Part shown: in pieces, positions 1 through 64,000 of the stretch
Numbering within the stretch: the stretch's first letter is position 1
Layout of the letters: every line of letters begins with the position of its first letter
Source: Mumia sp. ZJ1417
GTDB lineage: Bacteria > Actinomycetota > Actinomycetes > Propionibacteriales > Nocardioidaceae
Assembly (NCBI RefSeq): GCF_014127285.1
Contig: NZ_CP059901.1
Location: forward strand, 3,410,001-3,474,000
Direction: 5' to 3'
Length of the DNA: 64,000 nt
Position numbers and translations under genes: made by a program
The notes under the pieces: generated by a model
Database searches by the model: none
Told to the model about the DNA's origin: nothing
What the model saw: only the letters and a program-made list of their open reading frames with translations

Positions 1-541
1 CGTCGTACCAGCCGGTCACCGCGATCACGCCCGCGGCGACGATCACCGCGACCGAGCCGAACGCATCGCCGAGCACCTCGAGGTAGGCACCCTTGACGTT
101 GAGGCTCTCCTTCGCCCCGGCCCGCAGCACCAGCAGGCCGACCACGTTGGCAGCCAGGCCGAGAACGCCAGCGCCGAGCATGAAGGGTGAGTCGATGTGA
201 GGCGCGTCGCCGAGGCGACCGATCGCCGACACCACGATCCATACGCACAGCACGAGCAAGACCAGGCCGTTCGCGCCTGCGGCGAGGATCTCGGTGCGGT
301 GGTTGCCGAACGTGCGTCGTGGGCTGCCTGCCCGCTGGGCGACCGTGACCGCGATGAGCGCCATGACGAGCCCGAACGTGTCGCTCAGCATGTGTCCGGC
401 ATCGGCGAGCAGAGCCAGGCTCCCGGTCAGCACCGCGACGACGACCTCGACGAGCAGGACCAGGACGGTCAGGCCGAGGACGAAGGCCAGCCGCGGCCGC
501 TGCCGAGCCGACGGCGTCCCGTGCGCATGGTCGTGTCCCAC
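1..541 (-). CDS. Cation diffusion facilitator (zinc/cobalt exporter), 3' end beyond window
   Basis: This is the N-terminal 180 residues of a CDF-family metal/proton antiporter, which would sit in the cytoplasmic membrane and export Zn2+ or a similar divalent cation. The N-terminus is His-rich (GHDHAHG). A first membrane helix carries the family motif ADAGHMLSD, and a later helix carries LEVLGDAFGS, which together supply the transport-site acidic and His residues. Four hydrophobic segments are visible before the window edge cuts the gene. I chose the GTG at 541 because it gives the family-typical MGHDH start. An in-frame GTG at 565 is possible, and neither has a well-spaced Shine-Dalgarno. It lies downstream of tuf on the same strand, beyond a hairpin. 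The family call is firm; the exact metal is not determinable here. Confidence 0.88.
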   Translation of the reverse strand, partial: MGHDHAHGTPSARQRPRLAFVLGLTVLVLLVEVVVAVLTGSLALLADAGHMLSDTFGLVMALIAVTVAQRAGSPRRTFGNHRTEILAAGANGLVLLVLCVWIVVSAIGRLGDAPHIDSPFMLGAGVLGLAANVVGLLVLRAGAKESLNVKGAYLEVLGDAFGSVAVIVAAGVIAVTGWYD

Positions 542-624
542 GCCCTCACGATACGTCGCCGGCACCCTTCTTCGCCGTGACCAACGCCCCATTCGTCCAG
601 GGGAAGTCGGCCACGGGGCGTACG

Positions 625-666
625 ACGAGGGCCCCGCCCTGCTTGTCAGCAGGACGGGGCCCTCGT
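625..666 (-). terminator. Hairpin terminator after tuf
   Basis: A 19-base arm pairs with its complement across a 4-base loop, with a single mismatch. It sits 36 bases past the tuf stop. There is no U-tract, as is common for actinobacterial terminators. The outer arm begins ACGAGGGCCCCG, the same 12 bases that open the rpoC terminator. Confidence 0.8.
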
Positions 667-701
667 GCAGAGATCGAACCCGGGTCAGACCCGGGACCGG
701 A

Positions 702-1895
702 TCACTTGTTGATCTTGGTGACGCGACCAGCGCCGACCGTACGACCACCCTCGCGAATCGCGAAACGAAGACCCTCGTCCATCGCGATCGGCTGGATCAG
801 CTGAACCGACATCTCGGTGTTGTCGCCCGGCATGACCATCTCGGTGCCCTCAGGCAGCGTGACGACGCCGGTGACGTCCGTGGTGCGGAAGTAGAACTGC
901 GGGCGGTAGTTGTTGAAGAACGGCGTGTGACGGCCGCCCTCCTCCTTCGACAGGATGTAGACCTGGCCCTCGAACTCCGTGTGGGGAGTCGTCGTGCCCG
1001 GTGCGATCACGACCATGCCGCGCTCGACGTCCTCGCGCTTCGTGCCACGAAGCAGGAGGCCGACGTTCTCGCCTGCCTGGCCCTCGTCGAGGAGCTTGCG
1101 GAACATCTCGATGCCGGTGACGGTCGAGGTCTGCTTCTCCGGACGGATGCCGACGATGTCGACGGTGTCGTTGAGCTTGACGATGCCGCGCTCGATACGA
1201 CCCGTGATGACGGTGCCGCGACCGGTGATCGTGAAGACATCCTCGACCGGCATGAGGAACGGCTTGTCCGTCTCACGCGGGGGCTCGGGGATGTACTCGT
1301 CGACAGCGTTCATCAGCTCGAGGATCGACTCGCCCCACTTGGCGTCGCCGTTGAGCGCCGGGAAGGCGGCCACGCGGACGACCGGGACGTTGTCGCCGTC
1401 GAACTCCTGATCGTTGAGGAGCTCACGGACCTCGAGCTCGACGAGCTCGATGAGCTCCTCGTCGTCGACCATGTCGCACTTGTTGAGCGCGACGACCATG
1501 GCCGGCACGCCGACCTGGCGCGCGAGCAGCACGTGCTCGCGGGTCTGCGGCATCGGGCCGTCGGTGGCGGCGACCACGAGGATCGCGCCGTCCATCTGAG
1601 CCGCACCCGTGATCATGTTCTTCACGTAGTCGGCGTGCCCCGGGCAATCGACGTGCGCGTAGTGACGGTTCTCGGTCTGGTACTCAACGTGAGAGATCGA
1701 GATCGTGATACCGCGCTGGCGCTCCTCAGGAGCCTTGTCGATCTGATCGAAGGCCGAAGCCTCGTTCAGGTCGGGGTACTTGTCATGCAGCACCTTGGTA
1801 ATCGCCGCGGTCAGCGTCGTCTTACCGTGGTCGATGTGACCGATGGTGCCGATGTTCATGTGCGGCTTAGTCCGCTCGAACTTCGCCTTAGCCAC
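702..1895 (-). CDS. tuf: Elongation factor Tu
   Basis: EF-Tu delivers aminoacyl-tRNA to the ribosomal A site as a GTP complex. The 397-residue length is normal for actinobacteria. The GTPase motifs are intact: GHIDHGKT at residues 19-26, DCPGH at 83-87 and NKCD near 138. Domains 2 and 3 follow with the usual [14 protein letters not shown] segment. It is the last gene of the rpsL-rpsG-fusA-tuf (str) operon, 74 bases after fusA, and is closed by the hairpin at 625-666. Nothing suggests elfamycin-type resistance or truncation. The downstream neighbour is a metal exporter rather than the S10 ribosomal operon often found next in actinobacteria. Confidence 0.99.
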
Positions 1896-1969
1896 TGGGG
1901 CTCCTCCTCGATTGAATGATGCTTTGCGCCGTGCGGTTGAGCTGATCGAAGCCTAGGTCAGGCCAGCGA

Positions 1970-4078
<2,109 letters not shown>

Positions 4079-4158
4079 CTTGGCTGACTTCCCTTGCTGT
4101 CGTGAGTCGAATCAGGCGATGAGTGCCGCAGGCCCGCGGACGGGCCGGCGGCACCTCG

Positions 4159-4629
4159 TCACCAGCGGTAGTGGGCGAAGGCCTTGTTGGCCTCGGCCAT
4201 CTTGTGCGTGTCCTCACGCTTCTTGACGGCGCCGCCGAGGCCGTTGCTGGCATCGAGCAGCTCGTTCATCAGGCGCTCCGCCATGGTCTTCTCGCGACGC
4301 TCGCTGGAGAACCGGACGAGCCAGCGAAGGGCGAGGGTGTTCGCGCGGACGGCGCGGACCTCGATCGGAACCTGGTAGGTCGCACCGCCGACGCGGCGGG
4401 ACTTGACCTCGAGGGTCGGCTTGACGTTGTCGAGTGCACGCTTGAGCGTGATGACCGGGTCGGTGCCGGTCTTCTCGCGGGTGCCCTCGAGCGCGGAGTA
4501 GACGATGCGCTGCGCGACCTGCTTCTTGCCGTCCTCAAGCACCTTGTTGATCAGCTGCGTGACCAGAGGGCTCGAGTAGACGGGGTCGGCCTCGATCGGG
4601 CGCTTCGGCGCGGGTCCCTTGCGCGGCAT
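4159..4629 (-). CDS. rpsG: 30S ribosomal protein S7
   Basis: S7 is a primary assembly protein of the 30S head that contacts the 3' major domain of 16S rRNA and the E site. It has 156 residues, the usual actinobacterial length, beginning [10 protein letters not shown] and ending in the conserved NKAFAHYRW. Its ATG overlaps the rpsL stop by one base (TGATG), so translation is probably coupled to rpsL. In many bacteria S7 regulates the str operon by binding the mRNA near this junction; no obvious S7-binding structure can be proven here. Confidence 0.98.
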
Positions 4630-5003
4630 CAGCTCTTCTCCTTCTTCGTCCCGTAGCGGCTGCGAGCCTGCTTGCGGCTCTTGACACCCTGGGTGTCCAG
4701 CGCGCCGCGGATGATCTTGTAGCGGACACCCGGGAGGTCCTTCACACGACCGCCGCGCACGAGCACGATGGAGTGCTCCTGCAGGTTGTGGCCCTCACCG
4801 GGGATGTAGGCCGTGACCTCGATCCCGCTGCTCAGACGAACACGAGCAACCTTCCGCAGCGCGGAGTTCGGCTTCTTCGGCGTCGTCGTGTACACGCGGG
4901 TGCACACTCCACGGCGCTGCGGCGAACCCTTCAGGGCGGGCGTCTTGGTCTTCGCCACCTTGTCCTGACGGCCCTTTCGGACCAACTGCTGGATCGTTGG
5001 CAC
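4629..5003 (-). CDS. rpsL: 30S ribosomal protein S12
   Basis: S12 lies at the decoding centre and controls accuracy. The start is the GTG at 5001-5003 (coding for the [14 protein letters not shown]-terminus), with AGAAAGAAG upstream; longer in-frame starts would add non-homologous sequence. This gives 124 residues, the standard length. The loops [10 protein letters not shown] and [10 protein letters not shown] carry Lys43 and Lys88, the wild-type residues at the classical streptomycin-resistance positions. It is the first gene of the str operon, with a leader of about 240 bases upstream of the start. Confidence 0.98.
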
Positions 5004-5250
5004 TACATGCTTCTTTCTGCTGTCCGGCTCTTGAGTCGTGCGGTTTTCGTGCGGCCTCCCCCGCAGGCGTCGCCCTGGGCGTCGCGCCTCAGGCGCGACG
5101 CCACCGCGACGTGCGATGGTAGGTGGTGCTTCTCGTGGCCCTGCACCCGTCCGTACCCCGGCTCCGGAGAACCAGTCGTACGAATCGACCGACGGTGTGG
5201 TGACACACGAATCGGTGCACGCGGACAGTGAGTCCACGGCACAATGTCCA
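5004..5250 (-). promoter_or_regulatory. Long rpsL leader with a perfect hairpin
   Basis: No coding sequence is evident between the rpsL start and its promoter. The transcribed leader would be about 240 bases. It holds a perfect 11-base inverted repeat, GGCGTCGCGCC, with a 3-base loop at 5078-5102 and no U-tract. It could be an attenuator, a regulatory-protein site or simply a stable leader structure. The bases beyond the promoter up to the transhydrogenase gene contain only a small 7-bp hairpin at 5318-5335 that overlaps its stop codon. Confidence 0.5.
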
Positions 5251-5279
5251 AGACTACCGGGTGGCCGGTGAGGGGTCAA
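5251..5279 (-). promoter_or_regulatory. str operon promoter
   Basis: Read on the minus strand, TTGACC (5274-5279) and TAGTCT (5251-5256) are separated by exactly 17 bases. This is a near-ideal housekeeping sigma promoter for actinobacteria. Transcription would begin near 5244. Confidence 0.75.
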
Positions 5280-5319
5280 AACGGGTCCGACCTGCCCTGT
5301 GTACAGCCGAGCATCAGCC

Positions 5320-6609
5320 TCACCACAGGGTGAGGGAACGCTCGAAGATGCCCGTCACGTCTTCGGGCCCGACGGGCTTGGGCGCGGTCGCGAGGAGCCT
5401 CTGCTGCTTCATCGTTCCTTCGACGAGCGCACCGATATCGGCCTTGTCGAAGCCGACGGCGCCGACGCCCGCCGGGATGCCGATGTCGCGCATCAGGCGC
5501 ACGAGGACGCTCGGCAGGAAGTCGGCGAGGTCAGCGGGCCGCTCGGCCGCCGGGTCGAGCAGCTCGGCGGCGCGGACGTGACGTTCGGGCGCTGCGTCGA
5601 AGGTGAAGCGGAAGGCCTCGGGGGCCGTCAGCGAGACCGCCATCCCGTGGGGCACCATCGCCTCGTCCTGCGGGTATCCCTCCGGACGGAAGTCGCGCAC
5701 CTGTCCGGCGATCGGATAGGCGTTCGCGTGCGGGATGTGGACGCCGGCGTTGCCGAACCCCATCCCCGCGAACGTCGCCGCCAACGCCATCTCCTCTCGC
5801 GCCGGGACGTTGCTGCCCTCGCGGACCGCCGTACGGAACGACGACGCGAGGAGGCTCAGCGACTTCTCGGCCCACATGTCAGAGATCGGGTTGGCGCCGC
5901 AGTATGGGACCCGCTGCTCGGGACGCTTGCGCTCGTACGAGCTGAACGGTCGCGCGGTATAGCTCTCGAGCGCGTGGCACAGGATGTCCATGCCGCTGGC
6001 CGCGGTGACGCCCGCCGGCTGGCTCAGCGTGAGCTCGGGGTCGATGATCGCCAGCTCGGGTCGCAGCCTCGGGTGGCTGATGCCGGTCTTGACGTGCTGG
6101 GCGAGGACGTCGAGCACACAGATGGTGGTGCTCTCGCTGCCCGTCCCTGTCGTGGTCGGGAGCGCGATCAGCGGCAGCAGCGCCTTGGCCGGGGCGCGGC
6201 CGGCACCGACCGGGACGTTGAGGTAGTCCATGAGGTCGCCGTCGTTGGTCGTGAGCAGGTTCACCGCCTTCGCGGTGTCGATGCTGGATCCACCGCCAAG
6301 GGCCACCACGGCGTCGAACGGGCCGTGGGCGCGGGCGAAGTCGATCGCGTCGTTGAGGCTGGCGTCGGTCGGCTCCACGTGCGTGTCGGCGTACACGACG
6401 AGCTCGACGGACTCGGCCGCCACCTGCTCCGCCACGCGTGCGGGGATGCCCGTCGCGTCCAGGCCGCGGTCGGTGACGAGAAGGGCCCGCCGCACGCCCA
6501 GCGACGCGAGCTCGTAGCCCAGCTCGGCGCTCGCACCGGCACCGAATTTCAGCCGTGGCGATCCGTACGTGAAGATGCTCTCGGGTGTCGTGGGGGCAGA
6601 GAACGACAT
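5320..6609 (-). CDS. Iron-dependent alcohol dehydrogenase family, hydroxyacid-oxoacid transhydrogenase-like
   Basis: The 429-residue protein belongs to the group III (iron-dependent) alcohol dehydrogenases. The NAD-binding [13 protein letters not shown] motif is present, followed by the metal-ligand region with [27 protein letters not shown] and [12 protein letters not shown]. The long insertion ending in [11 protein letters not shown] resembles ADHFE1-type hydroxyacid-oxoacid transhydrogenase. That enzyme couples 4-hydroxybutyrate oxidation to 2-oxoglutarate reduction. The subfamily assignment is by remembered motif pattern and is less certain than the family. It is transcribed toward rpsL and is divergent from the lipoprotein gene at 6747, with overlapping promoters. 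Substrate is unproven. Confidence 0.85.
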
Positions 6610-6663
6610 CGGCGCTCCTCAGGAGTGTGCGGACACGGCAGCGGCGGCGGTGTTGCGTACCTG

Positions 6664-6692
6664 ACAATACGGCGCCACGGGCACTTGTTCGA
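6664..6692 (-). promoter_or_regulatory. Putative promoter of the transhydrogenase gene
   Basis: On the minus strand TCGAAC (6687-6692) and TATTGT (6664-6669) are spaced by 17 bases, about 55 bases before the start codon. Its -35 element overlaps that of the divergent lipoprotein promoter. Confidence 0.45.
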
Positions 6693-6716
6693 CACACGAC
6701 GTCGTTGCCCTAGGGT
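6688..6716 (+). promoter_or_regulatory. Putative promoter of the lipoprotein gene
   Basis: TTCGAC (6688-6693) and TAGGGT (6711-6716) are 17 bases apart, placing transcription start near 6723, shortly before the GGAGG ribosome-binding site at 6734. Confidence 0.5.
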
Positions 6717-6746
6717 GATCGGGGTTCTGACTCGGAGGTGAACGGG

Positions 6747-7937
6747 ATGTATCGGTCGGTCGTTGTCGCGGCTCTCGCGACGGCCGTGGCTGTTGGTCTG
6801 TCGGGGTGCAGTCCCCTCACACCCTCACCACCGGACCCCACCGAGAGCACCCACGCCGGCTTGAAGGTCGACGTCGGCCAGCACGAGACCTTCGCAGGCA
6901 CTCCCATCGCGTTCTCGCTCACCGTCCCGGAGGGCACGACCCAGCTGGGACCTCTCGTACGCCGCCGCAGCACGACGCTGCTCGCCGCCTACGCGCCGGT
7001 GCTCGTCGAGGCGCAGCGTCGGGCGGCGATCGAGGCCGCCGCCGAGGCCGCCGAGCATCCCGAGGAGACGACGCCGACCCCGACCGAGCCTCCGAACCCG
7101 CTTCCGACGGACGACACCTTCTCGCTTCTCGAGGAGGCGCCCGAGCCTGACACGACGACGTCGCTGCTGCGCGTCGACGGCGACCCCGGCGAGGCCTTCT
7201 CGGAGGTGATCGGCCAGGTCGCCACCCTCGTCCCGGAGCTTCAGCTGGACCCGGAGGAGTGGTCACGCTTCTGCACGGTCACGAACGACCTCTACAGCGG
7301 CTGCGACCTCGATGTGACTGGTCGTACGACCGATGACCTGGGCGTCCGCGTGATCGCGACGGTCGACCCAGGCAACATGCGGACCAAGCAGTCCCCCGCC
7401 GGCTCGCAGGGCAAGCCTGTGATGACGGTGACCGTCATCCAGACCGACCCGCCCGACATGCGTCCGGTGTGGGAGGCCCTCGACGAGAGCACCGACACGC
7501 CGGGCGAGGGCGAGCGCCCGGAGGTCCCCGAGCCCACCCCGGTCCCCGCCACCACGACTCCCCTGCCCGCCGCTCCCGCGGTCGAGGCGAAGTGGCCGGA
7601 GTTCCCGGTGTCGCGTCCGGTCACGACCGGCGGCACCCTGGGGACGGATCGCTGGACGCTGCGCGAGGACTCGGCGCTCCTGCTCTCCGGCGACCACCCG
7701 TTGTTCGACAGCCTGCTGGTCGAGCGAGGCGTCAACGCCGACGCGGTCGCCCGAAGCTACGTGCTCGCCTACAGCACGGCCGGCGCCCCCACCCAGGACG
7801 TCATCGAGGACCGCACCGAGATCAGCACCACCTACCGGGCCGTGACGCCCAAGGGTGGTCCGACCGTCTCGGCGACGTTCACGCAGGCAGGGCGCGGCAA
7901 CTACATCGCGCTGTTCTACACGCCGCCCGCGCGCTGA
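6747..7937 (+). CDS. Secreted lipoprotein of unknown function
   Basis: I do not recognise a specific family. The ATG at 6747 is preferred because GGAGG lies 8 bases upstream; the in-frame GTG at 6738 overlaps that ribosome-binding site. The 396-residue product starts with a lipoprotein signal ending in the lipobox LSGC, so it should be anchored outside the membrane. Two Pro/Thr/Glu-rich linkers, around residues 100-135 and 245-280, separate three compact segments of mixed alpha/beta character. The gene overlaps the 3' end of the convergent acyltransferase gene by 22 bases. Nothing in the context defines its job. Confidence 0.8.
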   Translation: MYRSVVVAALATAVAVGLSGCSPLTPSPPDPTESTHAGLKVDVGQHETFAGTPIAFSLTVPEGTTQLGPLVRRRSTTLLAAYAPVLVEAQRRAAIEAAAEAAEHPEETTPTPTEPPNPLPTDDTFSLLEEAPEPDTTTSLLRVDGDPGEAFSEVIGQVATLVPELQLDPEEWSRFCTVTNDLYSGCDLDVTGRTTDDLGVRVIATVDPGNMRTKQSPAGSQGKPVMTVTVIQTDPPDMRPVWEALDESTDTPGEGERPEVPEPTPVPATTTPLPAAPAVEAKWPEFPVSRPVTTGGTLGTDRWTLREDSALLLSGDHPLFDSLLVERGVNADAVARSYVLAYSTAGAPTQDVIEDRTEISTTYRAVTPKGGPTVSATFTQAGRGNYIALFYTPPAR

Positions 7938-8992
7938 TCCCTGAACGCCCATCGCAGCTGAGGGGTCACCACGGGGCTGACCAACCGCGCGACCGGCGCT
8001 GACATCAGCGCCGTGCCGAGGAGCACCGAGCCCACGAGGACGACGGGCACGGACAGCGCGCCCCAGGTGGCCAGCGCGCTGAACACGCCCAGGTGGGCCA
8101 GCAGGATCAGCACGAACCCGTGCAGGACGTACGCATTCATCGTGTGGCGTCCGAGGTCGCTGGTACGGTCGCGCCGAGCCGGCACGACAGAGAGCACCGC
8201 CGCGCTCAGCGCGAACCCGGTCACCAGCAGGCCTGCGCGCGTCGCCAGCCCGCCGAAGGCGTCGGCATCCAGCGGCGCGTCCGCGTAGGCGTCGCGCCAG
8301 TACAGCCACGAGACGTACCAACCCTCGTGGCGCAGCAGGCACCAGCCGAGTGTCCCGGCGAGGGCGACCACCGACGCGACCCGCACCGCGGGACGGCGCA
8401 GCAGCGCGAAGTGCTCGGGGCGCAGGTACATCCCCGCGACGTAGAACGGCAGCAGGCCGAGGATGCGGTGGATCGACAGCACGTCACCGACCTGCCACAG
8501 CCCGGCGACCAGGCTCACCACGACGGAGACGAGCACCGGCGCGCGGACGACGCGCCACACCGGCGAGGACAACCGCCACACGAACAGCGCGATCAGGAAC
8601 CACGTCGACCATGCCGGATCAAGCAGGTTGACCGCCAGCGGCTCATCGTCGAGCAGGGCGCGGAACCCGTCGAGCGCCACGTTGAGTCCCACGTACGGCA
8701 GCACGAGGCTCGTGAGCATCGTGCGTACCTGCTTGGGAGAGCCCTCGTACCGGCGGGCGACGTAGCCGGAGATCAGCACGAAGGCCGGCATGTGGAACGC
8801 GTAGATCCACGTGTAGGTGCCGCGGGCGTCGGGAACGTCGAGCAGGTACTGGAGGCCGTGGCCGGCCACCACGAGGAGCATCACCCAGTAGCGGGCGTTG
8901 TCGAGGAGAGGGTCGCGGGCCTTGCGGCGCTCCACCGGGGTGCTCGAGTCGGCGGTCGCCGCAGCGGGGGGCTGGATCAGCGTCGTAGACAT
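7916..8992 (-). CDS. Acyltransferase family 3 membrane protein
   Basis: The 358-residue polytopic membrane protein has the signature of the acyltransferase 3 (OafA/YrhL-like) family. This includes an early DNARYWVMLLVVAGH segment with the catalytic-type His, FHMPAFVLISGYVARR, and about ten hydrophobic helices. These enzymes O-acylate surface glycans, lipids or other envelope molecules; the substrate here is unknown. The start ATG at 8990-8992 is followed by a soluble N-terminus of about 30 residues. It lies downstream of the rpoC terminator and probably has its own promoter with a set of CTCAGG repeats. Its 3' end overlaps that of the convergent lipoprotein gene by 22 bases. Confidence 0.85.
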   Translation of the reverse strand: MSTTLIQPPAAATADSSTPVERRKARDPLLDNARYWVMLLVVAGHGLQYLLDVPDARGTYTWIYAFHMPAFVLISGYVARRYEGSPKQVRTMLTSLVLPYVGLNVALDGFRALLDDEPLAVNLLDPAWSTWFLIALFVWRLSSPVWRVVRAPVLVSVVVSLVAGLWQVGDVLSIHRILGLLPFYVAGMYLRPEHFALLRRPAVRVASVVALAGTLGWCLLRHEGWYVSWLYWRDAYADAPLDADAFGGLATRAGLLVTGFALSAAVLSVVPARRDRTSDLGRHTMNAYVLHGFVLILLAHLGVFSALATWGALSVPVVLVGSVLLGTALMSAPVARLVSPVVTPQLRWAFRDQRAGGV

Positions 8993-9014
8993 CGCCCCGA
9001 CGTAACCAGCCGAT

Positions 9015-9041
9015 CCTGAGCATGCCCTGAGAGCACCTGAG
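9015..9041 (-). promoter_or_regulatory. Three direct CTCAGG repeats upstream of the acyltransferase
   Basis: Read on the minus strand, CTCAGG occurs at 9041-9036, 9031-9026 and 9020-9015, with periods of 10 and 11 bases, i.e. on one face of the helix. They end 22 bases before the acyltransferase start codon. Direct repeats at helical spacing are typical operators for OmpR/PhoB-type response regulators. The identity of the regulator is inference. Confidence 0.45.
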
Positions 9042-9060
9042 AAGTGTCCTGTGGGAACGC

Positions 9061-9104
9061 ACGAGGGCCCCGGGAGCGGAAAGATCCGCGCCCGGGGCCC
9101 TCGT
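9061..9104 (-). terminator. rpoBC terminator
   Basis: A perfect 14-bp stem (ACGAGGGCCCCGGG and complement) continues through one mismatch into a further 5-bp stem with an AAGA loop. It lies 14 bases beyond the rpoC stop. Confidence 0.9.
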
Positions 9105-9117
9105 CAGACCTCGTACG

Positions 9118-12996
<3,879 letters not shown>

Positions 12997-13082
12997 GTTG
13001 TCTTCTTTCCTTCGTGATGAAAAATCTGTAGACGAGGTCGGAGGCGGGGCGCGGACTCAAGAGAGTGCCGCGCCCCCGCGGC

Positions 13083-16553
<3,471 letters not shown>

Positions 16554-16893
16554 GAGGGGTCCTTCCAGAAGGCTCGCAGTTCCCGGGTTGCGGCACCGAC
16601 CGAACCCATGCCAAATCACCCAGGTCAAGGGGTGAGTGGGCAGAGTGCAGGCAGCGCAAAGAATGAGTCTAGACGTCAACCCGGGCAGATTTCAACCCAG
16701 GGAGTCAAGCCTTCGCCGTCGATGATGAACGCATCTGGGGCTCAGGTCAAGCAGCCGGGCGGTTCGGACGGGGGTGTCGTGCCGGAACCTCCCGGGAACA
16801 CAGGGCGGGGAACGGGCGTTGCGGCGCCCGTGTCACCCTGGATGTGACATTCGTTACCCCGTGCCGACGGGGCGTGGCTACCGAGGAGGGATC
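16554..16893. promoter_or_regulatory. Divergent rpoB/sortase intergenic region
   Basis: This 340-base gap holds the rpoB leader (about 105 bases) and promoter, and the upstream region of the sortase gene. An inverted repeat TGTCAC-N7-GTGACA lies at 16831-16849, 45 bases before the sortase start, and might be an operator. No credible coding sequence is seen. The rpoB leader contains an imperfect TCACCC/GGGTGA repeat. Confidence 0.5.
16666..16695 (-). promoter_or_regulatory. Putative rpoB promoter
   Basis: TTGAAA (16690-16695) and TAGACT (16666-16671) on the minus strand are 18 bases apart, giving a start near 16659. Confidence 0.55.
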
Positions 16894-17607
16894 GTGCCGA
16901 CGCAGACCACTCCACCGCGCCGCGAGCGCCCCGAGCTCAAGCCCACACCCCGCCTGCGGCCGACCCGGATGCTCGCCACGCTGCTGACGCTGGTCCTCGT
17001 CGCGAGTGCCGGCTGGTTCGCCTGGAAGTACATCGGCACCAACATCGTCGCGAAGCAGCGTCAGGGCGAGATGGCCGTCGCCCTCGCGGACGGCTGGCGC
17101 GACAACCGTCAGGGTGACGCGACCGAGGACGACCTGGAGATCGGCGAGGCGATGGCCGTCCTCCGGATCCCACGGTTCGGCAAGGACTTCGAGGTACCGG
17201 TGGTCGAGGGCGTCGACGACTCCGCACTCACCTCCGGCGTCGGCCACTTCCCGGACACCCAGCGCCCTGGGCAGCTCGGCAACTTCGCCGTGGCGGGGCA
17301 CCGCATCACCAACGGACAGCCGTTCAAGGACTTCCCTGACCTGCGGGCCGGCGACACGGTCTATGTGGAGACCCGTACGCATGTCTACACGTACGAGCTG
17401 CGCGGCTCCGGGACGGACACGATCGTCGACTTCTCCGACATCTGGGTGATCGCCCCGGTCCCCGAGAAGGCCAAGGACAGGCCCGGAGGGCGCTCCAAGG
17501 CCAAGCCCCGCGAAGCCCTCCTCACCCTGACGACGTGCTCGGAGATCTTCCACACCGATAACCGCTCGGTCGTCTTCGGGGAGCTCGTCTCCGCCGAGCA
17601 CGTCTGA
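16894..17607 (+). CDS. Class E sortase
   Basis: Sortases covalently attach surface proteins to peptidoglycan cross-bridges. The GTG at 16894 is chosen for the GGAGG upstream; it gives 237 residues. A cytoplasmic, Pro/Arg-rich N-terminus precedes a membrane anchor (about residues 26-44), followed by the extracellular beta-barrel. The catalytic triad is visible as His in FAVAGHRITNG, Cys in LLTLTTCSEIF and Arg in HTDNRSVVFGE. The TLTTC form with this layout is typical of class E, the housekeeping sortase of many actinobacteria. A likely substrate ending in LPATG, a helix and a basic tail is encoded at 28411-29439. The gene converges on the Mce operon with a 2-base gap. Confidence 0.9.
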   Translation: MPTQTTPPRRERPELKPTPRLRPTRMLATLLTLVLVASAGWFAWKYIGTNIVAKQRQGEMAVALADGWRDNRQGDATEDDLEIGEAMAVLRIPRFGKDFEVPVVEGVDDSALTSGVGHFPDTQRPGQLGNFAVAGHRITNGQPFKDFPDLRAGDTVYVETRTHVYTYELRGSGTDTIVDFSDIWVIAPVPEKAKDRPGGRSKAKPREALLTLTTCSEIFHTDNRSVVFGELVSAEHV

Positions 17608-17609
17608 CG

Positions 17610-18293
17610 TCAGGTCGTCGTCAGCTCCGCGACCAGCCAGCGGCCGTCGACCTTCTCCATCCGCACGATCGCCGAGAGCGCGGCCGGTGAGCCTGCCTTG
17701 CCGGCGACCGTACGGTGCTGGTCGACGAAGGCGAGGAGACGCACGCTCGACGTCGAGCACTCCTGTCCGCACCCGAGCGGCGCCACGGCGCGTACGGAGG
17801 CCGTGACGTCGATCTTGCGTTGCTCGGCCGCCGAGGCGACCTGGGGCGCGAGCTGCTCGTACTCCGCCGCGAAGTCGTCGGTCATCAGCTCTGTCGCCGC
17901 GGCGAGGTCGTCGGCGACGCTCGCATACCCATAGCTGAGCATCGTGACGAGGGCGGTCGACGCCTGCTCTGTCGCCGCGTCCTCCGCGTCGATCTGCCGC
18001 TGGGCGTCGCCCTCCACCTGCCGGACGGAGACCACGGCGATGACGGCGAACGCCACCGCGGCCACGGCCGCCAGACCGAGCCCGCTGAGGACGAGACGCG
18101 CACGGCCCGACAACGTCGGGCGAGGCTCCTTGGAGGGCTTGGTCGGCCGAGGAGGCCTGGCGCTCTTGGCCTGGGGGCCGGGCTCGGCGGGCGGCGGAGC
18201 CGTGCTCTCGGCCGCATCTGCCGCCTCGGCCGTCTCGGACGTCTCGGACGATCGCCGCTTCTCTCCCGCGATCCGGGGTCGTCGGTTGCTCAC
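17610..18293 (-). CDS. Mce-associated membrane protein (second)
   Basis: This is a 227-residue protein. The start is fixed by a GTGA overlap with the preceding stop and by GAGGAGG upstream. It has a long basic and Pro-rich cytoplasmic N-terminus, one membrane helix (about residues 65-90) and an extracytoplasmic domain of the SnoaL/NTF2-like fold usually seen in Mce-associated proteins. Two Cys residues in LGCGQECS may form a disulphide. In mycobacteria such proteins stabilise or assist Mce lipid importers. It is the last gene of the operon. The role is inferred from position and architecture. Confidence 0.8.
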   Translation of the reverse strand: MSNRRPRIAGEKRRSSETSETAEAADAAESTAPPPAEPGPQAKSARPPRPTKPSKEPRPTLSGRARLVLSGLGLAAVAAVAFAVIAVVSVRQVEGDAQRQIDAEDAATEQASTALVTMLSYGYASVADDLAAATELMTDDFAAEYEQLAPQVASAAEQRKIDVTASVRAVAPLGCGQECSTSSVRLLAFVDQHRTVAGKAGSPAALSAIVRMEKVDGRWLVAELTTT

Positions 18294-18847
18294 GAGCCGT
18301 CCTCCTCGCCCTGCTCCGAAGCCTCGGACTCCACCGGGATGTTGGCGAAGCTGTCGACGAGCCATTCGTCGCCGTCGCGGACGAGCGCGATGCGCCAGCG
18401 CAGCCGGGGCCGGCCGACCTGCACGTCGGCGGGCTCGGTCGCGACGTCGATCGCCGCGAGCACCTCAGCACTGTCGTCGTCGAGGCTGTCGACGGCGACC
18501 TGCTTGACCGTGCCCTTGGAGACGATGCCCGCCTCCTCGAACTTCGAGAGGAGGTCCTTGGTCGAGGCCTCGAACTGCGTCGCGAGGTCGTCGGTGAGCA
18601 GCGGACGCACGCGCGCGATGTATGGGTCGAGGTCCTTGACGTCGTAGGTGTTCACGCTGGTCGCGAACTTCTCCGCGGCCGCGCGCACGTCCGCCTGCGT
18701 GGCGGTGTCGGCGTACGCCGGGATCTGAGGCCCTCGTACGAGCGCGAGCACGCCGACCGCCACACCGGCCACAGCAACGAGGGCGAGGACGAGAGCGAGC
18801 AGGCGCGTGCGGCTCAGCGCGCGACCGCCGGTCCGAGCAGCATCCAC
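18290..18847 (-). CDS. Mce-associated membrane protein (first)
   Basis: About 185 residues, with an N-terminal membrane helix (residues 12-35) and an extracytoplasmic domain resembling other Mce-associated proteins. The domain ends with a strand pattern containing WRIALVRDGDEWLVDSF. I prefer the GTG at 18847, which has GGAGA 7 bases upstream; a GTG at 18853 is also in frame. Either start lies inside the 3' end of the last mce gene, implying translational coupling. It probably acts with the transporter at the membrane or wall; no enzymatic motif is seen. Confidence 0.8.
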   Translation of the reverse strand: MDAARTGGRALSRTRLLALVLALVAVAGVAVGVLALVRGPQIPAYADTATQADVRAAAEKFATSVNTYDVKDLDPYIARVRPLLTDDLATQFEASTKDLLSKFEEAGIVSKGTVKQVAVDSLDDDSAEVLAAIDVATEPADVQVGRPRLRWRIALVRDGDEWLVDSFANIPVESEASEQGEEDGS

Positions 18848-20085
18848 TTCCACGTCTCCTTCCCGAGATCAGGTGCGTCCGGGATCGTCGCGCCCGTCGC
18901 TGACACCTGCTTCGTCGCCACATCGTACGTTCCGAGCGTGACGCCCCCGTCCGTCCCGGCGTCGGAGGCCGGTGCGACGGTCGAGCCACCGGCGGCCGAG
19001 GCACTCCGTGGCTGCGCCTCGAGGCATCGGCGTGCCCTGTCCCACGTCTCCGGCGTACGGTCGAACGGTGTCCGCTGCTTGGCGCCTGACGCGTATCCCT
19101 TGAGGCACGGCGCGTTGTCGGGCTGCAGCGTCAGGCTGAGTCGCGCCGCGTACTGGCCGGTGCGCGAGTCCTGGGCGATGATCGAGAAAGCGCTCTCGAC
19201 GCCGTACGGGGCGATCACGAGCACGCCGCGCACCCCGTCGAGGTGCGAGACGACCACCTTGTTGAGCGTGATGGCGTGGTCGAGCAGCGAGGCGAAGTCG
19301 TCGGCGTTCTCGGCGATGACGGACCGCAGCGTCGCCGCGGTCGGGGCTCCGACGTCGAGGACCGTGCGCAGGTCGGCGTCGGACGTCCGCATCGCGGTGC
19401 TGAGGTCGCGGAGGTTCGTGGCGAACTCCACGATGTCGTCCTGGGAGTCGACCTGAGTCTCCAGGACCTTGCGCGAGTCACGGATCAGCGCGGCCGTCAC
19501 CTCGTACTTCTGGTCGGCGGTCGTGATGAACGAGCTGGTCGTGTCGATCAGCGTACGAAGATCGCCGGCCGAGCCCTCGAAGGCGTCACCCAGCTCAGTG
19601 ATGACGGTGCTGAGGTCGTCGGCGTCGACCGAGGTGAGGAACGCGTTGACGTCGGTGAGCAGCGTGCGGGTGTCGATCGGCACCTGCGTGCGGTCGCGGG
19701 CGATGACGTCGTCGGCCTCGAGGAACGGGGCGGCGTCGGAGTCCGGCTGGAAGTCGAGATACTGCTCGCCCACGGCCGACTTGTTGGCGACGACGACCTT
19801 CGTGTCGGCCGGGATGTCGGGCGAGGAGTGGTCGATGAGCACCTCGACGTCGACGCCGTCGCGGGTCAGCCACATGTCCTTGACCCGTCCCACGCTGACG
19901 CCCCGGTAGGTGACGTCGGCCCCGGTGAAGATGCCTCCGGACTCGGCCATCTCGACGACCACCGAGTAGCCGCCCCCTCCGAACAGGCGGTCGACGCGGG
20001 CGTACTTCGCCCCGACGAACGAGACACCGACGAGGGTCAGCACGAGGAACATGACCAGCTGGATGCGCATCCGACGGGTGATCAC
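18814..20085 (-). CDS. MCE-family protein, MceF position
   Basis: This is the sixth Mce protein of the operon, at 423 residues. One N-terminal membrane helix is followed by the MCE/MlaD domain (about residues 38-115). The core includes FTGADVTYRGVSVGRV and the VGEQYLDFQP segment. After it comes a long, predominantly helical region that in characterised systems forms the hydrophobic tunnel. Its C-terminal tail is Ser/Thr/Ala-rich. The start overlaps the previous stop as ATGA. It is expected to form a heterohexamer with the other five Mce proteins to move lipids or sterols toward the YrbE permeases. Confidence 0.9.
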   Translation of the reverse strand: MITRRMRIQLVMFLVLTLVGVSFVGAKYARVDRLFGGGGYSVVVEMAESGGIFTGADVTYRGVSVGRVKDMWLTRDGVDVEVLIDHSSPDIPADTKVVVANKSAVGEQYLDFQPDSDAAPFLEADDVIARDRTQVPIDTRTLLTDVNAFLTSVDADDLSTVITELGDAFEGSAGDLRTLIDTTSSFITTADQKYEVTAALIRDSRKVLETQVDSQDDIVEFATNLRDLSTAMRTSDADLRTVLDVGAPTAATLRSVIAENADDFASLLDHAITLNKVVVSHLDGVRGVLVIAPYGVESAFSIIAQDSRTGQYAARLSLTLQPDNAPCLKGYASGAKQRTPFDRTPETWDRARRCLEAQPRSASAAGGSTVAPASDAGTDGGVTLGTYDVATKQVSATGATIPDAPDLGKETWKWMLLGPAVAR

Positions 20086-21188
20086 GGAGTCACCACGCTC
20101 TCTGCCATGACCGCGCCGACACCGTCTCCGCGCAGCGCCTCCTTGAGGGACTTCAGCTCAGCCTCGGACATCAGCCCGATCGTCTTGGTGAAGTCGGTCC
20201 TGAAGTCCAGCGACACGTTGGTGTAGTCCCCCATCTGGTAGGCCGCTGCCTCACCCGGGCCGTCCCCGAGCAGGGAGTCGGGGAAGGGGAACGTCGGGAG
20301 CACCTCGAGCGACGAGATCAGCGCGTCACCGGCGGAGGCGAGGTTGTCGAGCACCGGCTCGAGCGCGTCGAGGTCGGCGGCGACCGCGTCCTTGGCGCGG
20401 ACGATCACGTCGGTGCCGACGCTGCCGAGGTCGGTGAGCGCCTCGAGCATGCGGACGAGGTTGGCGCGCTGAGCGTTCACGGTGCGCAGTGCCTCGGGCA
20501 TATCGTCGAGGGCGCCTTCGATCGCCTTGCGCTGCGACCTCGTCGCCTTCGCGAGCTGGTCGACCTGCTCGATCGCCGTCACGATCTCGGCCCTGGACTC
20601 CTCGGCCGTCCCGACGAACTCGTCGAGGCGCCGCACCAGCGTGCGCATGTTGGCCTCACGGCCCGACATCGCGTTGTTGAGCTCGCGCGCGATGACCTGC
20701 ACCTTGTCGACCGCTCCCCCGTTGAGCACGAGGGAGAGCGCGCCGAGCACCTGCTCGACCTCGGGCGTGTGGCCGGTACGGGCGAGGGGGATCCGGTCGC
20801 CGTCCGACAGCTGCCCGGTCGACCCGGTCGCCGGCGGCGCCAGCGAGACGAACTTCTCGCCGAGGATGCTGGTCTGCCGGATGGACGCCATAGCGTTGTC
20901 GGGCAGCTCCACCGAGTCGTTGACCTCGAGCTCCACCTTGGCCTGCCAGCCGTCGAGCTCCACTCGGGTGACGCGTCCGACGGAGACGTCGTTGACCTTG
21001 ACGGCGCTCTGCGGCACCAGGTCCATCACGTCGTCGAACTCGACGACGACCGTGAACGGGGCGTCGCCGAGGTCGGCACCGCCAGGGAGCGGGAGGTCAC
21101 CGACGTTGCCGCTCCCGCACCCGGTCACGAGCGCGAGACCGGTGAGAGCGGCCGCCGCCGCGGTCCAGCGGTTCCTGGCTCGCGTCAT
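20082..21188 (-). CDS. MCE-family lipoprotein, MceE position
   Basis: This 368-residue protein has a lipoprotein signal ending in LVTGC, as is usual for the fifth protein of Mce operons (LprK-like). The MCE domain spans about residues 45-125, with QSAVKVNDVSVGRV and ILGEKFVSLAPP, followed by the helical extension. The start ATG at 21188 overlaps the upstream stop (ATGA), which rules out the longer reading frame. It should be lipid-anchored outside the membrane and contribute one subunit to the Mce ring. Confidence 0.92.
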   Translation of the reverse strand: MTRARNRWTAAAAALTGLALVTGCGSGNVGDLPLPGGADLGDAPFTVVVEFDDVMDLVPQSAVKVNDVSVGRVTRVELDGWQAKVELEVNDSVELPDNAMASIRQTSILGEKFVSLAPPATGSTGQLSDGDRIPLARTGHTPEVEQVLGALSLVLNGGAVDKVQVIARELNNAMSGREANMRTLVRRLDEFVGTAEESRAEIVTAIEQVDQLAKATRSQRKAIEGALDDMPEALRTVNAQRANLVRMLEALTDLGSVGTDVIVRAKDAVAADLDALEPVLDNLASAGDALISSLEVLPTFPFPDSLLGDGPGEAAAYQMGDYTNVSLDFRTDFTKTIGLMSEAELKSLKEALRGDGVGAVMAESVVTP

Positions 21189-22360
21189 GACGCCACTCCC
21201 ATCAGTGCGGCGAGCCCGTCGGTCGACGCCGTCGAGGAACCCTTGGCCTGCTTCTCCATCCACGAGACGACCTCGCCGAGCGCATAGCAGGCCTCGCGGT
21301 ACTTCGGGTTCTGGTTGGCCGCGAGACCGCAGTACGCCGAGACGTACGCCGCATCGGTGAGCGTACGGAACCGGCCGTCGCGCTTGCCCTTGATGGTGGC
21401 GCGGGTGTCGATGGCTCCCGTCGTGGGGTTGTACGCGGTGGCGAGGTTGGCGAGCGCATGCGGGCCCTTGTCAAGGATCCGCGCGAGGTTCTTGCGCTCC
21501 TTCGCCAGCGACTCCGTCACGTCGGCGAGCCCGTCGACGTTCTTGCGCAGGCTCGTCCGGTTCTCGGCGACATAGCTCTGCACCGAACCCAGGGCACCCG
21601 CGAGCTCGCGCAGCGCGGCCTGAAGGTCGTCGCTCTCTCCGGCGAGCACGTCCGAGACGGCCGCCAGACTGCTGTTGAACGTACGGACGGAGGCGTCGTT
21701 CTGCTCCAGCGCCTCGACGAAGGTCGCGATCTTCTCCATCGACGAGAACAGCTCGTCCTTTGACCCGTCGACGGTCGTCGTCAGCTTCGCGAGGGCGTCG
21801 ATGCTGCGCCTGATCTCGACGCCCTTGCCGTCGAGGTTCTCCGCGCTCGTCGCCAGCAGGTCACCGAGCGCGCCGTTCGCGTTGGCGCCGTCCGGGCCGA
21901 GCGCGGTCGCGACCCGATCGAGGGCCTCGAACGTCTCGTCGAGCTCGGTGGGGGTCGCCGAGCGAGTCTGGTCGAGGTGCGTGCCGTCGGCGAGCTTCGC
22001 GCCACCGGAGTAGGCGGGCGTGAGCTGCACGAAGCGGTCGCCGACCACCGAGGGCGACACGATCACGGCAGACACGTCGGCGGGCACGGCGTACTCGGCG
22101 TCCCAGGAGAGCCGGACACGGACCTTCGTACCGCGCGGGGTGATCGTGTCGACGGTGCCGACGTCGACCCCGAGGATGCGGACCTTCGAGCCTTCGTAGA
22201 GCGACACCGTACGGTCGAAGTCGACGGTCAGCGTGTGCTTCTGCGAGCGCGGGATCAGCACCACGACCAGCGCGGCGACGAGGCCGAGGACGAGGAGGCC
22301 GACCACGACCTCGACCGCGCGGCGCGAGGCCCTCGGGCCACGCTCGACAGTGGCCGTCAC
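21185..22360 (-). CDS. MCE-family protein, MceD position
   Basis: This is a 391-residue Mce subunit. The GTG at 22360 is chosen because it overlaps the preceding stop (GTGA) and has GGAGG upstream. It has one membrane helix near residues 17-40, an MCE domain (about 42-120, containing YEGSKVRILGVDVGTV and VVGDRFVQLTPAY), then a long helical region with heptad-like patterning. Two Cys in the C-terminal part (AAYVSAYCG and REACYALG) may pair. It is part of the lipid-import ring; substrate is unknown. Confidence 0.9.
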   Translation of the reverse strand: MTATVERGPRASRRAVEVVVGLLVLGLVAALVVVLIPRSQKHTLTVDFDRTVSLYEGSKVRILGVDVGTVDTITPRGTKVRVRLSWDAEYAVPADVSAVIVSPSVVGDRFVQLTPAYSGGAKLADGTHLDQTRSATPTELDETFEALDRVATALGPDGANANGALGDLLATSAENLDGKGVEIRRSIDALAKLTTTVDGSKDELFSSMEKIATFVEALEQNDASVRTFNSSLAAVSDVLAGESDDLQAALRELAGALGSVQSYVAENRTSLRKNVDGLADVTESLAKERKNLARILDKGPHALANLATAYNPTTGAIDTRATIKGKRDGRFRTLTDAAYVSAYCGLAANQNPKYREACYALGEVVSWMEKQAKGSSTASTDGLAALMGVAS

Positions 22361-23340
22361 AGTCCCTCCTCCAGTCCGAGGATGCTCAGCAGGTTGTAGA
22401 CGAAGCCCTCGAGCCACGGACCGTTGCCGCTGTTGCTGGCGACCATCGCGTAGTAGGCGGGGAGCTGCTCCATCGCCGCGCTGATGTTCTTCTCGTTGCG
22501 CTGCAGCACCTTGACGACGCCGGCCAGCCGGTCGAGCGCGGGCTTGAGGTCGTCGCGCGTGTCGGCGACGAGCTTCTCGATCTCGTCGGACATGCGGGTG
22601 ACGCCCACGAGGACATCGTGGATCGCTTCGCGCCGGGCCGTGAGCGCGTCGAAGAGCACACCGCCGTCCTCGAACAGGGACACGACCTCGGTGTTGCGGT
22701 CGGCGAGCACGCCGGAGATGCCGTCGATGTTCTTGAGGAGCGTCTTGATCTCCGCGTCGCGGGCCGCGAGGTTCTCGGAGAGCTCGGTGACCCCCTTGAC
22801 CGCCTTCTGGAACTCCTCGGGCGTCTTGGCAGTGACCTCGCCGAAGGTCTTCATCGCGTGCGCGAGCTGGTCGGTGTCGATCTCCTGCGTCGTCTCGCTG
22901 AGCCCGGAGAACGCCTGCACGATGTCGTACGGCGGTGTCGTCCGCGAGGCGGGGATCAGCGCCCCTTCCTCCAGCGTGCCGGACCCAGCGGACTCGAGGC
23001 TGACGTACATCGCCCCGAGCAGGGTCTTGATGCGCACCGACGCGCCCGTCTCCTTGCCGAGGCGCTCGCGCTCGTCCTTCACACGGAAGACGACGCGCAC
23101 CTTGTCGCCCCGGAGCTCGAGGTCGTCGACCTTGCCGACGAGGACGCCGGACATCCGGACGTCGTCGCCCTTCTTGAGCCCGCCGACCTCGGTGAACTCA
23201 GCGGCGTACGTCGGGCCGCTGCCGACCAGCGGCAGCGAGCCGGCCTGGCTGGCCAGGACGAGGACGAGGGCGATGAGCAGCACGCCGACCGCGCCGACGG
23301 CGACGGGGTTGCGCTCGCGGAACGGCTTCATCCTGCGCAT
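22357..23340 (-). CDS. MCE-family protein, MceC position
   Basis: This is a 327-residue Mce subunit, the shortest of the six. I start at the ATG at 23340, which has GGAG 7 bases upstream and overlaps the preceding gene by 13 bases; an in-frame ATG at 23331 is the alternative. An N-terminal membrane helix precedes the MCE domain, with KKGDDVRMSGVLVGKV and LLGAMYVSLESAG, and an alpha-helical tail. It lacks the Pro/Ser-rich C-terminal extension of MceA. Confidence 0.9.
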   Translation of the reverse strand: MRRMKPFRERNPVAVGAVGVLLIALVLVLASQAGSLPLVGSGPTYAAEFTEVGGLKKGDDVRMSGVLVGKVDDLELRGDKVRVVFRVKDERERLGKETGASVRIKTLLGAMYVSLESAGSGTLEEGALIPASRTTPPYDIVQAFSGLSETTQEIDTDQLAHAMKTFGEVTAKTPEEFQKAVKGVTELSENLAARDAEIKTLLKNIDGISGVLADRNTEVVSLFEDGGVLFDALTARREAIHDVLVGVTRMSDEIEKLVADTRDDLKPALDRLAGVVKVLQRNEKNISAAMEQLPAYYAMVASNSGNGPWLEGFVYNLLSILGLEEGL

Positions 23341-24434
23341 CGGCTCACTCCTGACCCTGTGACGGTGACGCGCTTCGTCGTCTTGAACGGTCGGGCCTTC
23401 TCCCACCCGGGCACGCCGCTGAGCGACGGCAGCCTGCCGTCGATGCCGACGTCGCACACATAGAAGTTGAAGAACGAGCCGTACTCCGTCGTACGCCCGA
23501 TCCGGTCGATCTTGATCGGCAGGATCTTGAGGGTGCTGTCGAGCGCCTTGCGTGCCTTCTTGGTGCCGATCGCGTCGGTGAGATCGCGCAGGTGCGCGAT
23601 GTCGGACGTCAGGTCGGGCCGGATCTCGGTGAGCAGACCGGCGGTCTCGGTGCTCAGCGCGGCGATGTCGTCGAGCGACCCGGTGAGCACGCCGCGGTCG
23701 TCCTTGAGACCCGACACGAGCTGCTGCAGCGTCGAGATCGTCGACGACAGCTCGGTGTCGCGCGCGTTGAACGACGTGAGGACCGCGGTGAGGTTGGAGA
23801 TGACCGAGCCGATCAGGTCGTCGCGGTCCGCGAGCGTCTGCGTGAGCGAGGCGGTGTGCCCGAGCAGCGACTCGACCGTGCCGCTCTCCCCCTGGAAGAC
23901 CTGGATCAGCTCGTACGCGAGCTGGTTGGTGTCGTCCGGCGACAGCGCCTGGAAGAGCGGCTTGAACCCCGCGAACAGGACGGTCAGGTCGAGGGCGGGC
24001 TGGGTCCGCGCGAGCGGGATGGTCGAGCCCGGCTGGAGGCGCGCTGACGAACCCTCCGGTCCCTCGGACAACGAGAGGTAGCGCTGCCCGATCATGTTGC
24101 GGTAGCGCAGCGACGCCAGCGTGCTGTGGGTCAGCGTCACCCCCTCGTCGACGGTGAACGTCACCTCGGCGGTGGAGTCGGAGTCGACCCGCACCTCCGA
24201 GACGTTGCCGACCCGGACGCCGGCGATGCGGACGTCGTCACCCTTGACGAGGCTCGTCACGTCAGCGAAGACCGCCTTGTAGGTCTTCGTCGACAGGAAC
24301 GAGACGTTGCCGATGATCACCGCGAGCATCGCCGTGAGGATGCCGGTCACCACCAGGAAGAGGAGCAGTCGCCCGAGCGCGCCCGCCGTACGGCGGTCGA
24401 GCCTGGGGTCGCGCCTGCGTCGACGCTTGGTCAT
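23328..24434 (-). CDS. MCE-family protein, MceB position
   Basis: This is a 368-residue Mce subunit starting at ATG 24434, which overlaps the MceA stop (ATGA). A strongly basic N-terminus (TKRRRRRDPRLDRR) and a membrane helix precede the MCE domain (about residues 50-125, with VKGDDVRIAGVRVGNV and MIGQRYLSLSEG). The C-terminal half is helical and carries FNFYVCDVGIDGRLP, a segment common in MceB proteins. It belongs to the same coupled string of genes and probably the same hexamer. Confidence 0.92.
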   Translation of the reverse strand: MTKRRRRRDPRLDRRTAGALGRLLLFLVVTGILTAMLAVIIGNVSFLSTKTYKAVFADVTSLVKGDDVRIAGVRVGNVSEVRVDSDSTAEVTFTVDEGVTLTHSTLASLRYRNMIGQRYLSLSEGPEGSSARLQPGSTIPLARTQPALDLTVLFAGFKPLFQALSPDDTNQLAYELIQVFQGESGTVESLLGHTASLTQTLADRDDLIGSVISNLTAVLTSFNARDTELSSTISTLQQLVSGLKDDRGVLTGSLDDIAALSTETAGLLTEIRPDLTSDIAHLRDLTDAIGTKKARKALDSTLKILPIKIDRIGRTTEYGSFFNFYVCDVGIDGRLPSLSGVPGWEKARPFKTTKRVTVTGSGVSRCAG

Positions 24435-25747
24435 CCGATCGTCACCTCCGCTCCGCGAAGCACGGGGCCGGCCAGGGCCTGCGCCACCGACGGCACCTCG
24501 TCGGGCTCGACACCGAGGGCCCCGGCCATCAGCGCCTCGATCTGTGCACGCTCGGACGGCGAGCCGGCCGGGGTCGACCCGCTGGGCGCGACCAGCGGCC
24601 GGTCCTTGCCGAGCGGGCCCCCGATGCCGAGCTGGCGCAGAAGCGCGTTGCTCATGCCGGGCGCGGGAGTCGTCGCGTCGTACGACGTCTTGGGGAGGGT
24701 CGCGCAGGTCGGGTCGAGCGCACTGCTGCCCCCGCTGGCCGGCGGGAGGCTCGCGGCATCACCCTTGTCGTACGCCCGCGGCGAGCGCGCCGCGAACTCC
24801 ACCATGACGTGGGCACGGTTGTCCCGGAACGCCGAGTCGATGCGCGGCATGAGCCGGTCGACGCCCTTGAGGACGCAGCCGATCGTCGGCGCGTAGTCGG
24901 CGAGCAGCTCCAGCGTCGGCCGCGACTGCTTGGACAAGGTGATGAAGTCCTCGCCGGTCTTGTCGAAGAACGCGTCCGCAGTCGTCGCGAACGCGGCCGT
25001 CTCGGTGAAGAGCGCCTGCAGCTGGGCCTTGCGGCCGGTCAGCGTGTTGCCGGTGACCACGGCGTTGCGCAGCGTCTCGCCGATCTCCGGCATCACGTCG
25101 GCGTACGTCTGCGCGGTCTCGCCGAGCAGCGTGATGTCCTCGACGATGCGGGGCGCCAGCGGGGTGATCTTCTGGAGGTAGCCCTCGAGCGTCTCGAGGC
25201 TCTCGCCCAGCGCCTCGCCCTGTCCGTCGAGCGCCTCGGACAGCGCCGTGAGGGTGTACGAGAGGTCGACAGGGTTCAGCGCGGTGAGGATCGGGTCGAG
25301 ATCGATGAGGAGGTTCTCGACGTCGGTCGGCAGGTCGGCCTGTGTGAGGACGTCACCGGCCTCGATCGGCGTCCCCGCAGATCCGGCGACCGGCTGCAGG
25401 TCGACGAACTTCTCGCCGAAGAGCGTCTTGGGCACGATCAGGGCTTCCACGTCCGAGGGGATGAGCCTCTGGTAGTCGGGGTCGATCCGCAGGTGGATCG
25501 TCGCGCGGCCCGCGTCGGAGGTGATCTCCTGGACCCGGCCGACGATCACGCCGCGCAGCTTCACGTCGGAGTTGCGGTTGAGCTGGAGACCGGCGCTCTC
25601 GCTGCGGATCGTGACCGGGAGGTCTCCGGAGAACTTCTTGGTGAACACCGCGTAGGTCAGGTAGACCGCGGAGAGCATCAGCACGAGCATCAGCACGCCG
25701 AGCGTGCGGACGGTGCCCGTCTTGTCGAGGGTGGACGTGCGTGCCAT
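24431..25747 (-). CDS. MCE-family protein, MceA position
   Basis: This is the first Mce protein of the operon, at 438 residues. The start ATG at 25747 shares its A with the TGA of the second YrbE gene, which rules out the longer open frame. It has one membrane helix (residues 12-32), an MCE domain (about 38-115, including NRNSDVKLRGVIVGRV and LFGEKFVDLQPV), the helical barrel region, and a Pro/Ser/Gly-rich C-terminal tail of about 90 residues. It is expected to be a subunit of the lipid/sterol importer. Confidence 0.92.
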   Translation of the reverse strand: MARTSTLDKTGTVRTLGVLMLVLMLSAVYLTYAVFTKKFSGDLPVTIRSESAGLQLNRNSDVKLRGVIVGRVQEITSDAGRATIHLRIDPDYQRLIPSDVEALIVPKTLFGEKFVDLQPVAGSAGTPIEAGDVLTQADLPTDVENLLIDLDPILTALNPVDLSYTLTALSEALDGQGEALGESLETLEGYLQKITPLAPRIVEDITLLGETAQTYADVMPEIGETLRNAVVTGNTLTGRKAQLQALFTETAAFATTADAFFDKTGEDFITLSKQSRPTLELLADYAPTIGCVLKGVDRLMPRIDSAFRDNRAHVMVEFAARSPRAYDKGDAASLPPASGGSSALDPTCATLPKTSYDATTPAPGMSNALLRQLGIGGPLGKDRPLVAPSGSTPAGSPSERAQIEALMAGALGVEPDEVPSVAQALAGPVLRGAEVTIG

Positions 25748-26574
25748 CAGCCGGCCAACCTCACCGTCGTCGTCGTGCCCCAGATCGCCATCGACATCAG
25801 CAGGTCGACCACGTTGATCATGACGATCGACGTCCGCACCGCACGGCCGACGGCGACGCCGACGCCGACGGGGCCGCCCGAGGCGAAGTAGCCGTAGTAG
25901 CAGTGGATGAGGATGACGACGACGGCGAAGACCATCACCTTCACGAACGACCACAGCACGTCCTCCGGCGGGAGGAACAGCGTGAAGTAGTGGTCGTACG
26001 TGCCGGTGCTCTGGCCGAAGACCCAGGTGACCGTCAGCCGCGTCGCGAAGTACGAGGCCAGCAGGCCGACGACGTACAGGGGGATGATCGCGGCGAGTCC
26101 GGCGATCACACGGGTCGTCACGAGGTATGGCAGCGACGGGATCGCCATCACCTCGAGGGCGTCGACCTCCTCGGAGATGCGCATCGCGCCCAGCTGCGCG
26201 GTGAAGCCGCAGCCGACCGTCGCCGCGAGGGCGATGCCTGCGACGAGCGGCGCGATCTCGCGGGTGTTGAAGTACGCCGAGAAGAAGCCGGCGAACGCGC
26301 TGGTGTCCAGCTGCTCGAGCGCGGTGAAGCCCTGCAGGCCGACCTCGGTGCCGGTGAAGAACGACATCGCCGTGATCACGCCGACGGTGCCGCCGATGAC
26401 GGCGAGCGCCCCTTGACCGAAGGTCACTTCCGCGAGCAGGCGCAAGACCTCACGCGGATAGTGGACAAGCGTGCGCGGGACCCAGGCCAGGACCCGCAGG
26501 TAGAACGCGAGGTGGCGTCCGAGCGCGTCGATCCCGCCGAGCGGACGGCGAGAGAGCTCCCTCACGTCGGCCAC
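25747..26574 (-). CDS. YrbE/MlaE-family permease B
   Basis: This is the second of two MlaE-type integral membrane permeases, 275 residues with five to six hydrophobic segments. The conserved central loop reads GAMRISEEVDALEVMAIPSLPYLV, which contacts the ABC ATPase. The GTG start at 26574 lies one base after the previous stop. With YrbEA it should form the transmembrane part of the Mce ABC transporter. The short ending TTTVRLAG is typical. Confidence 0.93.
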   Translation of the reverse strand: MADVRELSRRPLGGIDALGRHLAFYLRVLAWVPRTLVHYPREVLRLLAEVTFGQGALAVIGGTVGVITAMSFFTGTEVGLQGFTALEQLDTSAFAGFFSAYFNTREIAPLVAGIALAATVGCGFTAQLGAMRISEEVDALEVMAIPSLPYLVTTRVIAGLAAIIPLYVVGLLASYFATRLTVTWVFGQSTGTYDHYFTLFLPPEDVLWSFVKVMVFAVVVILIHCYYGYFASGGPVGVGVAVGRAVRTSIVMINVVDLLMSMAIWGTTTTVRLAG

Positions 26575-26575
26575 G

Positions 26576-27355
26576 TCACAACGCCTTCGCCGGGACGAGC
26601 TGGATGTAGAGCGCGCTCATCACGAAGTTGGCCAGGAACAGCAGCAGGAAAGTGATGACGACCGACTCGTTGACCGCCTGACCGACGCCGCGCGGACCAC
26701 CGTCGGCGTGCATGCCCTTGTACGAGGCCACGATCGCGGCGATGAAGCCGAACACCAGCGCCTTGGCCATGCCCTGCCAGAGGTCCGGCAGCTGGGCCAG
26801 GGCGGTGAAAGAGGCCAGGTAGGCGCCCGGCGTGCCGCCCTGGAGGATGACGTTGAAGAAGTAGCCGCCGAGCACGCCGACGACGCTGACCAGGCCGTTG
26901 AGGAAGACCGCGACGAGCATGCACGCCAGCACCCGCGGGACGACGAGGCGCTGGATCGGGTCGATGCCCAGCACCATCATGGCGTCGAGCTCCTCGCGGA
27001 TCTTGCGCGCGCCGAGGTCAGCGGCGATCGCCGAGCCGCCGGCCCCGGCGACGAGCAGCGCCGTCGCGATCGGACCCGCCTCACGGACGACCGCGAGCAC
27101 GGCCGCCGAACCCGTGAAGGACTGCGCGCCGAACTGCTGGATCAGGCTGCCCGCCTGCAGGGCGATGACCGCTCCGAACGGGATCGCGACCAGCGCGGTC
27201 GGGATGATCGTCACCGACGCGATGAACCACGCCTGCTGGATGAACTCGCGCAGCTGGAAGGGTCGCCGGAACACGCCCACGACGACGTCCGCGCCGAAGG
27301 CGAACAGCCTGCCGAAGATCGCGAGAGGCGTCGTGAGGACGGTGACCGCACTCAC
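26576..27355 (-). CDS. YrbE/MlaE-family permease A
   Basis: This is the first MlaE-type permease, 259 residues. The GTG at 27355 overlaps the ATPase stop (GTGA), excluding the longer frame. Conserved features are QLREFIQQAWFIAS, AREAGP-like VREAGPIATALLVAGAGG and the coupling-loop segment KIREELDAMMVLGIDPI. It pairs with YrbEB and the MceG-like ATPase to energise lipid uptake. Confidence 0.93.
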   Translation of the reverse strand: MSAVTVLTTPLAIFGRLFAFGADVVVGVFRRPFQLREFIQQAWFIASVTIIPTALVAIPFGAVIALQAGSLIQQFGAQSFTGSAAVLAVVREAGPIATALLVAGAGGSAIAADLGARKIREELDAMMVLGIDPIQRLVVPRVLACMLVAVFLNGLVSVVGVLGGYFFNVILQGGTPGAYLASFTALAQLPDLWQGMAKALVFGFIAAIVASYKGMHADGGPRGVGQAVNESVVITFLLLFLANFVMSALYIQLVPAKAL

Positions 27356-28341
27356 GCAGCACCCCCGGACGAGACCGGGTCGTGGACGCGCAGCGGGTGG
27401 GGCGACAGCGGATCGTCCAGGAAGGAGCCGGGAGGAGGGGTCACACCGTTGGCGGCACACCACGCGCCCGGCGGCGCCTGCGTCGGGCGCGGGCGCCCGT
27501 CGGTCGGCAGCAGCTGGAGCGGGATCGGCGGCAGCGCGGGCAGGGTGCTGTGGTCCTCCAGCGCCAGCTCGTCGGCGTCCTTCTCTTCGCTCATGCCGAT
27601 CGGGCCGACCGTCTGCGCGTTGAGGAACTGCCGGACGGCAGGCTCCTCGCTCGACAGCAGCATCTCGCGGGGCCCGAACATCGCCAGGTGGCGGTGGAAG
27701 AGCAACCCGATGTTGTCCGGGACCGTCCGCGCGGTGTTGATGTCGTGCGTGACGATGAGGAAGGTCGCCTCGATCTGGGCGTTGAGGTCGACGATCAGTT
27801 GGTTGATGAAAGCCGTACGCACCGGGTCGAGGCCGGAGTCGGGCTCGTCGAAGAGCACGATCTCCGGCTCCAGCACGAGGGCGCGGGCAAGTCCTGCGCG
27901 CTTGCGCATGCCGCCGGAGATCTCTGCGGGCAGCTTGCCCTCGGCACCGACGAGACCGACCATCGTCATCTTCTCCATGACGATCTCGCGGATCTCGGTC
28001 TCGGACTTGCGGGTGTGCTCGCGCAGCGGGAAGGCGACGTTGTCGAACAGCGTCATGGAGCCGAACATCGCGCCGTCCTGGAAGAGGACCCCGAACAGCT
28101 TGCGGATCTCGTACAGATCACGCTCGCTGCATGTCGCGATGTCGGTGCCCTCGATGAAGACGTGCCCCTCGTCGGGCTTCAGCAGGCCGATGAGGGCCTT
28201 GAGGAACACGGACTTTCCGGTGCCGGACGGTCCGAGCATGACGCTGATCTCCCCTGCGGGCAGGGTGAGCGACACGTCACGCCAGATCGTCTGCTTGCCG
28301 AAGGACTTCGTCAGACCTTCGACGCGTACCTCGACTCCCAT
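27352..28341 (-). CDS. Mce transporter ATP-binding protein (MceG/Mkl-like)
   Basis: This is the ABC ATPase of the Mce importer, 329 residues. Walker A is GPSGTGKS at residues 37-44, the signature is ISGGMRKRAGLARAL, Walker B is EIVLFDEPDSGLDP and the H-loop is LIVTHD. A C-terminal extension of about 80 residues, rich in Pro and Leu, follows the nucleotide-binding domain, as in MceG. In mycobacteria the single MceG (mkl) gene also lies in the rplL-rpoB interval but apart from any mce operon; here it heads a complete one. The gene begins 69 bases after the surface-protein gene. Confidence 0.95.
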   Translation of the reverse strand: MGVEVRVEGLTKSFGKQTIWRDVSLTLPAGEISVMLGPSGTGKSVFLKALIGLLKPDEGHVFIEGTDIATCSERDLYEIRKLFGVLFQDGAMFGSMTLFDNVAFPLREHTRKSETEIREIVMEKMTMVGLVGAEGKLPAEISGGMRKRAGLARALVLEPEIVLFDEPDSGLDPVRTAFINQLIVDLNAQIEATFLIVTHDINTARTVPDNIGLLFHRHLAMFGPREMLLSSEEPAVRQFLNAQTVGPIGMSEEKDADELALEDHSTLPALPPIPLQLLPTDGRPRPTQAPPGAWCAANGVTPPPGSFLDDPLSPHPLRVHDPVSSGGAA

Positions 28342-28410
28342 GTGCGGGACTCCTTCGGGGGGACGAGCACCTCGGCCAGCGGGGTGCCACGGAAGGGCGT
28401 GGTGACCGCG

Positions 28411-29439
28411 TCAGGCGGTCTTGGCCCGGCGACGTGTCCGGACGGCGAGCGCGATGCGTGCGGCGGCTACGAGGCCGAGCAGCCCCACGAGCCCGACGCC
28501 GACCGGAGAACCGGTCGCCGGCAGCGAGGTCGTCGTGTACGGCGCGACGCCCCCGTCGTCGTCATCGTCGTCGTCATCATCGGAACCACCGTTGCCCCCC
28601 GGCGAGGTGGAGTCGGTGTTCTTGGGCGGGTCGATCACCGGCGGATCCTCACCGCCGCCGCCGCCACCCCCGTTGCCGTCGCCGTCCCCTCCGCCGGGGG
28701 AACCTCCGACGGTGGGCAGCGGGCACTCCGACTCCTCGCACCCGTCGCCGACAGGGATGGTGCCGATCACGCGCGCGGCGCGGGTGTCGAGGTTGCGGAC
28801 GCAGTTGAGCTCGGTCTCGGCGATGGCACCCAGCACCGGCGGGTCGAGCTTTGCCTGGATCTTGAACGTCTTCGGCATCTGGACGTAGATCAGGCCACCG
28901 GTGACACCGTCGGGCAGCTCAGGGACGGTGACCGCGTCGACAGTGCCCTTGGCAGGGATGAGGAGCGAGCCCGAAGCAGGCACCGGGACCATAGGAGAGC
29001 TGAGGCCGCGGACCTGCGGCTCGAGGGTGGCGGCGACATCGCCACCGGGCACCACGCCCTGCAGGAGCACGGTGGAGGTCGCACCGCCGCCGACCTTGGT
29101 CACCAGCATGATGTCGCGAATCCGTGTGACCAACTTCGCCGGCAGGATGAGGTCGAGCTCGGCCGGAGTCTCAGCGATCGCGTCGCCCGCCACCACAGTG
29201 TCGGGCAGCGAGGTCCGCGCGTTCACGAGGAACTGCTGCGGACCGCCCAGCGAGGTGTTGATGATCTCGTTGTCCGACTCGCAGGTGTAGCCGACCTGGT
29301 TGAGCGAGACAGACTGCGCGGCACCGGCGACAGGCGCTAGCCCGACCTGCATGCCTCCCACGACCAGTCCCGCGGCGGCCATCAGACCTGCACCTCGATG
29401 CCATCCGACCTGACGACGTGCGACAGCGCTCACGCGCAT
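28411..29439 (-). CDS. LPATG-type cell-wall-anchored protein, Mce operon leader
   Basis: This 342-residue exported protein has a signal peptide cleaved after about residue 40 (APVAGA) and a globular domain of about 190 residues with two to four Cys. It looks like the DUF6801-type domain, by memory only. A Gly/Asp/Pro-rich linker (with a run of nine Asp near 287-295) leads to a sorting signal: LPATG at 306-310, a hydrophobic helix, and the basic tail RTRRRAKTA. It should be attached to peptidoglycan by a sortase such as the one at 16894. It is the first gene of the Mce operon, with GGGAGGGAG before its ATG. Function is unknown; an envelope partner of the lipid importer is a reasonable inference. 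Confidence 0.85.
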   Translation of the reverse strand: MRVSAVARRQVGWHRGAGLMAAAGLVVGGMQVGLAPVAGAAQSVSLNQVGYTCESDNEIINTSLGGPQQFLVNARTSLPDTVVAGDAIAETPAELDLILPAKLVTRIRDIMLVTKVGGGATSTVLLQGVVPGGDVAATLEPQVRGLSSPMVPVPASGSLLIPAKGTVDAVTVPELPDGVTGGLIYVQMPKTFKIQAKLDPPVLGAIAETELNCVRNLDTRAARVIGTIPVGDGCEESECPLPTVGGSPGGGDGDGNGGGGGGGEDPPVIDPPKNTDSTSPGGNGGSDDDDDDDDDGGVAPYTTTSLPATGSPVGVGLVGLLGLVAAARIALAVRTRRRAKTA

Positions 29440-29511
29440 GCGGTTCTCCCTCCCAAGCGAACCTCAGCGTCCGGAAGCGCAGCAGCGTGCTACTCCCAGG
29501 TAACAAACGTG

Positions 29512-29541
29512 ACTGTAACCCACATTTTCACTGTGACACAA
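29512..29541 (-). promoter_or_regulatory. Putative promoter of the Mce operon
   Basis: On the minus strand TTGTGT (29536-29541) and TACAGT (29512-29517) are 18 bases apart, about 66 bases before the surface-protein start. Around it GTAAC occurs twice (29500-29504 and 29515-29519) as a direct repeat with a GTGAC between, possibly an operator. Confidence 0.4.
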
Positions 29542-29645
29542 CCCACAGAAGGTCCCAAACGGGTCACAGCCGCCTCGATGCCAGGTGACCCTCATCACAG
29601 CGCATTCGCGGCGCCGTCACTGTACAGCCAGGCCCAGGAGAAAAG

Positions 29646-29685
29646 ACAGACGGGCACCCCTCCCGAAGGAGGGGTGCCCGTCTGT
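29646..29685 (-). terminator. rplJL terminator with U-tract
   Basis: A perfect 18-bp stem with a 4-base loop sits 25 bases past the rplL stop and is followed on the minus strand by CTTTTC. This is the most canonical intrinsic terminator in the window, and it separates the ribosomal genes from the Mce operon. Confidence 0.95.
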
Positions 29686-29710
29686 GCAGTGCGTCAGAGC
29701 GCGGAGTGCA

Positions 29711-30100
29711 TCACTTGAGGGTGATGGTGGCGCCGGCGGCCTCGAGGGCCTCCTTGGCCTTGTCCGCGGCCTCCTTGTTGACGCCCTCGAGGATCGCCTT
29801 GGGGGCGCCCTCGACGAGGTCCTTGGCCTCCTTCAGGCCGAGGCTCGTCAGAGCGCGCACCTCCTTGATGACCTGGATCTTCTTGTCGCCGGCCGACTCG
29901 AGGACGACGTCGAACTCGTCCTTCTCCTCGACAGCGGCGTCAGCCGCGCCGCCACCAGCGGCGGGAGCGGCGGCAACCGCGACCGGAGCGGCGGCGGTGA
30001 CGTCGAAGGTGTCCTCGAACTGCTTGACGAACTCGCTGAGCTCCAGGAGGGTCATCTCCTTGAAAGCGTCGAGCAGGTCCTCGGTGCTGAGCTTCGCCAT
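29711..30100 (-). CDS. rplL: 50S ribosomal protein L7/L12
   Basis: L7/L12 forms the ribosomal stalk that recruits translation factors. It has 129 residues: an N-terminal dimerisation domain (about 1-33), an Ala/Pro/Gly-rich hinge (about 38-57) and the globular C-terminal domain with [20 protein letters not shown]. It follows rplJ by 56 bases and is closed by the terminator at 29646-29685. Confidence 0.98.
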
Positions 30101-30156
30101 GTTGGCGTCCTTCCTATCTGGGGACCCCGAGGGGGGGTCGGATACGTGATCGGGCC

Positions 30157-30741
30157 CTAGCCCTCGGAGCCCTCGGCCGCAGCCGGGGCTTCTTCGGTCT
30201 CGGCGGGAGCCGAGGTTGCGGGAGTCTCCTGCTCGACCTTGGCCTGCAGGGCACCCACGGCACGTGCTGCCTGAGCAAGCGGTGCCTGGAACAGAGCGGC
30301 GGCCTTCGAGAGGTTCGCCTTCATGCCGCCCGCGAGCTTGGCGAGGAGGACCTCGCGCGACTCGAGGTCAGCAAGCTTCGTGATCTCGGCAGCATCGAGC
30401 GCCTTCCCCTCGAGGAAGCCACCCTTGATGACGAGCTTGTCGTTCGCCTTGGCGAAGTCACGCAGACCCTTGGCGACCTCGACCGGATCGCCCTTGATGA
30501 AGGCGATGGCGGTCGGGCCGTTGAGGAGGTCGTCGACGCCGTCGACGCCGGCCTCGCGGGCCGCGATCTTGGTCAGCGTGTTCTTGGCCACGGCGTAGTT
30601 GACGTTCTCACCGAGCGAGCGGCGCAGGTCCTGCAGCTGCTTCACGGTGAGACCGCGGTACTCGGTCAGCACAGCGCCGTTGGAGCTGCGGAACTCGTCC
30701 GTCAGCTCGGCAACCGCTGCGGCCTTGTCCGGTCGCGCCAT
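30157..30741 (-). CDS. rplJ: 50S ribosomal protein L10
   Basis: L10 anchors the L7/L12 stalk dimers to 23S rRNA. The ATG at 30741 with AGGAG upstream gives 194 residues beginning [17 protein letters not shown]. The N-terminal RNA-binding domain and the C-terminal helix that binds L12 are followed by an Ala/Glu-rich tail. The longer open frame upstream covers the regulatory leader and is not coding. Confidence 0.97.
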
Positions 30742-30969
30742 GGTTCTCCTTCGTGTCGTACCCGCCGCACGGCGAGCACCTGGTACGTACGAAGGCCACC
30801 GGCGCAACAGGCCCGGGAACGACGAACGCCCCGGCGCAGGAGCACGGGGCGCGACACACGGGAGAGTGCGTGAACTCGGTGAACCTGCGCGGGCCGCCCG
30901 CTGTGTGCGGGACCTTCGATCCGAGGCGCTCCCTGGGGAGTGCCGCGGACGACCGGCGGTCTTCGGCAT
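30742..30969 (-). promoter_or_regulatory. rplJL leader, L10-leader-like
   Basis: The roughly 228-base leader between promoter and rplJ contains CCGAAGACCGCCGG close to its 5' end and further GC-rich stems before the ribosome-binding site. Autoregulatory L10 leaders occupy this place in many bacteria, where L10(L12)4 binds the mRNA to repress translation. The assignment rests on position and the AAGACCGCCGG core; a covariance search was not possible. Confidence 0.55.
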
Positions 30970-30975
30970 CGTCCA

Positions 30976-31005
30976 GACTACGTGACCGGCCCGCGCAGAT
31001 CCAAA
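30976..31005 (-). promoter_or_regulatory. Putative rplJL promoter
   Basis: TTGGAT (31000-31005) and TAGTCT (30976-30981) are 18 bases apart on the minus strand, immediately downstream of the LppX-like gene. The -10 is identical to that of the str operon. Confidence 0.6.
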
Positions 31006-31014
31006 TCGGGTCGA

Positions 31015-31827
31015 TCAGCCGCCCATCATCGACGAGCCGTCGACGACCTGGCCGGCCGGGGGCGCGGTGATCTCGACGTCCTCGCCCCACTTGGTGAAGG
31101 TCATCTCCATCGGGATCTGGGCCACATCCATGACGACCTTGCGCGGGAGGTCATCAGGGCCGACCCAGTATTCGTAGGTGATCTCGGCGGGCAGCTGCGC
31201 TGCTGCAGCCGCCTCCATGCCGGCGATCTTGGACGTGTCGACGACGACGTCGTAACGGCTGGCCTCGACGCCGTCGATGGTCTCGGTCTGTCCGGTCGCC
31301 GTCACGGACTTGAGCGCGTCCTTGAGGTTCTCGATGCTCTTGGTCGGATCCATCGAGTCGCGCAGCTGGCCGAACGACTCGCCTGCGGCACCCGCGGCGG
31401 CGTCGAGGGAGAGCTTCATCCACTTGCCCTCGGGCATGCCCGGCGCCTTCATGTAGAGCGCGCCGTCGACAAGCGTCATCTCGATGCTCTGTCCGCTCGC
31501 GTCCATCGTCATGCGCATCGCCGTCTTGCTCGGGTCGCTGTCGGTGATGACATCGGCCTCGGCGTCGATCTTCTGGCCTGCCGCCTCCATCGAGATCGTC
31601 ATGTGCGCCGACCTCGCGTCCGTCTGGGCGCCGCCGAGCGTGTCGGCGAAGTTGGCCGAGGTGAGCTCGGTCGCTCCCTCGTCCGACGACCCGCCCTGCG
31701 ACGAGGTCGAGGGGGTGGCGCCGGCGCCGCCGTCGCCGCCGTCGGCGACGTCCGCGCTGCTCCCGCAGCCGGCGGTGAGTGCGAGGGCGAGAGCCGCGAC
31801 AGCGGCCGAGATCGTTCGGGTACGCAT
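31015..31827 (-). CDS. LppX/LprAFG-like lipoprotein
   Basis: This 270-residue lipoprotein has a signal ending in the lipobox LTAGC, a Gly/Ser/Asp-rich linker, and a domain resembling LppX/LprG lipoproteins. That family forms a half-barrel with a hydrophobic cavity for lipids. The domain contains repeated amphipathic strands and a WVGPDDLPRKVVMDV segment. I chose the ATG at 31827, with GAGGTAG upstream, over an in-frame start at 31866. A lipoprotein between rplA and rplJ also occurs in other actinobacteria as I recall. It has no obvious connection to ribosome function; a role in lipid handling is an inference. Confidence 0.8.
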   Translation of the reverse strand: MRTRTISAAVAALALALTAGCGSSADVADGGDGGAGATPSTSSQGGSSDEGATELTSANFADTLGGAQTDARSAHMTISMEAAGQKIDAEADVITDSDPSKTAMRMTMDASGQSIEMTLVDGALYMKAPGMPEGKWMKLSLDAAAGAAGESFGQLRDSMDPTKSIENLKDALKSVTATGQTETIDGVEASRYDVVVDTSKIAGMEAAAAAQLPAEITYEYWVGPDDLPRKVVMDVAQIPMEMTFTKWGEDVEITAPPAGQVVDGSSMMGG

Positions 31828-31863
31828 GACGACCACGCTACCTCGTGCATGGTTCGTCAGACG

Positions 31864-31902
31864 CACAGACGCCGCATCCCCTGTGGGGAGGCGGCGTCTG
31901 TG
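31864..31902 (-). terminator. rplKA terminator
   Basis: A perfect 12-bp stem (CACAGACGCCGC and complement) continues past one mismatch into a 5-bp stem with a 3-base loop. It lies 36 bases beyond the rplA stop. Confidence 0.88.
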
Positions 31903-31937
31903 TCAGCTCACGTCACGCGTACAGGCGTGCGTGAGGG

Positions 31938-32651
31938 TCACTCGTCGTCGGAGGCGACGTTGCGGGTGCGGTTCGGGTCGATCGGCACACCCGGGCCCAT
32001 CGTCGTCGAGACGGTGATCTTCTTGATGTAGCGGCCCTTGGAGCTGGCCGGCTTCAGTCGGAGGACCTCCTCGAGCGCGGCGGCGTAGTTCTCGGCCAGC
32101 GCCGTGGCGCTGAACGAGGCCTTGCCGATCACGAAGTGGAGGTTGGCGTGGCGATCGATACGAAACTCGATCTTGCCGCCCTTGATGTCCTTCACGGCCT
32201 TCGCGACGTCCGGGGTCACCGTGCCGGTCTTGGGGTTCGGCATGAGGTTGCGGGGGCCGAGGACACGACCCAGGCGACCCACCTTGCCCATCATGTCCGG
32301 CGTGGCGACGACGGCGTCGAAGTCGAGCCATCCGCCCGAGATTTTCTCGACGAGGTCGTCGGCACCCACGTAGTCGGCGCCGGCCTCGCGAGCGGCTTCG
32401 GCGTTCGCACCGGTCGCGAACACGAGGACGCGAGCGGTCTTGCCGGTGCCGTTCGGCAGGCTGACGGTGCCGCGGACCATCTGGTCGGCCTTGCGCGGGT
32501 CGACACCCAGGCGCATGGAGACGTCGACGGTCGAGTCGAAGTTCTTCGAACCCGACTCCTTGACGAGCTCCATCGCCTGCAGCGGCGTGTAGAGCGCGTC
32601 CTTGTCGATCTTCTGAGCGGCGTTGCGGTACGCCTTGCTGTGCTGAGGCAT
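31938..32651 (-). CDS. rplA: 50S ribosomal protein L1
   Basis: L1 forms the mobile L1 stalk of the 50S subunit and helps release E-site tRNA. Its 237 residues, including [19 protein letters not shown] and the C-terminal [13 protein letters not shown], match the family. It follows rplK by 82 bases. L1 commonly represses the rplK-rplA mRNA, but no binding site can be asserted here. Confidence 0.98.
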
Positions 32652-32733
32652 TCTGGTTCTTCTCTCTCTACCAGTCGTGGTCGTCGGGCCCAGCTGGCCC
32701 TGCCACAGTGCGGTCGGTCGGGTTGCTCCGCCG

Positions 32734-33162
32734 TCAGTCGACGGTGACGCCCATGGAGCGAGCGGTGCCGGCGATGATCTCCATCGCGGCGTCGATGTCG
32801 TTCGCGTTGAGGTCGGGGAGCTTGGTCTGGGCGATCTCGCGGACCTGGTCCTTGCTGATCGAGCCGACCTTGTCCTTGTGCGGGACGGCCGAGCCCTTCT
32901 GCAGACCTGCAGCCTTCTTGATCATCTCCGCAGCCGGGGGCGTCTTGGTGACGAAGGTGAACGACCGGTCCTCGTAGATCGTGATCTCGACCGGGACGAT
33001 GTTGCCACGCATGGACTCCGTCGCAGCGTTGTACGCCTTGCAGAACTCCATGATGTTGACGCCGTGCGGACCGAGGGCGGTACCGACGGGCGGGGCCGGC
33101 GTGGCCGCTCCGGCCTGCAGCTGCACCTTGACGAGGGCAGCGATCTTCTTCTTCGGAGGCAT
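32734..33162 (-). CDS. rplK: 50S ribosomal protein L11
   Basis: L11 binds the GTPase-associated centre of 23S rRNA and is needed for RelA stimulation. It is the target region of thiopeptides. The 142-residue product has a normal N-terminal domain with the Pro-rich [20 protein letters not shown] segment and the C-terminal RNA-binding domain ending SMGVTVD. It lies 88 bases after nusG. Confidence 0.98.
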
Positions 33163-33250
33163 ATCTCTTTTCCTTCTCGTGGTCTCGGTGGGCCTGCCTC
33201 GGCCCTCCCACTGGTGTTGCGCGGAAGCCCTCTCGAGCGTACCTGCTGGC

Positions 33251-34207
33251 TCAGACCCGCTGGATCTGCGCGAAGCTCAGCTCGACGGGGGTCTCCCGAC
33301 CGAAGATCTCGACGAGCGCCCGGACACGCTGGGCGTCGACGTTGATCTCGGTGATCGTGGCGTGCAGCGTCGCGAACGGACCGTCCACGACCATGACCGA
33401 GTCGCCGACGGAGAAGTCGGTGAACTCGACCTTCGGCGCCTGCGACTGCGCCGTCGACGAGGACGCCGTTGCCGGCGCATCGACCGCAGCCTGAGCCTCG
33501 ACGGCGGGAGCGAGCATGCTCTCCACCTCGGCCAGGGTCAGCGGCACGGGCTGGTGGGCGTTGCCCACGAAGCCGGTGACCGACGGCGTGTTGCGTACCG
33601 TCGACCAGGACTCGTCGGTGAGGTCCATCCGGACGAGGACGTAGCCGGGGAGCACGGTGCGCTTGACGAGCTTGCGCTGACCGTTCTTGATCTCGGCCAC
33701 CTCTTCGGTCGGGACGACGACCTCGAAGATGTAGTCCTCCATGTGCATGGAGGTGATGCGGTTCTCCAGGTTGGACTTGACCCTGTTCTCCATGCCGGAG
33801 TAGGTGTGCACGACATACCAGTCGCCGAACTGGTTGTGGAGCTGCTCGCGGAACGCCGCGAGCGGATCGAGCTCGGTGGCGACGGCTTCGAGGACGTCCT
33901 CGGTGGTCGCGGCGGCGTCGGCGATCTCCTGCGCCTCCTCGACGACCTCGTCGGCGAGGTCCTCGATCTCGTCCTCGGCGTCCGCGGCCTCGATCTCGGC
34001 ACGCTCTTCGTCGGCCTCGGAGAGCTCCTCGAACGGCGTCAGCGGCTCAGGATCGACCTGCTCGGTCTCGTCTTCGGCGAGGTCGAGGCCTTCCTCGACC
34101 TCCTCGACCTCGAGCTCCTGCTCGTCGTCGTCCAACGGCGCACGGTTGCTCGTAGGAGCGACGGCGTCGCGCGGGGCGTCGTCGAACTCGTCATACGGCT
34201 GGGACAC
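33251..34207 (-). CDS. nusG: Transcription elongation/termination factor NusG
   Basis: NusG binds the RNA polymerase clamp through its NGN domain and links it to Rho or the ribosome through its KOW domain. The 318-residue protein has an acidic extension of about 125 residues before the NGN domain, which begins at [19 protein letters not shown] ends near residue 230. An Ala/Ser-rich linker leads to the KOW domain ([15 protein letters not shown]). Such acidic extensions are known in actinobacteria. It follows secE by 42 bases in the classical secE-nusG order. Confidence 0.97.
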
Positions 34208-34249
34208 AGCGCCTCTTTCCTCGTCTCGTCTTGACCCGCGGGTCGCGGG

Positions 34250-34477
34250 TCAGGCGAAGACCCAGAACATCAGCTTTCCGAAGCCGTAGTCCAGGCCTGC
34301 CACGATGGCCATCATGACCAGCACGAAGAAGAGCACGACCACGAAGTAGTTGGCGACCTGCGAACGGGTCGGCCACACCACCTTGCGGAGCTCCGCGACG
34401 ACCTGACGGTAGAAGGTCATCGGAGACGTACGCCCGGAGCGTGTGCTCTCGGTCGGAGCACTTGACGTCTCGCTCAT
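34250..34477 (-). CDS. secE: Preprotein translocase subunit SecE
   Basis: SecE clamps the SecY channel. The 75-residue product has the single-helix form: an amphipathic segment with FYRQVVAELRKVVWPTRSQ followed by one transmembrane helix. A short Ser/Thr-rich N-terminus precedes it. It lies between tRNA-Trp and nusG, the standard arrangement. Confidence 0.95.
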   Translation of the reverse strand: MSETSSAPTESTRSGRTSPMTFYRQVVAELRKVVWPTRSQVANYFVVVLFFVLVMMAIVAGLDYGFGKLMFWVFA

Positions 34478-34542
34478 GCTGACCGTTCCCTTCGATCGTG
34501 GTGCCTGTCATCGGTCCGCCGTCGGGACGGACCAGGCCTTTG

Positions 34543-34615
34543 CAGGGCAGGAGGGACTTGAACCCCCAACCTTCGGTTTTGGAGACCGATGCTCTGCCAG
34601 TTGAGCTACTGCCCT
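34543..34615 (-). tRNA. tRNA-Trp (CCA)
   Basis: The 73-base cloverleaf has an acceptor stem AGGGCAG/CTGCCCT, a D arm with GCTCAACTGGCAGAGC, an anticodon loop CTCCAAA (anticodon CCA) and T-loop GTTCAAGTC. The 3' CCA is not encoded. It lies just upstream of secE. Confidence 0.97.
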
Positions 34616-34676
34616 TCGTCGATGGCCGCTCCGCTGCCTCGTCACCACGGCCGTTGGGGAGGCGCGCGGGCATGAC

Positions 34677-34706
34677 GACACAGTGGAAACATCCACCGGT
34701 CGTCAA
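34677..34706 (-). promoter_or_regulatory. Putative promoter for tRNA-Trp and secE-nusG
   Basis: TTGACG (34701-34706) is followed 18 bases later by TGTGTC (34677-34682) on the minus strand, about 60 bases before the tRNA. The -35 is good; the -10 is weak. Confidence 0.4.
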
Positions 34707-34756
34707 GTGTACGGGGTGCCCCGGCACGGAGTCGAACCGGCTGGCACGATGACCGC

Positions 34757-35788
34757 ATGGCCGTAGCGATGCGCTCGATCGACCGTCTCCCGAAGGCCCA
34801 TCTTCACCTCCACTTCACGGGGTCGATGCGGCACACCACGCTGGTCGAGCTGGCCGAGCGCGACGGGGTCCGGCTCCCGCCCGCGCTGGTCGAGGAGTGG
34901 CCCCCGCTGCTGCGCGCGACCGACGAGAAGGGTTGGTTCCGCTTCCAGCGCCTGTACGACACCGCGCGCTCGGTCCTGCGTACCCCCGGCGACGTCCGGC
35001 GCCTCGTGCACGAGGTCGCCGAGGACGACGCGTCCGAAGGCTCGGTGTGGACGGAGATCCAGGTGGACCCCTCCGGCTATGCAGCGAAGTTCGGCGGGAT
35101 CACGGCGTTCACCGACCTCGTCCTGGACTGCGTGCGCGACGCCAGCGCCACGTACGGGATCGGGATGGCGGTCGTCATCGCCTCGAACCGCACCCGCCAT
35201 CCCCTCGACGCCCGTACGCTCGCTCGGCTCGCCACGCAATACGCCGGACGCGGCGTCGTGGGGTTCGGGCTGTCCAACGACGAGCGGCGCGGCGAGACCG
35301 CGTCGTTCGCGCCCGCGTTCGCGATCGCGCGCCGCGCGGGCCTGCGCAGCATGCCCCACGGAGGCGAGCTGCGCGGCCCGCAGAGCGTCGCCGCCGTCCT
35401 GCAGCACCTCGAGCCGGACCGGATCGGCCACGGCGTGCGCTGCGTCGAGGATCCCGCGGTGCTCGACGCCGTCGCGCGTGCCGGCATCACGCTGGAGGTG
35501 TGCCCCTCGTCCAACGTTGCGCTCGGCGTCTACGACACGTTCGAGGAGGTGCCCGTCCGGACGCTGATGGAGGCCGGGGTCGGGGTCGCGCTCGGCGCGG
35601 ACGACCCGCTGCTGTTCGGCGCGCGCCTGTCTGGCCAGTACGCCGCGCTGCGGGCGGCTCAGGACTTCAGCGATGCCGAGCTGGCCGAGCTCGCCCGCAT
35701 GTCGCTGCGTGGTTCGTACGCTCCGGACGAGCTTCGCGACACCGCGCTCGCCGCGATCGACGCCTGGCTCGCCGCCGACCCCGACTGA
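34757..35788 (+). CDS. Adenosine deaminase-family protein
   Basis: Adenosine deaminases hydrolyse the amino group of (deoxy)adenosine in purine salvage; relatives act on adenine. The 343-residue protein keeps the zinc and catalytic motifs. These are AHLHLHFTGS near residues 14-23, HGGE (for HAGE), RIGHGVRC and LGADDP (for the usual S/TDDP), plus CPSSNVALG. The first motif is AHLHLH rather than the common ELHLHLEG, and HGGE/GADDP differ slightly from classical Add. The substrate could therefore be adenosine, adenine or a modified form. The start ATG at 34757 has no clear ribosome-binding site, so a short-leader mRNA is possible. Confidence 0.85.
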   Translation: MAVAMRSIDRLPKAHLHLHFTGSMRHTTLVELAERDGVRLPPALVEEWPPLLRATDEKGWFRFQRLYDTARSVLRTPGDVRRLVHEVAEDDASEGSVWTEIQVDPSGYAAKFGGITAFTDLVLDCVRDASATYGIGMAVVIASNRTRHPLDARTLARLATQYAGRGVVGFGLSNDERRGETASFAPAFAIARRAGLRSMPHGGELRGPQSVAAVLQHLEPDRIGHGVRCVEDPAVLDAVARAGITLEVCPSSNVALGVYDTFEEVPVRTLMEAGVGVALGADDPLLFGARLSGQYAALRAAQDFSDAELAELARMSLRGSYAPDELRDTALAAIDAWLAADPD

Positions 35789-35947
35789 CGCGACGGGCCA
35801 GTCGACGACGGTGTGACCCGCTCGACGTCCTGGACGAACCGACGCCGAGGGTGCCGGAACAGCGCTCCCCGACGCGTGGAGCGGGCCGCCCTCTGTTGTC
35901 CACAGGGGTCTCTGCAGAGAGTGCCGCCGGTAGACCACAGTTCTCGG

Positions 35948-36294
35948 GTGGAACGGTTGCAGCGGATCGCACGACAGCAGGGCGGGAGCTCGCGCTCGTC
36001 GACGGCCGTCGGGCAGAGGTCGACTTCCTGTGGCCGGTGCAGCGCCTGGTGGTCGAGTTCGACGGGCGGGTCACGTACGACGACGATGACGAGGACGAGG
36101 CCAGGACGACCGTCTGGGCCCAGAAGAAGCGTGAGCTGAAGGTCCGAGATCTCGGATACCACGTTGTCCGGCTGACGTGGGCCGACCTGGCCCCCGAGAA
36201 CGCCGAGCGCACGGCAGCGCGACTGCGTCGTGAGCTCGCGCGAGCACAGCGCCTGTACGGCCACCTCAGCGTCGGTTCGTCCAGGACGCCGTGA
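35948..36294 (+). pseudogene. Remnant of an AbiEi/DUF559-type protein with internal deletion
   Basis: A GTG at 35948 opens a frame reading VERLQRIARQQGG, like the first helix of AbiEi-type antitoxin-related proteins. The sequence then changes frame. In another frame it continues as LVDGRRAEVDFLWPVQRLVV and EFDGRV, later VVRLTWADL. This is the C-terminal endonuclease-like (DUF559-type) domain of the same class of about 300-residue proteins. The central portion is missing and the two halves are out of frame. This is best explained as a gene destroyed by an internal deletion. No intact start serves the C-terminal half. The 160 bases between it and the deaminase gene show nothing else. Confidence 0.55.
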
Positions 36295-36333
36295 GGGTCA
36301 AGACGTCGCTGAGCGAGCGGGAGCCGGTCGGGC

Positions 36334-37365
36334 TCAGAGCTCGGTGCCGACGAGGACCGGCTCGTTCTCCAGGCGTACGCCGAACTTCGCCTCGACCCCG
36401 TCGCGGATCTCGCGAGCCAGTGCGAGGAGCTCGTAGCCGGTGGCGCCGCCACGGTTGGTGAGCGCGAGGCTGTGCTTGGTGGAGACGCGGGCCGCCGTCT
36501 CGCCGTACCCCTTGCCGAAGCCGGCGTGTTCGATCAGCCACGCGGCGCTGGTCTTGACACGCCCGTCGGGCTGCCCGAAGCGCGGCGCGTCAGCAGGCAG
36601 CGCACCTGCGGCGTCGGCCGACAGGACCGGGTTGGTGAAGAACGACCCCGCGCTCCACGTGTCGTGGTCGTCCGGATCGAGCACCATGCCCTTGCCGGCA
36701 CGCAGGTCGAGGACGGCGTCGCGGACGTCCGCGAGCGGCGCACGGTCGCCGACCGCGATGCCGAGGGTCTTGGCCAGCTCGGCGTACCGGACCGGGGCGC
36801 CGAGCGAGCCGAGCTCGAGCTGGAAGGTGACCTCGAGCACGACGTGGCGTCCGGGCTCGGCCTTGAAGCGGCTCGTGCGGTAGCCGAAGCCGCAGTCGAC
36901 CGCGGAGTACGTGACCACACGCCGGTCGCGGCGGTCGTAGGTACGGACCCGGGCGATGGTTTGGGCGACGTCCTGGCCGTAGGCACCGACGTTCTGGATC
37001 GGCGTGGCTCCGACCCGTCCGGGGATGCCGGAGAGGGTCTCGATGCCGACCCACTCCTGTTCGACGGCGTGAGCGACGAAGTCGTCCCACACCTCCCCCG
37101 CGGCGACCGTCAGGGTGGCACCGCTGCAGCGGTCGACGTCGGCGACCAGGCCCTGGGTACGGATGAGGACGACGGTGCCGTCGAAGCCCTCGTCGGCGAC
37201 GACGACGTTGCTGCCGCCCCCGAGCAGGAGGACCCGCTCACCGGCCTCGTCGAGCGCGCGGACGGTGTCGACAAGATCGTCGGCGTCCGTCACCTCGACG
37301 ATCTCACGGGCGGGTCCGCCGATCCGCAGCGTCGTGAGCGGGGCGAGGACGGTCAGGTCACGCAT
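36334..37365 (-). CDS. murB: UDP-N-acetylenolpyruvoylglucosamine reductase
   Basis: MurB reduces UDP-GlcNAc-enolpyruvate to UDP-MurNAc with FAD and NADPH in peptidoglycan synthesis. The ATG at 37365 has GGGAG 8 bases upstream and gives 343 residues. FAD-binding motifs include LLLGGGSNVVVADEG and IPGRVGATPIQNVGAYGQD. The catalytic Ser region reads AGSFFTNPVLS and the C-terminal Glu lies in ENEPVLVG. It is on the minus strand after rpmG, separated by a hairpin, so it probably has its own promoter or readthrough. Placement near rpmG is common in actinobacteria. Confidence 0.97.
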   Translation of the reverse strand: MRDLTVLAPLTTLRIGGPAREIVEVTDADDLVDTVRALDEAGERVLLLGGGSNVVVADEGFDGTVVLIRTQGLVADVDRCSGATLTVAAGEVWDDFVAHAVEQEWVGIETLSGIPGRVGATPIQNVGAYGQDVAQTIARVRTYDRRDRRVVTYSAVDCGFGYRTSRFKAEPGRHVVLEVTFQLELGSLGAPVRYAELAKTLGIAVGDRAPLADVRDAVLDLRAGKGMVLDPDDHDTWSAGSFFTNPVLSADAAGALPADAPRFGQPDGRVKTSAAWLIEHAGFGKGYGETAARVSTKHSLALTNRGGATGYELLALAREIRDGVEAKFGVRLENEPVLVGTEL

Positions 37366-37385
37366 CGAGAAGGCTCCCAACATGA

Positions 37386-37421
37386 CACCAGGGTCCGCGC
37401 CTGTTCGGCGGGACCCTGGTG
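37386..37421 (-). terminator. rpmG terminator
   Basis: A perfect 11-bp stem (CACCAGGGTCC and complement) encloses a smaller CGCC/GGCG hairpin. It lies 34 bases beyond the rpmG stop and before murB. Confidence 0.8.
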
Positions 37422-37455
37422 AACGGTGTGTACGTGGGAAGTCGTACGAGGTGGG

Positions 37456-37626
37456 TCAGCGGGTCTCGCGGTGGACCGTGTGACGACGCTCGTGCGGGCA
37501 GAACTTCTTGAGGTCGAGGCGATCGGGATCGTTGCGACGGTTCTTCTTGGTGATGTAGTTGCGTCGCTTGCACTCGGTGCACGCCAAGGTGATCTTGGGG
37601 CGGATGTCAGAGCTCTTGCTGGCCAC
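37456..37626 (-). CDS. rpmG: 50S ribosomal protein L33
   Basis: This is a small ribosomal protein of 56 residues starting at GTG 37626. It reads [18 protein letters not shown] at the N-terminus and [18 protein letters not shown] further on, matching actinobacterial L33. The first zinc pair (Cys16, Cys19 in CTEC) is intact. Where relatives have a second CxxC, this protein has CPHERRH, so only Cys43 remains and nearby His residues would have to complete the site. It lies immediately downstream of the tRNA-Thr and tRNA-Met genes and is probably cotranscribed with them. Confidence 0.95.
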
Positions 37627-37669
37627 GAGTCTGCCTCTTCTTCGCTGGAACTGCTTCTGTCGTCTTTTG

Positions 37670-37743
37670 TAGCGGGGGCGGGACTCGAACCCGCGACACC
37701 ACGATTATGAGCCGTGTGCTCTAACCACCTGAGCTACCCCGCC
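37670..37743 (-). tRNA. tRNA-Met (CAT)
   Basis: This is a 74-base cloverleaf with acceptor GGCGGGG/CCCCGCT, D arm GCTCAGGTGGTTAGAGC, anticodon loop CTCATAA and T arm GCGGGTTCGAGTCCCGC. The first acceptor pair is G-U rather than mismatched, and the features fit elongator Met. CCA is not encoded. Confidence 0.95.
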
Positions 37744-37796
37744 ATGCGTCATCCCGCCGCCCTTCGCACCGGGCGGAGGGAGCGGGTGAGACTCAG

Positions 37797-37869
37797 AGCC
37801 CCTTTACGGAATCGAACCGTAGACCTTCTCCTTACCATGGAGACGCTCTGCCGACTGAGCTAAAGGGGC
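37797..37869 (-). tRNA. tRNA-Thr (GGT)
   Basis: This is a 73-base cloverleaf with acceptor GCCCCTT/AAGGGGC, D arm GCTCAGTCGGCAGAGC, anticodon loop ATGGTAA (anticodon GGT) and T arm TACGGTTCGATTCCGTA. CCA is not encoded. It is the first gene of the tRNA-Thr, tRNA-Met, rpmG group. Confidence 0.97.
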
Positions 37870-37889
37870 GATCGGCGAACCGAGAAGCA

Positions 37890-37918
37890 AAGATACACGG
37901 CCGCTGCGACGAACCGAA
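37890..37918 (-). promoter_or_regulatory. Putative promoter for tRNA-Thr, tRNA-Met and rpmG
   Basis: TTCGGT (37913-37918) and TATCTT (37890-37895) are 17 bases apart on the minus strand, with 20 bases between the -10 and the tRNA 5' end. The -35 is weak. Confidence 0.4.
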
Positions 37919-37959
37919 ATCGGGGGTCTCCCCCATGATTCCGGTCACATAATACGACC

Positions 37960-39126
37960 ATGCCCACCTGTCGTACGGCGCTCGCGGCCGCAGCCCTGCT
38001 GCTCGTCAGCGCCTGCAGCTCCGGCGGCAGCGGATCGATGTCCGGTGACCCGACGGCAGCCCCGACGACGAGCCCGACGAGCGCCGCGCCGACCGACGTC
38101 GTGCCCGGTGACGACTGGGCGACGATCGACCCGGTGACCGCCGGCTTCGACCCCGCGGCGCTGCGTGCGCTCGACCGCGACCAGGCCGCCGCCGGGTCCT
38201 CTTGCGTCGTCGTGACCCGCGACGGCGCGCTCGTCCACGAGGCGACCTTCGGCGACGCGGACCGCGACTCGACGGGCCCCGCGTTCTCGGTCACGAAGTC
38301 GTTCACGTCCGTCCTGGTGGGCATCGCCGCCGACGAGGGCCTCCTCGAGCTCGACGACCGGGCGTCCGCGTACGTCCGCGCCTGGCGGGGCACGCCGGCG
38401 GCGCGGGTCACGATCCGCGACCTCCTCGCGAACGTGTCCGGCCGGCACTGGGACTTCGCCACCGACTACCAGCAGATGGCGATCGCCGCGCGTGACAAGA
38501 CCGCCTTCTCGATCGCGCTCGCGCAGGACGCCCGGCCGGGCACGGTCTGGCGCTACAACAACGCCGCGATCCAGACCCTCGACGAGGTGCTCCAGGTCGC
38601 CACCGGGAAGAACCCTCGCGAGTACGCCCAGGAGAAGCTCCTCGGCCCGCTCGGGATGTCGCGCACGTCCTGGAGCGAGGACGCGGCGGGCAACACCCTG
38701 ATGTTCTCGGGCGTCGACGCGTCGTGCCTCGACCTGGCGCGGCTCGGGCTGCTCATGATGCGCGACGGACGCTGGGACGAACGCCAGGTCGTCTCCTCCG
38801 CGTACGTGGAGCAGGCCACCGGACGGTCCTCGTCCCCGCTCAACGCCGCGTACGGGCTGCTGTGGTGGGTCAACCGCAAGGGGCCCGTCCACGGGGCGCG
38901 TACGGCCTCCGGAGCCGGTGCGGACGCCGGGGAGGCTCCCACCCGCAGCCGGCTCGCACCACACGCGCCGAAGGACGCGTTCTGGGCGCTCGGTCTGGGC
39001 AGCCAGATCGTCGCCGTGGTGCCCTCGGACGGGATCGTGGCCGTACGGATGGGCGCGGCCCCGCAGGACCCGCAGGCCCTGTCGGCGGACGCCTTCACCG
39101 CCGACGTCCTCGACGCGATGCGATGA
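37960..39126 (+). CDS. Serine beta-lactamase-family lipoprotein
   Basis: This 388-residue exported serine hydrolase belongs to the beta-lactamase/penicillin-binding (class C-like) family. A lipoprotein signal ends in LVSAC (Cys19), then a Thr/Pro/Ser linker. The catalytic SVTK lies at residues 110-113 and YNN at 199-201. Family members include beta-lactamases, D-Ala-D-Ala carboxypeptidases and esterases, so the activity is not settled. The start follows an AT-rich stretch, CATAATAC, by only a few bases, so a leaderless transcript is possible. Transcription ends at the shared hairpin 39153-39188. Confidence 0.85.
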   Translation: MPTCRTALAAAALLLVSACSSGGSGSMSGDPTAAPTTSPTSAAPTDVVPGDDWATIDPVTAGFDPAALRALDRDQAAAGSSCVVVTRDGALVHEATFGDADRDSTGPAFSVTKSFTSVLVGIAADEGLLELDDRASAYVRAWRGTPAARVTIRDLLANVSGRHWDFATDYQQMAIAARDKTAFSIALAQDARPGTVWRYNNAAIQTLDEVLQVATGKNPREYAQEKLLGPLGMSRTSWSEDAAGNTLMFSGVDASCLDLARLGLLMMRDGRWDERQVVSSAYVEQATGRSSSPLNAAYGLLWWVNRKGPVHGARTASGAGADAGEAPTRSRLAPHAPKDAFWALGLGSQIVAVVPSDGIVAVRMGAAPQDPQALSADAFTADVLDAMR

Positions 39127-39152
39127 GGCGCCCGCACGGTCCGCATAAGCGG

Positions 39153-39188
39153 ACGAGCCCGGCCCCGCACGTGCGGAACCGGGCTCGT
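39153..39188. terminator. Bidirectional terminator between beta-lactamase-like gene and tRNA-Tyr
   Basis: A 10-bp stem (ACGAGCCCGG and complement) with an inner CCGCAC/GTGCGG stem lies between the plus-strand gene ending at 39126 and the minus-strand tRNA-Tyr ending at 39195. It can serve both. Confidence 0.8.
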
Positions 39189-39194
39189 CGACCG

Positions 39195-39276
39195 TGGCAG
39201 GTGCAGGATTCGAACCTGCGAAGGCATTGCCGGCTGATTTACAGTCAGCTCCCATTGGCCGCTCGGGCAACCTGCC
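39195..39276 (-). tRNA. tRNA-Tyr (GTA)
   Basis: This is an 82-base class II tRNA with acceptor GGCAGGT/ACCTGCC, a long variable arm, anticodon loop CTGTAAA (anticodon GTA) and T arm GCAGGTTCGAATCCTGC. CCA is not encoded. Confidence 0.97.
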
Positions 39277-39373
39277 AGGGGTTGTTACTCTGCGCGAGCA
39301 ACAGCACGACTTTAGCGCAGCGCTCCAGCGCACCCGAAATCGGGTGACCAGCTGCCTGACCGAGAGGATCATC

Positions 39374-39868
39374 ATGGCCGCGGACTCGTCGTTCGACATC
39401 GTGAGCAAGCTGGACCACGCCGAGATCGACAACGCGATCAACCAGGCCGCGCGCGAGATCTCGACGCGGTACGACTTCAAGAACACCGGGGCCTCGATCG
39501 AGAAGAGCGGCTCCACCGACGTCGTCATCAAGGCCAACGCCGACGAGCGGGCCCTCGCCGTGCTCGACGTGCTCAAGGACAAGCTCGTCAAGCGGGGAGT
39601 CTCCCTCAAGACGCTGGAGGCGGGCGACCCCAAGCAGTCCGGCAAGGAGTCCGTCATCAACGGCACCTTCTCCGAGGGGATCACTCAGGAGCAGGCCAAG
39701 AAGGTCTCCAAGCTGATCCGTGAGGAGGGCCCCAAGGGCGTCAAGGTCCAGATCCAGGGCGACGAGCTGCGGGTCACGGGCAAGAAGCGCGACGAGCTGC
39801 AGGAGGTCATCGCCCTGGTCAAGGGCGCCGACCTCGACTTCGCGGTGCAGTTCGTCAACTACCGCTAG
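39374..39868 (+). CDS. YajQ-family nucleotide-binding protein
   Basis: This is a 164-residue member of the YajQ (UPF0234/DUF520) family. It begins with the conserved [12 protein letters not shown] and contains [13 protein letters not shown] and a second RNP-like repeat ([15 protein letters not shown]). These small proteins have two ferredoxin-like domains; some bind RNA or cyclic di-GMP. The ATG at 39374 has GAGAGG upstream; the open frame extends further but would cover the tRNA-Tyr gene. Its stop overlaps the convergent rnhA stop by four bases. Confidence 0.95.
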
Positions 39869-40323
39869 CGCGCCGCGCCGCCTTTCGCCTCGAGCGCGCC
39901 GCGGCCGGCGAGCTCGTCGGCGCGCTCGTTGCCAGGGTCGCCCGCGTGGCCCTTCACCCAGTGCCACCGCACGTCGTGCCGCTGGGCCGCCTCGTCGAGG
40001 CGGCGCCAGAGGTCCTCGTTCTTGACCGGCTGCTTGGCGGCGGTACGCCAGCCGTTGGCCTTCCATTTCGTGACCCACGACATGATCCCGTTGCGAACGT
40101 AGCTGCTGTCGGTGTGCAGGTCGACGCCCACCGGCCGGGTGAGGGTCTCGAGCGCCTGGATGGCCGCCATCAGCTCCATCCGGTTGTTGGTCGTTGCCGG
40201 GTCGCCCCCGTGGAGCTCTGCGACGTGGTCGCCATAGCGCAGCACGGCACCCCATCCACCCGGTCCTGGGTTGCCCAGGCAGGCGCCGTCGGTATGGATC
40301 GTCACTGTCGCTTCGTCGGGCAC
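39865..40323 (-). CDS. rnhA: Ribonuclease HI
   Basis: RNase HI cleaves the RNA strand of RNA-DNA hybrids. The 152-residue protein carries all catalytic residues: Asp12 (TDGAC), Glu50 (NNRMEL), Asp72 (TDSSYV), His126 (KGH) and Asp136 (ERADELA). It is a free-standing enzyme with no hybrid-binding or phosphatase extension. Its start lies 52 bases before the end of nuoN on the same strand, so it may be read through from the nuo operon. Confidence 0.96.
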
Positions 40324-40375
40324 ACCGGAACCCTAGTCACGCCAGGAGTCCCATCGGCGCTCGGGCGGGGGCGCG

Positions 40376-41806
40376 TCAGGGCAGAGGACCGAGAAGCAGC
40401 GTCGGAGCGATCGAGGTCGCGGCGAGAGCGACCGCGCCGACGACGACGACGGCGTACGCGAGCCGGGCCCCGCGCCCCTCGCGCACGCTGGTCACCGGGG
40501 GCGCGTCCGCCGCGTCGCCGACCCGGTCCGCAGGCGCGTACGCGACGACGACGAGCCGCAGGTAGTAGACCAGGCCGAGCGCGACGTTGACCGCCATCAC
40601 GCCCGCCAGCCAGGCGTACCCAGCGACGATGACGGGCTGGAGCACGACGTACTTCGCGACCAGCCCGATCACCGCCGGCGGGAACCCGGCGAGGGTGAGC
40701 AGCCCGAGCACGAGGGCGACGCCGAGCACCGGGTCTCGGCGGCCCGCACCAGCGAGGTGGGCGTAGGTGGTCCCCCCGAACCGGCGCAGCGCGACCGCCG
40801 CGACGGCGAAGACCGTGAGGTTGGCGATCGCATAGACCGCGAGGTAGCGCAGCGGCGCCGTCAGCACGATGTCGGCGCGGACGGCGAGTGCGACCATCGG
40901 GGCCAGGACGAATCCGCCCTGCGCGATCGACGACCATGCCAGCATCCCGACGAGGTCGCGCTGAGCCAGGGCCCCGATGTTGCCGACCGTCATCGAGAGC
41001 GCAGCGACGAGGGCGACGAAGAGGTCCCAGCGAGGCTGCAGCGACACCAGCGGGTACGCGAGGACGACGAGGAGCGCGGCGAGCGCGCCGCCCTTGGAGA
41101 CCACCGACAAGAAGCCGGCGACCGGGATCGGGGCGCCGCGGTAGGCATCGGGGATCCACAGGTGGAACGGCACGGCGCCGACCTTGAAGACCAGGCCCAC
41201 GAGGAGCAGGACGACGACCGCGGCGGCGACGCGGGCCGGGGCCTCGGACGTCTGCAGGGCCGCGTACACACCGTCGTAGGTCAGGGTGCCGGTCAGCCCG
41301 TAGAGCAGCGAGAGCCCCATCAGCGTGACCGCGGTGGCGGTGGCCGACGCGAGGAAGAACGTCCACGCCGAGCTCACCGACTCGCGGCGGTCGCGGCGCA
41401 TCGCGACCAGGGCGATCGAGGGGAGCGACAACAGCTCGAGGGCGACCACCAAGGTCACGAAGTCCTGCGCGGCGGCAAGGGTCAGAGCTCCAGCGGTGGC
41501 CGAGAGGACCAGGAACGTCGACTCCCCCGGCGGCATCGCGGGGTCGTCCTCGAGCGACTGCGTGAGGACCACCACGACCAGCGCCGACACCAGGAGGACC
41601 CACGAGAAGCCGGCGACGAGCGGACCGCTCGAGCCCGTGTCGGCGAGCCACGCCCCGGCCGCGAGCAGCGACGCCCCGGCGACGACACCCTGGCGGCGCC
41701 ACCCGCCCGCGGGCCAGAACGCGTCCACGAGCAGCGCGACGATCGCGCCGACGGCCACCATCAGCGGCACGCCGACCGAGGCCCAGTCGACGGCGTCCGG
41801 GGTCAT
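40376..41806 (-). CDS. nuoN: NADH-quinone oxidoreductase subunit N homologue
   Basis: NuoN is one of the three antiporter-like membrane subunits that pump protons in complex I. The 476-residue protein has about 14 helices. Motifs include FLVLSATAGALTLAAAQDFVTLVVALEL with the conserved Glu, PFHLWIPDAYRGAPIPV, SKGGALAAL with the key Lys, and GFPPAVIGLVAKYVVL. It overlaps the nuoM stop by four bases (ATGA) and ends the ten-gene cluster. Being complete, it suggests proton translocation is retained. Confidence 0.95.
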   Translation of the reverse strand: MTPDAVDWASVGVPLMVAVGAIVALLVDAFWPAGGWRRQGVVAGASLLAAGAWLADTGSSGPLVAGFSWVLLVSALVVVVLTQSLEDDPAMPPGESTFLVLSATAGALTLAAAQDFVTLVVALELLSLPSIALVAMRRDRRESVSSAWTFFLASATATAVTLMGLSLLYGLTGTLTYDGVYAALQTSEAPARVAAAVVVLLLVGLVFKVGAVPFHLWIPDAYRGAPIPVAGFLSVVSKGGALAALLVVLAYPLVSLQPRWDLFVALVAALSMTVGNIGALAQRDLVGMLAWSSIAQGGFVLAPMVALAVRADIVLTAPLRYLAVYAIANLTVFAVAAVALRRFGGTTYAHLAGAGRRDPVLGVALVLGLLTLAGFPPAVIGLVAKYVVLQPVIVAGYAWLAGVMAVNVALGLVYYLRLVVVAYAPADRVGDAADAPPVTSVREGRGARLAYAVVVVGAVALAATSIAPTLLLGPLP

Positions 41807-43314
41807 CGTCCGCTCCCGAGGATCGCCGGGATACTCGGCTCGACCACGCCCATCACGAGGCCCGGCGCCAGCCCGAGGAGCAGCACGGCGACGATGAGGA
41901 CGGCGGCGATGCCCCGCTCGGAGCCCGCGAGGTCGAGGTCGGCGTCATGCGGGGTCGGCACGCCTTGGAGGGTGCGCCGGATCATCCGCAGGAAGTAGGC
42001 CGACGTCAGCAGCACACCGACGAGCGCGGCGACGAGCAGGACGCCCGCGAGCACCGGGACGAGCCCCGCTCCGGAGTCCACCGCCGCCTCGTACGCGCTG
42101 CGCAGCGCCATCATCTCCCCCCAGAAGCCGGCCAGCCCCGGAAGTCCGAGGCTCGCGAACGCCGCGAAGGCCAGCACCACGGCGAGCGCCGGCATGCGGG
42201 CGTACAGGCCCCTCCCGAGCACGGCCATCTCGGCGCTGCCGAAGCGACGCTTGAGCGAACCCGCGTTGAAGAACAGGAGCCCGGTCACCACACCGTGGGC
42301 AACGCTGGCGAACACCGCCGCGGCGACGCCGATGTCGGTGAGCGTGGCGATGCCGAGGACGACGAAGCCCATGTGGCCGACGCTCGAGTACGCGATGAGG
42401 CGCTTGAGGTCACTCTGCCGCAGGCACGCGAGCGCAGCCACGACGATGCCGATCACGCCGAGCACCCCCAACCACGGGGCGAGCTCGCGCGCCGGGCCCG
42501 GCAGCACCGAGACGAGCACGCGGAGCAGCCCGTACGTGCCGAGCTTGAGGAACACGGCCGCCAGGAGGACCGAGCCCACCGTCGGGGCCTTCGCGTGGGC
42601 GTCGGGGAGCCACAGGTGGAACGGCCAGATCGGCGTCTTGACCGCGAGTCCGACCGCGATCATGGACGCCGCGAACAGCGCCCAGCCGCCGTCGAGCACG
42701 CCCGAGCGCGCGGCCAGCTCAGGGATCTGGAGCGTGCCGGTCAGCGCCCACACGGTCACGAACCCGACCAGCATGAACGCCGACCCGATGACGGTGTAGA
42801 GCAGGAAGCGCGTGGCGGCGACCCGGCGTCCGACCGGGTCGCGCGGGTCTCCCCAGCGCGCGATCACGAACCACATCGGGATCAGCGCCAGCTCGAAGAA
42901 CACGAAGAAGAGCAGCAGGTCGAGCGACGCGAACACCCCGATCGCCGCCGACAGCACGACCATCACGAGCGCGACCAGGGCGGGCGTCGCGTTGTCGCCT
43001 GCCGGCGGATCGTCGACGAGTGCCCAGCACACGAGGGCCGAGAGCAGAGTCGTCATCAGCAGCAGCGGGAAGGAGATGCCGTCCATCCCGAGGTGGAGGT
43101 GCACTCCGATCGCCCGGACCCACACCACGTCGATCTCGGAGGCGTACCCTCCGCCGTCGTGCACGAGCCACGCCCCGAGGACGAACAGCCCGGAAAGGAC
43201 CGATGCGGCCACGCCGGCACGCGCGGCGACGCGGTCGGTCACCATCGTGCGGGCGAGCCCCAGAAGGGCCGCTGTCAGCGCAGGAACCCCGAGCGCGACG
43301 ACGAGCCCGTTCAT
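41803..43314 (-). CDS. nuoM: NADH-quinone oxidoreductase subunit M homologue
   Basis: This is a proton-pumping antiporter-like subunit of 503 residues. The ATG at 43314 overlaps the nuoL stop (ATGA), so upstream in-frame starts are excluded. Conserved segments are GMDGISFPLLLMT, LFFVFFELALIPMW with the key Glu, PIWPFHLWLPDAHAKAP, KLGTYGLLR and SSVGHMGFV. About 14 helices are predicted by eye. Confidence 0.95.
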   Translation of the reverse strand: MNGLVVALGVPALTAALLGLARTMVTDRVAARAGVAASVLSGLFVLGAWLVHDGGGYASEIDVVWVRAIGVHLHLGMDGISFPLLLMTTLLSALVCWALVDDPPAGDNATPALVALVMVVLSAAIGVFASLDLLLFFVFFELALIPMWFVIARWGDPRDPVGRRVAATRFLLYTVIGSAFMLVGFVTVWALTGTLQIPELAARSGVLDGGWALFAASMIAVGLAVKTPIWPFHLWLPDAHAKAPTVGSVLLAAVFLKLGTYGLLRVLVSVLPGPARELAPWLGVLGVIGIVVAALACLRQSDLKRLIAYSSVGHMGFVVLGIATLTDIGVAAAVFASVAHGVVTGLLFFNAGSLKRRFGSAEMAVLGRGLYARMPALAVVLAFAAFASLGLPGLAGFWGEMMALRSAYEAAVDSGAGLVPVLAGVLLVAALVGVLLTSAYFLRMIRRTLQGVPTPHDADLDLAGSERGIAAVLIVAVLLLGLAPGLVMGVVEPSIPAILGSGR

Positions 43315-45074
43315 CGGACCACCACCAGGCCCGCGATCACGAGCACTCCGACGGCGAGCACGGTGACGTAGACCTGGGCGTTGCCGGACTGGGCACGCGC
43401 GAACCCCTTGGAGAGGGCCACCGTCACCCACGCGGCCGCCCGCGGGTAGAACCCGAGGATGTCGCGGTCGGTCGCCACCACGACGTCACCCGCCCCGCGA
43501 GCAGCCACGCCCGCACGGTCGTACGCGACGTCCATCGCGAGCTCGCGGTCGAACGCCGGACGGACGGCTCCGAGCAGGTCGGCGGGGTCGCGACCGGCGG
43601 CCACCGTGCGCCAGGCAAGCCACCCCGCGGCGACGACCAGGACCGTCGTCACAAGACCGGTCAGCGGTTCGAGCGGCATCGCCAGGCTCAGCAGGAGGCT
43701 CACCGCCGCGAGCACGACCAGCGGACCGACCATCAGCGGCGGGGCCTCGTGGAGGGCGGGCGACCGCGATCCCGCCTCAGCCATCGCCGTACGGCCCTCG
43801 CCGCCGACGAACGTGACCCACCAGGTGCGGAAGGCGTAGACGACTGTCACGACCGCGGTCACCAGCCCGCACGCGAGCACCAGCGCGGCCACGGCGGGCG
43901 CGACGGGCGCCTCGTGCCCGATCCCGTGCCACGCCGCCTCGATCACGGCGTCCTTGCTGAAGAACCCGACCGTCGGCACGACCCCGGCGAGCGCCGCGAA
44001 CCCGATCGTGGCCGTCACGAACGTCCACGGCATCACCGCGCGCAGACCGCCCAGGTCCGACAGGGCCGTCGAGCCGACGGCGTGCGCGACCGACCCGGCC
44101 GCGAGGAACAGCAGCGCCTTGAACGCGCCGTGGGACAGCAGGTGGTCGATGCCCGCGTCGTAGCCGCCGACCGACAGGGCCGCGAACATGTACGCCAGCT
44201 GGCTGACGGTCGACCAGGCCAGCACCCGCTTGAGGTCGCGCGACGTCAGCGCGAAGAGCGCGGCCAGCAGCATCGTCACGCATGCGATGACCGCGAGCAC
44301 CGTCATCGTCACCGCCGAGGCGGCGAGCACGGGATAGAGGCGTGCGACGAGGAAGACGCCCGCCGCGACCATCGTCGCCGCGTGGATGAGGGCGCTGATC
44401 GGTGTCGGGCCCGGCATCGCGTCGGCGAGCCAGGTGTGCAGCGGGAACTGCGCCGACTTGCCGACGACCGCGAGGACGAGCAGCAGGCCGATCCAGGTGA
44501 GCCCCTCGGGCGCACCCGGCGACGCCATCGCCGTGAGGACCTCGCTGATCTCGTACGTCCCGAACGTGTGGCCGATCCCGAAGATCGCCACCAGCAGGCC
44601 GAGGTCGCCGATCCGGGTCAGGAGGAAGGCCTTCACGGCCCCGGCGCGTGCTGGGGAGAGCTCCCAGTGATGGCTGATCAGCAGGTAAGAGCACAGGCCC
44701 ATGACCTCCCAGCCCACCAGCAGCATCCACAGGTTGTCGGCGGTCACGACGGTGGCCATCGCGATGAGGAAGAGCTGGATGATCGTCGCGTAGGCGCGGT
44801 AGCGCGAGTCGCCTGCCATGTACGCGACGGAGTAGATCTGGACGAGCAGTCCGACACCGGCCGCGAGCAGCAGCATCACCGCACTGAGGTGGTCGACGAA
44901 GAATGTCACCGAGACGCCGAGGAGATCGCCGCCGTCGACGAGGGTGGTCTGCGCGCCCGCCGGCACGCCGTACGGCCCGGTCCGCTCGCCGAGCTGCGGG
45001 AACGCGACGACCGCCGCGCACACGGCGAGCAGCGCGGTGATCGCGACCGTCGACGCGCTGTCACGGCGCCTCAC
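43311..45074 (-). CDS. nuoL: NADH-quinone oxidoreductase subunit L homologue
   Basis: This is the distal antiporter-like subunit, 587 residues. Motifs include [76 protein letters not shown] and [15 protein letters not shown]. The C-terminal lateral helix region is present though somewhat shorter than in the E. coli protein (613 residues). It overlaps nuoK (45071-45074) and nuoM by four bases each. Confidence 0.95.
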
Positions 45075-45403
45075 AGCTCGTCACCCCCGTCCGGCATCAC
45101 CTGAGGGAGGCTCTCCTGGCCGTCGACGTCGGCGTTGCCGACCGTACGGAACAGCACGAGCACGAGCGCGAGGCCCAGGCCGATCTCTGCCGCGGCGAGG
45201 GCGATCACGAACAGCGTGAGCGACTGGCCCGTGTGCAGCGTGTCGGCCCACCAGGTGTCGAACGCGACGAGGTTGAGGTTGACGGCGTTGAGCATCAGCT
45301 CGACACCCAGCAGCACCATCACCGCGTGCCGCCGGGCCAGCACCGCGTACAGGCCGAGACCGAACAGGCCGCACGAGACGGTCAGCGGGAGCATCAGCGG
45401 CAT
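45071..45403 (-). CDS. nuoK: NADH-quinone oxidoreductase subunit K homologue
   Basis: This small three-helix membrane subunit has 110 residues. The buried Glu residues are present in [18 protein letters not shown] and in [15 protein letters not shown]. The ATG at 45403 shares its A with the nuoJ TGA. The C-terminal hydrophilic tail, ending [10 protein letters not shown], is slightly longer than usual. Confidence 0.95.
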
Positions 45404-45906
45404 CAGCGCTCCCCCCTGCGCGTGAGGGCGATCGCGCCGACCAGCGCCGCCAGGAGCACCACCGAGAGCACCTCGAAGGGCAGCACCCACGTCCGGAAGA
45501 TCGCGTCGCCGAGCCGCCCGGCGGTGCCGATCCGGATCTCGTCCTCGTCGATCACCTCGCCGCCGAACCCGGCCCACATCACGGCGCCGAGCGCGACCGT
45601 CGCCGCAGCGGCGATCACGGCGGCGAGCGGTTGGTTGGCGGTCGCCGTGGCCGAGCCGCTGCCGGTCGGCGCGCGCGTCAGCATCAGCGCGAACAGCAGC
45701 AGCACGATCACCGAGCCGACGTAGATGAGCACCTGCACCCACGCCACCAGCTCGGCCGCGAGCAGCACGTACAGCCCTGCCAGGGCGCCCAGGGTGACGA
45801 CGAGCCACAGCGCGGCGTGGACGATCTGGTCGCTGGTCGCGACGAGGAACGCCGACACGAGCGTGATCAGGCCGAGCGCCGCGAAGACCACCGTGACGGC
45901 CGTCAT
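45403..45906 (-). CDS. nuoJ: NADH-quinone oxidoreductase subunit J homologue
   Basis: This is a five-helix membrane subunit of 167 residues. The conserved third-helix region reads [30 protein letters not shown]. The ATG at 45906 overlaps the nuoI stop (ATGA); the longer open frame upstream is an artefact of the nuoI reading frame. Confidence 0.95.
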
Positions 45907-46439
45907 GCGCCGGGCTCCGGGGGACGCTGCGCCTTCTCCGCCTCCCGATGAGCCGCCTTCTCCGCCACCCCGATCTCCTTCGGGGGCTCGGCCGCGGGAT
46001 CGAGCGGCTGGGGCGGCGGCACCGTCCACATCCACTCACGGAGGCGGTCCTTGTCGTGGGTCAGGTCGCGGATGTCCAGCTCGGCGTACTCGAACTCCGG
46101 CGACCAGTGGAGCGCGTCGAAGGGGCACACCTCGACGCAGATGCCGCAGTACATGCACAGCGAGTAGTCGATGTCGAAACGGTCCAGCACGTTGAAGGAG
46201 CGCTCGCGGCCGCCCTCGGTCACGGGAGGCTCGGTCTCCTTGTGCGAGTCGATGTAGATGCACCACGCCGGGCACTCACGCGCACATAGCATGCAGGACG
46301 TGCAGTTCTCCTCCTGCAGGGCGATGACCCCGCGGCTGCGCGGAGGCAGCTCCGGGAGGACGTCTGGGTACTGCTGGGTCACAGCGCGCCGGGTGAGGTT
46401 GTGCCACGTCACCTGCAGGCCCTTGAGGAGTCCCTTCAT
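45903..46439 (-). CDS. nuoI: NADH-quinone oxidoreductase subunit I homologue
   Basis: This is the ferredoxin-like subunit carrying clusters N6a and N6b, 178 residues. Both 4Fe-4S motifs are intact: Cys46, 49, 52 and 56 in [12 protein letters not shown], and Cys95, 98, 101 and 105 in [12 protein letters not shown]. In complexes lacking the NADH-dehydrogenase module (NuoEFG) this subunit is the natural docking point for a ferredoxin donor. A charged, Pro/Glu/Ala-rich tail of about 35 residues follows the folded part. The ATG overlaps the nuoH stop. Confidence 0.96.
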
Positions 46440-47389
46440 ACGAGCACCACCACCGTCGTCAGAGCCAGCTGCCCGAGCGCGACGGGCACCAGCAGCTTCC
46501 AGGCCAGAGCGTTGAGCTGGTCCTCGCGCATCCGCGGCCAGGCCACCCGGAACCACACCACGCAGAACGCCACCGCGAACGTCTTGAGCAACGCCCACAG
46601 CCAGCCCAGCTCGTCGGACGACGGCCCGCGCCAGCCGCCGAGGAACAGTGTCGTCGTGAGCCCCGCGAGCACGACGATGCCGGCGTACTCGGCGAGGAGG
46701 AACATCGCGAACCGCATGCCGCCGTACTCCGTGTAGGGGCCGAGGATCACCTCGGCGTCGGCAATCGGCATGTCGAACGGCGGCCGCTGCAGCTCGGCCA
46801 GCCCCGCCACCACGAACACGCACAGCGCTGGGAGCTGCCACACCAGCCACGACCACTCCCACGCCTGCGCGATGCCGACCAGCGACAACGAGCCGGCCAT
46901 CATCGCCGCCGAGACCGCCGCCAGGACCATCGGGAGCTCGTAGCTCATCAGCTGCGAGGCGGTGCGCAGACCGCCGAGCAGCGAGTACTTGTTGGCGCTC
47001 GCCCAGCCGCCCATCAGGGTGCCGAGCACGCCCACGCTCATCACCGCCAGCGCGAAGAACAGACCGAGGTCGAGGTCGGCACCGACGACGCTCGGGCCGA
47101 GCGGGATCACGAAGAGCACCACGAGGTAGGGGACCAGCGCGACGGCCGGCGCGAGCGCGAAGACGGGGCGGTCAGCGGCGCGCGGCGTCACGTCCTCCTT
47201 CTGGGCGAACTTCACGCCGTCGGCGATCAGCTGTGCCCAGCCGTGGAAGCCACCGGCATACATCGGGCCGACCCGCGACTGCATGTGCGCCATCGTCTTG
47301 TGCTCGAGCTGACCGACGACCAGCGGCAGCACCAAGAACGCCACGAGCACGAGCCCGCACCGCAGGAGGAGGTCGAGGAGGTCGATCAT
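46436..47389 (-). CDS. nuoH: NADH-quinone oxidoreductase subunit H homologue
   Basis: NuoH forms the membrane side of the quinone channel. The 317-residue protein has eight to nine helices. It contains the conserved quinone-site and E-channel segments [33 protein letters not shown] and [19 protein letters not shown], and the C-terminal [19 protein letters not shown]. It is shorter than many NuoH proteins because the N-terminus is compact. The ATG at 47389 overlaps the stop of nuoC by four bases, leaving no room for nuoDEFG. Confidence 0.95.
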
Positions 47390-48144
47390 GCCGGGTCCTC
47401 GGAGGAGGGCTCGGGCGGCGGATCGGCACGGCGGGTACGGCGCGGCCGGGCGGGGCGGGCGGCCGGGCCCGCTGTCGCGTGGGACAGCGGGTCAGGCGCG
47501 GACGAGCCCGGCTCGCGCGGCCCCCACTGCTCGGCGTCGGGCACACCTGGCGGCCGCACCCGGCGTCGTCCGGGAGAGGAGTCGGCCGCCGCGACGTCGT
47601 GGTCGGACTCGCCCGGCTCCTTCGCACCCGGCCAGGGCTTCACGACGCGCGAGGCCAGCACGAACTCCTTGCGCAGCGGGTGGCCCTCGAAGGCATCGGG
47701 CAGCAGCAGCGTCTCCAGCGGCACGCCGCCCCGGAAGTCGACGCCGAACATCTCGTGCGTTTCCCGCTCGTGCCACGCCGCACCGGCGTACAGATCGACG
47801 ATCGAGTCGAGGACGGGCTGCGTCCGAGGGACGTGGGTCTGGACGAGCAGGTGGCGCACGGCCGTCCGGCCCACGCCGGGCGAGAGCGCCGCGAGATGGC
47901 AGACGATGCGCAGGCCTCCCGTGAGCGAGGGCTCGTCCGGGTATGGGCTCGGGGCGCCGGCCTCGTCGACGGCGCTCAGCCAGTCGAAGAACTGGCAGCC
48001 TCCCTGGTCGCGGAGCATCATCACGATCGGTCGCCACCACCCGGCGGGCACCGTGAGGGTCTGCTGCCCAAACTCCTGCGACGCGGTCACCCGGTCACCC
48101 GCGACCGCGCGACCGAGGTAGAGGACGTCCTCGGCCCACCCCAC
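47386..48144 (-). CDS. nuoC: NADH-quinone oxidoreductase subunit C homologue with long C-terminal tail
   Basis: NuoC is the 30-kDa-type peripheral subunit beside NuoD. The first credible start after the nuoB stop is the GTG at 48144, giving 252 residues; its ribosome-binding site is weak. The core has AAWHERETHEMFGVDF and FEGHPLRKEFV, diagnostic for the family. After about residue 165 comes a tail of some 80 residues, rich in Pro, Arg, Ala and Glu, with no similarity to NuoD. The next gene is nuoH, so nuoD is missing at its usual place. Confidence 0.88.
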   Translation of the reverse strand: MGWAEDVLYLGRAVAGDRVTASQEFGQQTLTVPAGWWRPIVMMLRDQGGCQFFDWLSAVDEAGAPSPYPDEPSLTGGLRIVCHLAALSPGVGRTAVRHLLVQTHVPRTQPVLDSIVDLYAGAAWHERETHEMFGVDFRGGVPLETLLLPDAFEGHPLRKEFVLASRVVKPWPGAKEPGESDHDVAAADSSPGRRRVRPPGVPDAEQWGPREPGSSAPDPLSHATAGPAARPARPRRTRRADPPPEPSSEDPA

Positions 48145-48149
48145 GCCGG

Positions 48150-48755
48150 CTATCCGTCCTGCTCGGGAGTCACGGGTGGTCGCAGGAGCGACGAGAGCGA
48201 GCGGCGCAGACCCGTACGGCCGTACCGCTGGGCCAGGTCCTCCCCTGCGATCTTGTCCTGGAGCGTGACGATGCCCTGGAGCAGCGCCTCCGGTCGTGGC
48301 GGGCACCCCGGCACGTACACGTCGACGGGGATGATCTGGTCGACGCCCTTGGTCACGCAGTACGAGTCCCAGTAGGGCCCGCCGGAGTTCGCGCACGAGC
48401 CGAACGAGATGACGTACTTCGGGTCGGGCATCTGCGCGTACAGGCGCTCGATCGCGGGCGCCATCTTGTCGGTGACCGTGCCCGACACGATCATGAGGTC
48501 GGCCTGGCGAGGGCCCGGTGCGAACGGGATGACGCCGAGGCGGATGAAGTCGTGGCGGGCCATCGAGGCGGCCATGAACTCGATGGCGCAGCACGCCAGC
48601 CCGAAGTTGAACACCCACAGGGAGTAGCGCCGGCCCCAGTTGAGGAGGTAGCGAACGGGACGCGGCGCGAGCGCCGACCCGACACCGAGCTCGGGCGTGT
48701 CCAGGCGCTGGATCGTCGGGACACCCAAGTTGACCGACGAAGGGGTCACGTCCAT
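48150..48755 (-). CDS. nuoB: NADH-quinone oxidoreductase subunit B homologue
   Basis: NuoB carries cluster N2, the last electron carrier before quinone. The 201-residue protein retains the four Cys ligands: the adjacent Cys55-Cys56 in [10 protein letters not shown], Cys121 in FGSCANSGG and Cys151 in [10 protein letters not shown]. The ATG at 48755 overlaps nuoA by 10 bases. N2 normally sits at the interface with NuoD, so the intact ligands imply that a NuoD partner is supplied from elsewhere. Confidence 0.96.
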
Positions 48756-49120
48756 GTGAGCACCCCCTTGCGCCACGCGTAGACCAGACCGAGTCCGATG
48801 AACCCGAGGAACACCGCCATCTCGACCGCAGCCGGCCAGCCGATCTCCGCGAAGACGACTGCCCACGGGAAGAGGAAGACCGCGTCGACCGCGAAGATCA
48901 CGTAGAGGAAGGCGTAGACGTAGTAGCGCACGTTGCTCTGCGCCCATCCGGAACCGACCGGATCCACCCCGGACTCGTACGTCAGCAGCTTCGCCGGGTC
49001 GGCGACGACCGGCCGGAACAGCCGGTTGGCCCCGAGCATCCCGGCCGCGACGACCACGCCGACGCCGACGATCGCGGCCACCGAGGCGTACGACGCGAGG
49101 TAGTCGGCGTAGTCGGACAT
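48746..49120 (-). CDS. nuoA: NADH-quinone oxidoreductase subunit A homologue
   Basis: This is a three-helix membrane subunit of 124 residues, with the conserved [18 protein letters not shown] loop and [20 protein letters not shown]. It is the first gene of the nuo cluster. The start ATG at 49120 lies 7 bases after a TAGACT -10 element, suggesting a leaderless mRNA. Confidence 0.95.
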
Positions 49121-49127
49121 GCGCCTG

Positions 49128-49133
49128 AGTCTA
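49128..49133 (-). promoter_or_regulatory. -10 element for leaderless nuoA transcript
   Basis: TAGACT on the minus strand ends 7 bases before the nuoA ATG, the geometry expected of leaderless mRNAs. No good -35 is seen and no Shine-Dalgarno precedes the start. Confidence 0.45.
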
Positions 49134-49199
49134 GGGGGTGGCACTGACCCCGCGCGGGCCCTGGAGGCCGCGACCCCCGGACCCGACAGACTATGGCCC

Positions 49200-51179
49200 A
49201 TGTCACGACTCCCCCGCGTGTGTGCGCTGGTCGCGGGCGCCAGCCTCGTGCTCGCCGCCGTCGCACCGTCCTTTGCCTCCGACGAGCCCCAGACATGGGG
49301 CACCACCCCTTCGCCTCTGGCCTCTCCGTCGCCTCGCGCGGCAGGCCTCGTCATCACCTACGAGCCCGGGGCGCGCCCCGCCGTCGCCGCGGCACGCCGC
49401 GTCGTCGAGGCCGAGGGCGTCGACACCGCACCGACCACGACCCCCGTCACCGACGACGTGGAGGCGCTGGCCTTCACGGAGACGACGACGCTCGCTGAGG
49501 CCGAGAAGGCCGCCGCCGAGCTCGCCGACATGCCCGGTGTCGCCAGTGTCGAGCCCGACCTCGTCATGACGGCGGCAGCTGCGCCGAACGACCCGCAGTG
49601 GTCCCGACAGTGGAACATCCACGGCACGTACGGGTCGAAGGCCACCGCCGCGTGGCCGTCGACGACCGGACGGGTCGTCGTGGGCATCGTCGACACTGGC
49701 CGGACCGCCCACCCCGACCTCGACAGCAAGACGGTCGCCGGGATGGACTTCATCAGCAGCGCGTCGCGGTCTCGTGACGGCAACGGTCGCGACTCCAACC
49801 CGCAGGACCAGGGTGACTGGGTGGCCGCCAACGAGTGCGCGGCCGGGGTTCCGGCGACCAGGAGCAGCTGGCACGGCACCCACGTCGCCGGCATCGTCGG
49901 TGCGCGCACGAACGACGGCTACGGGATCGCCGGCAATGCGCCGGGCGTCCGTGTCCAGCACCTGCGCGTGCTCGGCCGCTGCGGCGGCACGATGTCGGAC
50001 ATCGCCACCGCGATCCTCTGGGGCTCAGGCGCGAAGGTCCGCGGCCTGGCCCGCAACAAGACGCCCGCACGCGTCCTCAACCTCTCCATCGCCGGCGCCT
50101 CCAGCTACTGCCCCGCGGTCCTTCGCAACGCGATCAACGCCGCCCGTGCGCGGGGAACCGCCGTGGTCGTGGCCGCCGGCAACGAATTCCGGGACGCGGC
50201 CTCCTACTCGCCGGCCAACTGCCCCGGCGTGATCACGGTCGGCTCCACCAACAAGGTCGGGCAGATCGCGGGCAGCAGCGGAGGCACCCAGTGGTTCCCT
50301 TACTCCAACTACGGGCGCGTCGTCGATCTGTCCGCCGCGGGCGGTGACGCCGTCGCCGGCAACCAGGTCTACTCGACGCTGAACACCGGGACCTCGACCC
50401 CCGGCGGCCCCACGTGGGGCGAGATGGCCGGGACGAGCATGGCCGCGCCGGCCGTGGCCGCGGCCGCCGCGCTCATCTCCTCCCATGGCGCCTACAGCCC
50501 GGCGACGGTCGAGCACGCGCTGCGCTGGGCCGTCAAGCCCTTCCCGCAGCTGTCCAACGGTCGTCACAACTGCAACACCACGGCGTGCGGCACCGGCGTC
50601 CTGGACGTCTCGAAGCTGTCGTTCTCGACCAAGCCCCCGGTCCTGGGCGGCACGAACCGTCGCGGGAGCGTGCTCACCACGACCGCAGGCACGTGGACCG
50701 GCGGCCCCACCTCGTACTCCTTCCGCTGGATGCGCAACGGCAAGCCGATCCCGGGCGCCACCGGCACCTCGTACCGCATCACCGCCGCTGATGGCGGTGC
50801 CGTCGTCCAGGCCCAGGTCGCCGGCCGCAAGGGCGCTGGCTCGCCGGGGCTGTGGCGGGGCACCGCGGGCGTCCGCGTCGCGAAGGTCGGGACGAGCGTC
50901 CGCCTGAAGGTCTCACCCAAGAGGACCAGCTACGGCAGGTCGGGCGCCAAGCTGGTCGCGCGGGTGCGCGTGGCGGCCGGCCCGATCAAGGGCAAGGTGG
51001 TCTTCCGTGACGGCAAGAAGAAGATCAAGACCGTCAAGGTGAAGAAGGGCAAGGCCGTGCTCAAGCTGTCGTCGACCAAGCTCAAGCGCGGCAAGCACAA
51101 GATCACGGCGAGGTACGTGGCCAAGCACCCCGCGTTCAAGAGCTCGGTGTCCCGGCCGGTCAGGCTGCTGGTCCGCTGA
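49200..51179 (+). CDS. Secreted S8 (subtilisin-like) serine protease with Ig-like C-terminus
   Basis: This 659-residue exported protease begins with a signal peptide ending near PSFAS. A propeptide-like region (about 45-120) precedes the catalytic domain, which contains Asp in VGIVDTG (about 164), His in SWHGTHVAGIVGA (about 225) and Ser in GTSMAAPAVAAAAA (about 412). Several Cys suggest disulphides. A C-terminal region has an Ig-like module (RWMRNGKPIPGATGTSYRI) and a Lys/Arg-rich beta module of about 90 residues ending RPVRLLVR. It is divergent from nuoA. Its tail architecture resembles that of the cohesin-like protein at 53573. Confidence 0.93.
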   Translation: MSRLPRVCALVAGASLVLAAVAPSFASDEPQTWGTTPSPLASPSPRAAGLVITYEPGARPAVAAARRVVEAEGVDTAPTTTPVTDDVEALAFTETTTLAEAEKAAAELADMPGVASVEPDLVMTAAAAPNDPQWSRQWNIHGTYGSKATAAWPSTTGRVVVGIVDTGRTAHPDLDSKTVAGMDFISSASRSRDGNGRDSNPQDQGDWVAANECAAGVPATRSSWHGTHVAGIVGARTNDGYGIAGNAPGVRVQHLRVLGRCGGTMSDIATAILWGSGAKVRGLARNKTPARVLNLSIAGASSYCPAVLRNAINAARARGTAVVVAAGNEFRDAASYSPANCPGVITVGSTNKVGQIAGSSGGTQWFPYSNYGRVVDLSAAGGDAVAGNQVYSTLNTGTSTPGGPTWGEMAGTSMAAPAVAAAAALISSHGAYSPATVEHALRWAVKPFPQLSNGRHNCNTTACGTGVLDVSKLSFSTKPPVLGGTNRRGSVLTTTAGTWTGGPTSYSFRWMRNGKPIPGATGTSYRITAADGGAVVQAQVAGRKGAGSPGLWRGTAGVRVAKVGTSVRLKVSPKRTSYGRSGAKLVARVRVAAGPIKGKVVFRDGKKKIKTVKVKKGKAVLKLSSTKLKRGKHKITARYVAKHPAFKSSVSRPVRLLVR

Positions 51180-51213
51180 GGGTGACCACAGCGAGTACGC
51201 CGCGATGACGGCG

Positions 51214-51252
51214 CGAGAGGGCGAGGACGCGAATCGTGTCCTCGCCCTCTCG
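51214..51252 (+). terminator. Terminator after the S8 protease
   Basis: A perfect 15-bp inverted repeat with a 9-base loop sits 35 bases past the protease stop and directly before the TPR-like gene. Confidence 0.85.
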
Positions 51253-51265
51253 TACGCTCGGGGCC

Positions 51266-51775
51266 ATGACTGACGCGTCCCCCGCCCCCGCCCCCGACCC
51301 CGTCATGCAGCGCGTCACCGAGGCAGTGGCGTTCGGCCACCAGGATGACCGCGAGGCGACCCGATCCGCCCTCCTCGCGCTCTGGGCGGAGGTGGGGGAC
51401 GACGGCGATGCCTTCCACCGGTGCGTGATCGCCCACTACCTCGCCGACGTCACGCCCGACGCCGAGGAGGAGCTCGCCTGGGACCAGCGTGCTCTCGCAG
51501 CGGCGTACGAGACGACCGACGAGCGCGCCCGGTCCTACCACGCGTCGCTGGCGATCGCCGGGTTCTTCCCGTCGCTGCACCTCAACCTCGCCGACGTGCT
51601 GCGGCGGCTCGGCCGCTTCGAGGAGGCGAGCGCCCACGTCGAGCACACGGCCGCACGCGTCGACGTCCTCCCCCACGACGGTTACGGGACCACGATCCGC
51701 GAGTCGCTCGAGGGCGTCCGCGCGATGATCGCCGCCGGCGACACGAGCGCCCGTGACTCGTCACCCAGCTCCTGA
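51266..51775 (+). CDS. TPR-like protein of unknown function
   Basis: This is a 169-residue soluble protein. It is almost entirely alpha-helical, with TPR-like helix pairs such as SALLALWAEVGDDGDAFHRC and LADVLRRLGRFEEASAHVEH. No enzymatic motif or signal peptide is visible. It may mediate protein contacts. The ATG at 51266 is the first that avoids the terminator hairpin. It stands alone between two exported hydrolases. Confidence 0.75.
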   Translation: MTDASPAPAPDPVMQRVTEAVAFGHQDDREATRSALLALWAEVGDDGDAFHRCVIAHYLADVTPDAEEELAWDQRALAAAYETTDERARSYHASLAIAGFFPSLHLNLADVLRRLGRFEEASAHVEHTAARVDVLPHDGYGTTIRESLEGVRAMIAAGDTSARDSSPSS

Positions 51776-51877
51776 GGAGCTGCCAACGAACGGCGGCGCG
51801 GCCGCGTACGCCCTACGCTCGTGCCGTTCGGCGGTCTCGGGCAAGGGCCGAGCACTTCACAGGAAGGGCTCGTTCAC

Positions 51878-53500
51878 GTGACACGTACGTCCATGACGAC
51901 CATCTGCGCGGGGTTTGCGATCGCCACCCTCGTCGCCGCCGGTGCTGCGCCGGCAAGCGCCGGGTCTCGCGACCACGACGACCGGTCGACCAAGAAGATC
52001 ACCCACGCCGTCAAGCTCAAGGCGGTGCTCGACCACCTCGAGGAGCTCCAGGAGGTCTCCGACGAGCACGGCGACCGCGCTGCCGGGCGCCCCGGCTATG
52101 CCGCCTCCGTGCAGTACGTCGTCACGCAGCTGCGGCGCGCGGGGTACGACCCGCAGGTGCAGGAGTTCCCGTTCGACTACGTCGAGGAGAACTCCGAGCT
52201 GATCCGGGTGAGCCCGGAGGCGCGCACGTTCGAGCAGGGCACGGACTTCCTCCGCAACGCCTTCGACACCGGGAGCCCCGAGGGCACGGTCACCGGCCCC
52301 CTCACCCCGATCGACCTGGTCGTCCCGGCGGCCGGTCTCCCTCCGAACAGCAACACCAGCGGCTGCGAGGCGGCGGACTTCGCCGACCTCGAGCCCGGCG
52401 GCATCGCCCTCATGCAGCGCGGCACGTGCGGGTTCGCGGTCAAGGCGCTCAACGCCCAGGCCGCAGGCGCGGGCGGCGTGGTGATCATGAACGAGGGTCA
52501 GACCGACCGCACGGGTCTGATCAACATGATCGGCGACGCGACCGGTCTGGCGATCCCCACCGTGTTCGCCACGTCGGCGACCGGTGAGGACCTCGCCCGC
52601 GTCGCCGGCTCCACGGTGACGGTCACGGTCGACTACGTGGCCGAGACCCGGTCGGCCTACAACGTCGTCGCCGAGACCCGCAAGGGCGACGACTCCAACG
52701 TGGTCATGGCCGGAGCGCACCTCGACGGTGTGCAGGACGGCGCGGGCATCAACGACAACGGCACCGGCAGCGCCGCGCTGCTCGAGACCGCGATCCAGAT
52801 GCGCCACGCCAAGCCGAACAACACCGTGCGCTTCGCGTGGTGGGGTGCGGAGGAGTCCGGTCTTCTCGGGTCCGAGCACTACGTCGCAGCGTTGAGCCCC
52901 GACGAGCTCGACGACATCGCGCTCTACCTGAACTTCGACATGGTCGGCTCCCCGAACTACATGTTCGGCGTCTACGACGGCGACAACTCCAGCGGGACCG
53001 CCGACCCCGAAACCATCCCCCCGGGGTCGGACGCGATCGAGGACGTCTTCGAGAAGTTCTACGCCGACCGGGGCGAACCGTTCCAGGACACGGAGTTCTC
53101 GGGGCGCTCGGACTACGGGCCGTTCATCGCGGTCGGCGTCCCGGCCGGTGGCCTCTTCACCGGGGCCGAAGGTGAGAAGACCGCCGAGGAGGCGGCCCTC
53201 TACGGCGGAGTCGCCGGCGCGGCGTACGACCCGTGCTACCACGCGTTCTGCGACAACCTGCGTGGAGACGGTCAGGACGTGGCGCTGTACGACCAGCTGC
53301 GCGAGCACTATCGACTCGTGGGCAACGTCAACAAGCACGCCCTCGACGTGAACTCCGACGCGATCGCCGCGGCGACGTGGACCTTCGCGTACGACACGTC
53401 GACCGTCAACGGCGTCGAGCCGCCGCGCCGTCCGCACCGCGGCCACGGCCACGGCAAGGGTCTCGGCCACGGCGGTCCGCTCCACCGGGCGAGCCGCTAG
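51878..53500 (+). CDS. Secreted M28 aminopeptidase with PA domain
   Basis: This 540-residue exported zinc aminopeptidase resembles the Streptomyces griseus/PA-domain type. The GTG at 51878 has AGGAAGGG upstream and starts a signal peptide ending near APASA. A PA domain (about 130-260, with LMQRGTCGFAVKALNAQ) is inserted before the catalytic part. Zinc ligands and catalytic residues are visible in GAHLDGVQDGAGINDNGTG, WWGAEESGLLGS, NFDMVGSPNY and CYHAFCDN. The C-terminus is unusually His/Gly/Arg-rich (HRGHGHGKGLGHGGPLH), which could bind metal. It probably frees N-terminal amino acids outside the cell. Confidence 0.92.
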   Translation: MTRTSMTTICAGFAIATLVAAGAAPASAGSRDHDDRSTKKITHAVKLKAVLDHLEELQEVSDEHGDRAAGRPGYAASVQYVVTQLRRAGYDPQVQEFPFDYVEENSELIRVSPEARTFEQGTDFLRNAFDTGSPEGTVTGPLTPIDLVVPAAGLPPNSNTSGCEAADFADLEPGGIALMQRGTCGFAVKALNAQAAGAGGVVIMNEGQTDRTGLINMIGDATGLAIPTVFATSATGEDLARVAGSTVTVTVDYVAETRSAYNVVAETRKGDDSNVVMAGAHLDGVQDGAGINDNGTGSAALLETAIQMRHAKPNNTVRFAWWGAEESGLLGSEHYVAALSPDELDDIALYLNFDMVGSPNYMFGVYDGDNSSGTADPETIPPGSDAIEDVFEKFYADRGEPFQDTEFSGRSDYGPFIAVGVPAGGLFTGAEGEKTAEEAALYGGVAGAAYDPCYHAFCDNLRGDGQDVALYDQLREHYRLVGNVNKHALDVNSDAIAAATWTFAYDTSTVNGVEPPRRPHRGHGHGKGLGHGGPLHRASR

Positions 53501-53572
53501 CACCGAGGGTCCGCACGGCATCGCCCGGGATTCTTCACGGTCCCGGGCGATGTCGAGGACAATACGAGGACT

Positions 53573-54619
53573 ATGACGCCCCACAAGAAGGCCTGGCTCG
53601 GCGCCGCGACGGGCTTCGCCACCGTCAGCCTGGTCGCCGCAAGTCTCGCGATCGGCTCCGCGTCGGTCGAGGACGTCCCTGCGTACGCGGTGTCGACCTC
53701 GACGTCCTCGCTCACCCTCGGCGACACCGTGACGGTCACCGTCGCCGCCGACGGGCTGCGCGACGTCCACGCGTACGAGCTCGCGCTCGCCTACGACCCG
53801 GAGACGCTCGCGTACGTCGAGGACAGCGCGTCCACGGACACGGGGGGAAGGACTTTCGGGATCGCGAGCGACGGCGCGCTCCACGTCGTCCACACCGGGC
53901 TGGGCAGCTCGGGCGTCTCTGGTGCCGCCACCCTCGCGACCGCGACGTTCCGGACGATCAAGCCCGGCAAGGCGTCGGTCGAGGCGTCGACGTTCGAGGC
54001 GGTCAGTGCCGACAACGGTTCGACAATCGAATCGGATCTGGGCGCGACCACCGTCGAGGTCGCGGCCAGGCCTGCCCCGGTCGCGACGCGGGCCCCACAG
54101 GTCAGCGGGACTGCCCGCGTCGGAGCCGTTCTGACGGCCATCCCCGCGACCTGGGACGTCGCGGGCACCGCCGCGTCGTACGAGTGGCGGCGTGACGGGA
54201 CCCCGGTCGCCGGCGCGCGCGGCGCGTCGTACCGGCTCTCACCGGCCGACGCCGGCAAGAAGGTCACGGTCCACGTCGTCGGCGACAAAGAAGGCCACCT
54301 CCAAGGTGCCGTGACGTCCGCCCCGACCCTCGCCGTCGCGCCCGCCGCCAGCCGCGTCGCGGCCAAGGTGAGGCGCTCGGTCAAGCGCGGCGCGAAGGTG
54401 ACCGTCAAGCTGCGCGTCAGCGCGGCGGGCGTGACGCCGACCGGCGCCGCGGCCGTCACATACCGGGGCAAGACCCGGCACGTGACGTTGAAGCGGACCG
54501 GGATCACCACCGTCACGCTCAAGGCGACCAAGCGTGGATCGTCCAAGATCCGGGTGACCTATCGGCCTGCCCCCGGGTTCACGGCGAGTGCCAGGACCCT
54601 GCGGCTCCGGGTGCGCTGA
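53573..54619 (+). CDS. Secreted cohesin-like domain protein with Ig-like tail
   Basis: This 348-residue exported protein has a signal peptide in the first 30 residues. A cohesin-type domain (about 38-165) includes LTLGDTVTVTVAADGL, ELALAYDPETLAYV and AATLATATFRTIKPG. An Ig-like module follows (SYEWRRDGTPVAGARGASYRL), then a Lys/Arg-rich beta module of about 90 residues ending in RTLRLRVR. Free-standing cohesin domains in actinobacteria are usually not cellulosomal. Function is unknown; binding to a surface or to another exported protein is possible. No dockerin is seen in the window. Confidence 0.8.
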   Translation: MTPHKKAWLGAATGFATVSLVAASLAIGSASVEDVPAYAVSTSTSSLTLGDTVTVTVAADGLRDVHAYELALAYDPETLAYVEDSASTDTGGRTFGIASDGALHVVHTGLGSSGVSGAATLATATFRTIKPGKASVEASTFEAVSADNGSTIESDLGATTVEVAARPAPVATRAPQVSGTARVGAVLTAIPATWDVAGTAASYEWRRDGTPVAGARGASYRLSPADAGKKVTVHVVGDKEGHLQGAVTSAPTLAVAPAASRVAAKVRRSVKRGAKVTVKLRVSAAGVTPTGAAAVTYRGKTRHVTLKRTGITTVTLKATKRGSSKIRVTYRPAPGFTASARTLRLRVR

Positions 54620-54738
54620 GCGCCGGACGGGGGCCGCCAGCGGACTTCTTTGCGTCCAAATCTCGGAGTCGCAACGGCATTCCAAAATCATCGCCTAGGC
54701 TGGTTTCAACGCACCAACGCACAGAAGGGCCCCAAGCC

Positions 54739-56637
54739 TTGGCGATCGACGGCAAGCAGGTCGAACAGCTGGATCGGGTGGTCATCCGGTTCGCGGGCGA
54801 CTCGGGCGACGGCATGCAGCTGACGGGTGACCGCTTCACCCAGGAGACCGCAGCTTTCGGCAACGATCTCTCGACCCTCCCCAACTTCCCGGCCGAGATC
54901 CGCGCCCCCCAGGGCACGCTTCCCGGAGTCTCGTCGTTCCAGGTGCACTTCGCCGACCACGACATCCTCACCCCCGGTGACCGTCCCGACGTGCTCGTCG
55001 CGATGAACCCCGCTGCGCTCGCCGCGAACATCGACGCGCTGCGCCCCGGCGGGATCGTGATCGTGGACAGCCACGACTTCACCAGCCGCAACCTCGTGAA
55101 GGCCGGATACACCTCCTCGCCGCTCGACGACGACTCCCTGGCCGACTTCCAGGTGCACCCGGTCGACCTCACCGGCATGACGGTCGAGGCGGTCTCGGAG
55201 TTCGGGCTCGGACGCAAGGACGCAGCCCGCGCGAAGAACATGTTCGCCCTGGGCCTCCTCTCGTGGATGTACGGTCGCCCGACCGAGGGCACGACGACCT
55301 ATCTCGAGAAGAAGTTCGCGAGCAAGCCTGCGATCCGCGACGCCAACCTGGCCGCGTTCAAGGCCGGCTGGAACTTCGGCGAGACCACCGAGGCGTTCGC
55401 CGTCTCGTACGAGATCAAGCCAGCGCCGATGCCGCAGGGCCGCTACCGCAACATCACGGGCAACACCGCGCTGTCGTACGGGATCGTGGCCGCCGGCCAG
55501 CAGTCCGGGCTGCCGGTGTTCCTCGGCGCGTATCCGATCACCCCTGCCAGCGACATCCTGCACGAGCTGTCCAAGCACAAGGCGTTCGGCGTCACGACGT
55601 TCCAGGCCGAGGACGAGATCGCCGGCATCGGCGCCGCCCTCGGCGCGTCGTTCGGCGGCGCGCTCGGCGTCACCACCACCTCCGGCCCCGGCATCTCGCT
55701 GAAGTCGGAGACCATCGGCCTCGCCGTCATGATCGAGCTGCCGCTGCTCGTCGTCGACGTCCAGCGCGGCGGCCCCTCGACGGGGCTGCCGACGAAGACC
55801 GAGCAGTCCGACCTGCTGCAGGCGATGTTCGGCCGCAACGGCGAGGCTCCCCTGCCGGTGATCGCCCCGCAGTCGCCGGCCGACTGCTTCGACGCGGCGC
55901 TGGAGGCGGCGCGGATCGCCGTCACCTACCGCACACCGGTGATCCTGCTCTCCGACGGCTACCTGGCCAACGGGTCCGAGCCGTGGCAGATCCCCGACGC
56001 CTCGACGCTCCCCCGCATCGAGCCCGACTTCGCCACCGCACCCGGTGAGGGCGAGACCTTCATGCCGTACGCGCGCGACCCGGAGACCCACGCCCCCGCA
56101 TGGGCACCGCCCGGGGTCGCGGGCCTCGAGCACCGCATCGGCGGCATCGAGAAGGCCGACGGCACCGGCAACATCTCGTACGACCCGGCCAACCACGACC
56201 GCATGGTCCGGCACCGCGCCGCCAAGGTGGCGCGCGTGGCCGATTCCATCCCCGACCTCGTCGTCGACGACCCGACGGGCGACGCACGCGTCCTCGTCCT
56301 CGGGTGGGGCTCCACGTACGGGCCGATCGGTGCCGGAGTCCGCTCCGCGCGGGCGCAGGGCATCGACGTCGCCCACACCCACCTGCGCCACCTCAACCCG
56401 TTCCCCCGCAACCTCGGCGAGGTGCTCCGCGCGTACGACCAGGTGATCGTGCCGGAGATGAACCTCGGCCAGCTCGCGCTGCTGTTGCGCGCGCAGTACC
56501 TGGTCGACATCCAGGGGTACGACAAGGTGACCGGCATGCCGTTCGGCTCGGAGGAGCTCGCCGAGGTCATCGCGCAAGCCGTCAAGTCGCTCGACACGCC
56601 GAGCCTGGACCGTCCCAGCCAGGAGAACCACCGATGA
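54739..56637 (+). CDS. korA: 2-oxoacid:ferredoxin oxidoreductase, alpha (gamma-alpha fused) subunit
   Basis: KorA with KorB oxidatively decarboxylates 2-oxoglutarate (or a related 2-oxoacid) to the CoA thioester while reducing ferredoxin. The start is TTG at 54739 with AGAAGGG upstream. The 632-residue protein fuses the gamma domain (GDSGDGMQLTGDRF, residues 21-34) to the alpha domain (YPITPASDILHELSKH and later DVQRGGPSTGLPT). This is the form found in actinobacterial KOR, an alternative to the 2-oxoglutarate dehydrogenase complex. A TAGGCT -10 candidate is at 54696. The stop overlaps korB. Confidence 0.95.
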   Translation: MAIDGKQVEQLDRVVIRFAGDSGDGMQLTGDRFTQETAAFGNDLSTLPNFPAEIRAPQGTLPGVSSFQVHFADHDILTPGDRPDVLVAMNPAALAANIDALRPGGIVIVDSHDFTSRNLVKAGYTSSPLDDDSLADFQVHPVDLTGMTVEAVSEFGLGRKDAARAKNMFALGLLSWMYGRPTEGTTTYLEKKFASKPAIRDANLAAFKAGWNFGETTEAFAVSYEIKPAPMPQGRYRNITGNTALSYGIVAAGQQSGLPVFLGAYPITPASDILHELSKHKAFGVTTFQAEDEIAGIGAALGASFGGALGVTTTSGPGISLKSETIGLAVMIELPLLVVDVQRGGPSTGLPTKTEQSDLLQAMFGRNGEAPLPVIAPQSPADCFDAALEAARIAVTYRTPVILLSDGYLANGSEPWQIPDASTLPRIEPDFATAPGEGETFMPYARDPETHAPAWAPPGVAGLEHRIGGIEKADGTGNISYDPANHDRMVRHRAAKVARVADSIPDLVVDDPTGDARVLVLGWGSTYGPIGAGVRSARAQGIDVAHTHLRHLNPFPRNLGEVLRAYDQVIVPEMNLGQLALLLRAQYLVDIQGYDKVTGMPFGSEELAEVIAQAVKSLDTPSLDRPSQENHR

Positions 56638-57710
56638 GCATCGACCTGCCTCCCCCCACCCTCGCCCGCGAGGGCCTCGCCGGGATCCCGACGACGGACC
56701 TGAAGCAGACCGGCAAGGAGTTCACCAGCGATCAGGAGGTCCGCTGGTGCCCCGGGTGCGGCGACTACGCCGTGCTCAAGGCCGTCCAGGGGTTCCTGCC
56801 CGATCTGGGTCTCAAGCGCGAGAACATCGTCTTCGTCTCGGGCATCGGCTGCTCGTCGCGCTTCCCGTACTACCTCGACACGTACGGCATGCACTCGATC
56901 CACGGCCGTGCGCCGGCGATCGCGACGGGCCTGGCGACGTCGCGCGACGACCTGTCGGTGTGGGTCGTCACCGGTGACGGCGACGCGCTGTCGATCGGCG
57001 GCAACCACCTGATCCACGCACTGCGCCGCAATGTCAACATGACGATCCTGCTGTTCAACAACCGGATCTACGGCCTCACCAAGGGTCAGTACTCCCCGAC
57101 CTCGGAGCCGGGCAAGGTCACGAAGTCGACGCCGATGGGCTCGCTCGACACCCCGTTCAACCCGATCAGCCTGGCGCTCGGCGCCGAGGCGTCGTTCGTG
57201 GCGCGGACCATCGACACCGACCGCAACCACCTCACCGGTGTGCTGCGCGAGGCAGCCGCCCACCGCGGGACGGCGCTGGTCGAGATCTACCAGAACTGCC
57301 CGATCTTCAACGACGGCGCGTTCGACGCGATCAAGGACCCGGCGACCAAGGACCACGCCATCATCCGGCTGGAGCACGGCAAGGCGATCACGTTCGGTCC
57401 CGAGGGCGAGCACGGCCTGGTCCGCGACCCTGCCTCGGGCGCGGTCTCGGTGGTCGAGGTCGACGAGACCACCCGCGACAGCCTGCTGGTCCACGACGCG
57501 CACGCCGAGGACCCCTCGCTGGCCTTCGCGATCAGCCGTCTCACCGACGGGGGCTACCTCGACCGCGCACCGGTCGGGATCTTCCGCCAGGTCGAGCGCC
57601 CGACGTACGACGACCAGGCGCGCGCGCAGCTCGCGGCGGCCGCCGAGGCCCAGGGCCCGGGCGACCTCCAGAAGCTCCTCACCGGCAGCGACACCTGGAC
57701 CATCGCCTGA
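56634..57710 (+). CDS. korB: 2-oxoacid:ferredoxin oxidoreductase, beta subunit
   Basis: This is the thiamine-diphosphate-binding catalytic subunit, 358 residues. Cys39 and Cys42 in CPGCGDY, with further Cys residues (GIGCSS and YQNCPIF), fit the 4Fe-4S cluster of the family. The TPP motif is GDGDALSIGGNHLIH, with the following NRIYGLTKGQYSPTS. The ATG overlaps the korA stop (ATGA), so the two are translationally coupled. Being only two genes, they need an external ferredoxin, which is not encoded in this window. Confidence 0.95.
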   Translation: MSIDLPPPTLAREGLAGIPTTDLKQTGKEFTSDQEVRWCPGCGDYAVLKAVQGFLPDLGLKRENIVFVSGIGCSSRFPYYLDTYGMHSIHGRAPAIATGLATSRDDLSVWVVTGDGDALSIGGNHLIHALRRNVNMTILLFNNRIYGLTKGQYSPTSEPGKVTKSTPMGSLDTPFNPISLALGAEASFVARTIDTDRNHLTGVLREAAAHRGTALVEIYQNCPIFNDGAFDAIKDPATKDHAIIRLEHGKAITFGPEGEHGLVRDPASGAVSVVEVDETTRDSLLVHDAHAEDPSLAFAISRLTDGGYLDRAPVGIFRQVERPTYDDQARAQLAAAAEAQGPGDLQKLLTGSDTWTIA

Positions 57711-57720
57711 CAGAAATGCA

Positions 57721-57752
57721 GACGGGCCCCCGACCGCGGTCGGGGGCCCGTC
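57721..57752 (+). terminator. korAB terminator, perfect palindrome
   Basis: A fully palindromic 32-base sequence centred on CCGCGG begins 11 bases after the korB stop. It would fold into a 15-bp (with loop, 14-bp) GC-rich hairpin. Confidence 0.88.
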
Positions 57753-57913
57753 CGCATGTCCGGGTGCTTGGCACGGCCTGGTAGCAAGAGCCGGAACGAC
57801 GCCTTGGCGTAGCCCGGTCCAACACGCTTGCACTGCAGCACAAAAAGCGTCGTGTCCCAACAAACGACTATTTCTTCAAAAAGCCTTGATTTCTCTCCCT
57901 GACATCTCCACAG

Positions 57914-57929
57914 TGTGATCCAGGACACA
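57914..57929 (+). promoter_or_regulatory. CRP-like box upstream of the molybdenum hydroxylase operon
   Basis: TGTGA-TCCAGG-ACACA matches the CRP/Cmr-type consensus TGTGA-N6-TCACA at nine of ten positions. It lies 54 bases before the GTG start, in a locally AT-richer stretch (57840-57915) that probably contains the promoter. No convincing -10 could be fixed. Confidence 0.4.
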
Positions 57930-57983
57930 GCGGCGAGGTGCTCGTACACGACCTTCCCCCCGTACGACAGAGAAGAGGGTCTC

Positions 57984-60311
57984 GTGGCGCCACTAGTCGG
58001 AAGTCCGGTTCGACGGTCAGAAGACCTGCCGTTGCTGACGGGGAGTGGTCGGTTCGTCGACGACATCGTGTTGCCGGGGATGACCACGATGGTCTACGTC
58101 CGCAGCCAGGCCGCCCACGCCACGATCCTCGCCATCGACACCACCGAGGCGCGGGCGATGCCGGGGGTGCTCGGGGTGTGGACGGCCGCTGATCTCGCCG
58201 ACCTCCCCGCCATCCGCTCCGTGCCGACGATGGAGCGGTACCCGCTCGCGAAGGATGCCGTCAGGTTCGTCGGCGAGCCGGTCGCGGTGGTCGTGGCAAC
58301 CGATCGCGCCCGAGCGGTCGATGCCGCCGAGAAGGTCCAGATCGACTACGACCCGCTGCCGGTCCTGACCACGATCGGGGAGGCGATGTCCTCGGGCGCA
58401 GCCCCGATCGTTCCGGGACAGGCCAGCAACGTGGTGATCGAGATGGCGTTGACCGAGGACGACGCGCAGGCCGAGATCGACGCCGCTCCCCACGTGTCCC
58501 GGCTCCACCTCGTCAACCAGCGCGTCGCTCCGGTGCCGATCGAGCCGATCGGTTGCGTCGCCGACTGGTCAGCGCGAGGGGCGACCCTGTGGGCGACCGT
58601 CCAGGCGCCGCACCCGATCCGCAACGAGCTGTGCGAGATGTTCGGGCTGTCCCAGCAGCAGATGCGCGTGGTCGCGCCGGACGTCGGCGGCGCCTTCGGG
58701 TCGAAGGCCTCGTTCTATCCCGAGTACCTCTTGACCCTCGAGCTGTCACGACGGCTGGGACGACCGGTGAAGTACGTCGAGACGCGCAGCGAGAACATGG
58801 TCGCGATGACCCACGGTCGTGCGCAGACCCACGATCTTTGCCTCGCCTACGACGACGAGGGCAAGATCCTGGCGCTGCAGGTCAAGATCATCCAGGACTG
58901 CGGGGCGTGGCCCGACGTCACCGGGAGCGGGCTCCCCACCTTGACCTCGTTCATGGCCGGCGGCTGCTACAAGATCCCGAAGATCGGCGCGTCCTTCCGC
59001 AGCGTCACCACAAACACGACGCCCGTCGCCGCCTATCGAGGGGCCGGCCGACCTGAGGCGGCCTACCTCATCGAACGCCTCGTCGACGTCGCCGCCGGCG
59101 ATCTGGGGATCGACCCGGCGGAGTTCCGCCGCCGCAACCTCATCCAGCCCGAGGAGATGCCCTATCCCACGCAGTTCCCGATCGTGGTCTACGACGAGAG
59201 CGACTACCCACGCCTCCTCGAGATGCTCCTCGAGAAGCTGGACTACGAAGGCGTCCGCCGCGAGCAGGAGGTACGGCGCCAGGACCCCGAAGCCCCGCTG
59301 CTGGGCGTGGGGCTCTCGGTCTTCGTCGAGATGGCCGGCTTCGGGCCGTCGGCGTTCTTCGAGCAGTTCGGATACGTCGGCGGCTGGGAGTCGGCGAAGG
59401 TCCGGATGAACCCGGACGGCTCGGTGCTCCTCGGCGTCGGCACCAGCCCGCACGGCCAGGGCCACGAGACGGTGTTCGCCCAGATCGCCGCCGACGAGCT
59501 CGGAGGGCTCGCGTTCGACCGGATCGTCGTCGAGCACGGGGACACCGCCGCGATCCAGGAGAGCATCGGCACCATGGGCAGCCGCGCGGTTCCGGTGGCC
59601 GGCCCGGCCGTGCAGATGGCGAGCCGCAAGCTGAGAGAGCGCCTGGTCGAGGTCGCGGCGCACATGCTCGAGGCCTCGGTCGACGACATCGAGCTTCACG
59701 ACGGTGTCTTCGCGGTCAAGGGGGTCCCCGGTTCGAGCGTTCAGCTCGGTGATGTCGCCATGACGGCGTACAAGCCTCATAAGCTGGCCGAGGGCAGCGA
59801 GGTCGGGCTGGAGTTCGTCAGCTACCACGAGCCCACGAACCTCTCCTACCCCAGCGGCGCCCACGGGTGCCTCGTGGAGATCGACCGCGCGACCGGAGAG
59901 GTCTCGATCCTCCGCTACGTCGCGGTCGACGACTGCGGGGTGGTGATCAACCCTCTGCTCGCGCGTGGACAGGTGCACGGCGGCGTGGTTCAGGGCATCG
60001 CACAGGCACTTCTCGAGGAGGTCACGTTCGGTGAGGGGGCGCAGCCGGTCACCTCGACCCTGGTCGACTACTCGGTCCCGTCCGCCGCCGACATGCCCGA
60101 CCTCGAGACCTTCCATCTGGAAGTCCCGACCACCGGCAACTCTCTGGGAGCCAAGGGACTCGGCGAGGCCGGCGCCACCGCCGCGCCGCAGGCGGTCGTG
60201 AACGCCGTGGTCGATGCCGTCAGCCATCTCGGGATCCGCACGCTCGACATGCCCCTGACGCCGTTGAAGGTGTGGCGCGCGATCAACCCCGACCTGCAGG
60301 AGGAAGCATGA
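57984..60311 (+). CDS. Molybdopterin-binding large subunit, form II CO/xanthine dehydrogenase type
   Basis: This is the catalytic subunit of a molybdenum hydroxylase, 775 residues from the GTG at 57984, which has GAAGAGGG upstream. The active-site loop reads AYRGAGRPEA (about residues 348-357), the signature of form II CoxL-like enzymes, not the AYRCSFR of true CO dehydrogenase. The catalytic Glu is in GAKGLGEAGAT near residue 727. Other cofactor segments include GGAFGSKASFYPE and GTSPHGQGHETVF. Such enzymes hydroxylate N-heterocycles, purines or aldehydes, with substrates rarely known. The gene order is large, small, medium (L-S-M), coupled by ATGA overlaps. Confidence 0.93.
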   Translation: MAPLVGSPVRRSEDLPLLTGSGRFVDDIVLPGMTTMVYVRSQAAHATILAIDTTEARAMPGVLGVWTAADLADLPAIRSVPTMERYPLAKDAVRFVGEPVAVVVATDRARAVDAAEKVQIDYDPLPVLTTIGEAMSSGAAPIVPGQASNVVIEMALTEDDAQAEIDAAPHVSRLHLVNQRVAPVPIEPIGCVADWSARGATLWATVQAPHPIRNELCEMFGLSQQQMRVVAPDVGGAFGSKASFYPEYLLTLELSRRLGRPVKYVETRSENMVAMTHGRAQTHDLCLAYDDEGKILALQVKIIQDCGAWPDVTGSGLPTLTSFMAGGCYKIPKIGASFRSVTTNTTPVAAYRGAGRPEAAYLIERLVDVAAGDLGIDPAEFRRRNLIQPEEMPYPTQFPIVVYDESDYPRLLEMLLEKLDYEGVRREQEVRRQDPEAPLLGVGLSVFVEMAGFGPSAFFEQFGYVGGWESAKVRMNPDGSVLLGVGTSPHGQGHETVFAQIAADELGGLAFDRIVVEHGDTAAIQESIGTMGSRAVPVAGPAVQMASRKLRERLVEVAAHMLEASVDDIELHDGVFAVKGVPGSSVQLGDVAMTAYKPHKLAEGSEVGLEFVSYHEPTNLSYPSGAHGCLVEIDRATGEVSILRYVAVDDCGVVINPLLARGQVHGGVVQGIAQALLEEVTFGEGAQPVTSTLVDYSVPSAADMPDLETFHLEVPTTGNSLGAKGLGEAGATAAPQAVVNAVVDAVSHLGIRTLDMPLTPLKVWRAINPDLQEEA

Positions 60312-60820
60312 AACACGACGTCGAGCTGACGGTCAACGGGACGTCGGTCACCGCGACCGTCGAGGCACGGCAGCTGCTCGTGCATTTCCTGCGCGAAGAC
60401 CTCGGGCTCACCGGGACCCACGTCGGCTGCGACTCGTCCAACTGCGGCGCCTGCACGGTGCTCGTAGACGGCGAGGCAGTGAAGTCGTGCACCATCCTCA
60501 CCGTCGCGGCTGCAGACGCCTCGATCCTGACCATCGAGGGACTCGGCGGCGGCGGGGACTCCCTCACCCCCGTACAACAGGGCTTCCGCGAGTGCCACGG
60601 ACTTCAGTGCGGCTACTGCACCCCGGGGATGGTGATGGCCGCGACCGGGCTCCTGCTCGACGACCCCGACCCTGCGCCCGACGAGATCCGCACCGGCCTG
60701 CAGGGCAACCTCTGTAGGTGCACCGGCTACCAGATGATCGTGGAGTCCGTGCGCTGGGCGGCCGAGAACGGCGGACCAGGCGCAGTCGCAACCGCTGAGC
60801 GAGAGGGCGCGTCCTCATGA
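60308..60820 (+). CDS. [2Fe-2S] small subunit of the molybdenum hydroxylase
   Basis: This 170-residue subunit carries two 2Fe-2S clusters. The plant-type N-terminal one uses Cys41, 46, 49 and 61 (CDSSNCGACTVLVDG). The C-terminal helical one uses CGYCTPGM and CRCTGY. It transfers electrons from the Mo centre to FAD in the medium subunit. The ATG at 60308 overlaps the large-subunit stop. Confidence 0.96.
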   Translation: MKHDVELTVNGTSVTATVEARQLLVHFLREDLGLTGTHVGCDSSNCGACTVLVDGEAVKSCTILTVAAADASILTIEGLGGGGDSLTPVQQGFRECHGLQCGYCTPGMVMAATGLLLDDPDPAPDEIRTGLQGNLCRCTGYQMIVESVRWAAENGGPGAVATAEREGASS

Positions 60821-61635
60821 TCCCGAGCCCGTTCTCCTACCGCCGCGCATCGTCGGTCGACCACGCGCTCGATCTCCTCGTCGAGCACGGTGACGAGGCG
60901 AAGCTGCTCTGCGGTGGCCACTCCCTGCTGCCGCTGATGAAGCTCCGGCTAGCCAATCCGACGACGCTCGTCGACATCCGTACGCTGTCGGAGCTGCGCG
61001 GCATCCGGGCCGATGGGGACCGACTCCTCATCGGTGCCGCCACCCGGCACCGGGAGCTCGAGAACGACCCTGACGTCGCACGGATGGCGCCCCTGCTGGC
61101 GAAGGCTGCGGCGACGATCGGCGATCCTCAGGTCCGTGCCCGCGGGACGATCGGCGGGTCGGTCGTCCACGCCGACCCCGCTGCCGACCTCGCGGCGGCC
61201 CTGCTCGCGCTCGATGCCACGGTCACGCTGCGGGGTCCTCGTGGGACTCGCGAGGTCGCGATCTCGGACTTCTTCGTCGACTTCTGGCAGACCGCCATCG
61301 AACCCGACGAGGTCCTGACGACGATCACCGTGCCGAGCAGCGTCGACCTTCCGGTCAGCTTCGTAAAGTTCCATCAGCGTGCGCAGGACTGGGCGATCGT
61401 CGGCGTCGCGGCCGTCGGTGGCACTTCGCCGAGGGTGGCCCTGGTCAACATGGCCGCGACCCCGGTGCGGGCGCGCGCCGTCGAGGAAGCCCTCACGAAC
61501 GGCGCAGGCATCGCCGACGCCGCTGCGCTGGCCGACGTGGGCACCGCACCCTCGAAGGACCTTCGGGCCGACGCGACGTACCGCCGTCACCTCGCACGGG
61601 TGATGACGGCTCGCGCCCTCGCGGAGGTGGTTTGA
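60817..61635 (+). CDS. FAD-binding medium subunit of the molybdenum hydroxylase
   Basis: This 272-residue FAD subunit of the CoxM/xanthine dehydrogenase type has conserved FAD-binding segments CGGHSLLPLMKLRLANP and TIGGSVVHADPAADLAAA. The ATG overlaps the small-subunit stop (ATGA). It ends 10 bases from the convergent amidohydrolase stop, with no clear hairpin between. The electron acceptor beyond FAD is unknown. Confidence 0.95.
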   Translation: MIPSPFSYRRASSVDHALDLLVEHGDEAKLLCGGHSLLPLMKLRLANPTTLVDIRTLSELRGIRADGDRLLIGAATRHRELENDPDVARMAPLLAKAAATIGDPQVRARGTIGGSVVHADPAADLAAALLALDATVTLRGPRGTREVAISDFFVDFWQTAIEPDEVLTTITVPSSVDLPVSFVKFHQRAQDWAIVGVAAVGGTSPRVALVNMAATPVRARAVEEALTNGAGIADAAALADVGTAPSKDLRADATYRRHLARVMTARALAEVV

Positions 61636-61645
61636 GCGCCACCCC

Positions 61646-63004
61646 TCAGGCAAGCGAGAGCGCGACCAGGTCGTCCTCGCTGAGCGCCAAGGACTGGGTG
61701 AGCGGGCACGCCGCCAGGAAGCGCACCTGCTCGGACGCGCGGACTTTGCGCTCGGGGATCGGTGTCGTGATGTCGATCCGCTTCCCTCGACTGATGACCT
61801 CGGCGAAGCGCGTCTTGTCCGCGAGCAGGCGAACGTCGCGCAGAGGGTCGCCGTCGAAGACGACGACATCGGCCAGCCACCCCTCTTGGAGAGTGCCGAC
61901 CTCACCCTCGAGGCGCATCGCGAGCGCACCGTTGCCCGTCGCGGCCACGATCGCCTCCATCGGCGTCAGGCCGGCGTACTCGACGAGCATCTCGAGCTCG
62001 CGAGCGTGCCACTCCCCCACTGGAGTGACGGCGAATCCGGTCTCGGAGCCCGCCAGGATCTTCACGCCGGCCCGGTGCGCCTTGTGGACCATCTCACCCG
62101 TGGCGTCGATCTCGGCCCGGAAGAGGTCAAGCAGCTCAGGGGCGGTCCCGATCTTGGTGCCGTAGTCGGCGAGGTTGCCCAGCAGCGTGAACGTCGGGCA
62201 GATCGCCGAGCCGTTGTCGATCACGGCCTGCAACGCGTCTTCGTCCATATACGAGCAGTGGTAGATCAGGTCCATCCCGGCCTCGGCCGACTCCTTGGTG
62301 CTGAGCGAGTTGCGCGCGTGGCCGACGACCCGCGTGTTGAGGTCGTGCGCGGTGTCGCAGACGGTCTTGAGCTCGTCGAAGGTCCAGACCTTCATCTCGG
62401 GGCCCTTGTGGGAGGGGATCACCCCGGTCACGTGCACTTTGATCCAGTCGACTCCGTGCTTGATCTGGCGCCGGATCTCGCTCACCATCACGCTGCGGTC
62501 CTGCACCACCGTGGCGTACCCGGTCCGTCCCTCGTCCTTGATGAGGCGTCCGGCGGTGCCCCCGACCGACGTCATCAAGGCGTTCCCGCCGGAGGCGACC
62601 CGCGGCCCCTCGACGATGCCTGCCTCGATGGCGTCTCGGAGCTCGACCCCGATGTTCCACAGGCAGTCGGCATCGAGGACCCCTGTCACCCCGGCCCGCA
62701 GCACCTTGCGCGCGTTGTAGGCCGTGAGCATCGAGCTGTACGCCTCGGTGCGGTGGTAGAAGAGCTCGTCGTTGCCGGTCGGCTCCCCGAACGTCAGGTG
62801 GGTGTGCGCGTCGATCAGTCCCGGCATCACGGTCTTGCCGGTGGCGTCGATCCGCTCGACGTCGCTCCGCTCGCGGCACGCGTCGAAAGCGTGCTGCCCC
62901 ATCGCGGTGATGCGGTCCCCCGAGACGAGGATCGCCACGTTCGGGACGGGCTCGGCTCCCGTCCCGTCGACGAGCGTCCCTCCCTCGATCAGCAGGTCAG
63001 TCAT
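61646..63004 (-). CDS. Metal-dependent amidohydrolase family protein
   Basis: This 452-residue enzyme has the amidohydrolase TIM barrel, close to the imidazolonepropionase/Xaa-Pro dipeptidase-like group. Metal-site candidates are HTHL (about residues 66-69), the carboxylatable Lys in WIKVHVTG, His in VGHARN and His in IYHCSY. At the position of the usual catalytic Asp (GTDTG in relatives) the sequence reads AGSETGF, a Glu. It probably hydrolyses a cyclic amide or amide intermediate. It is 17 bases downstream of the SDR gene, in one operon, and convergent with the hydroxylase genes. Confidence 0.88.
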   Translation of the reverse strand: MTDLLIEGGTLVDGTGAEPVPNVAILVSGDRITAMGQHAFDACRERSDVERIDATGKTVMPGLIDAHTHLTFGEPTGNDELFYHRTEAYSSMLTAYNARKVLRAGVTGVLDADCLWNIGVELRDAIEAGIVEGPRVASGGNALMTSVGGTAGRLIKDEGRTGYATVVQDRSVMVSEIRRQIKHGVDWIKVHVTGVIPSHKGPEMKVWTFDELKTVCDTAHDLNTRVVGHARNSLSTKESAEAGMDLIYHCSYMDEDALQAVIDNGSAICPTFTLLGNLADYGTKIGTAPELLDLFRAEIDATGEMVHKAHRAGVKILAGSETGFAVTPVGEWHARELEMLVEYAGLTPMEAIVAATGNGALAMRLEGEVGTLQEGWLADVVVFDGDPLRDVRLLADKTRFAEVISRGKRIDITTPIPERKVRASEQVRFLAACPLTQSLALSEDDLVALSLA

Positions 63005-63021
63005 GCCACTCTCCCTCTCGG

Positions 63022-64000
<979 letters not shown>

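Follow-up and report, generated by a model that had tools for sequence, protein, structure and literature searches.

A class E sortase and its probable DUF6801 substrate bracket a Mce operon in Mumia and are kept with it in three genera

Staphylococcus aureus takes up haem through the Isd locus, which encodes srtB, sorted NEAT proteins and the IsdEF importer. The locus described here, from a Mumia genome (Nocardioidaceae), is similar in that it too combines an ABC importer with a sorted surface protein and a sortase of its own in one conserved locus, a likeness of layout and not of homology. It differs from Isd in its sortase class, in carrying DUF6801 instead of NEAT, in its lipid-type (Mce) importer, and in that its ligand is only putative. 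The mycobacterial Mce1 and Mce4 systems have the same YrbE pair, MceA–F proteins, MceG-type ATPase and Mce-associated proteins; unlike the Mumia cassette, they have no described sorted partner. A 2007 survey of Actinomycetales mce operons made no mention of sortase in its text, and our literature search found no paper connecting Mce with a sortase substrate. An actinobacterial parallel is given by the znu zinc loci of Corynebacterium diphtheriae, in which the sortase-anchored ZnuG (LPDTG, with a HxD/HxH zinc motif) is encoded with an ABC importer and is implicated in that importer's nutrient (PMC12445094). Unlike the Mumia cassette, znu handles zinc and not lipid, and the C. diphtheriae sortases described in that study are pilus-locus or housekeeping (SrtF) enzymes, none of which belongs to znu (PMC12445094). 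SrtE1 of Streptomyces coelicolor and SrtE of Actinoplanes missouriensis fall in the same NF033747 subfamily as the Mumia sortase and take LAXTG or LPxTG substrates, but they serve chaplins or morphogenesis proteins.

The window analyzed comprised 64,000 nucleotides (contig NZ_CP059901.1, positions 3,410,001 to 3,474,000), and all coordinates are given within it. A complete Mce operon sits between rplL and rpoB. It runs on the minus strand, ends at 17610, and holds the two YrbE/MlaE permeases and six Mce proteins (MceA–F) of such an importer with a MceG-type ATPase (which by definition may be dedicated or shared), followed by two Mce-associated-type proteins. The features are as follows.

16894 to 17607, plus strand: srtE, class E sortase of 237 aa (NF033747, Pfam PF04203; same-place orthologues in 14 other cassettes)
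17610 to 18365, minus strand: assocB, Mce-associated-type membrane protein, last operon gene (open reading frame with zero matches in the Pfam search; position conserved in related Mce operons)
18290 to 18853, minus strand: assocA, Mce-associated-type membrane protein (weak, sub-cut-off match to a Rv0361-type NCBIfam model)
18814 to 20085, minus strand: MceF-type protein (TIGR00996 and MlaD)
20082 to 21263, minus strand: MceE-type protein, lipoprotein-like, true start probably internal (TIGR00996 and MlaD)
21185 to 22417, minus strand: MceD-type protein (TIGR00996 and MlaD)
22357 to 23457, minus strand: MceC-type protein (TIGR00996 and MlaD)
23328 to 24434, minus strand: MceB-type protein (MlaD domain in the genome search; orthologues in syntenic operons)
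24431 to 25954, minus strand: MceA-type protein, true start probably about 25750 (MlaD domain in the genome search; syntenic orthologues)
25747 to 26574, minus strand: second YrbE permease (MlaE PF02405, 212.6 bits)
26576 to 27463, minus strand: first YrbE permease, true start probably about 27360 (open reading frame; syntenic orthologues 77–94% identical)
27352 to 28341, minus strand: MceG-type ATPase (ABC_tran; best NCBIfam match the MlaF model)
28411 to 29439, minus strand: sorted DUF6801 protein of 342 aa, first operon gene (PF20611, E 1.7e-27; alignments)
28510 to 28524, minus strand: LPATG sorting motif, residues 306–310 (read in the sequence; alignments)
28789 to 29289, minus strand: DUF6801 domain, residues 51–217 (PF20611; AlphaFold2 model of residues 41–242)
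29500 to 29550, minus strand: promoter-like block preceding the LPATG gene, TTGTGT-18-TACAGT (conservation across six Mumia genomes; a consensus match only)
29646 to 29685, minus strand: terminator hairpin after rplL (18-pair stem, then CTTTTCT)

The preliminary description had placed the LPATG gene first in the operon, with a class E sortase gene facing the opposite end, and both placements agreed with the boundaries observed. At 29685–29646 the strong hairpin of 18 pairs separates rplJL from the Mce operon, and it is kept in other Mumia with different stem sequences. The block of about 60 bases upstream of the LPATG gene, with its promoter-like core, is conserved among six Mumia genomes. The terminator after rplL and this upstream block support the placement of the LPATG gene as the first of the operon. 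At the far end, srtE is convergent with the operon, and 2 bases separate its stop codon from that of the last operon gene; srtE is not cotranscribed with the Mce operon.

The first-gene product showed a signal peptide, a DUF6801 domain, a Gly/Asp-rich linker, LPATG, a hydrophobic segment and a RTRRR tail. The sorting-signal elements (signal peptide, LPxTG-like motif, hydrophobic segment and basic tail) were read directly in the sequence, and PF20611 (DUF6801) matched with 96.9 bits, above the Pfam gathering threshold of 26. Among the 16 loci, the sorting motif was LPATG in 13/13 orthologues of one group and LADTG in 3/3 of the other; in the alignments LPATG was invariant in all 12 aligned orthologues and LADTG occurred in the three further ones. 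The LP/LAxTG motif was invariant in proteins that diverge by up to about 58% and whose linker varies freely. AlphaFold2 gave a pLDDT of 37 for the full-length protein alone and a mean pLDDT of 92.7 for residues 41–242 modeled with five orthologues. The model and the alignment showed a single beta domain followed by a long disordered-looking linker.

This fold resembles Ig-like beta domains. The closest solved fold to the DUF6801 model in VIA-align was 3lso (Z 10.7, 3.1 Å over 153 residues), and the rows below it may reflect merely a shared arrangement. Foldseek with the same model returned no solved structure at E < 0.001 and no viral structure, sequence searches among solved structures gave no relative of the protein, and the fold comparison gave no sign of a lipid pocket. 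The literature search found no paper on DUF6801. A single beta domain on a long linker would also suit a wall-anchored protein that binds no lipid and instead fixes or protects the Mce needle in the peptidoglycan, for instance by capping or centering its portal, a form of the preferred explanation given below and in line with the tethering role suggested in the preliminary description. This positioning role is rather doubtful, since the Mce operons of close relatives mostly work without a sorted protein.

The srtE product scored 192 bits against NF033747 (curated cut-off 160), while the class C, D and F models stayed below their cut-offs, and Pfam Sortase (PF04203) gave 98.8 bits. The catalytic His136, Cys215 and Arg224 were invariant across 12 srtE orthologues. 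Tyr229 of SrtE1 has been proposed as the basis for the Ala preference in LAXTG. Unlike SrtE1, every one of the 15 cassette sortases has Phe at this position, with LPATG or LADTG substrates alike, so the proposed Tyr is absent from the cassette enzymes. Related class E enzymes differ widely at this residue, which does not track LPATG versus LADTG; we therefore treat the position as a proposed specificity trait and not a family criterion. We rejected the idea that Tyr or Phe at this position predicts LPATG over LAXTG, because Phe is also found in the LADTG lineage and in several unrelated class E enzymes.

The Mumia genome contains four sortase genes and one fragment, among them a second intact class E enzyme, and Streptomyces SrtE1 cleaves LAETG and LPETG peptides alike (PMC5148588). 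Other sortases of this genome, at least one more of class E, could therefore anchor the DUF6801 protein. We regard it as quite unlikely that another (housekeeping) sortase does so and that the linked SrtE has other substrates, as the linked enzyme is present at every complete cassette and at zero control Mce operons. In the order sample, the Mumia and Aeromicrobium cassette sortases (>490 bits) were also well separated from every other class E sortase, the next best being the cassette sortases of the third genus, at about 278 bits.

The preliminary description had suggested a co-occurrence analysis of the LPATG protein, the class E sortase and mce genes, and its outcome favored the linkage. 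Orthologues of the tailed protein were found in 6/6 Mumia, 7/49 Aeromicrobium and 3/216 genomes of a third genus; among 395 genomes sampled from the class and 396 from the phylum, none was found outside these three genera. At all 16 orthologue loci the DUF6801 gene was first in a Mce operon, and 15/15 loci with an intact far end carried the same sortase, convergent there. In the contig scan of genomes, a single-protein query matched nothing and an alignment query gave five named loci. Among the Nocardioidaceae control Mce operons, the seven complete ones had neither the sorted protein nor the sortase, and the same held for the second mce operon of Mumia; two of the nine control loci (L095 and L097) are cut off by contig edges and were left out of the sortase count. 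The third-genus cassettes have no ATPase gene in the operon, and their genomes hold two or three homologues.

The cassette lies at rplL–rpoB in Mumia, elsewhere in Aeromicrobium, and in another neighborhood in the third genus; in six Aeromicrobium, rpoB follows rplL and the interval between them contains no mce match. As the cassette occupies different chromosomal sites and retains both ends at each, both bracketing genes moved with the operon. Chance adjacency was ruled out, because 15 complete loci at different sites share this arrangement. The cassette Mce operons formed one clade in the Mce tree (support 1.0), which gives no support to independent assembly in each genus. The cassette arose once, and the 15/15 count is therefore not 15 independent events; joint retention could partly stem from tight linkage.

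This single origin would also suit an alternative in which the genes are neighbors by descent and the sortase and DUF6801 protein form a surface-display pair (the protein being an adhesin, for example) with no step in lipid import. Consistent with this, the closest solved fold, 3lso, is an Ig-like, membrane-anchored protein of C. diphtheriae (PMC10034466), and elsewhere in the Mumia genome DUF6801 occurs in secreted proteins, several of which contain repeats, without adjoining Mce genes. However, the substrate is first in the operon and the sortase lies past its other end, about 11 kb away; both ends were retained at different chromosomal sites, and a self-sufficient pair would have no need of a transporter in between. 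We therefore consider the surface-display pair unlikely.

The other DUF6801 matches in the Mumia genome, six in number, lack a sorting tail; across 150 genomes of the family DUF6801 matches occurred in 37, and all these matches are mostly unlinked to mce. The idea that DUF6801 is generally a Mce partner was rejected on this ground. Frequent occurrence of the LPATG protein family without mce had been named as evidence against the preliminary description; it was found for DUF6801 at large and not for the tail-bearing orthologue, which was never seen outside a Mce operon in the genomes searched.

The co-occurrence supports the view that the sorted protein and the sortase belong to the Mce operon, and both are kept together with it in three genera at different chromosomal sites. 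Since close relatives, most Aeromicrobium among them, have Mce operons with no such partner, the sorted partner is an accessory to Mce importers. We give a probability of roughly 60% to the reading that the locus is a self-contained cassette in which a Mce lipid importer is accompanied by a secreted DUF6801 protein and by the class E sortase that fixes that protein to the wall. To our knowledge, the cell wall here is thick and has no mycolic outer membrane. The importer would be a lipid ABC importer of the MlaFEDB superfamily. The DUF6801 protein would be made from the first operon gene and secreted; SrtE would then cut the Thr–Gly bond of LPATG (in one lineage, of LADTG) and attach the protein to a precursor of peptidoglycan. 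The beta domain would thereby stand in the outer wall on a flexible linker of about 60–90 residues. There it may bind lipid for transfer to the Mce needle at its outer (portal) end; alternatively, it may hold the needle in place within the thick wall. Such lipid capture or tethering, as suggested in the preliminary description, is a putative role of the protein. It is possible, though only tentatively proposed, that the cassette is a lipid counterpart of Isd, with a sortase-installed wall DUF6801 receptor that picks up lipid on the outside of a monoderm cell for delivery to the Mce portal. It is highly improbable that SrtE links the DUF6801 protein covalently not to the wall but to the Mce complex.

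The pair of sorted protein and sortase, which stays with the operon in Mumia and some of its soil-living relatives, suggests a Mce importer with a wall-fixed outer part. A linked, wall-fixed partner offers an entry point to the question of how lipids travel from outside to Mce importers, especially in actinobacteria without a mycolic outer membrane. If the proposed role is true, it would be the first function for a member of DUF6801.

A complete Mce operon lay between rplL and rpoB on the minus strand of the window (G000:C1:3410001-3474000, in a Mumia genome of 4.19 Mb). Besides an ATPase gene it had two genes for YrbE permeases, six for Mce proteins and two for Mce-associated-type proteins.

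Features of the Mce locus
29711-30100: rplL, one flank of the Mce operon
28411-29439, minus strand: LPATG protein gene (342 residues), first gene of the Mce operon
16894-17607, plus strand: class E sortase gene srtE (NF033747, 192 bits)
13083-16679: rpoB, other flank of the Mce operon

The preliminary description had placed an exported protein with LPATG, a helix and a basic tail at the head of this operon and a class E sortase at its opposite end, and both assignments held. In the first gene product a signal peptide preceded the DUF6801 domain (PF20611, 96.9 bits), a linker rich in Gly and Asp came next, and the sorting tail consisted of LPATG, a hydrophobic stretch and RTRRR; srtE converged on the last Mce-operon gene with two bases between the stop codons. 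The wedging of an Mce operon between rplJL and rpoBC (13083-30969) was also observed in several further Nocardioidaceae genera.

An 18-pair hairpin at 29685-29646, followed by a T-rich stretch, ended rplJL and was retained in six Mumia genomes with differing stem sequences. Upstream of the LPATG gene lay a conserved stretch whose core was TTGTGT-18-TACAGT, and the srtE-rpoB interval had conserved promoter-like boxes pointing to rpoB. By these consensus matches and their conservation, a separate transcript plausibly begins at the LPATG gene and would continue through the mce genes.

DUF6801 is a multi-copy family: this genome had seven matches, and 37 of the 150 genomes sampled from the host family had the domain as well. 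The six other DUF6801 proteins of the genome were secreted, several with repeats, and all six lacked a sorting tail. In profile searches, orthologues of the LPATG protein scored at least 370 bits and the next matches, paralogues, about 70 bits, with nothing between. Tailed orthologues were present in 6/6 Mumia genomes (DUF6801 and ATPase searches), 7/49 Aeromicrobium genomes and 3/216 genomes of a third genus, probably Nocardioides (profile searches for the latter two); beyond these genera, no orthologue turned up among 395 genomes sampled from the class and 396 from the phylum. The orthologue came first in an Mce operon at 16/16 loci, and a convergent sortase was found at all 15 loci whose far end was on the contig; the contig of the 16th, from an Aeromicrobium choanae MAG (L108), stopped inside the operon, and this locus was left out of the sortase count. 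Neither gene accompanied seven complete control Mce operons (rplL-rpoB, other Nocardioidaceae) or the second Mce operon of Mumia (L188). The suggested co-occurrence stood for the tailed orthologue but not for DUF6801 at large.

The cassette, comprising the LPATG gene, the Mce operon and srtE, occupied the rplL-rpoB site in Mumia. In six Aeromicrobium genomes rpoB came after rplL, the interval between them gave no mce match, and the cassette lay behind an ECF-type transporter operon. The third-genus cassette had yet another neighbourhood and no ATPase gene, with ATPase homologues elsewhere in the genome. A tree was built from eight concatenated proteins, with the second mce operon of Mumia as root; in it all cassette operons formed one clade (support 1.0), adjacent to the rplL-rpoB type. 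The cassette thus arose once, and both bracketing genes were retained through relocation and divergence, so the 15/15 sortase count does not represent 15 independent events.

Other DUF6801 proteins were seen near the Aeromicrobium and third-genus cassettes. Upstream of the Aeromicrobium cassette (L176:6525-11969, L177:2247-7126, L178:2116-6724), a two-domain protein whose tail was LAATG-like (exactly LAATG in L176 and L178, LASTG in L177) stood beside an ECF-type transporter, which had a PF09819 component and a double ATPase; this is a second example of a tailed DUF6801 protein adjoining an importer. In the third genus (L173:17703-18971, L174:17602-18600, L175:1188-2456), a second, tailless DUF6801 protein directly followed the cassette sortase, with Big_3_5 Ig-like repeats in L173.

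Orthologues were 42-85% identical to the window's LPATG protein, and the motif was nonetheless kept: every Mumia and Aeromicrobium sequence compared (12 aligned, plus L108) carried LPATG, and those of the third genus carried LADTG. Arg328 (28456-28458), in the middle of the hydrophobic tail, was invariant in 15/15 aligned orthologues and missing from the other sorted proteins seen in the analysis; it is possibly a feature recognised by the dedicated sortase.

His136, Cys215 and Arg224 of SrtE were invariant. LPATG is within the range that class E enzymes accept, because Streptomyces coelicolor SrtE1 cut LAETG as well as LPETG in vitro (PMC5148588) and Actinoplanes SrtE apparently uses LPVTG (PMC13251363). 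Tyr229 of SrtE1 was proposed to favour LAXTG (PMC5148588); this position was Phe in all cassette enzymes, with LPATG and LADTG partners alike, and was thus rejected as the cause of the motif.

Further class E sortases were found outside the cassette. A gene remnant at G000:C1:3770514-3770633 in the same genome (L186, L005) adjoined pyrE-type genes; two further Mumia genomes (L183, L184) had intact copies of this gene. At L185:8507-13709, a sortase adjoined a 1474-residue DUF11-repeat protein with an LPNTG end, another pairing with a single substrate. The second intact sortase of this genome (L187:1512-6486) had in its vicinity a gene of the WxL-interacting-protein type (PF06030), which belongs to a different surface system.

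The DUF6801 model (AlphaFold2 with five orthologues, mean pLDDT 92.7) was confident and mostly beta, with three or four short helices. The sole outstanding solved structure was 3lso of Corynebacterium diphtheriae (Z 10.7, 12% identity, 3.1 Å across 153 residues). This protein is putatively anchored in the membrane and is reported to contain Ig-like domains (PMC10034466). The predicted fold is compatible with a surface-exposed binding or structural domain and does not indicate a ligand.

The Staphylococcus aureus Isd locus combines a sortase, a sorted receptor and an importer, a layout that the cassette parallels. It also parallels the C. diphtheriae znu loci, which include the sorted ZnuG (PMC12445094). 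The literature searched, which covered a minority of subscription papers, contained no paper linking Mce importers to a sortase substrate and no mention of DUF6801; a 2007 survey of mce operons did not mention a sortase.

The intact parts, the conserved gene order and the joint retention were established. SrtE would attach the DUF6801 protein to peptidoglycan, and the domain, extending on its linker to the outer wall, would there serve the Mce importer; the portal, needle and ring of mycobacterial Mce1 project about 225 Å from the membrane (PMC9882608). There the domain may, tentatively, bind lipid or, somewhat less probably, position the Mce needle. That the sorted protein, sortase and importer work together has a probability of roughly 0.6, higher than any single mechanism. 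The new element is an Mce importer having its own dedicated sorted partner and sortase.

Follow-up and report, generated by a model that had tools for sequence, protein, structure and literature searches.

A putative lipid importer operon of the mce6 class has, very probably, had its home between the universal housekeeping genes rplL and rpoB from an early stage of the Actinomycetes onwards, and the orphan ATPase Mkl would have been left behind there when its partner genes were lost. A conserved position, groupings consistent with vertical descent at family level, and recurrent cases of a lone MceG at that position are shown by the gene order and tree comparisons described below. The window, i.e. 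the whole stretch of DNA analysed, covers 64,000 nucleotides of the genome of Mumia sp. ZJ1417, a soil actinobacterium (RefSeq accession number NZ_CP059901.1; positions 3,410,001 to 3,474,000), and feature coordinates refer to it.

Gene content of the rplL-rpoB interval in Mumia sp. ZJ1417

A complete Mce gene set encoding MceG, two YrbE, six Mce and two Mce-associated proteins was identified on the minus strand in the rplL-rpoB interval, using the ORF listing and translations together with Pfam and NCBIfam. The features of the interval and its flanks are as follows.

30157-30741, minus: rplJ (L10), upstream flank, from its translation; used as query
29711-30100, minus: rplL (L7/L12), upstream flank of the interval
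29646-29685, minus: intrinsic-terminator-like hairpin after rplL (18 pairs, 13 of them G-C, T-rich tail)
28411-29439, minus: DUF6801 secreted protein with an LPATG sorting-type tail; beta-rich domain at about residues 42-232
27352-28341, minus: MceG (Mkl) ABC ATPase, first gene of the transporter operon (Pfam, NCBIfam, 8fed_G match, tree)
26576-27355, minus: YrbEA permease (Pfam, tree); GTG start, read by eye, overlaps the mceG stop
25747-26574, minus: YrbEB permease (Pfam)
24431-25747, minus: MceA (Pfam, NCBIfam)
23328-24434, minus: MceB (PF02470 search)
22357-23340, minus: MceC (PF02470 search)
21185-22360, minus: MceD (PF02470 search)
20082-21188, minus: MceE, with a lipoprotein-like N-terminus by eye (PF02470 search)
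18814-20085, minus: MceF (Pfam, NCBIfam)
18290-18853, minus: Mce-associated protein 1 (weak Rv0361-family similarity, below cut-off)
17610-18293, minus: Mce-associated protein 2 (by position)
16774-17607, plus: class E sortase, convergent with the operon (Pfam, NCBIfam); true start probably inside the ORF
16666-16750, minus: two promoter-like sites upstream of rpoB (sequence scan)
13083-16559, minus: rpoB, downstream flank

The initial annotation had described a complete Mce set with start/stop overlaps in this interval, and this was borne out, the overlaps being present nearly throughout, but the gene at the boundary (28411-29439) encodes the DUF6801 protein and not the ATPase, which is encoded at 27352-28341. 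The DUF6801 gene is separated from mceG by 69 bp, and the spacing between mceG and yrbEA is -4 bp when the GTG start at 27355, read by eye, is used. The spacings that follow are +1 bp (yrbEA-yrbEB), -1 bp (yrbEB-mceA), -4 bp (mceA-mceB), -13 bp (mceB-mceC) and -4 bp each for mceC-mceD, mceD-mceE and mceE-mceF, then -7 to -40 bp to the first Mce-associated gene, depending on its start, and -4 bp between the two Mce-associated genes.

One ABC ATPase and two MlaE/YrbE permeases were recognised in the operon by Pfam and NCBIfam, and a PF02470 search of the whole genome found MlaD domains in all six Mce proteins (E 1.4e-16 or better). MceA and MceF, the two Mce proteins scanned with NCBIfam, exceed the TIGR00996 cut-off. 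The two YrbE and six MCE-domain proteins stand in the order expected of an actinobacterial Mce transporter of the mce6 class and, as in that class, an Mkl/MceG-type ATPase is encoded directly upstream of yrbEA. Its best solved relative, matched over residues 1-263, is 8fed_G, an MceG-GFP chimera in which the MceG part is presumably that of M. smegmatis. Mce-associated protein 1 gave a weak match to the Rv0361 family (24.6 bits, cut-off 37), and protein 2, assigned by position, matched no Pfam or NCBIfam family above cut-off. As the same gene order recurs in ten family-level groups, chance is not at issue. A second mce operon, located elsewhere in the Mumia genome (C1:1135726-1144436), has its own MceG-like ATPase that is 63% identical.

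In the parts of Casali & Riley 2007 (PMC1810536) that were covered, mkl is placed upstream of the mce6 operons of Nocardia farcinica and Streptomyces, mycobacterial mkl is placed in the ribosomal-protein region, and there is no comparison of the interval itself. As described there, these mce6 operons resemble that of Mumia in having an MceG/Mkl gene ahead of yrbEA, two yrbE and six mce genes, and mas genes at the downstream end; in N. farcinica the rplL-rpoB location is shared as well, whereas the DUF6801 gene and the convergent sortase gene are extra in Mumia. The mycobacterial Mce1 and Mce4 importers, on the portions of PMC9882608 and PMC9947336 considered, have the same transporter architecture, but their ATPase is unlinked from the operons, while the Mumia operon includes its own MceG and a different YrbE class. 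The Gram-negative phospholipid transporter MlaFEDB shares the MlaF-like ATPase, MlaE permease and MlaD domains but has one MlaD, in contrast to six different Mce subunits in Mumia. In searches of the open-licence PMC literature, no paper was found that links mkl, rplL and mce, that ties mce ATPase gene order to rpoB/rplL in Nocardia, or that joins MceG, ribosomal protein, operon and Nocardia, and MceG was not mentioned alongside rpoB/rplL in the 20 matches listed of 102.

Location of mceG across the Actinomycetes

In a sample of 148 genomes of the class, with family identities inferred from RpoB or named relatives, MceG was found in 52 and was absent in 96 at a cut-off of E<=1e-70. The rplL-rpoB interval holds MceG in 47 of the 52; 45 of these calls were scored by the distance between rplL and MceG, one (G058) from the rpoB side, and one (G039) from an MceG gene partly masked by N. 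An initial reading of the latter as a broken mceG in three fragments was ruled out because of this masking. Genes for YrbE and Mce proteins follow MceG in 30 of the 47 genomes, MceG stands alone in 16, and one lies at a contig edge. The full operon (rplL-MceG-YrbEA-YrbEB-MceA to MceF-rpoB) is found in N. farcinica, and it occupies the same site and orientation in other Nocardioidaceae, Kribbella, Terrabacter and further family-level groups. Several groups (f13, f15 and Mycobacterium) have MceG without the operon, and it is alone in Tsukamurella tyrosinosolvens (rplL-MceG-rpoB) and Nonomuraea gerenzanensis. N. farcinica and Tsukamurella are both relatives of Mycobacterium, one in each state. 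Among 80 named loci, mostly from Nocardioidaceae, rplL is upstream in 71, and all four Streptomyces-type copies found are away from rplL. Outside the class, MceG was detected in 19 genomes and rplL located in 16, in none of which the two are adjacent; operons headed by MceG are already present there (f36, f44 and f72).

Phylogeny of MceG, YrbE and RpoB

MceG of Mycobacterium, which RpoB identifies as group f4g6, branches among interval MceG from other genera in its family, in an f4 clade with moderate support (83/56), and the Mumia interval MceG lies inside a Nocardioidaceae-type clade. Mkl is not closest to the Mumia ATPase; the two trace back to one locus. The YrbEA sequences from four interval operons of the mycobacterial family form a single clade with 67-69% identity to Mumia interval YrbEA, and those sampled from three f4g6 genomes, 13 in all, are placed in other clades (about 50% at best). 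The interval-type YrbE group holds f4 interval and f17 sequences, with support of only 83, and the mycobacterial sequences lie elsewhere; the N. farcinica copy was compared by tblastn only. The Mumia YrbE hence appears, on sequence, to group with Nocardia/Streptomyces-type operons and not with the mycobacterial classes. As mycobacterial MceG goes with interval MceG while the mycobacterial YrbE proteins are of different classes, the adjacent operon was lost rather than moved. The initial annotation had raised an ancestral arrangement from which the orphan ATPase was left behind, and the phylogeny and interval comparison that it proposed support this, as the flanks agree, mkl groups with interval-linked MceG, though not closest to that of Mumia, and N. 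farcinica has a whole operon in the mkl interval.

The other possibility it had raised, a later local insertion, is rejected because 47 of the 52 MceG-bearing genomes share the position. A recent insertion in the Mumia lineage, independent of the mycobacterial mkl locus, is highly improbable, as operons at the same place and in the same orientation occur in the genera listed above and the Mumia MceG sits within its own family-type clade, although blocks with DUF6801 and sortase genes do move (see below). Entry of MceG alone, with mce genes joining later, would account for the groups in which it is alone, but it needs repeated assembly of an identical gene order behind MceG, MceG-headed operons exist outside the class, and one Nocardioides-type genome (G066) shows the opposite step, by deletion; this too is very unlikely.

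Lateral spread, with the rplL and rpoB flanks serving as recombination arms such that common position does not mean common descent, is somewhat less improbable but still unlikely. It draws on the patchy presence of MceG in the interval, for which parsimony on the rpoB tree requires 12 or more changes, meaning either many losses or several gains or transfers, and on the MceG and rpoB trees, whose deep nodes are weakly supported and not identical. Streptomyces-type MceG and the second MceG of Mumia join the f4 clade, indicating that whole operons were transferred, and the operon of G128 likewise groups with Streptomyces/f4 types. However, the MceG and YrbEA trees recover family-level groups, as expected under vertical descent, and the rpoB tree reveals no disturbance of the flank at that level. 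At the cut-off used, MceG is missing from 96 of the 148 genomes; as these include the branches of the class that diverge first on the rpoB tree, the insertion cannot be dated with certainty.

Operon loss and a shared MceG

At least 5 changes between operon and orphan states are required among 37 rows on the rpoB tree (parsimony). The mechanism was seen once, in G066, where homology to sister genomes ends at the end of mceG and restarts about 110 bp before rpoB, a clean deletion with about 10.4 kb missing. All 16 genomes with an orphan MceG have YrbE genes, and with them another mce operon, elsewhere, 13 of them have a single MceG, and the three distant mce operons inspected have no adjacent ATPase. 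In the parts of the published work considered, MceG co-purifies with Mce1 and Mce4 (PMC9882608) and stabilises both (PMC9947336). MceG of the interval may have become a shared motor for ATPase-less mce operons elsewhere and, from the time it acted in trans, loss of the adjacent yrbE/mce6 genes could be tolerated, whereas MceG itself would have to stay. The orphan MceG of Mycobacterium (Mkl, Rv0655) would be the product of such a loss. Where no mce operon was left, MceG would be lost too, and where the operon relocated, MceG would have relocated with it.

The DUF6801 protein and class E sortase

The Mumia operon is, on gene content, not an unmodified ancestor, as added DUF6801 and sortase genes were encountered in no genomes other than Mumia and some of Aeromicrobium type. 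The product of 28411-29439 matches DUF6801 (Pfam, E 1.7e-27), and has a signal-peptide-like N-terminus and a C-terminus with LPATG, a hydrophobic segment and RRR, read by eye; LPATG is invariant in all five aligned proteins. With signal peptide, LPxTG, hydrophobic segment and positive tail, it is a predicted LPxTG-type sortase substrate. The sortase between the operon and rpoB scored 191 bits against NF033747 (NCBIfam, cut-off 160). A Foldseek search of the PDB with the DUF6801 model found no match at E<=0.001. In a second look with VIA, the top match was 3lso_A, a putative membrane-anchored protein of Corynebacterium diphtheriae (Z 10.8, rmsd 3.1, 152 aligned; next row 5.7), weakly suggesting a beta-rich surface-protein fold and pointing to no function; that other folds did not come up carries no weight. 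No paper on DUF6801 was found in the open-licence PMC literature, in which the sole match listed for mce with sortase and Streptomyces was a Rhodococcus equi genome.

In Aeromicrobium-type loci L068 and L080, a block including DUF6801 and sortase genes is found as one unit away from rplL, and L081 has such a block with no visible sortase. The two genes are probably a later accessory travelling with the Mce block in Mumia. Tentatively, and with more doubt than confidence, the block in Mumia and some Aeromicrobium (DUF6801-MceG-YrbE-Mce-Mas-sortase) might be a self-contained surface-to-membrane uptake island, moved whole between genera, in which the exported DUF6801 protein is anchored to the wall by the block's sortase and passes lipid to the Mce tube.

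Transcription around rplL and rpoB

Three promoter-like sites were found in the whole scanned region, against 0.5 expected, and two of them are upstream of rpoB. A simple scan for hairpins with a T tract (about 3% in a shuffled control on named loci) found terminator-like hairpins after rplL whether or not the interval of the genome holds MceG. The suggestion that the operon specially cuts rpoB off from rplJL transcription was rejected, as such predicted hairpins also occur where nothing is inserted and do not appear to be specific to the operon.

Significance of the lone MceG

MceG of Mycobacterium tuberculosis powers fatty-acid and cholesterol import, and stands alone in the ribosomal and RNA-polymerase gene region, at a distance from all mce operons. 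A reason for this emerges from the comparison, namely that the interval would be the operon's home and the operon would have been lost around a shared motor, with the rule that a lone MceG persists only in genomes that retain another mce operon. In natural sister pairs with orphan and operon states, it can be tested outside pathogens whether several lipid importers share a single ATPase.

Gene content of the rplL–rpoB interval

In the window, the interval is delimited by the following features:

29711–30100, minus strand: rplL, the upstream flank
13083–16559, minus strand: rpoB, the downstream flank
16774–17607, plus strand: class E sortase gene, on the opposite strand to the operon and closing the interval

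In order of transcription, the minus-strand genes of the interval encode a DUF6801 protein, the ATPase MceG, YrbEA, YrbEB, MceA–F and two small Mce-associated proteins, and spacing downstream of mceG is mostly −1 to −13 bp. The gene list of the initial annotation was correct, except that it omitted the DUF6801 gene, to which its right boundary at 29439 belongs. The closest named relatives found, Mumia species with MceG 96 and 92% identical, have the same gene order, including the DUF6801 and sortase genes. A gene for a SCO4651-family lipoprotein (31015–31866, minus strand), located between rplA and rplJ, occupies the same site in Mumia, Aeromicrobium and several further genera.

The initial annotation also stated that the operon cuts rpoB off from rplJL transcription. 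Downstream of rplL lies a hairpin of 18 pairs followed by a T-rich tail, and upstream of rpoB are two promoter-like sites. However, candidate hairpins follow rplL both with and without MceG in the interval (10 of 32 Actinomycetes genomes without it), and the separation of rpoB is therefore not caused by the operon.

The 4.19 Mb single-contig genome includes a second six-mce operon (L009; G000:C1:1131000–1150000), which encodes a separate MceG-like ATPase that is 63% identical. As this operon clusters with Streptomyces and Mycobacterium-family types, the second operon was probably acquired laterally.

Distribution of MceG

A sample of 148 Actinomycetes genomes was searched for MceG, RplL and RpoB, and interval status was scored using coordinates together with tblastn annotation of the retrieved regions. 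MceG was present in 52 genomes, and in 47 of these it lies in the interval (G058 visible from the rpoB side only; G039 with MceG partly N-masked). The yrbE/mce genes follow MceG in 30 of the 47, in family-level groups f1 (Nocardioidaceae), f4 (the family of Mycobacterium; G092, G102, G112 and G122), f9, f11, f12, f14, f20, f28, f30 and f35. MceG stands alone in 16, namely six genomes of genus-level group f4g6, G027, all five of f13, three of f15 and G066 (f1), and in G060 a contig edge follows MceG. The five genomes with MceG outside the interval are four from f17, of which the one tested (G050) is Streptomyces-type by RpoB, and G089, where the entire DUF6801-to-sortase block is located elsewhere. 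In G079, 337 bp separate rplL from rpoB, and the genome search found no match for MceG or YrbEA.

Group f4g6 was taken as Mycobacterium because RpoB of its member G003 scores 2418–2428 bits against the full-length 5tw1- and 5uh5-group chains, which we take to be mycobacterial, versus 1984 and 1979 bits against 8dy7 and 7vpd, presumably Streptomyces RpoB. RpoB of G092 (f4, g29) scores 2315 against 5tw1.

Using the window MceG as query, a scan gave 80 named loci, with rplL upstream of MceG in 71 and YrbEA next in 76. The nine without rplL comprise two DUF6801 blocks and four operons from Nocardioides; in the other three, an extra MceG copy stands after an operon that we assume to be mce4-like. 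At L110, L130 and L131, in Nocardioides and Aeromicrobium, an extra MceG of interval type (81–82%) stands downstream of an mce4-like operon. Nocardioides mce operons with MceG at L087, L090, L113 and L115, with rplL absent from the 10 kb upstream, are relocated or rearranged. MceG of L157, recorded as Streptomyces sp. SID13031, clusters with Kribbella, thus the isolate is probably misnamed.

Nonomuraea gerenzanensis has MceG only, and Tsukamurella tyrosinosolvens is annotated rplJ-rplL-ABC ATPase-rpoB-rpoC. The arrangement in Nocardia farcinica NCTC11134, rplJ-rplL-MceG-YrbEA-YrbEB-MceA..F-Mas1-rpoB, fits the mce6 operon (nfa51100 plus nfa51090–51020) described by Casali and Riley (PMC1810536). 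Searches of open-licence papers found no description of the shared rplL–rpoB position.

MceG also occurs on 28 plasmid-collection records, for the most part from Rhodococcus. On Mycobacterium avium plasmid pP7a (L265), MceG has no adjoining mce genes annotated. Three plasmid-labelled records bearing rplJL and rpoB (L263, L264, L266) are probably chromosome pieces wrongly labelled at source.

Age and probable transfer of the operon

In a phylum sample of 198 genomes, MceG was found in 29, of which 19 are outside the class. Sixteen of the 19 gave an RplL match, and MceG was near it in none of these 16. Several non-class genomes have MceG-YrbE-YrbE-Mce operons, so the ATPase-headed operon predates its residence in the interval. 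The earliest class branches sampled in the rpoB tree are without MceG, so the move may postdate them.

Both MceG trees (quick, 96 rows; careful, 59 rows, built after removal of near-duplicates, fragments shorter than 250 residues, outgroup rows on long branches and most of the named Nocardioidaceae) recovered the family-level groups. On the rpoB tree, location in or out of the interval requires at least 12 changes (all 78 rows), and operon versus orphan state at least five (37 rows); deep-node support is weak in the trees. Lateral spread of the operon via the conserved rplL/rpoB flanks is considered unlikely. The window MceG clusters with Mumia and with the Aeromicrobium-type block (100/99), inside Nocardioidaceae types.

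DUF6801 was found in nine of the 148 genomes, seven of which have MceG, and its gene is within about 2 kb of mceG in five of the seven (G000, G089, G035, G076, G106). An LPATG tail is common to all five aligned Mumia/Aeromicrobium-type proteins and absent from the three Streptomyces-type proteins. A five-sequence alignment gives a beta-rich predicted domain in which pLDDT is close to 90 or higher across most of residues 42–232; its top structural neighbour is 3lso_A (Z 10.8). Aeromicrobium-type loci L068, L080 and L081 carry DUF6801-MceG-YrbE-Mce blocks, close kin of the Mumia block, away from rplL, and in the first two a sortase is visible. In the YrbEA tree, G089 and A. flavum nest inside the Mumia group (86), but in the careful MceG tree they are its sister; transfer of the block from Mumia to Aeromicrobium is therefore likely.

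Loss of the operon and retention of MceG

Mycobacterial MceG forms a single clade (100/99) adjoining the interval MceG of other f4 genera. Support for the whole f4 group is moderate (83/56), and f4, Streptomyces-type and the second MceG of the window's genome together form one strong clade (100/99). The 82-row YrbEA tree clusters the four interval operons of f4 (99) inside an interval-type group (overall support 83), whereas the 13 YrbEA taken from three f4g6 genomes fall in other clades, so the mycobacterial partner operon at this site was lost, not moved. In agreement with loss, Casali and Riley (PMC1810536) found no mycobacterial mce6. G066 is alignable to sister genomes across rplJL and MceG; homology ends at the MceG end and restarts some 110 bp upstream of rpoB, so that 227 bp remain, versus about 10.4 kb in G137 of the same f1 genus group.

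YrbE matches occur elsewhere in every one of the 16 orphan genomes, 13 of which have a single MceG-like ATPase. The three distant operons inspected (L256, L257, L262) have no adjacent ATPase. This distribution is observed directly. According to two studies, mycobacterial MceG serves both Mce1 and Mce4 (PMC9947336, PMC9882608). We infer that the interval MceG was already shared with other mce operons before its partners were lost and could therefore not itself be lost, so that MceG would also function in trans outside Mycobacterium.
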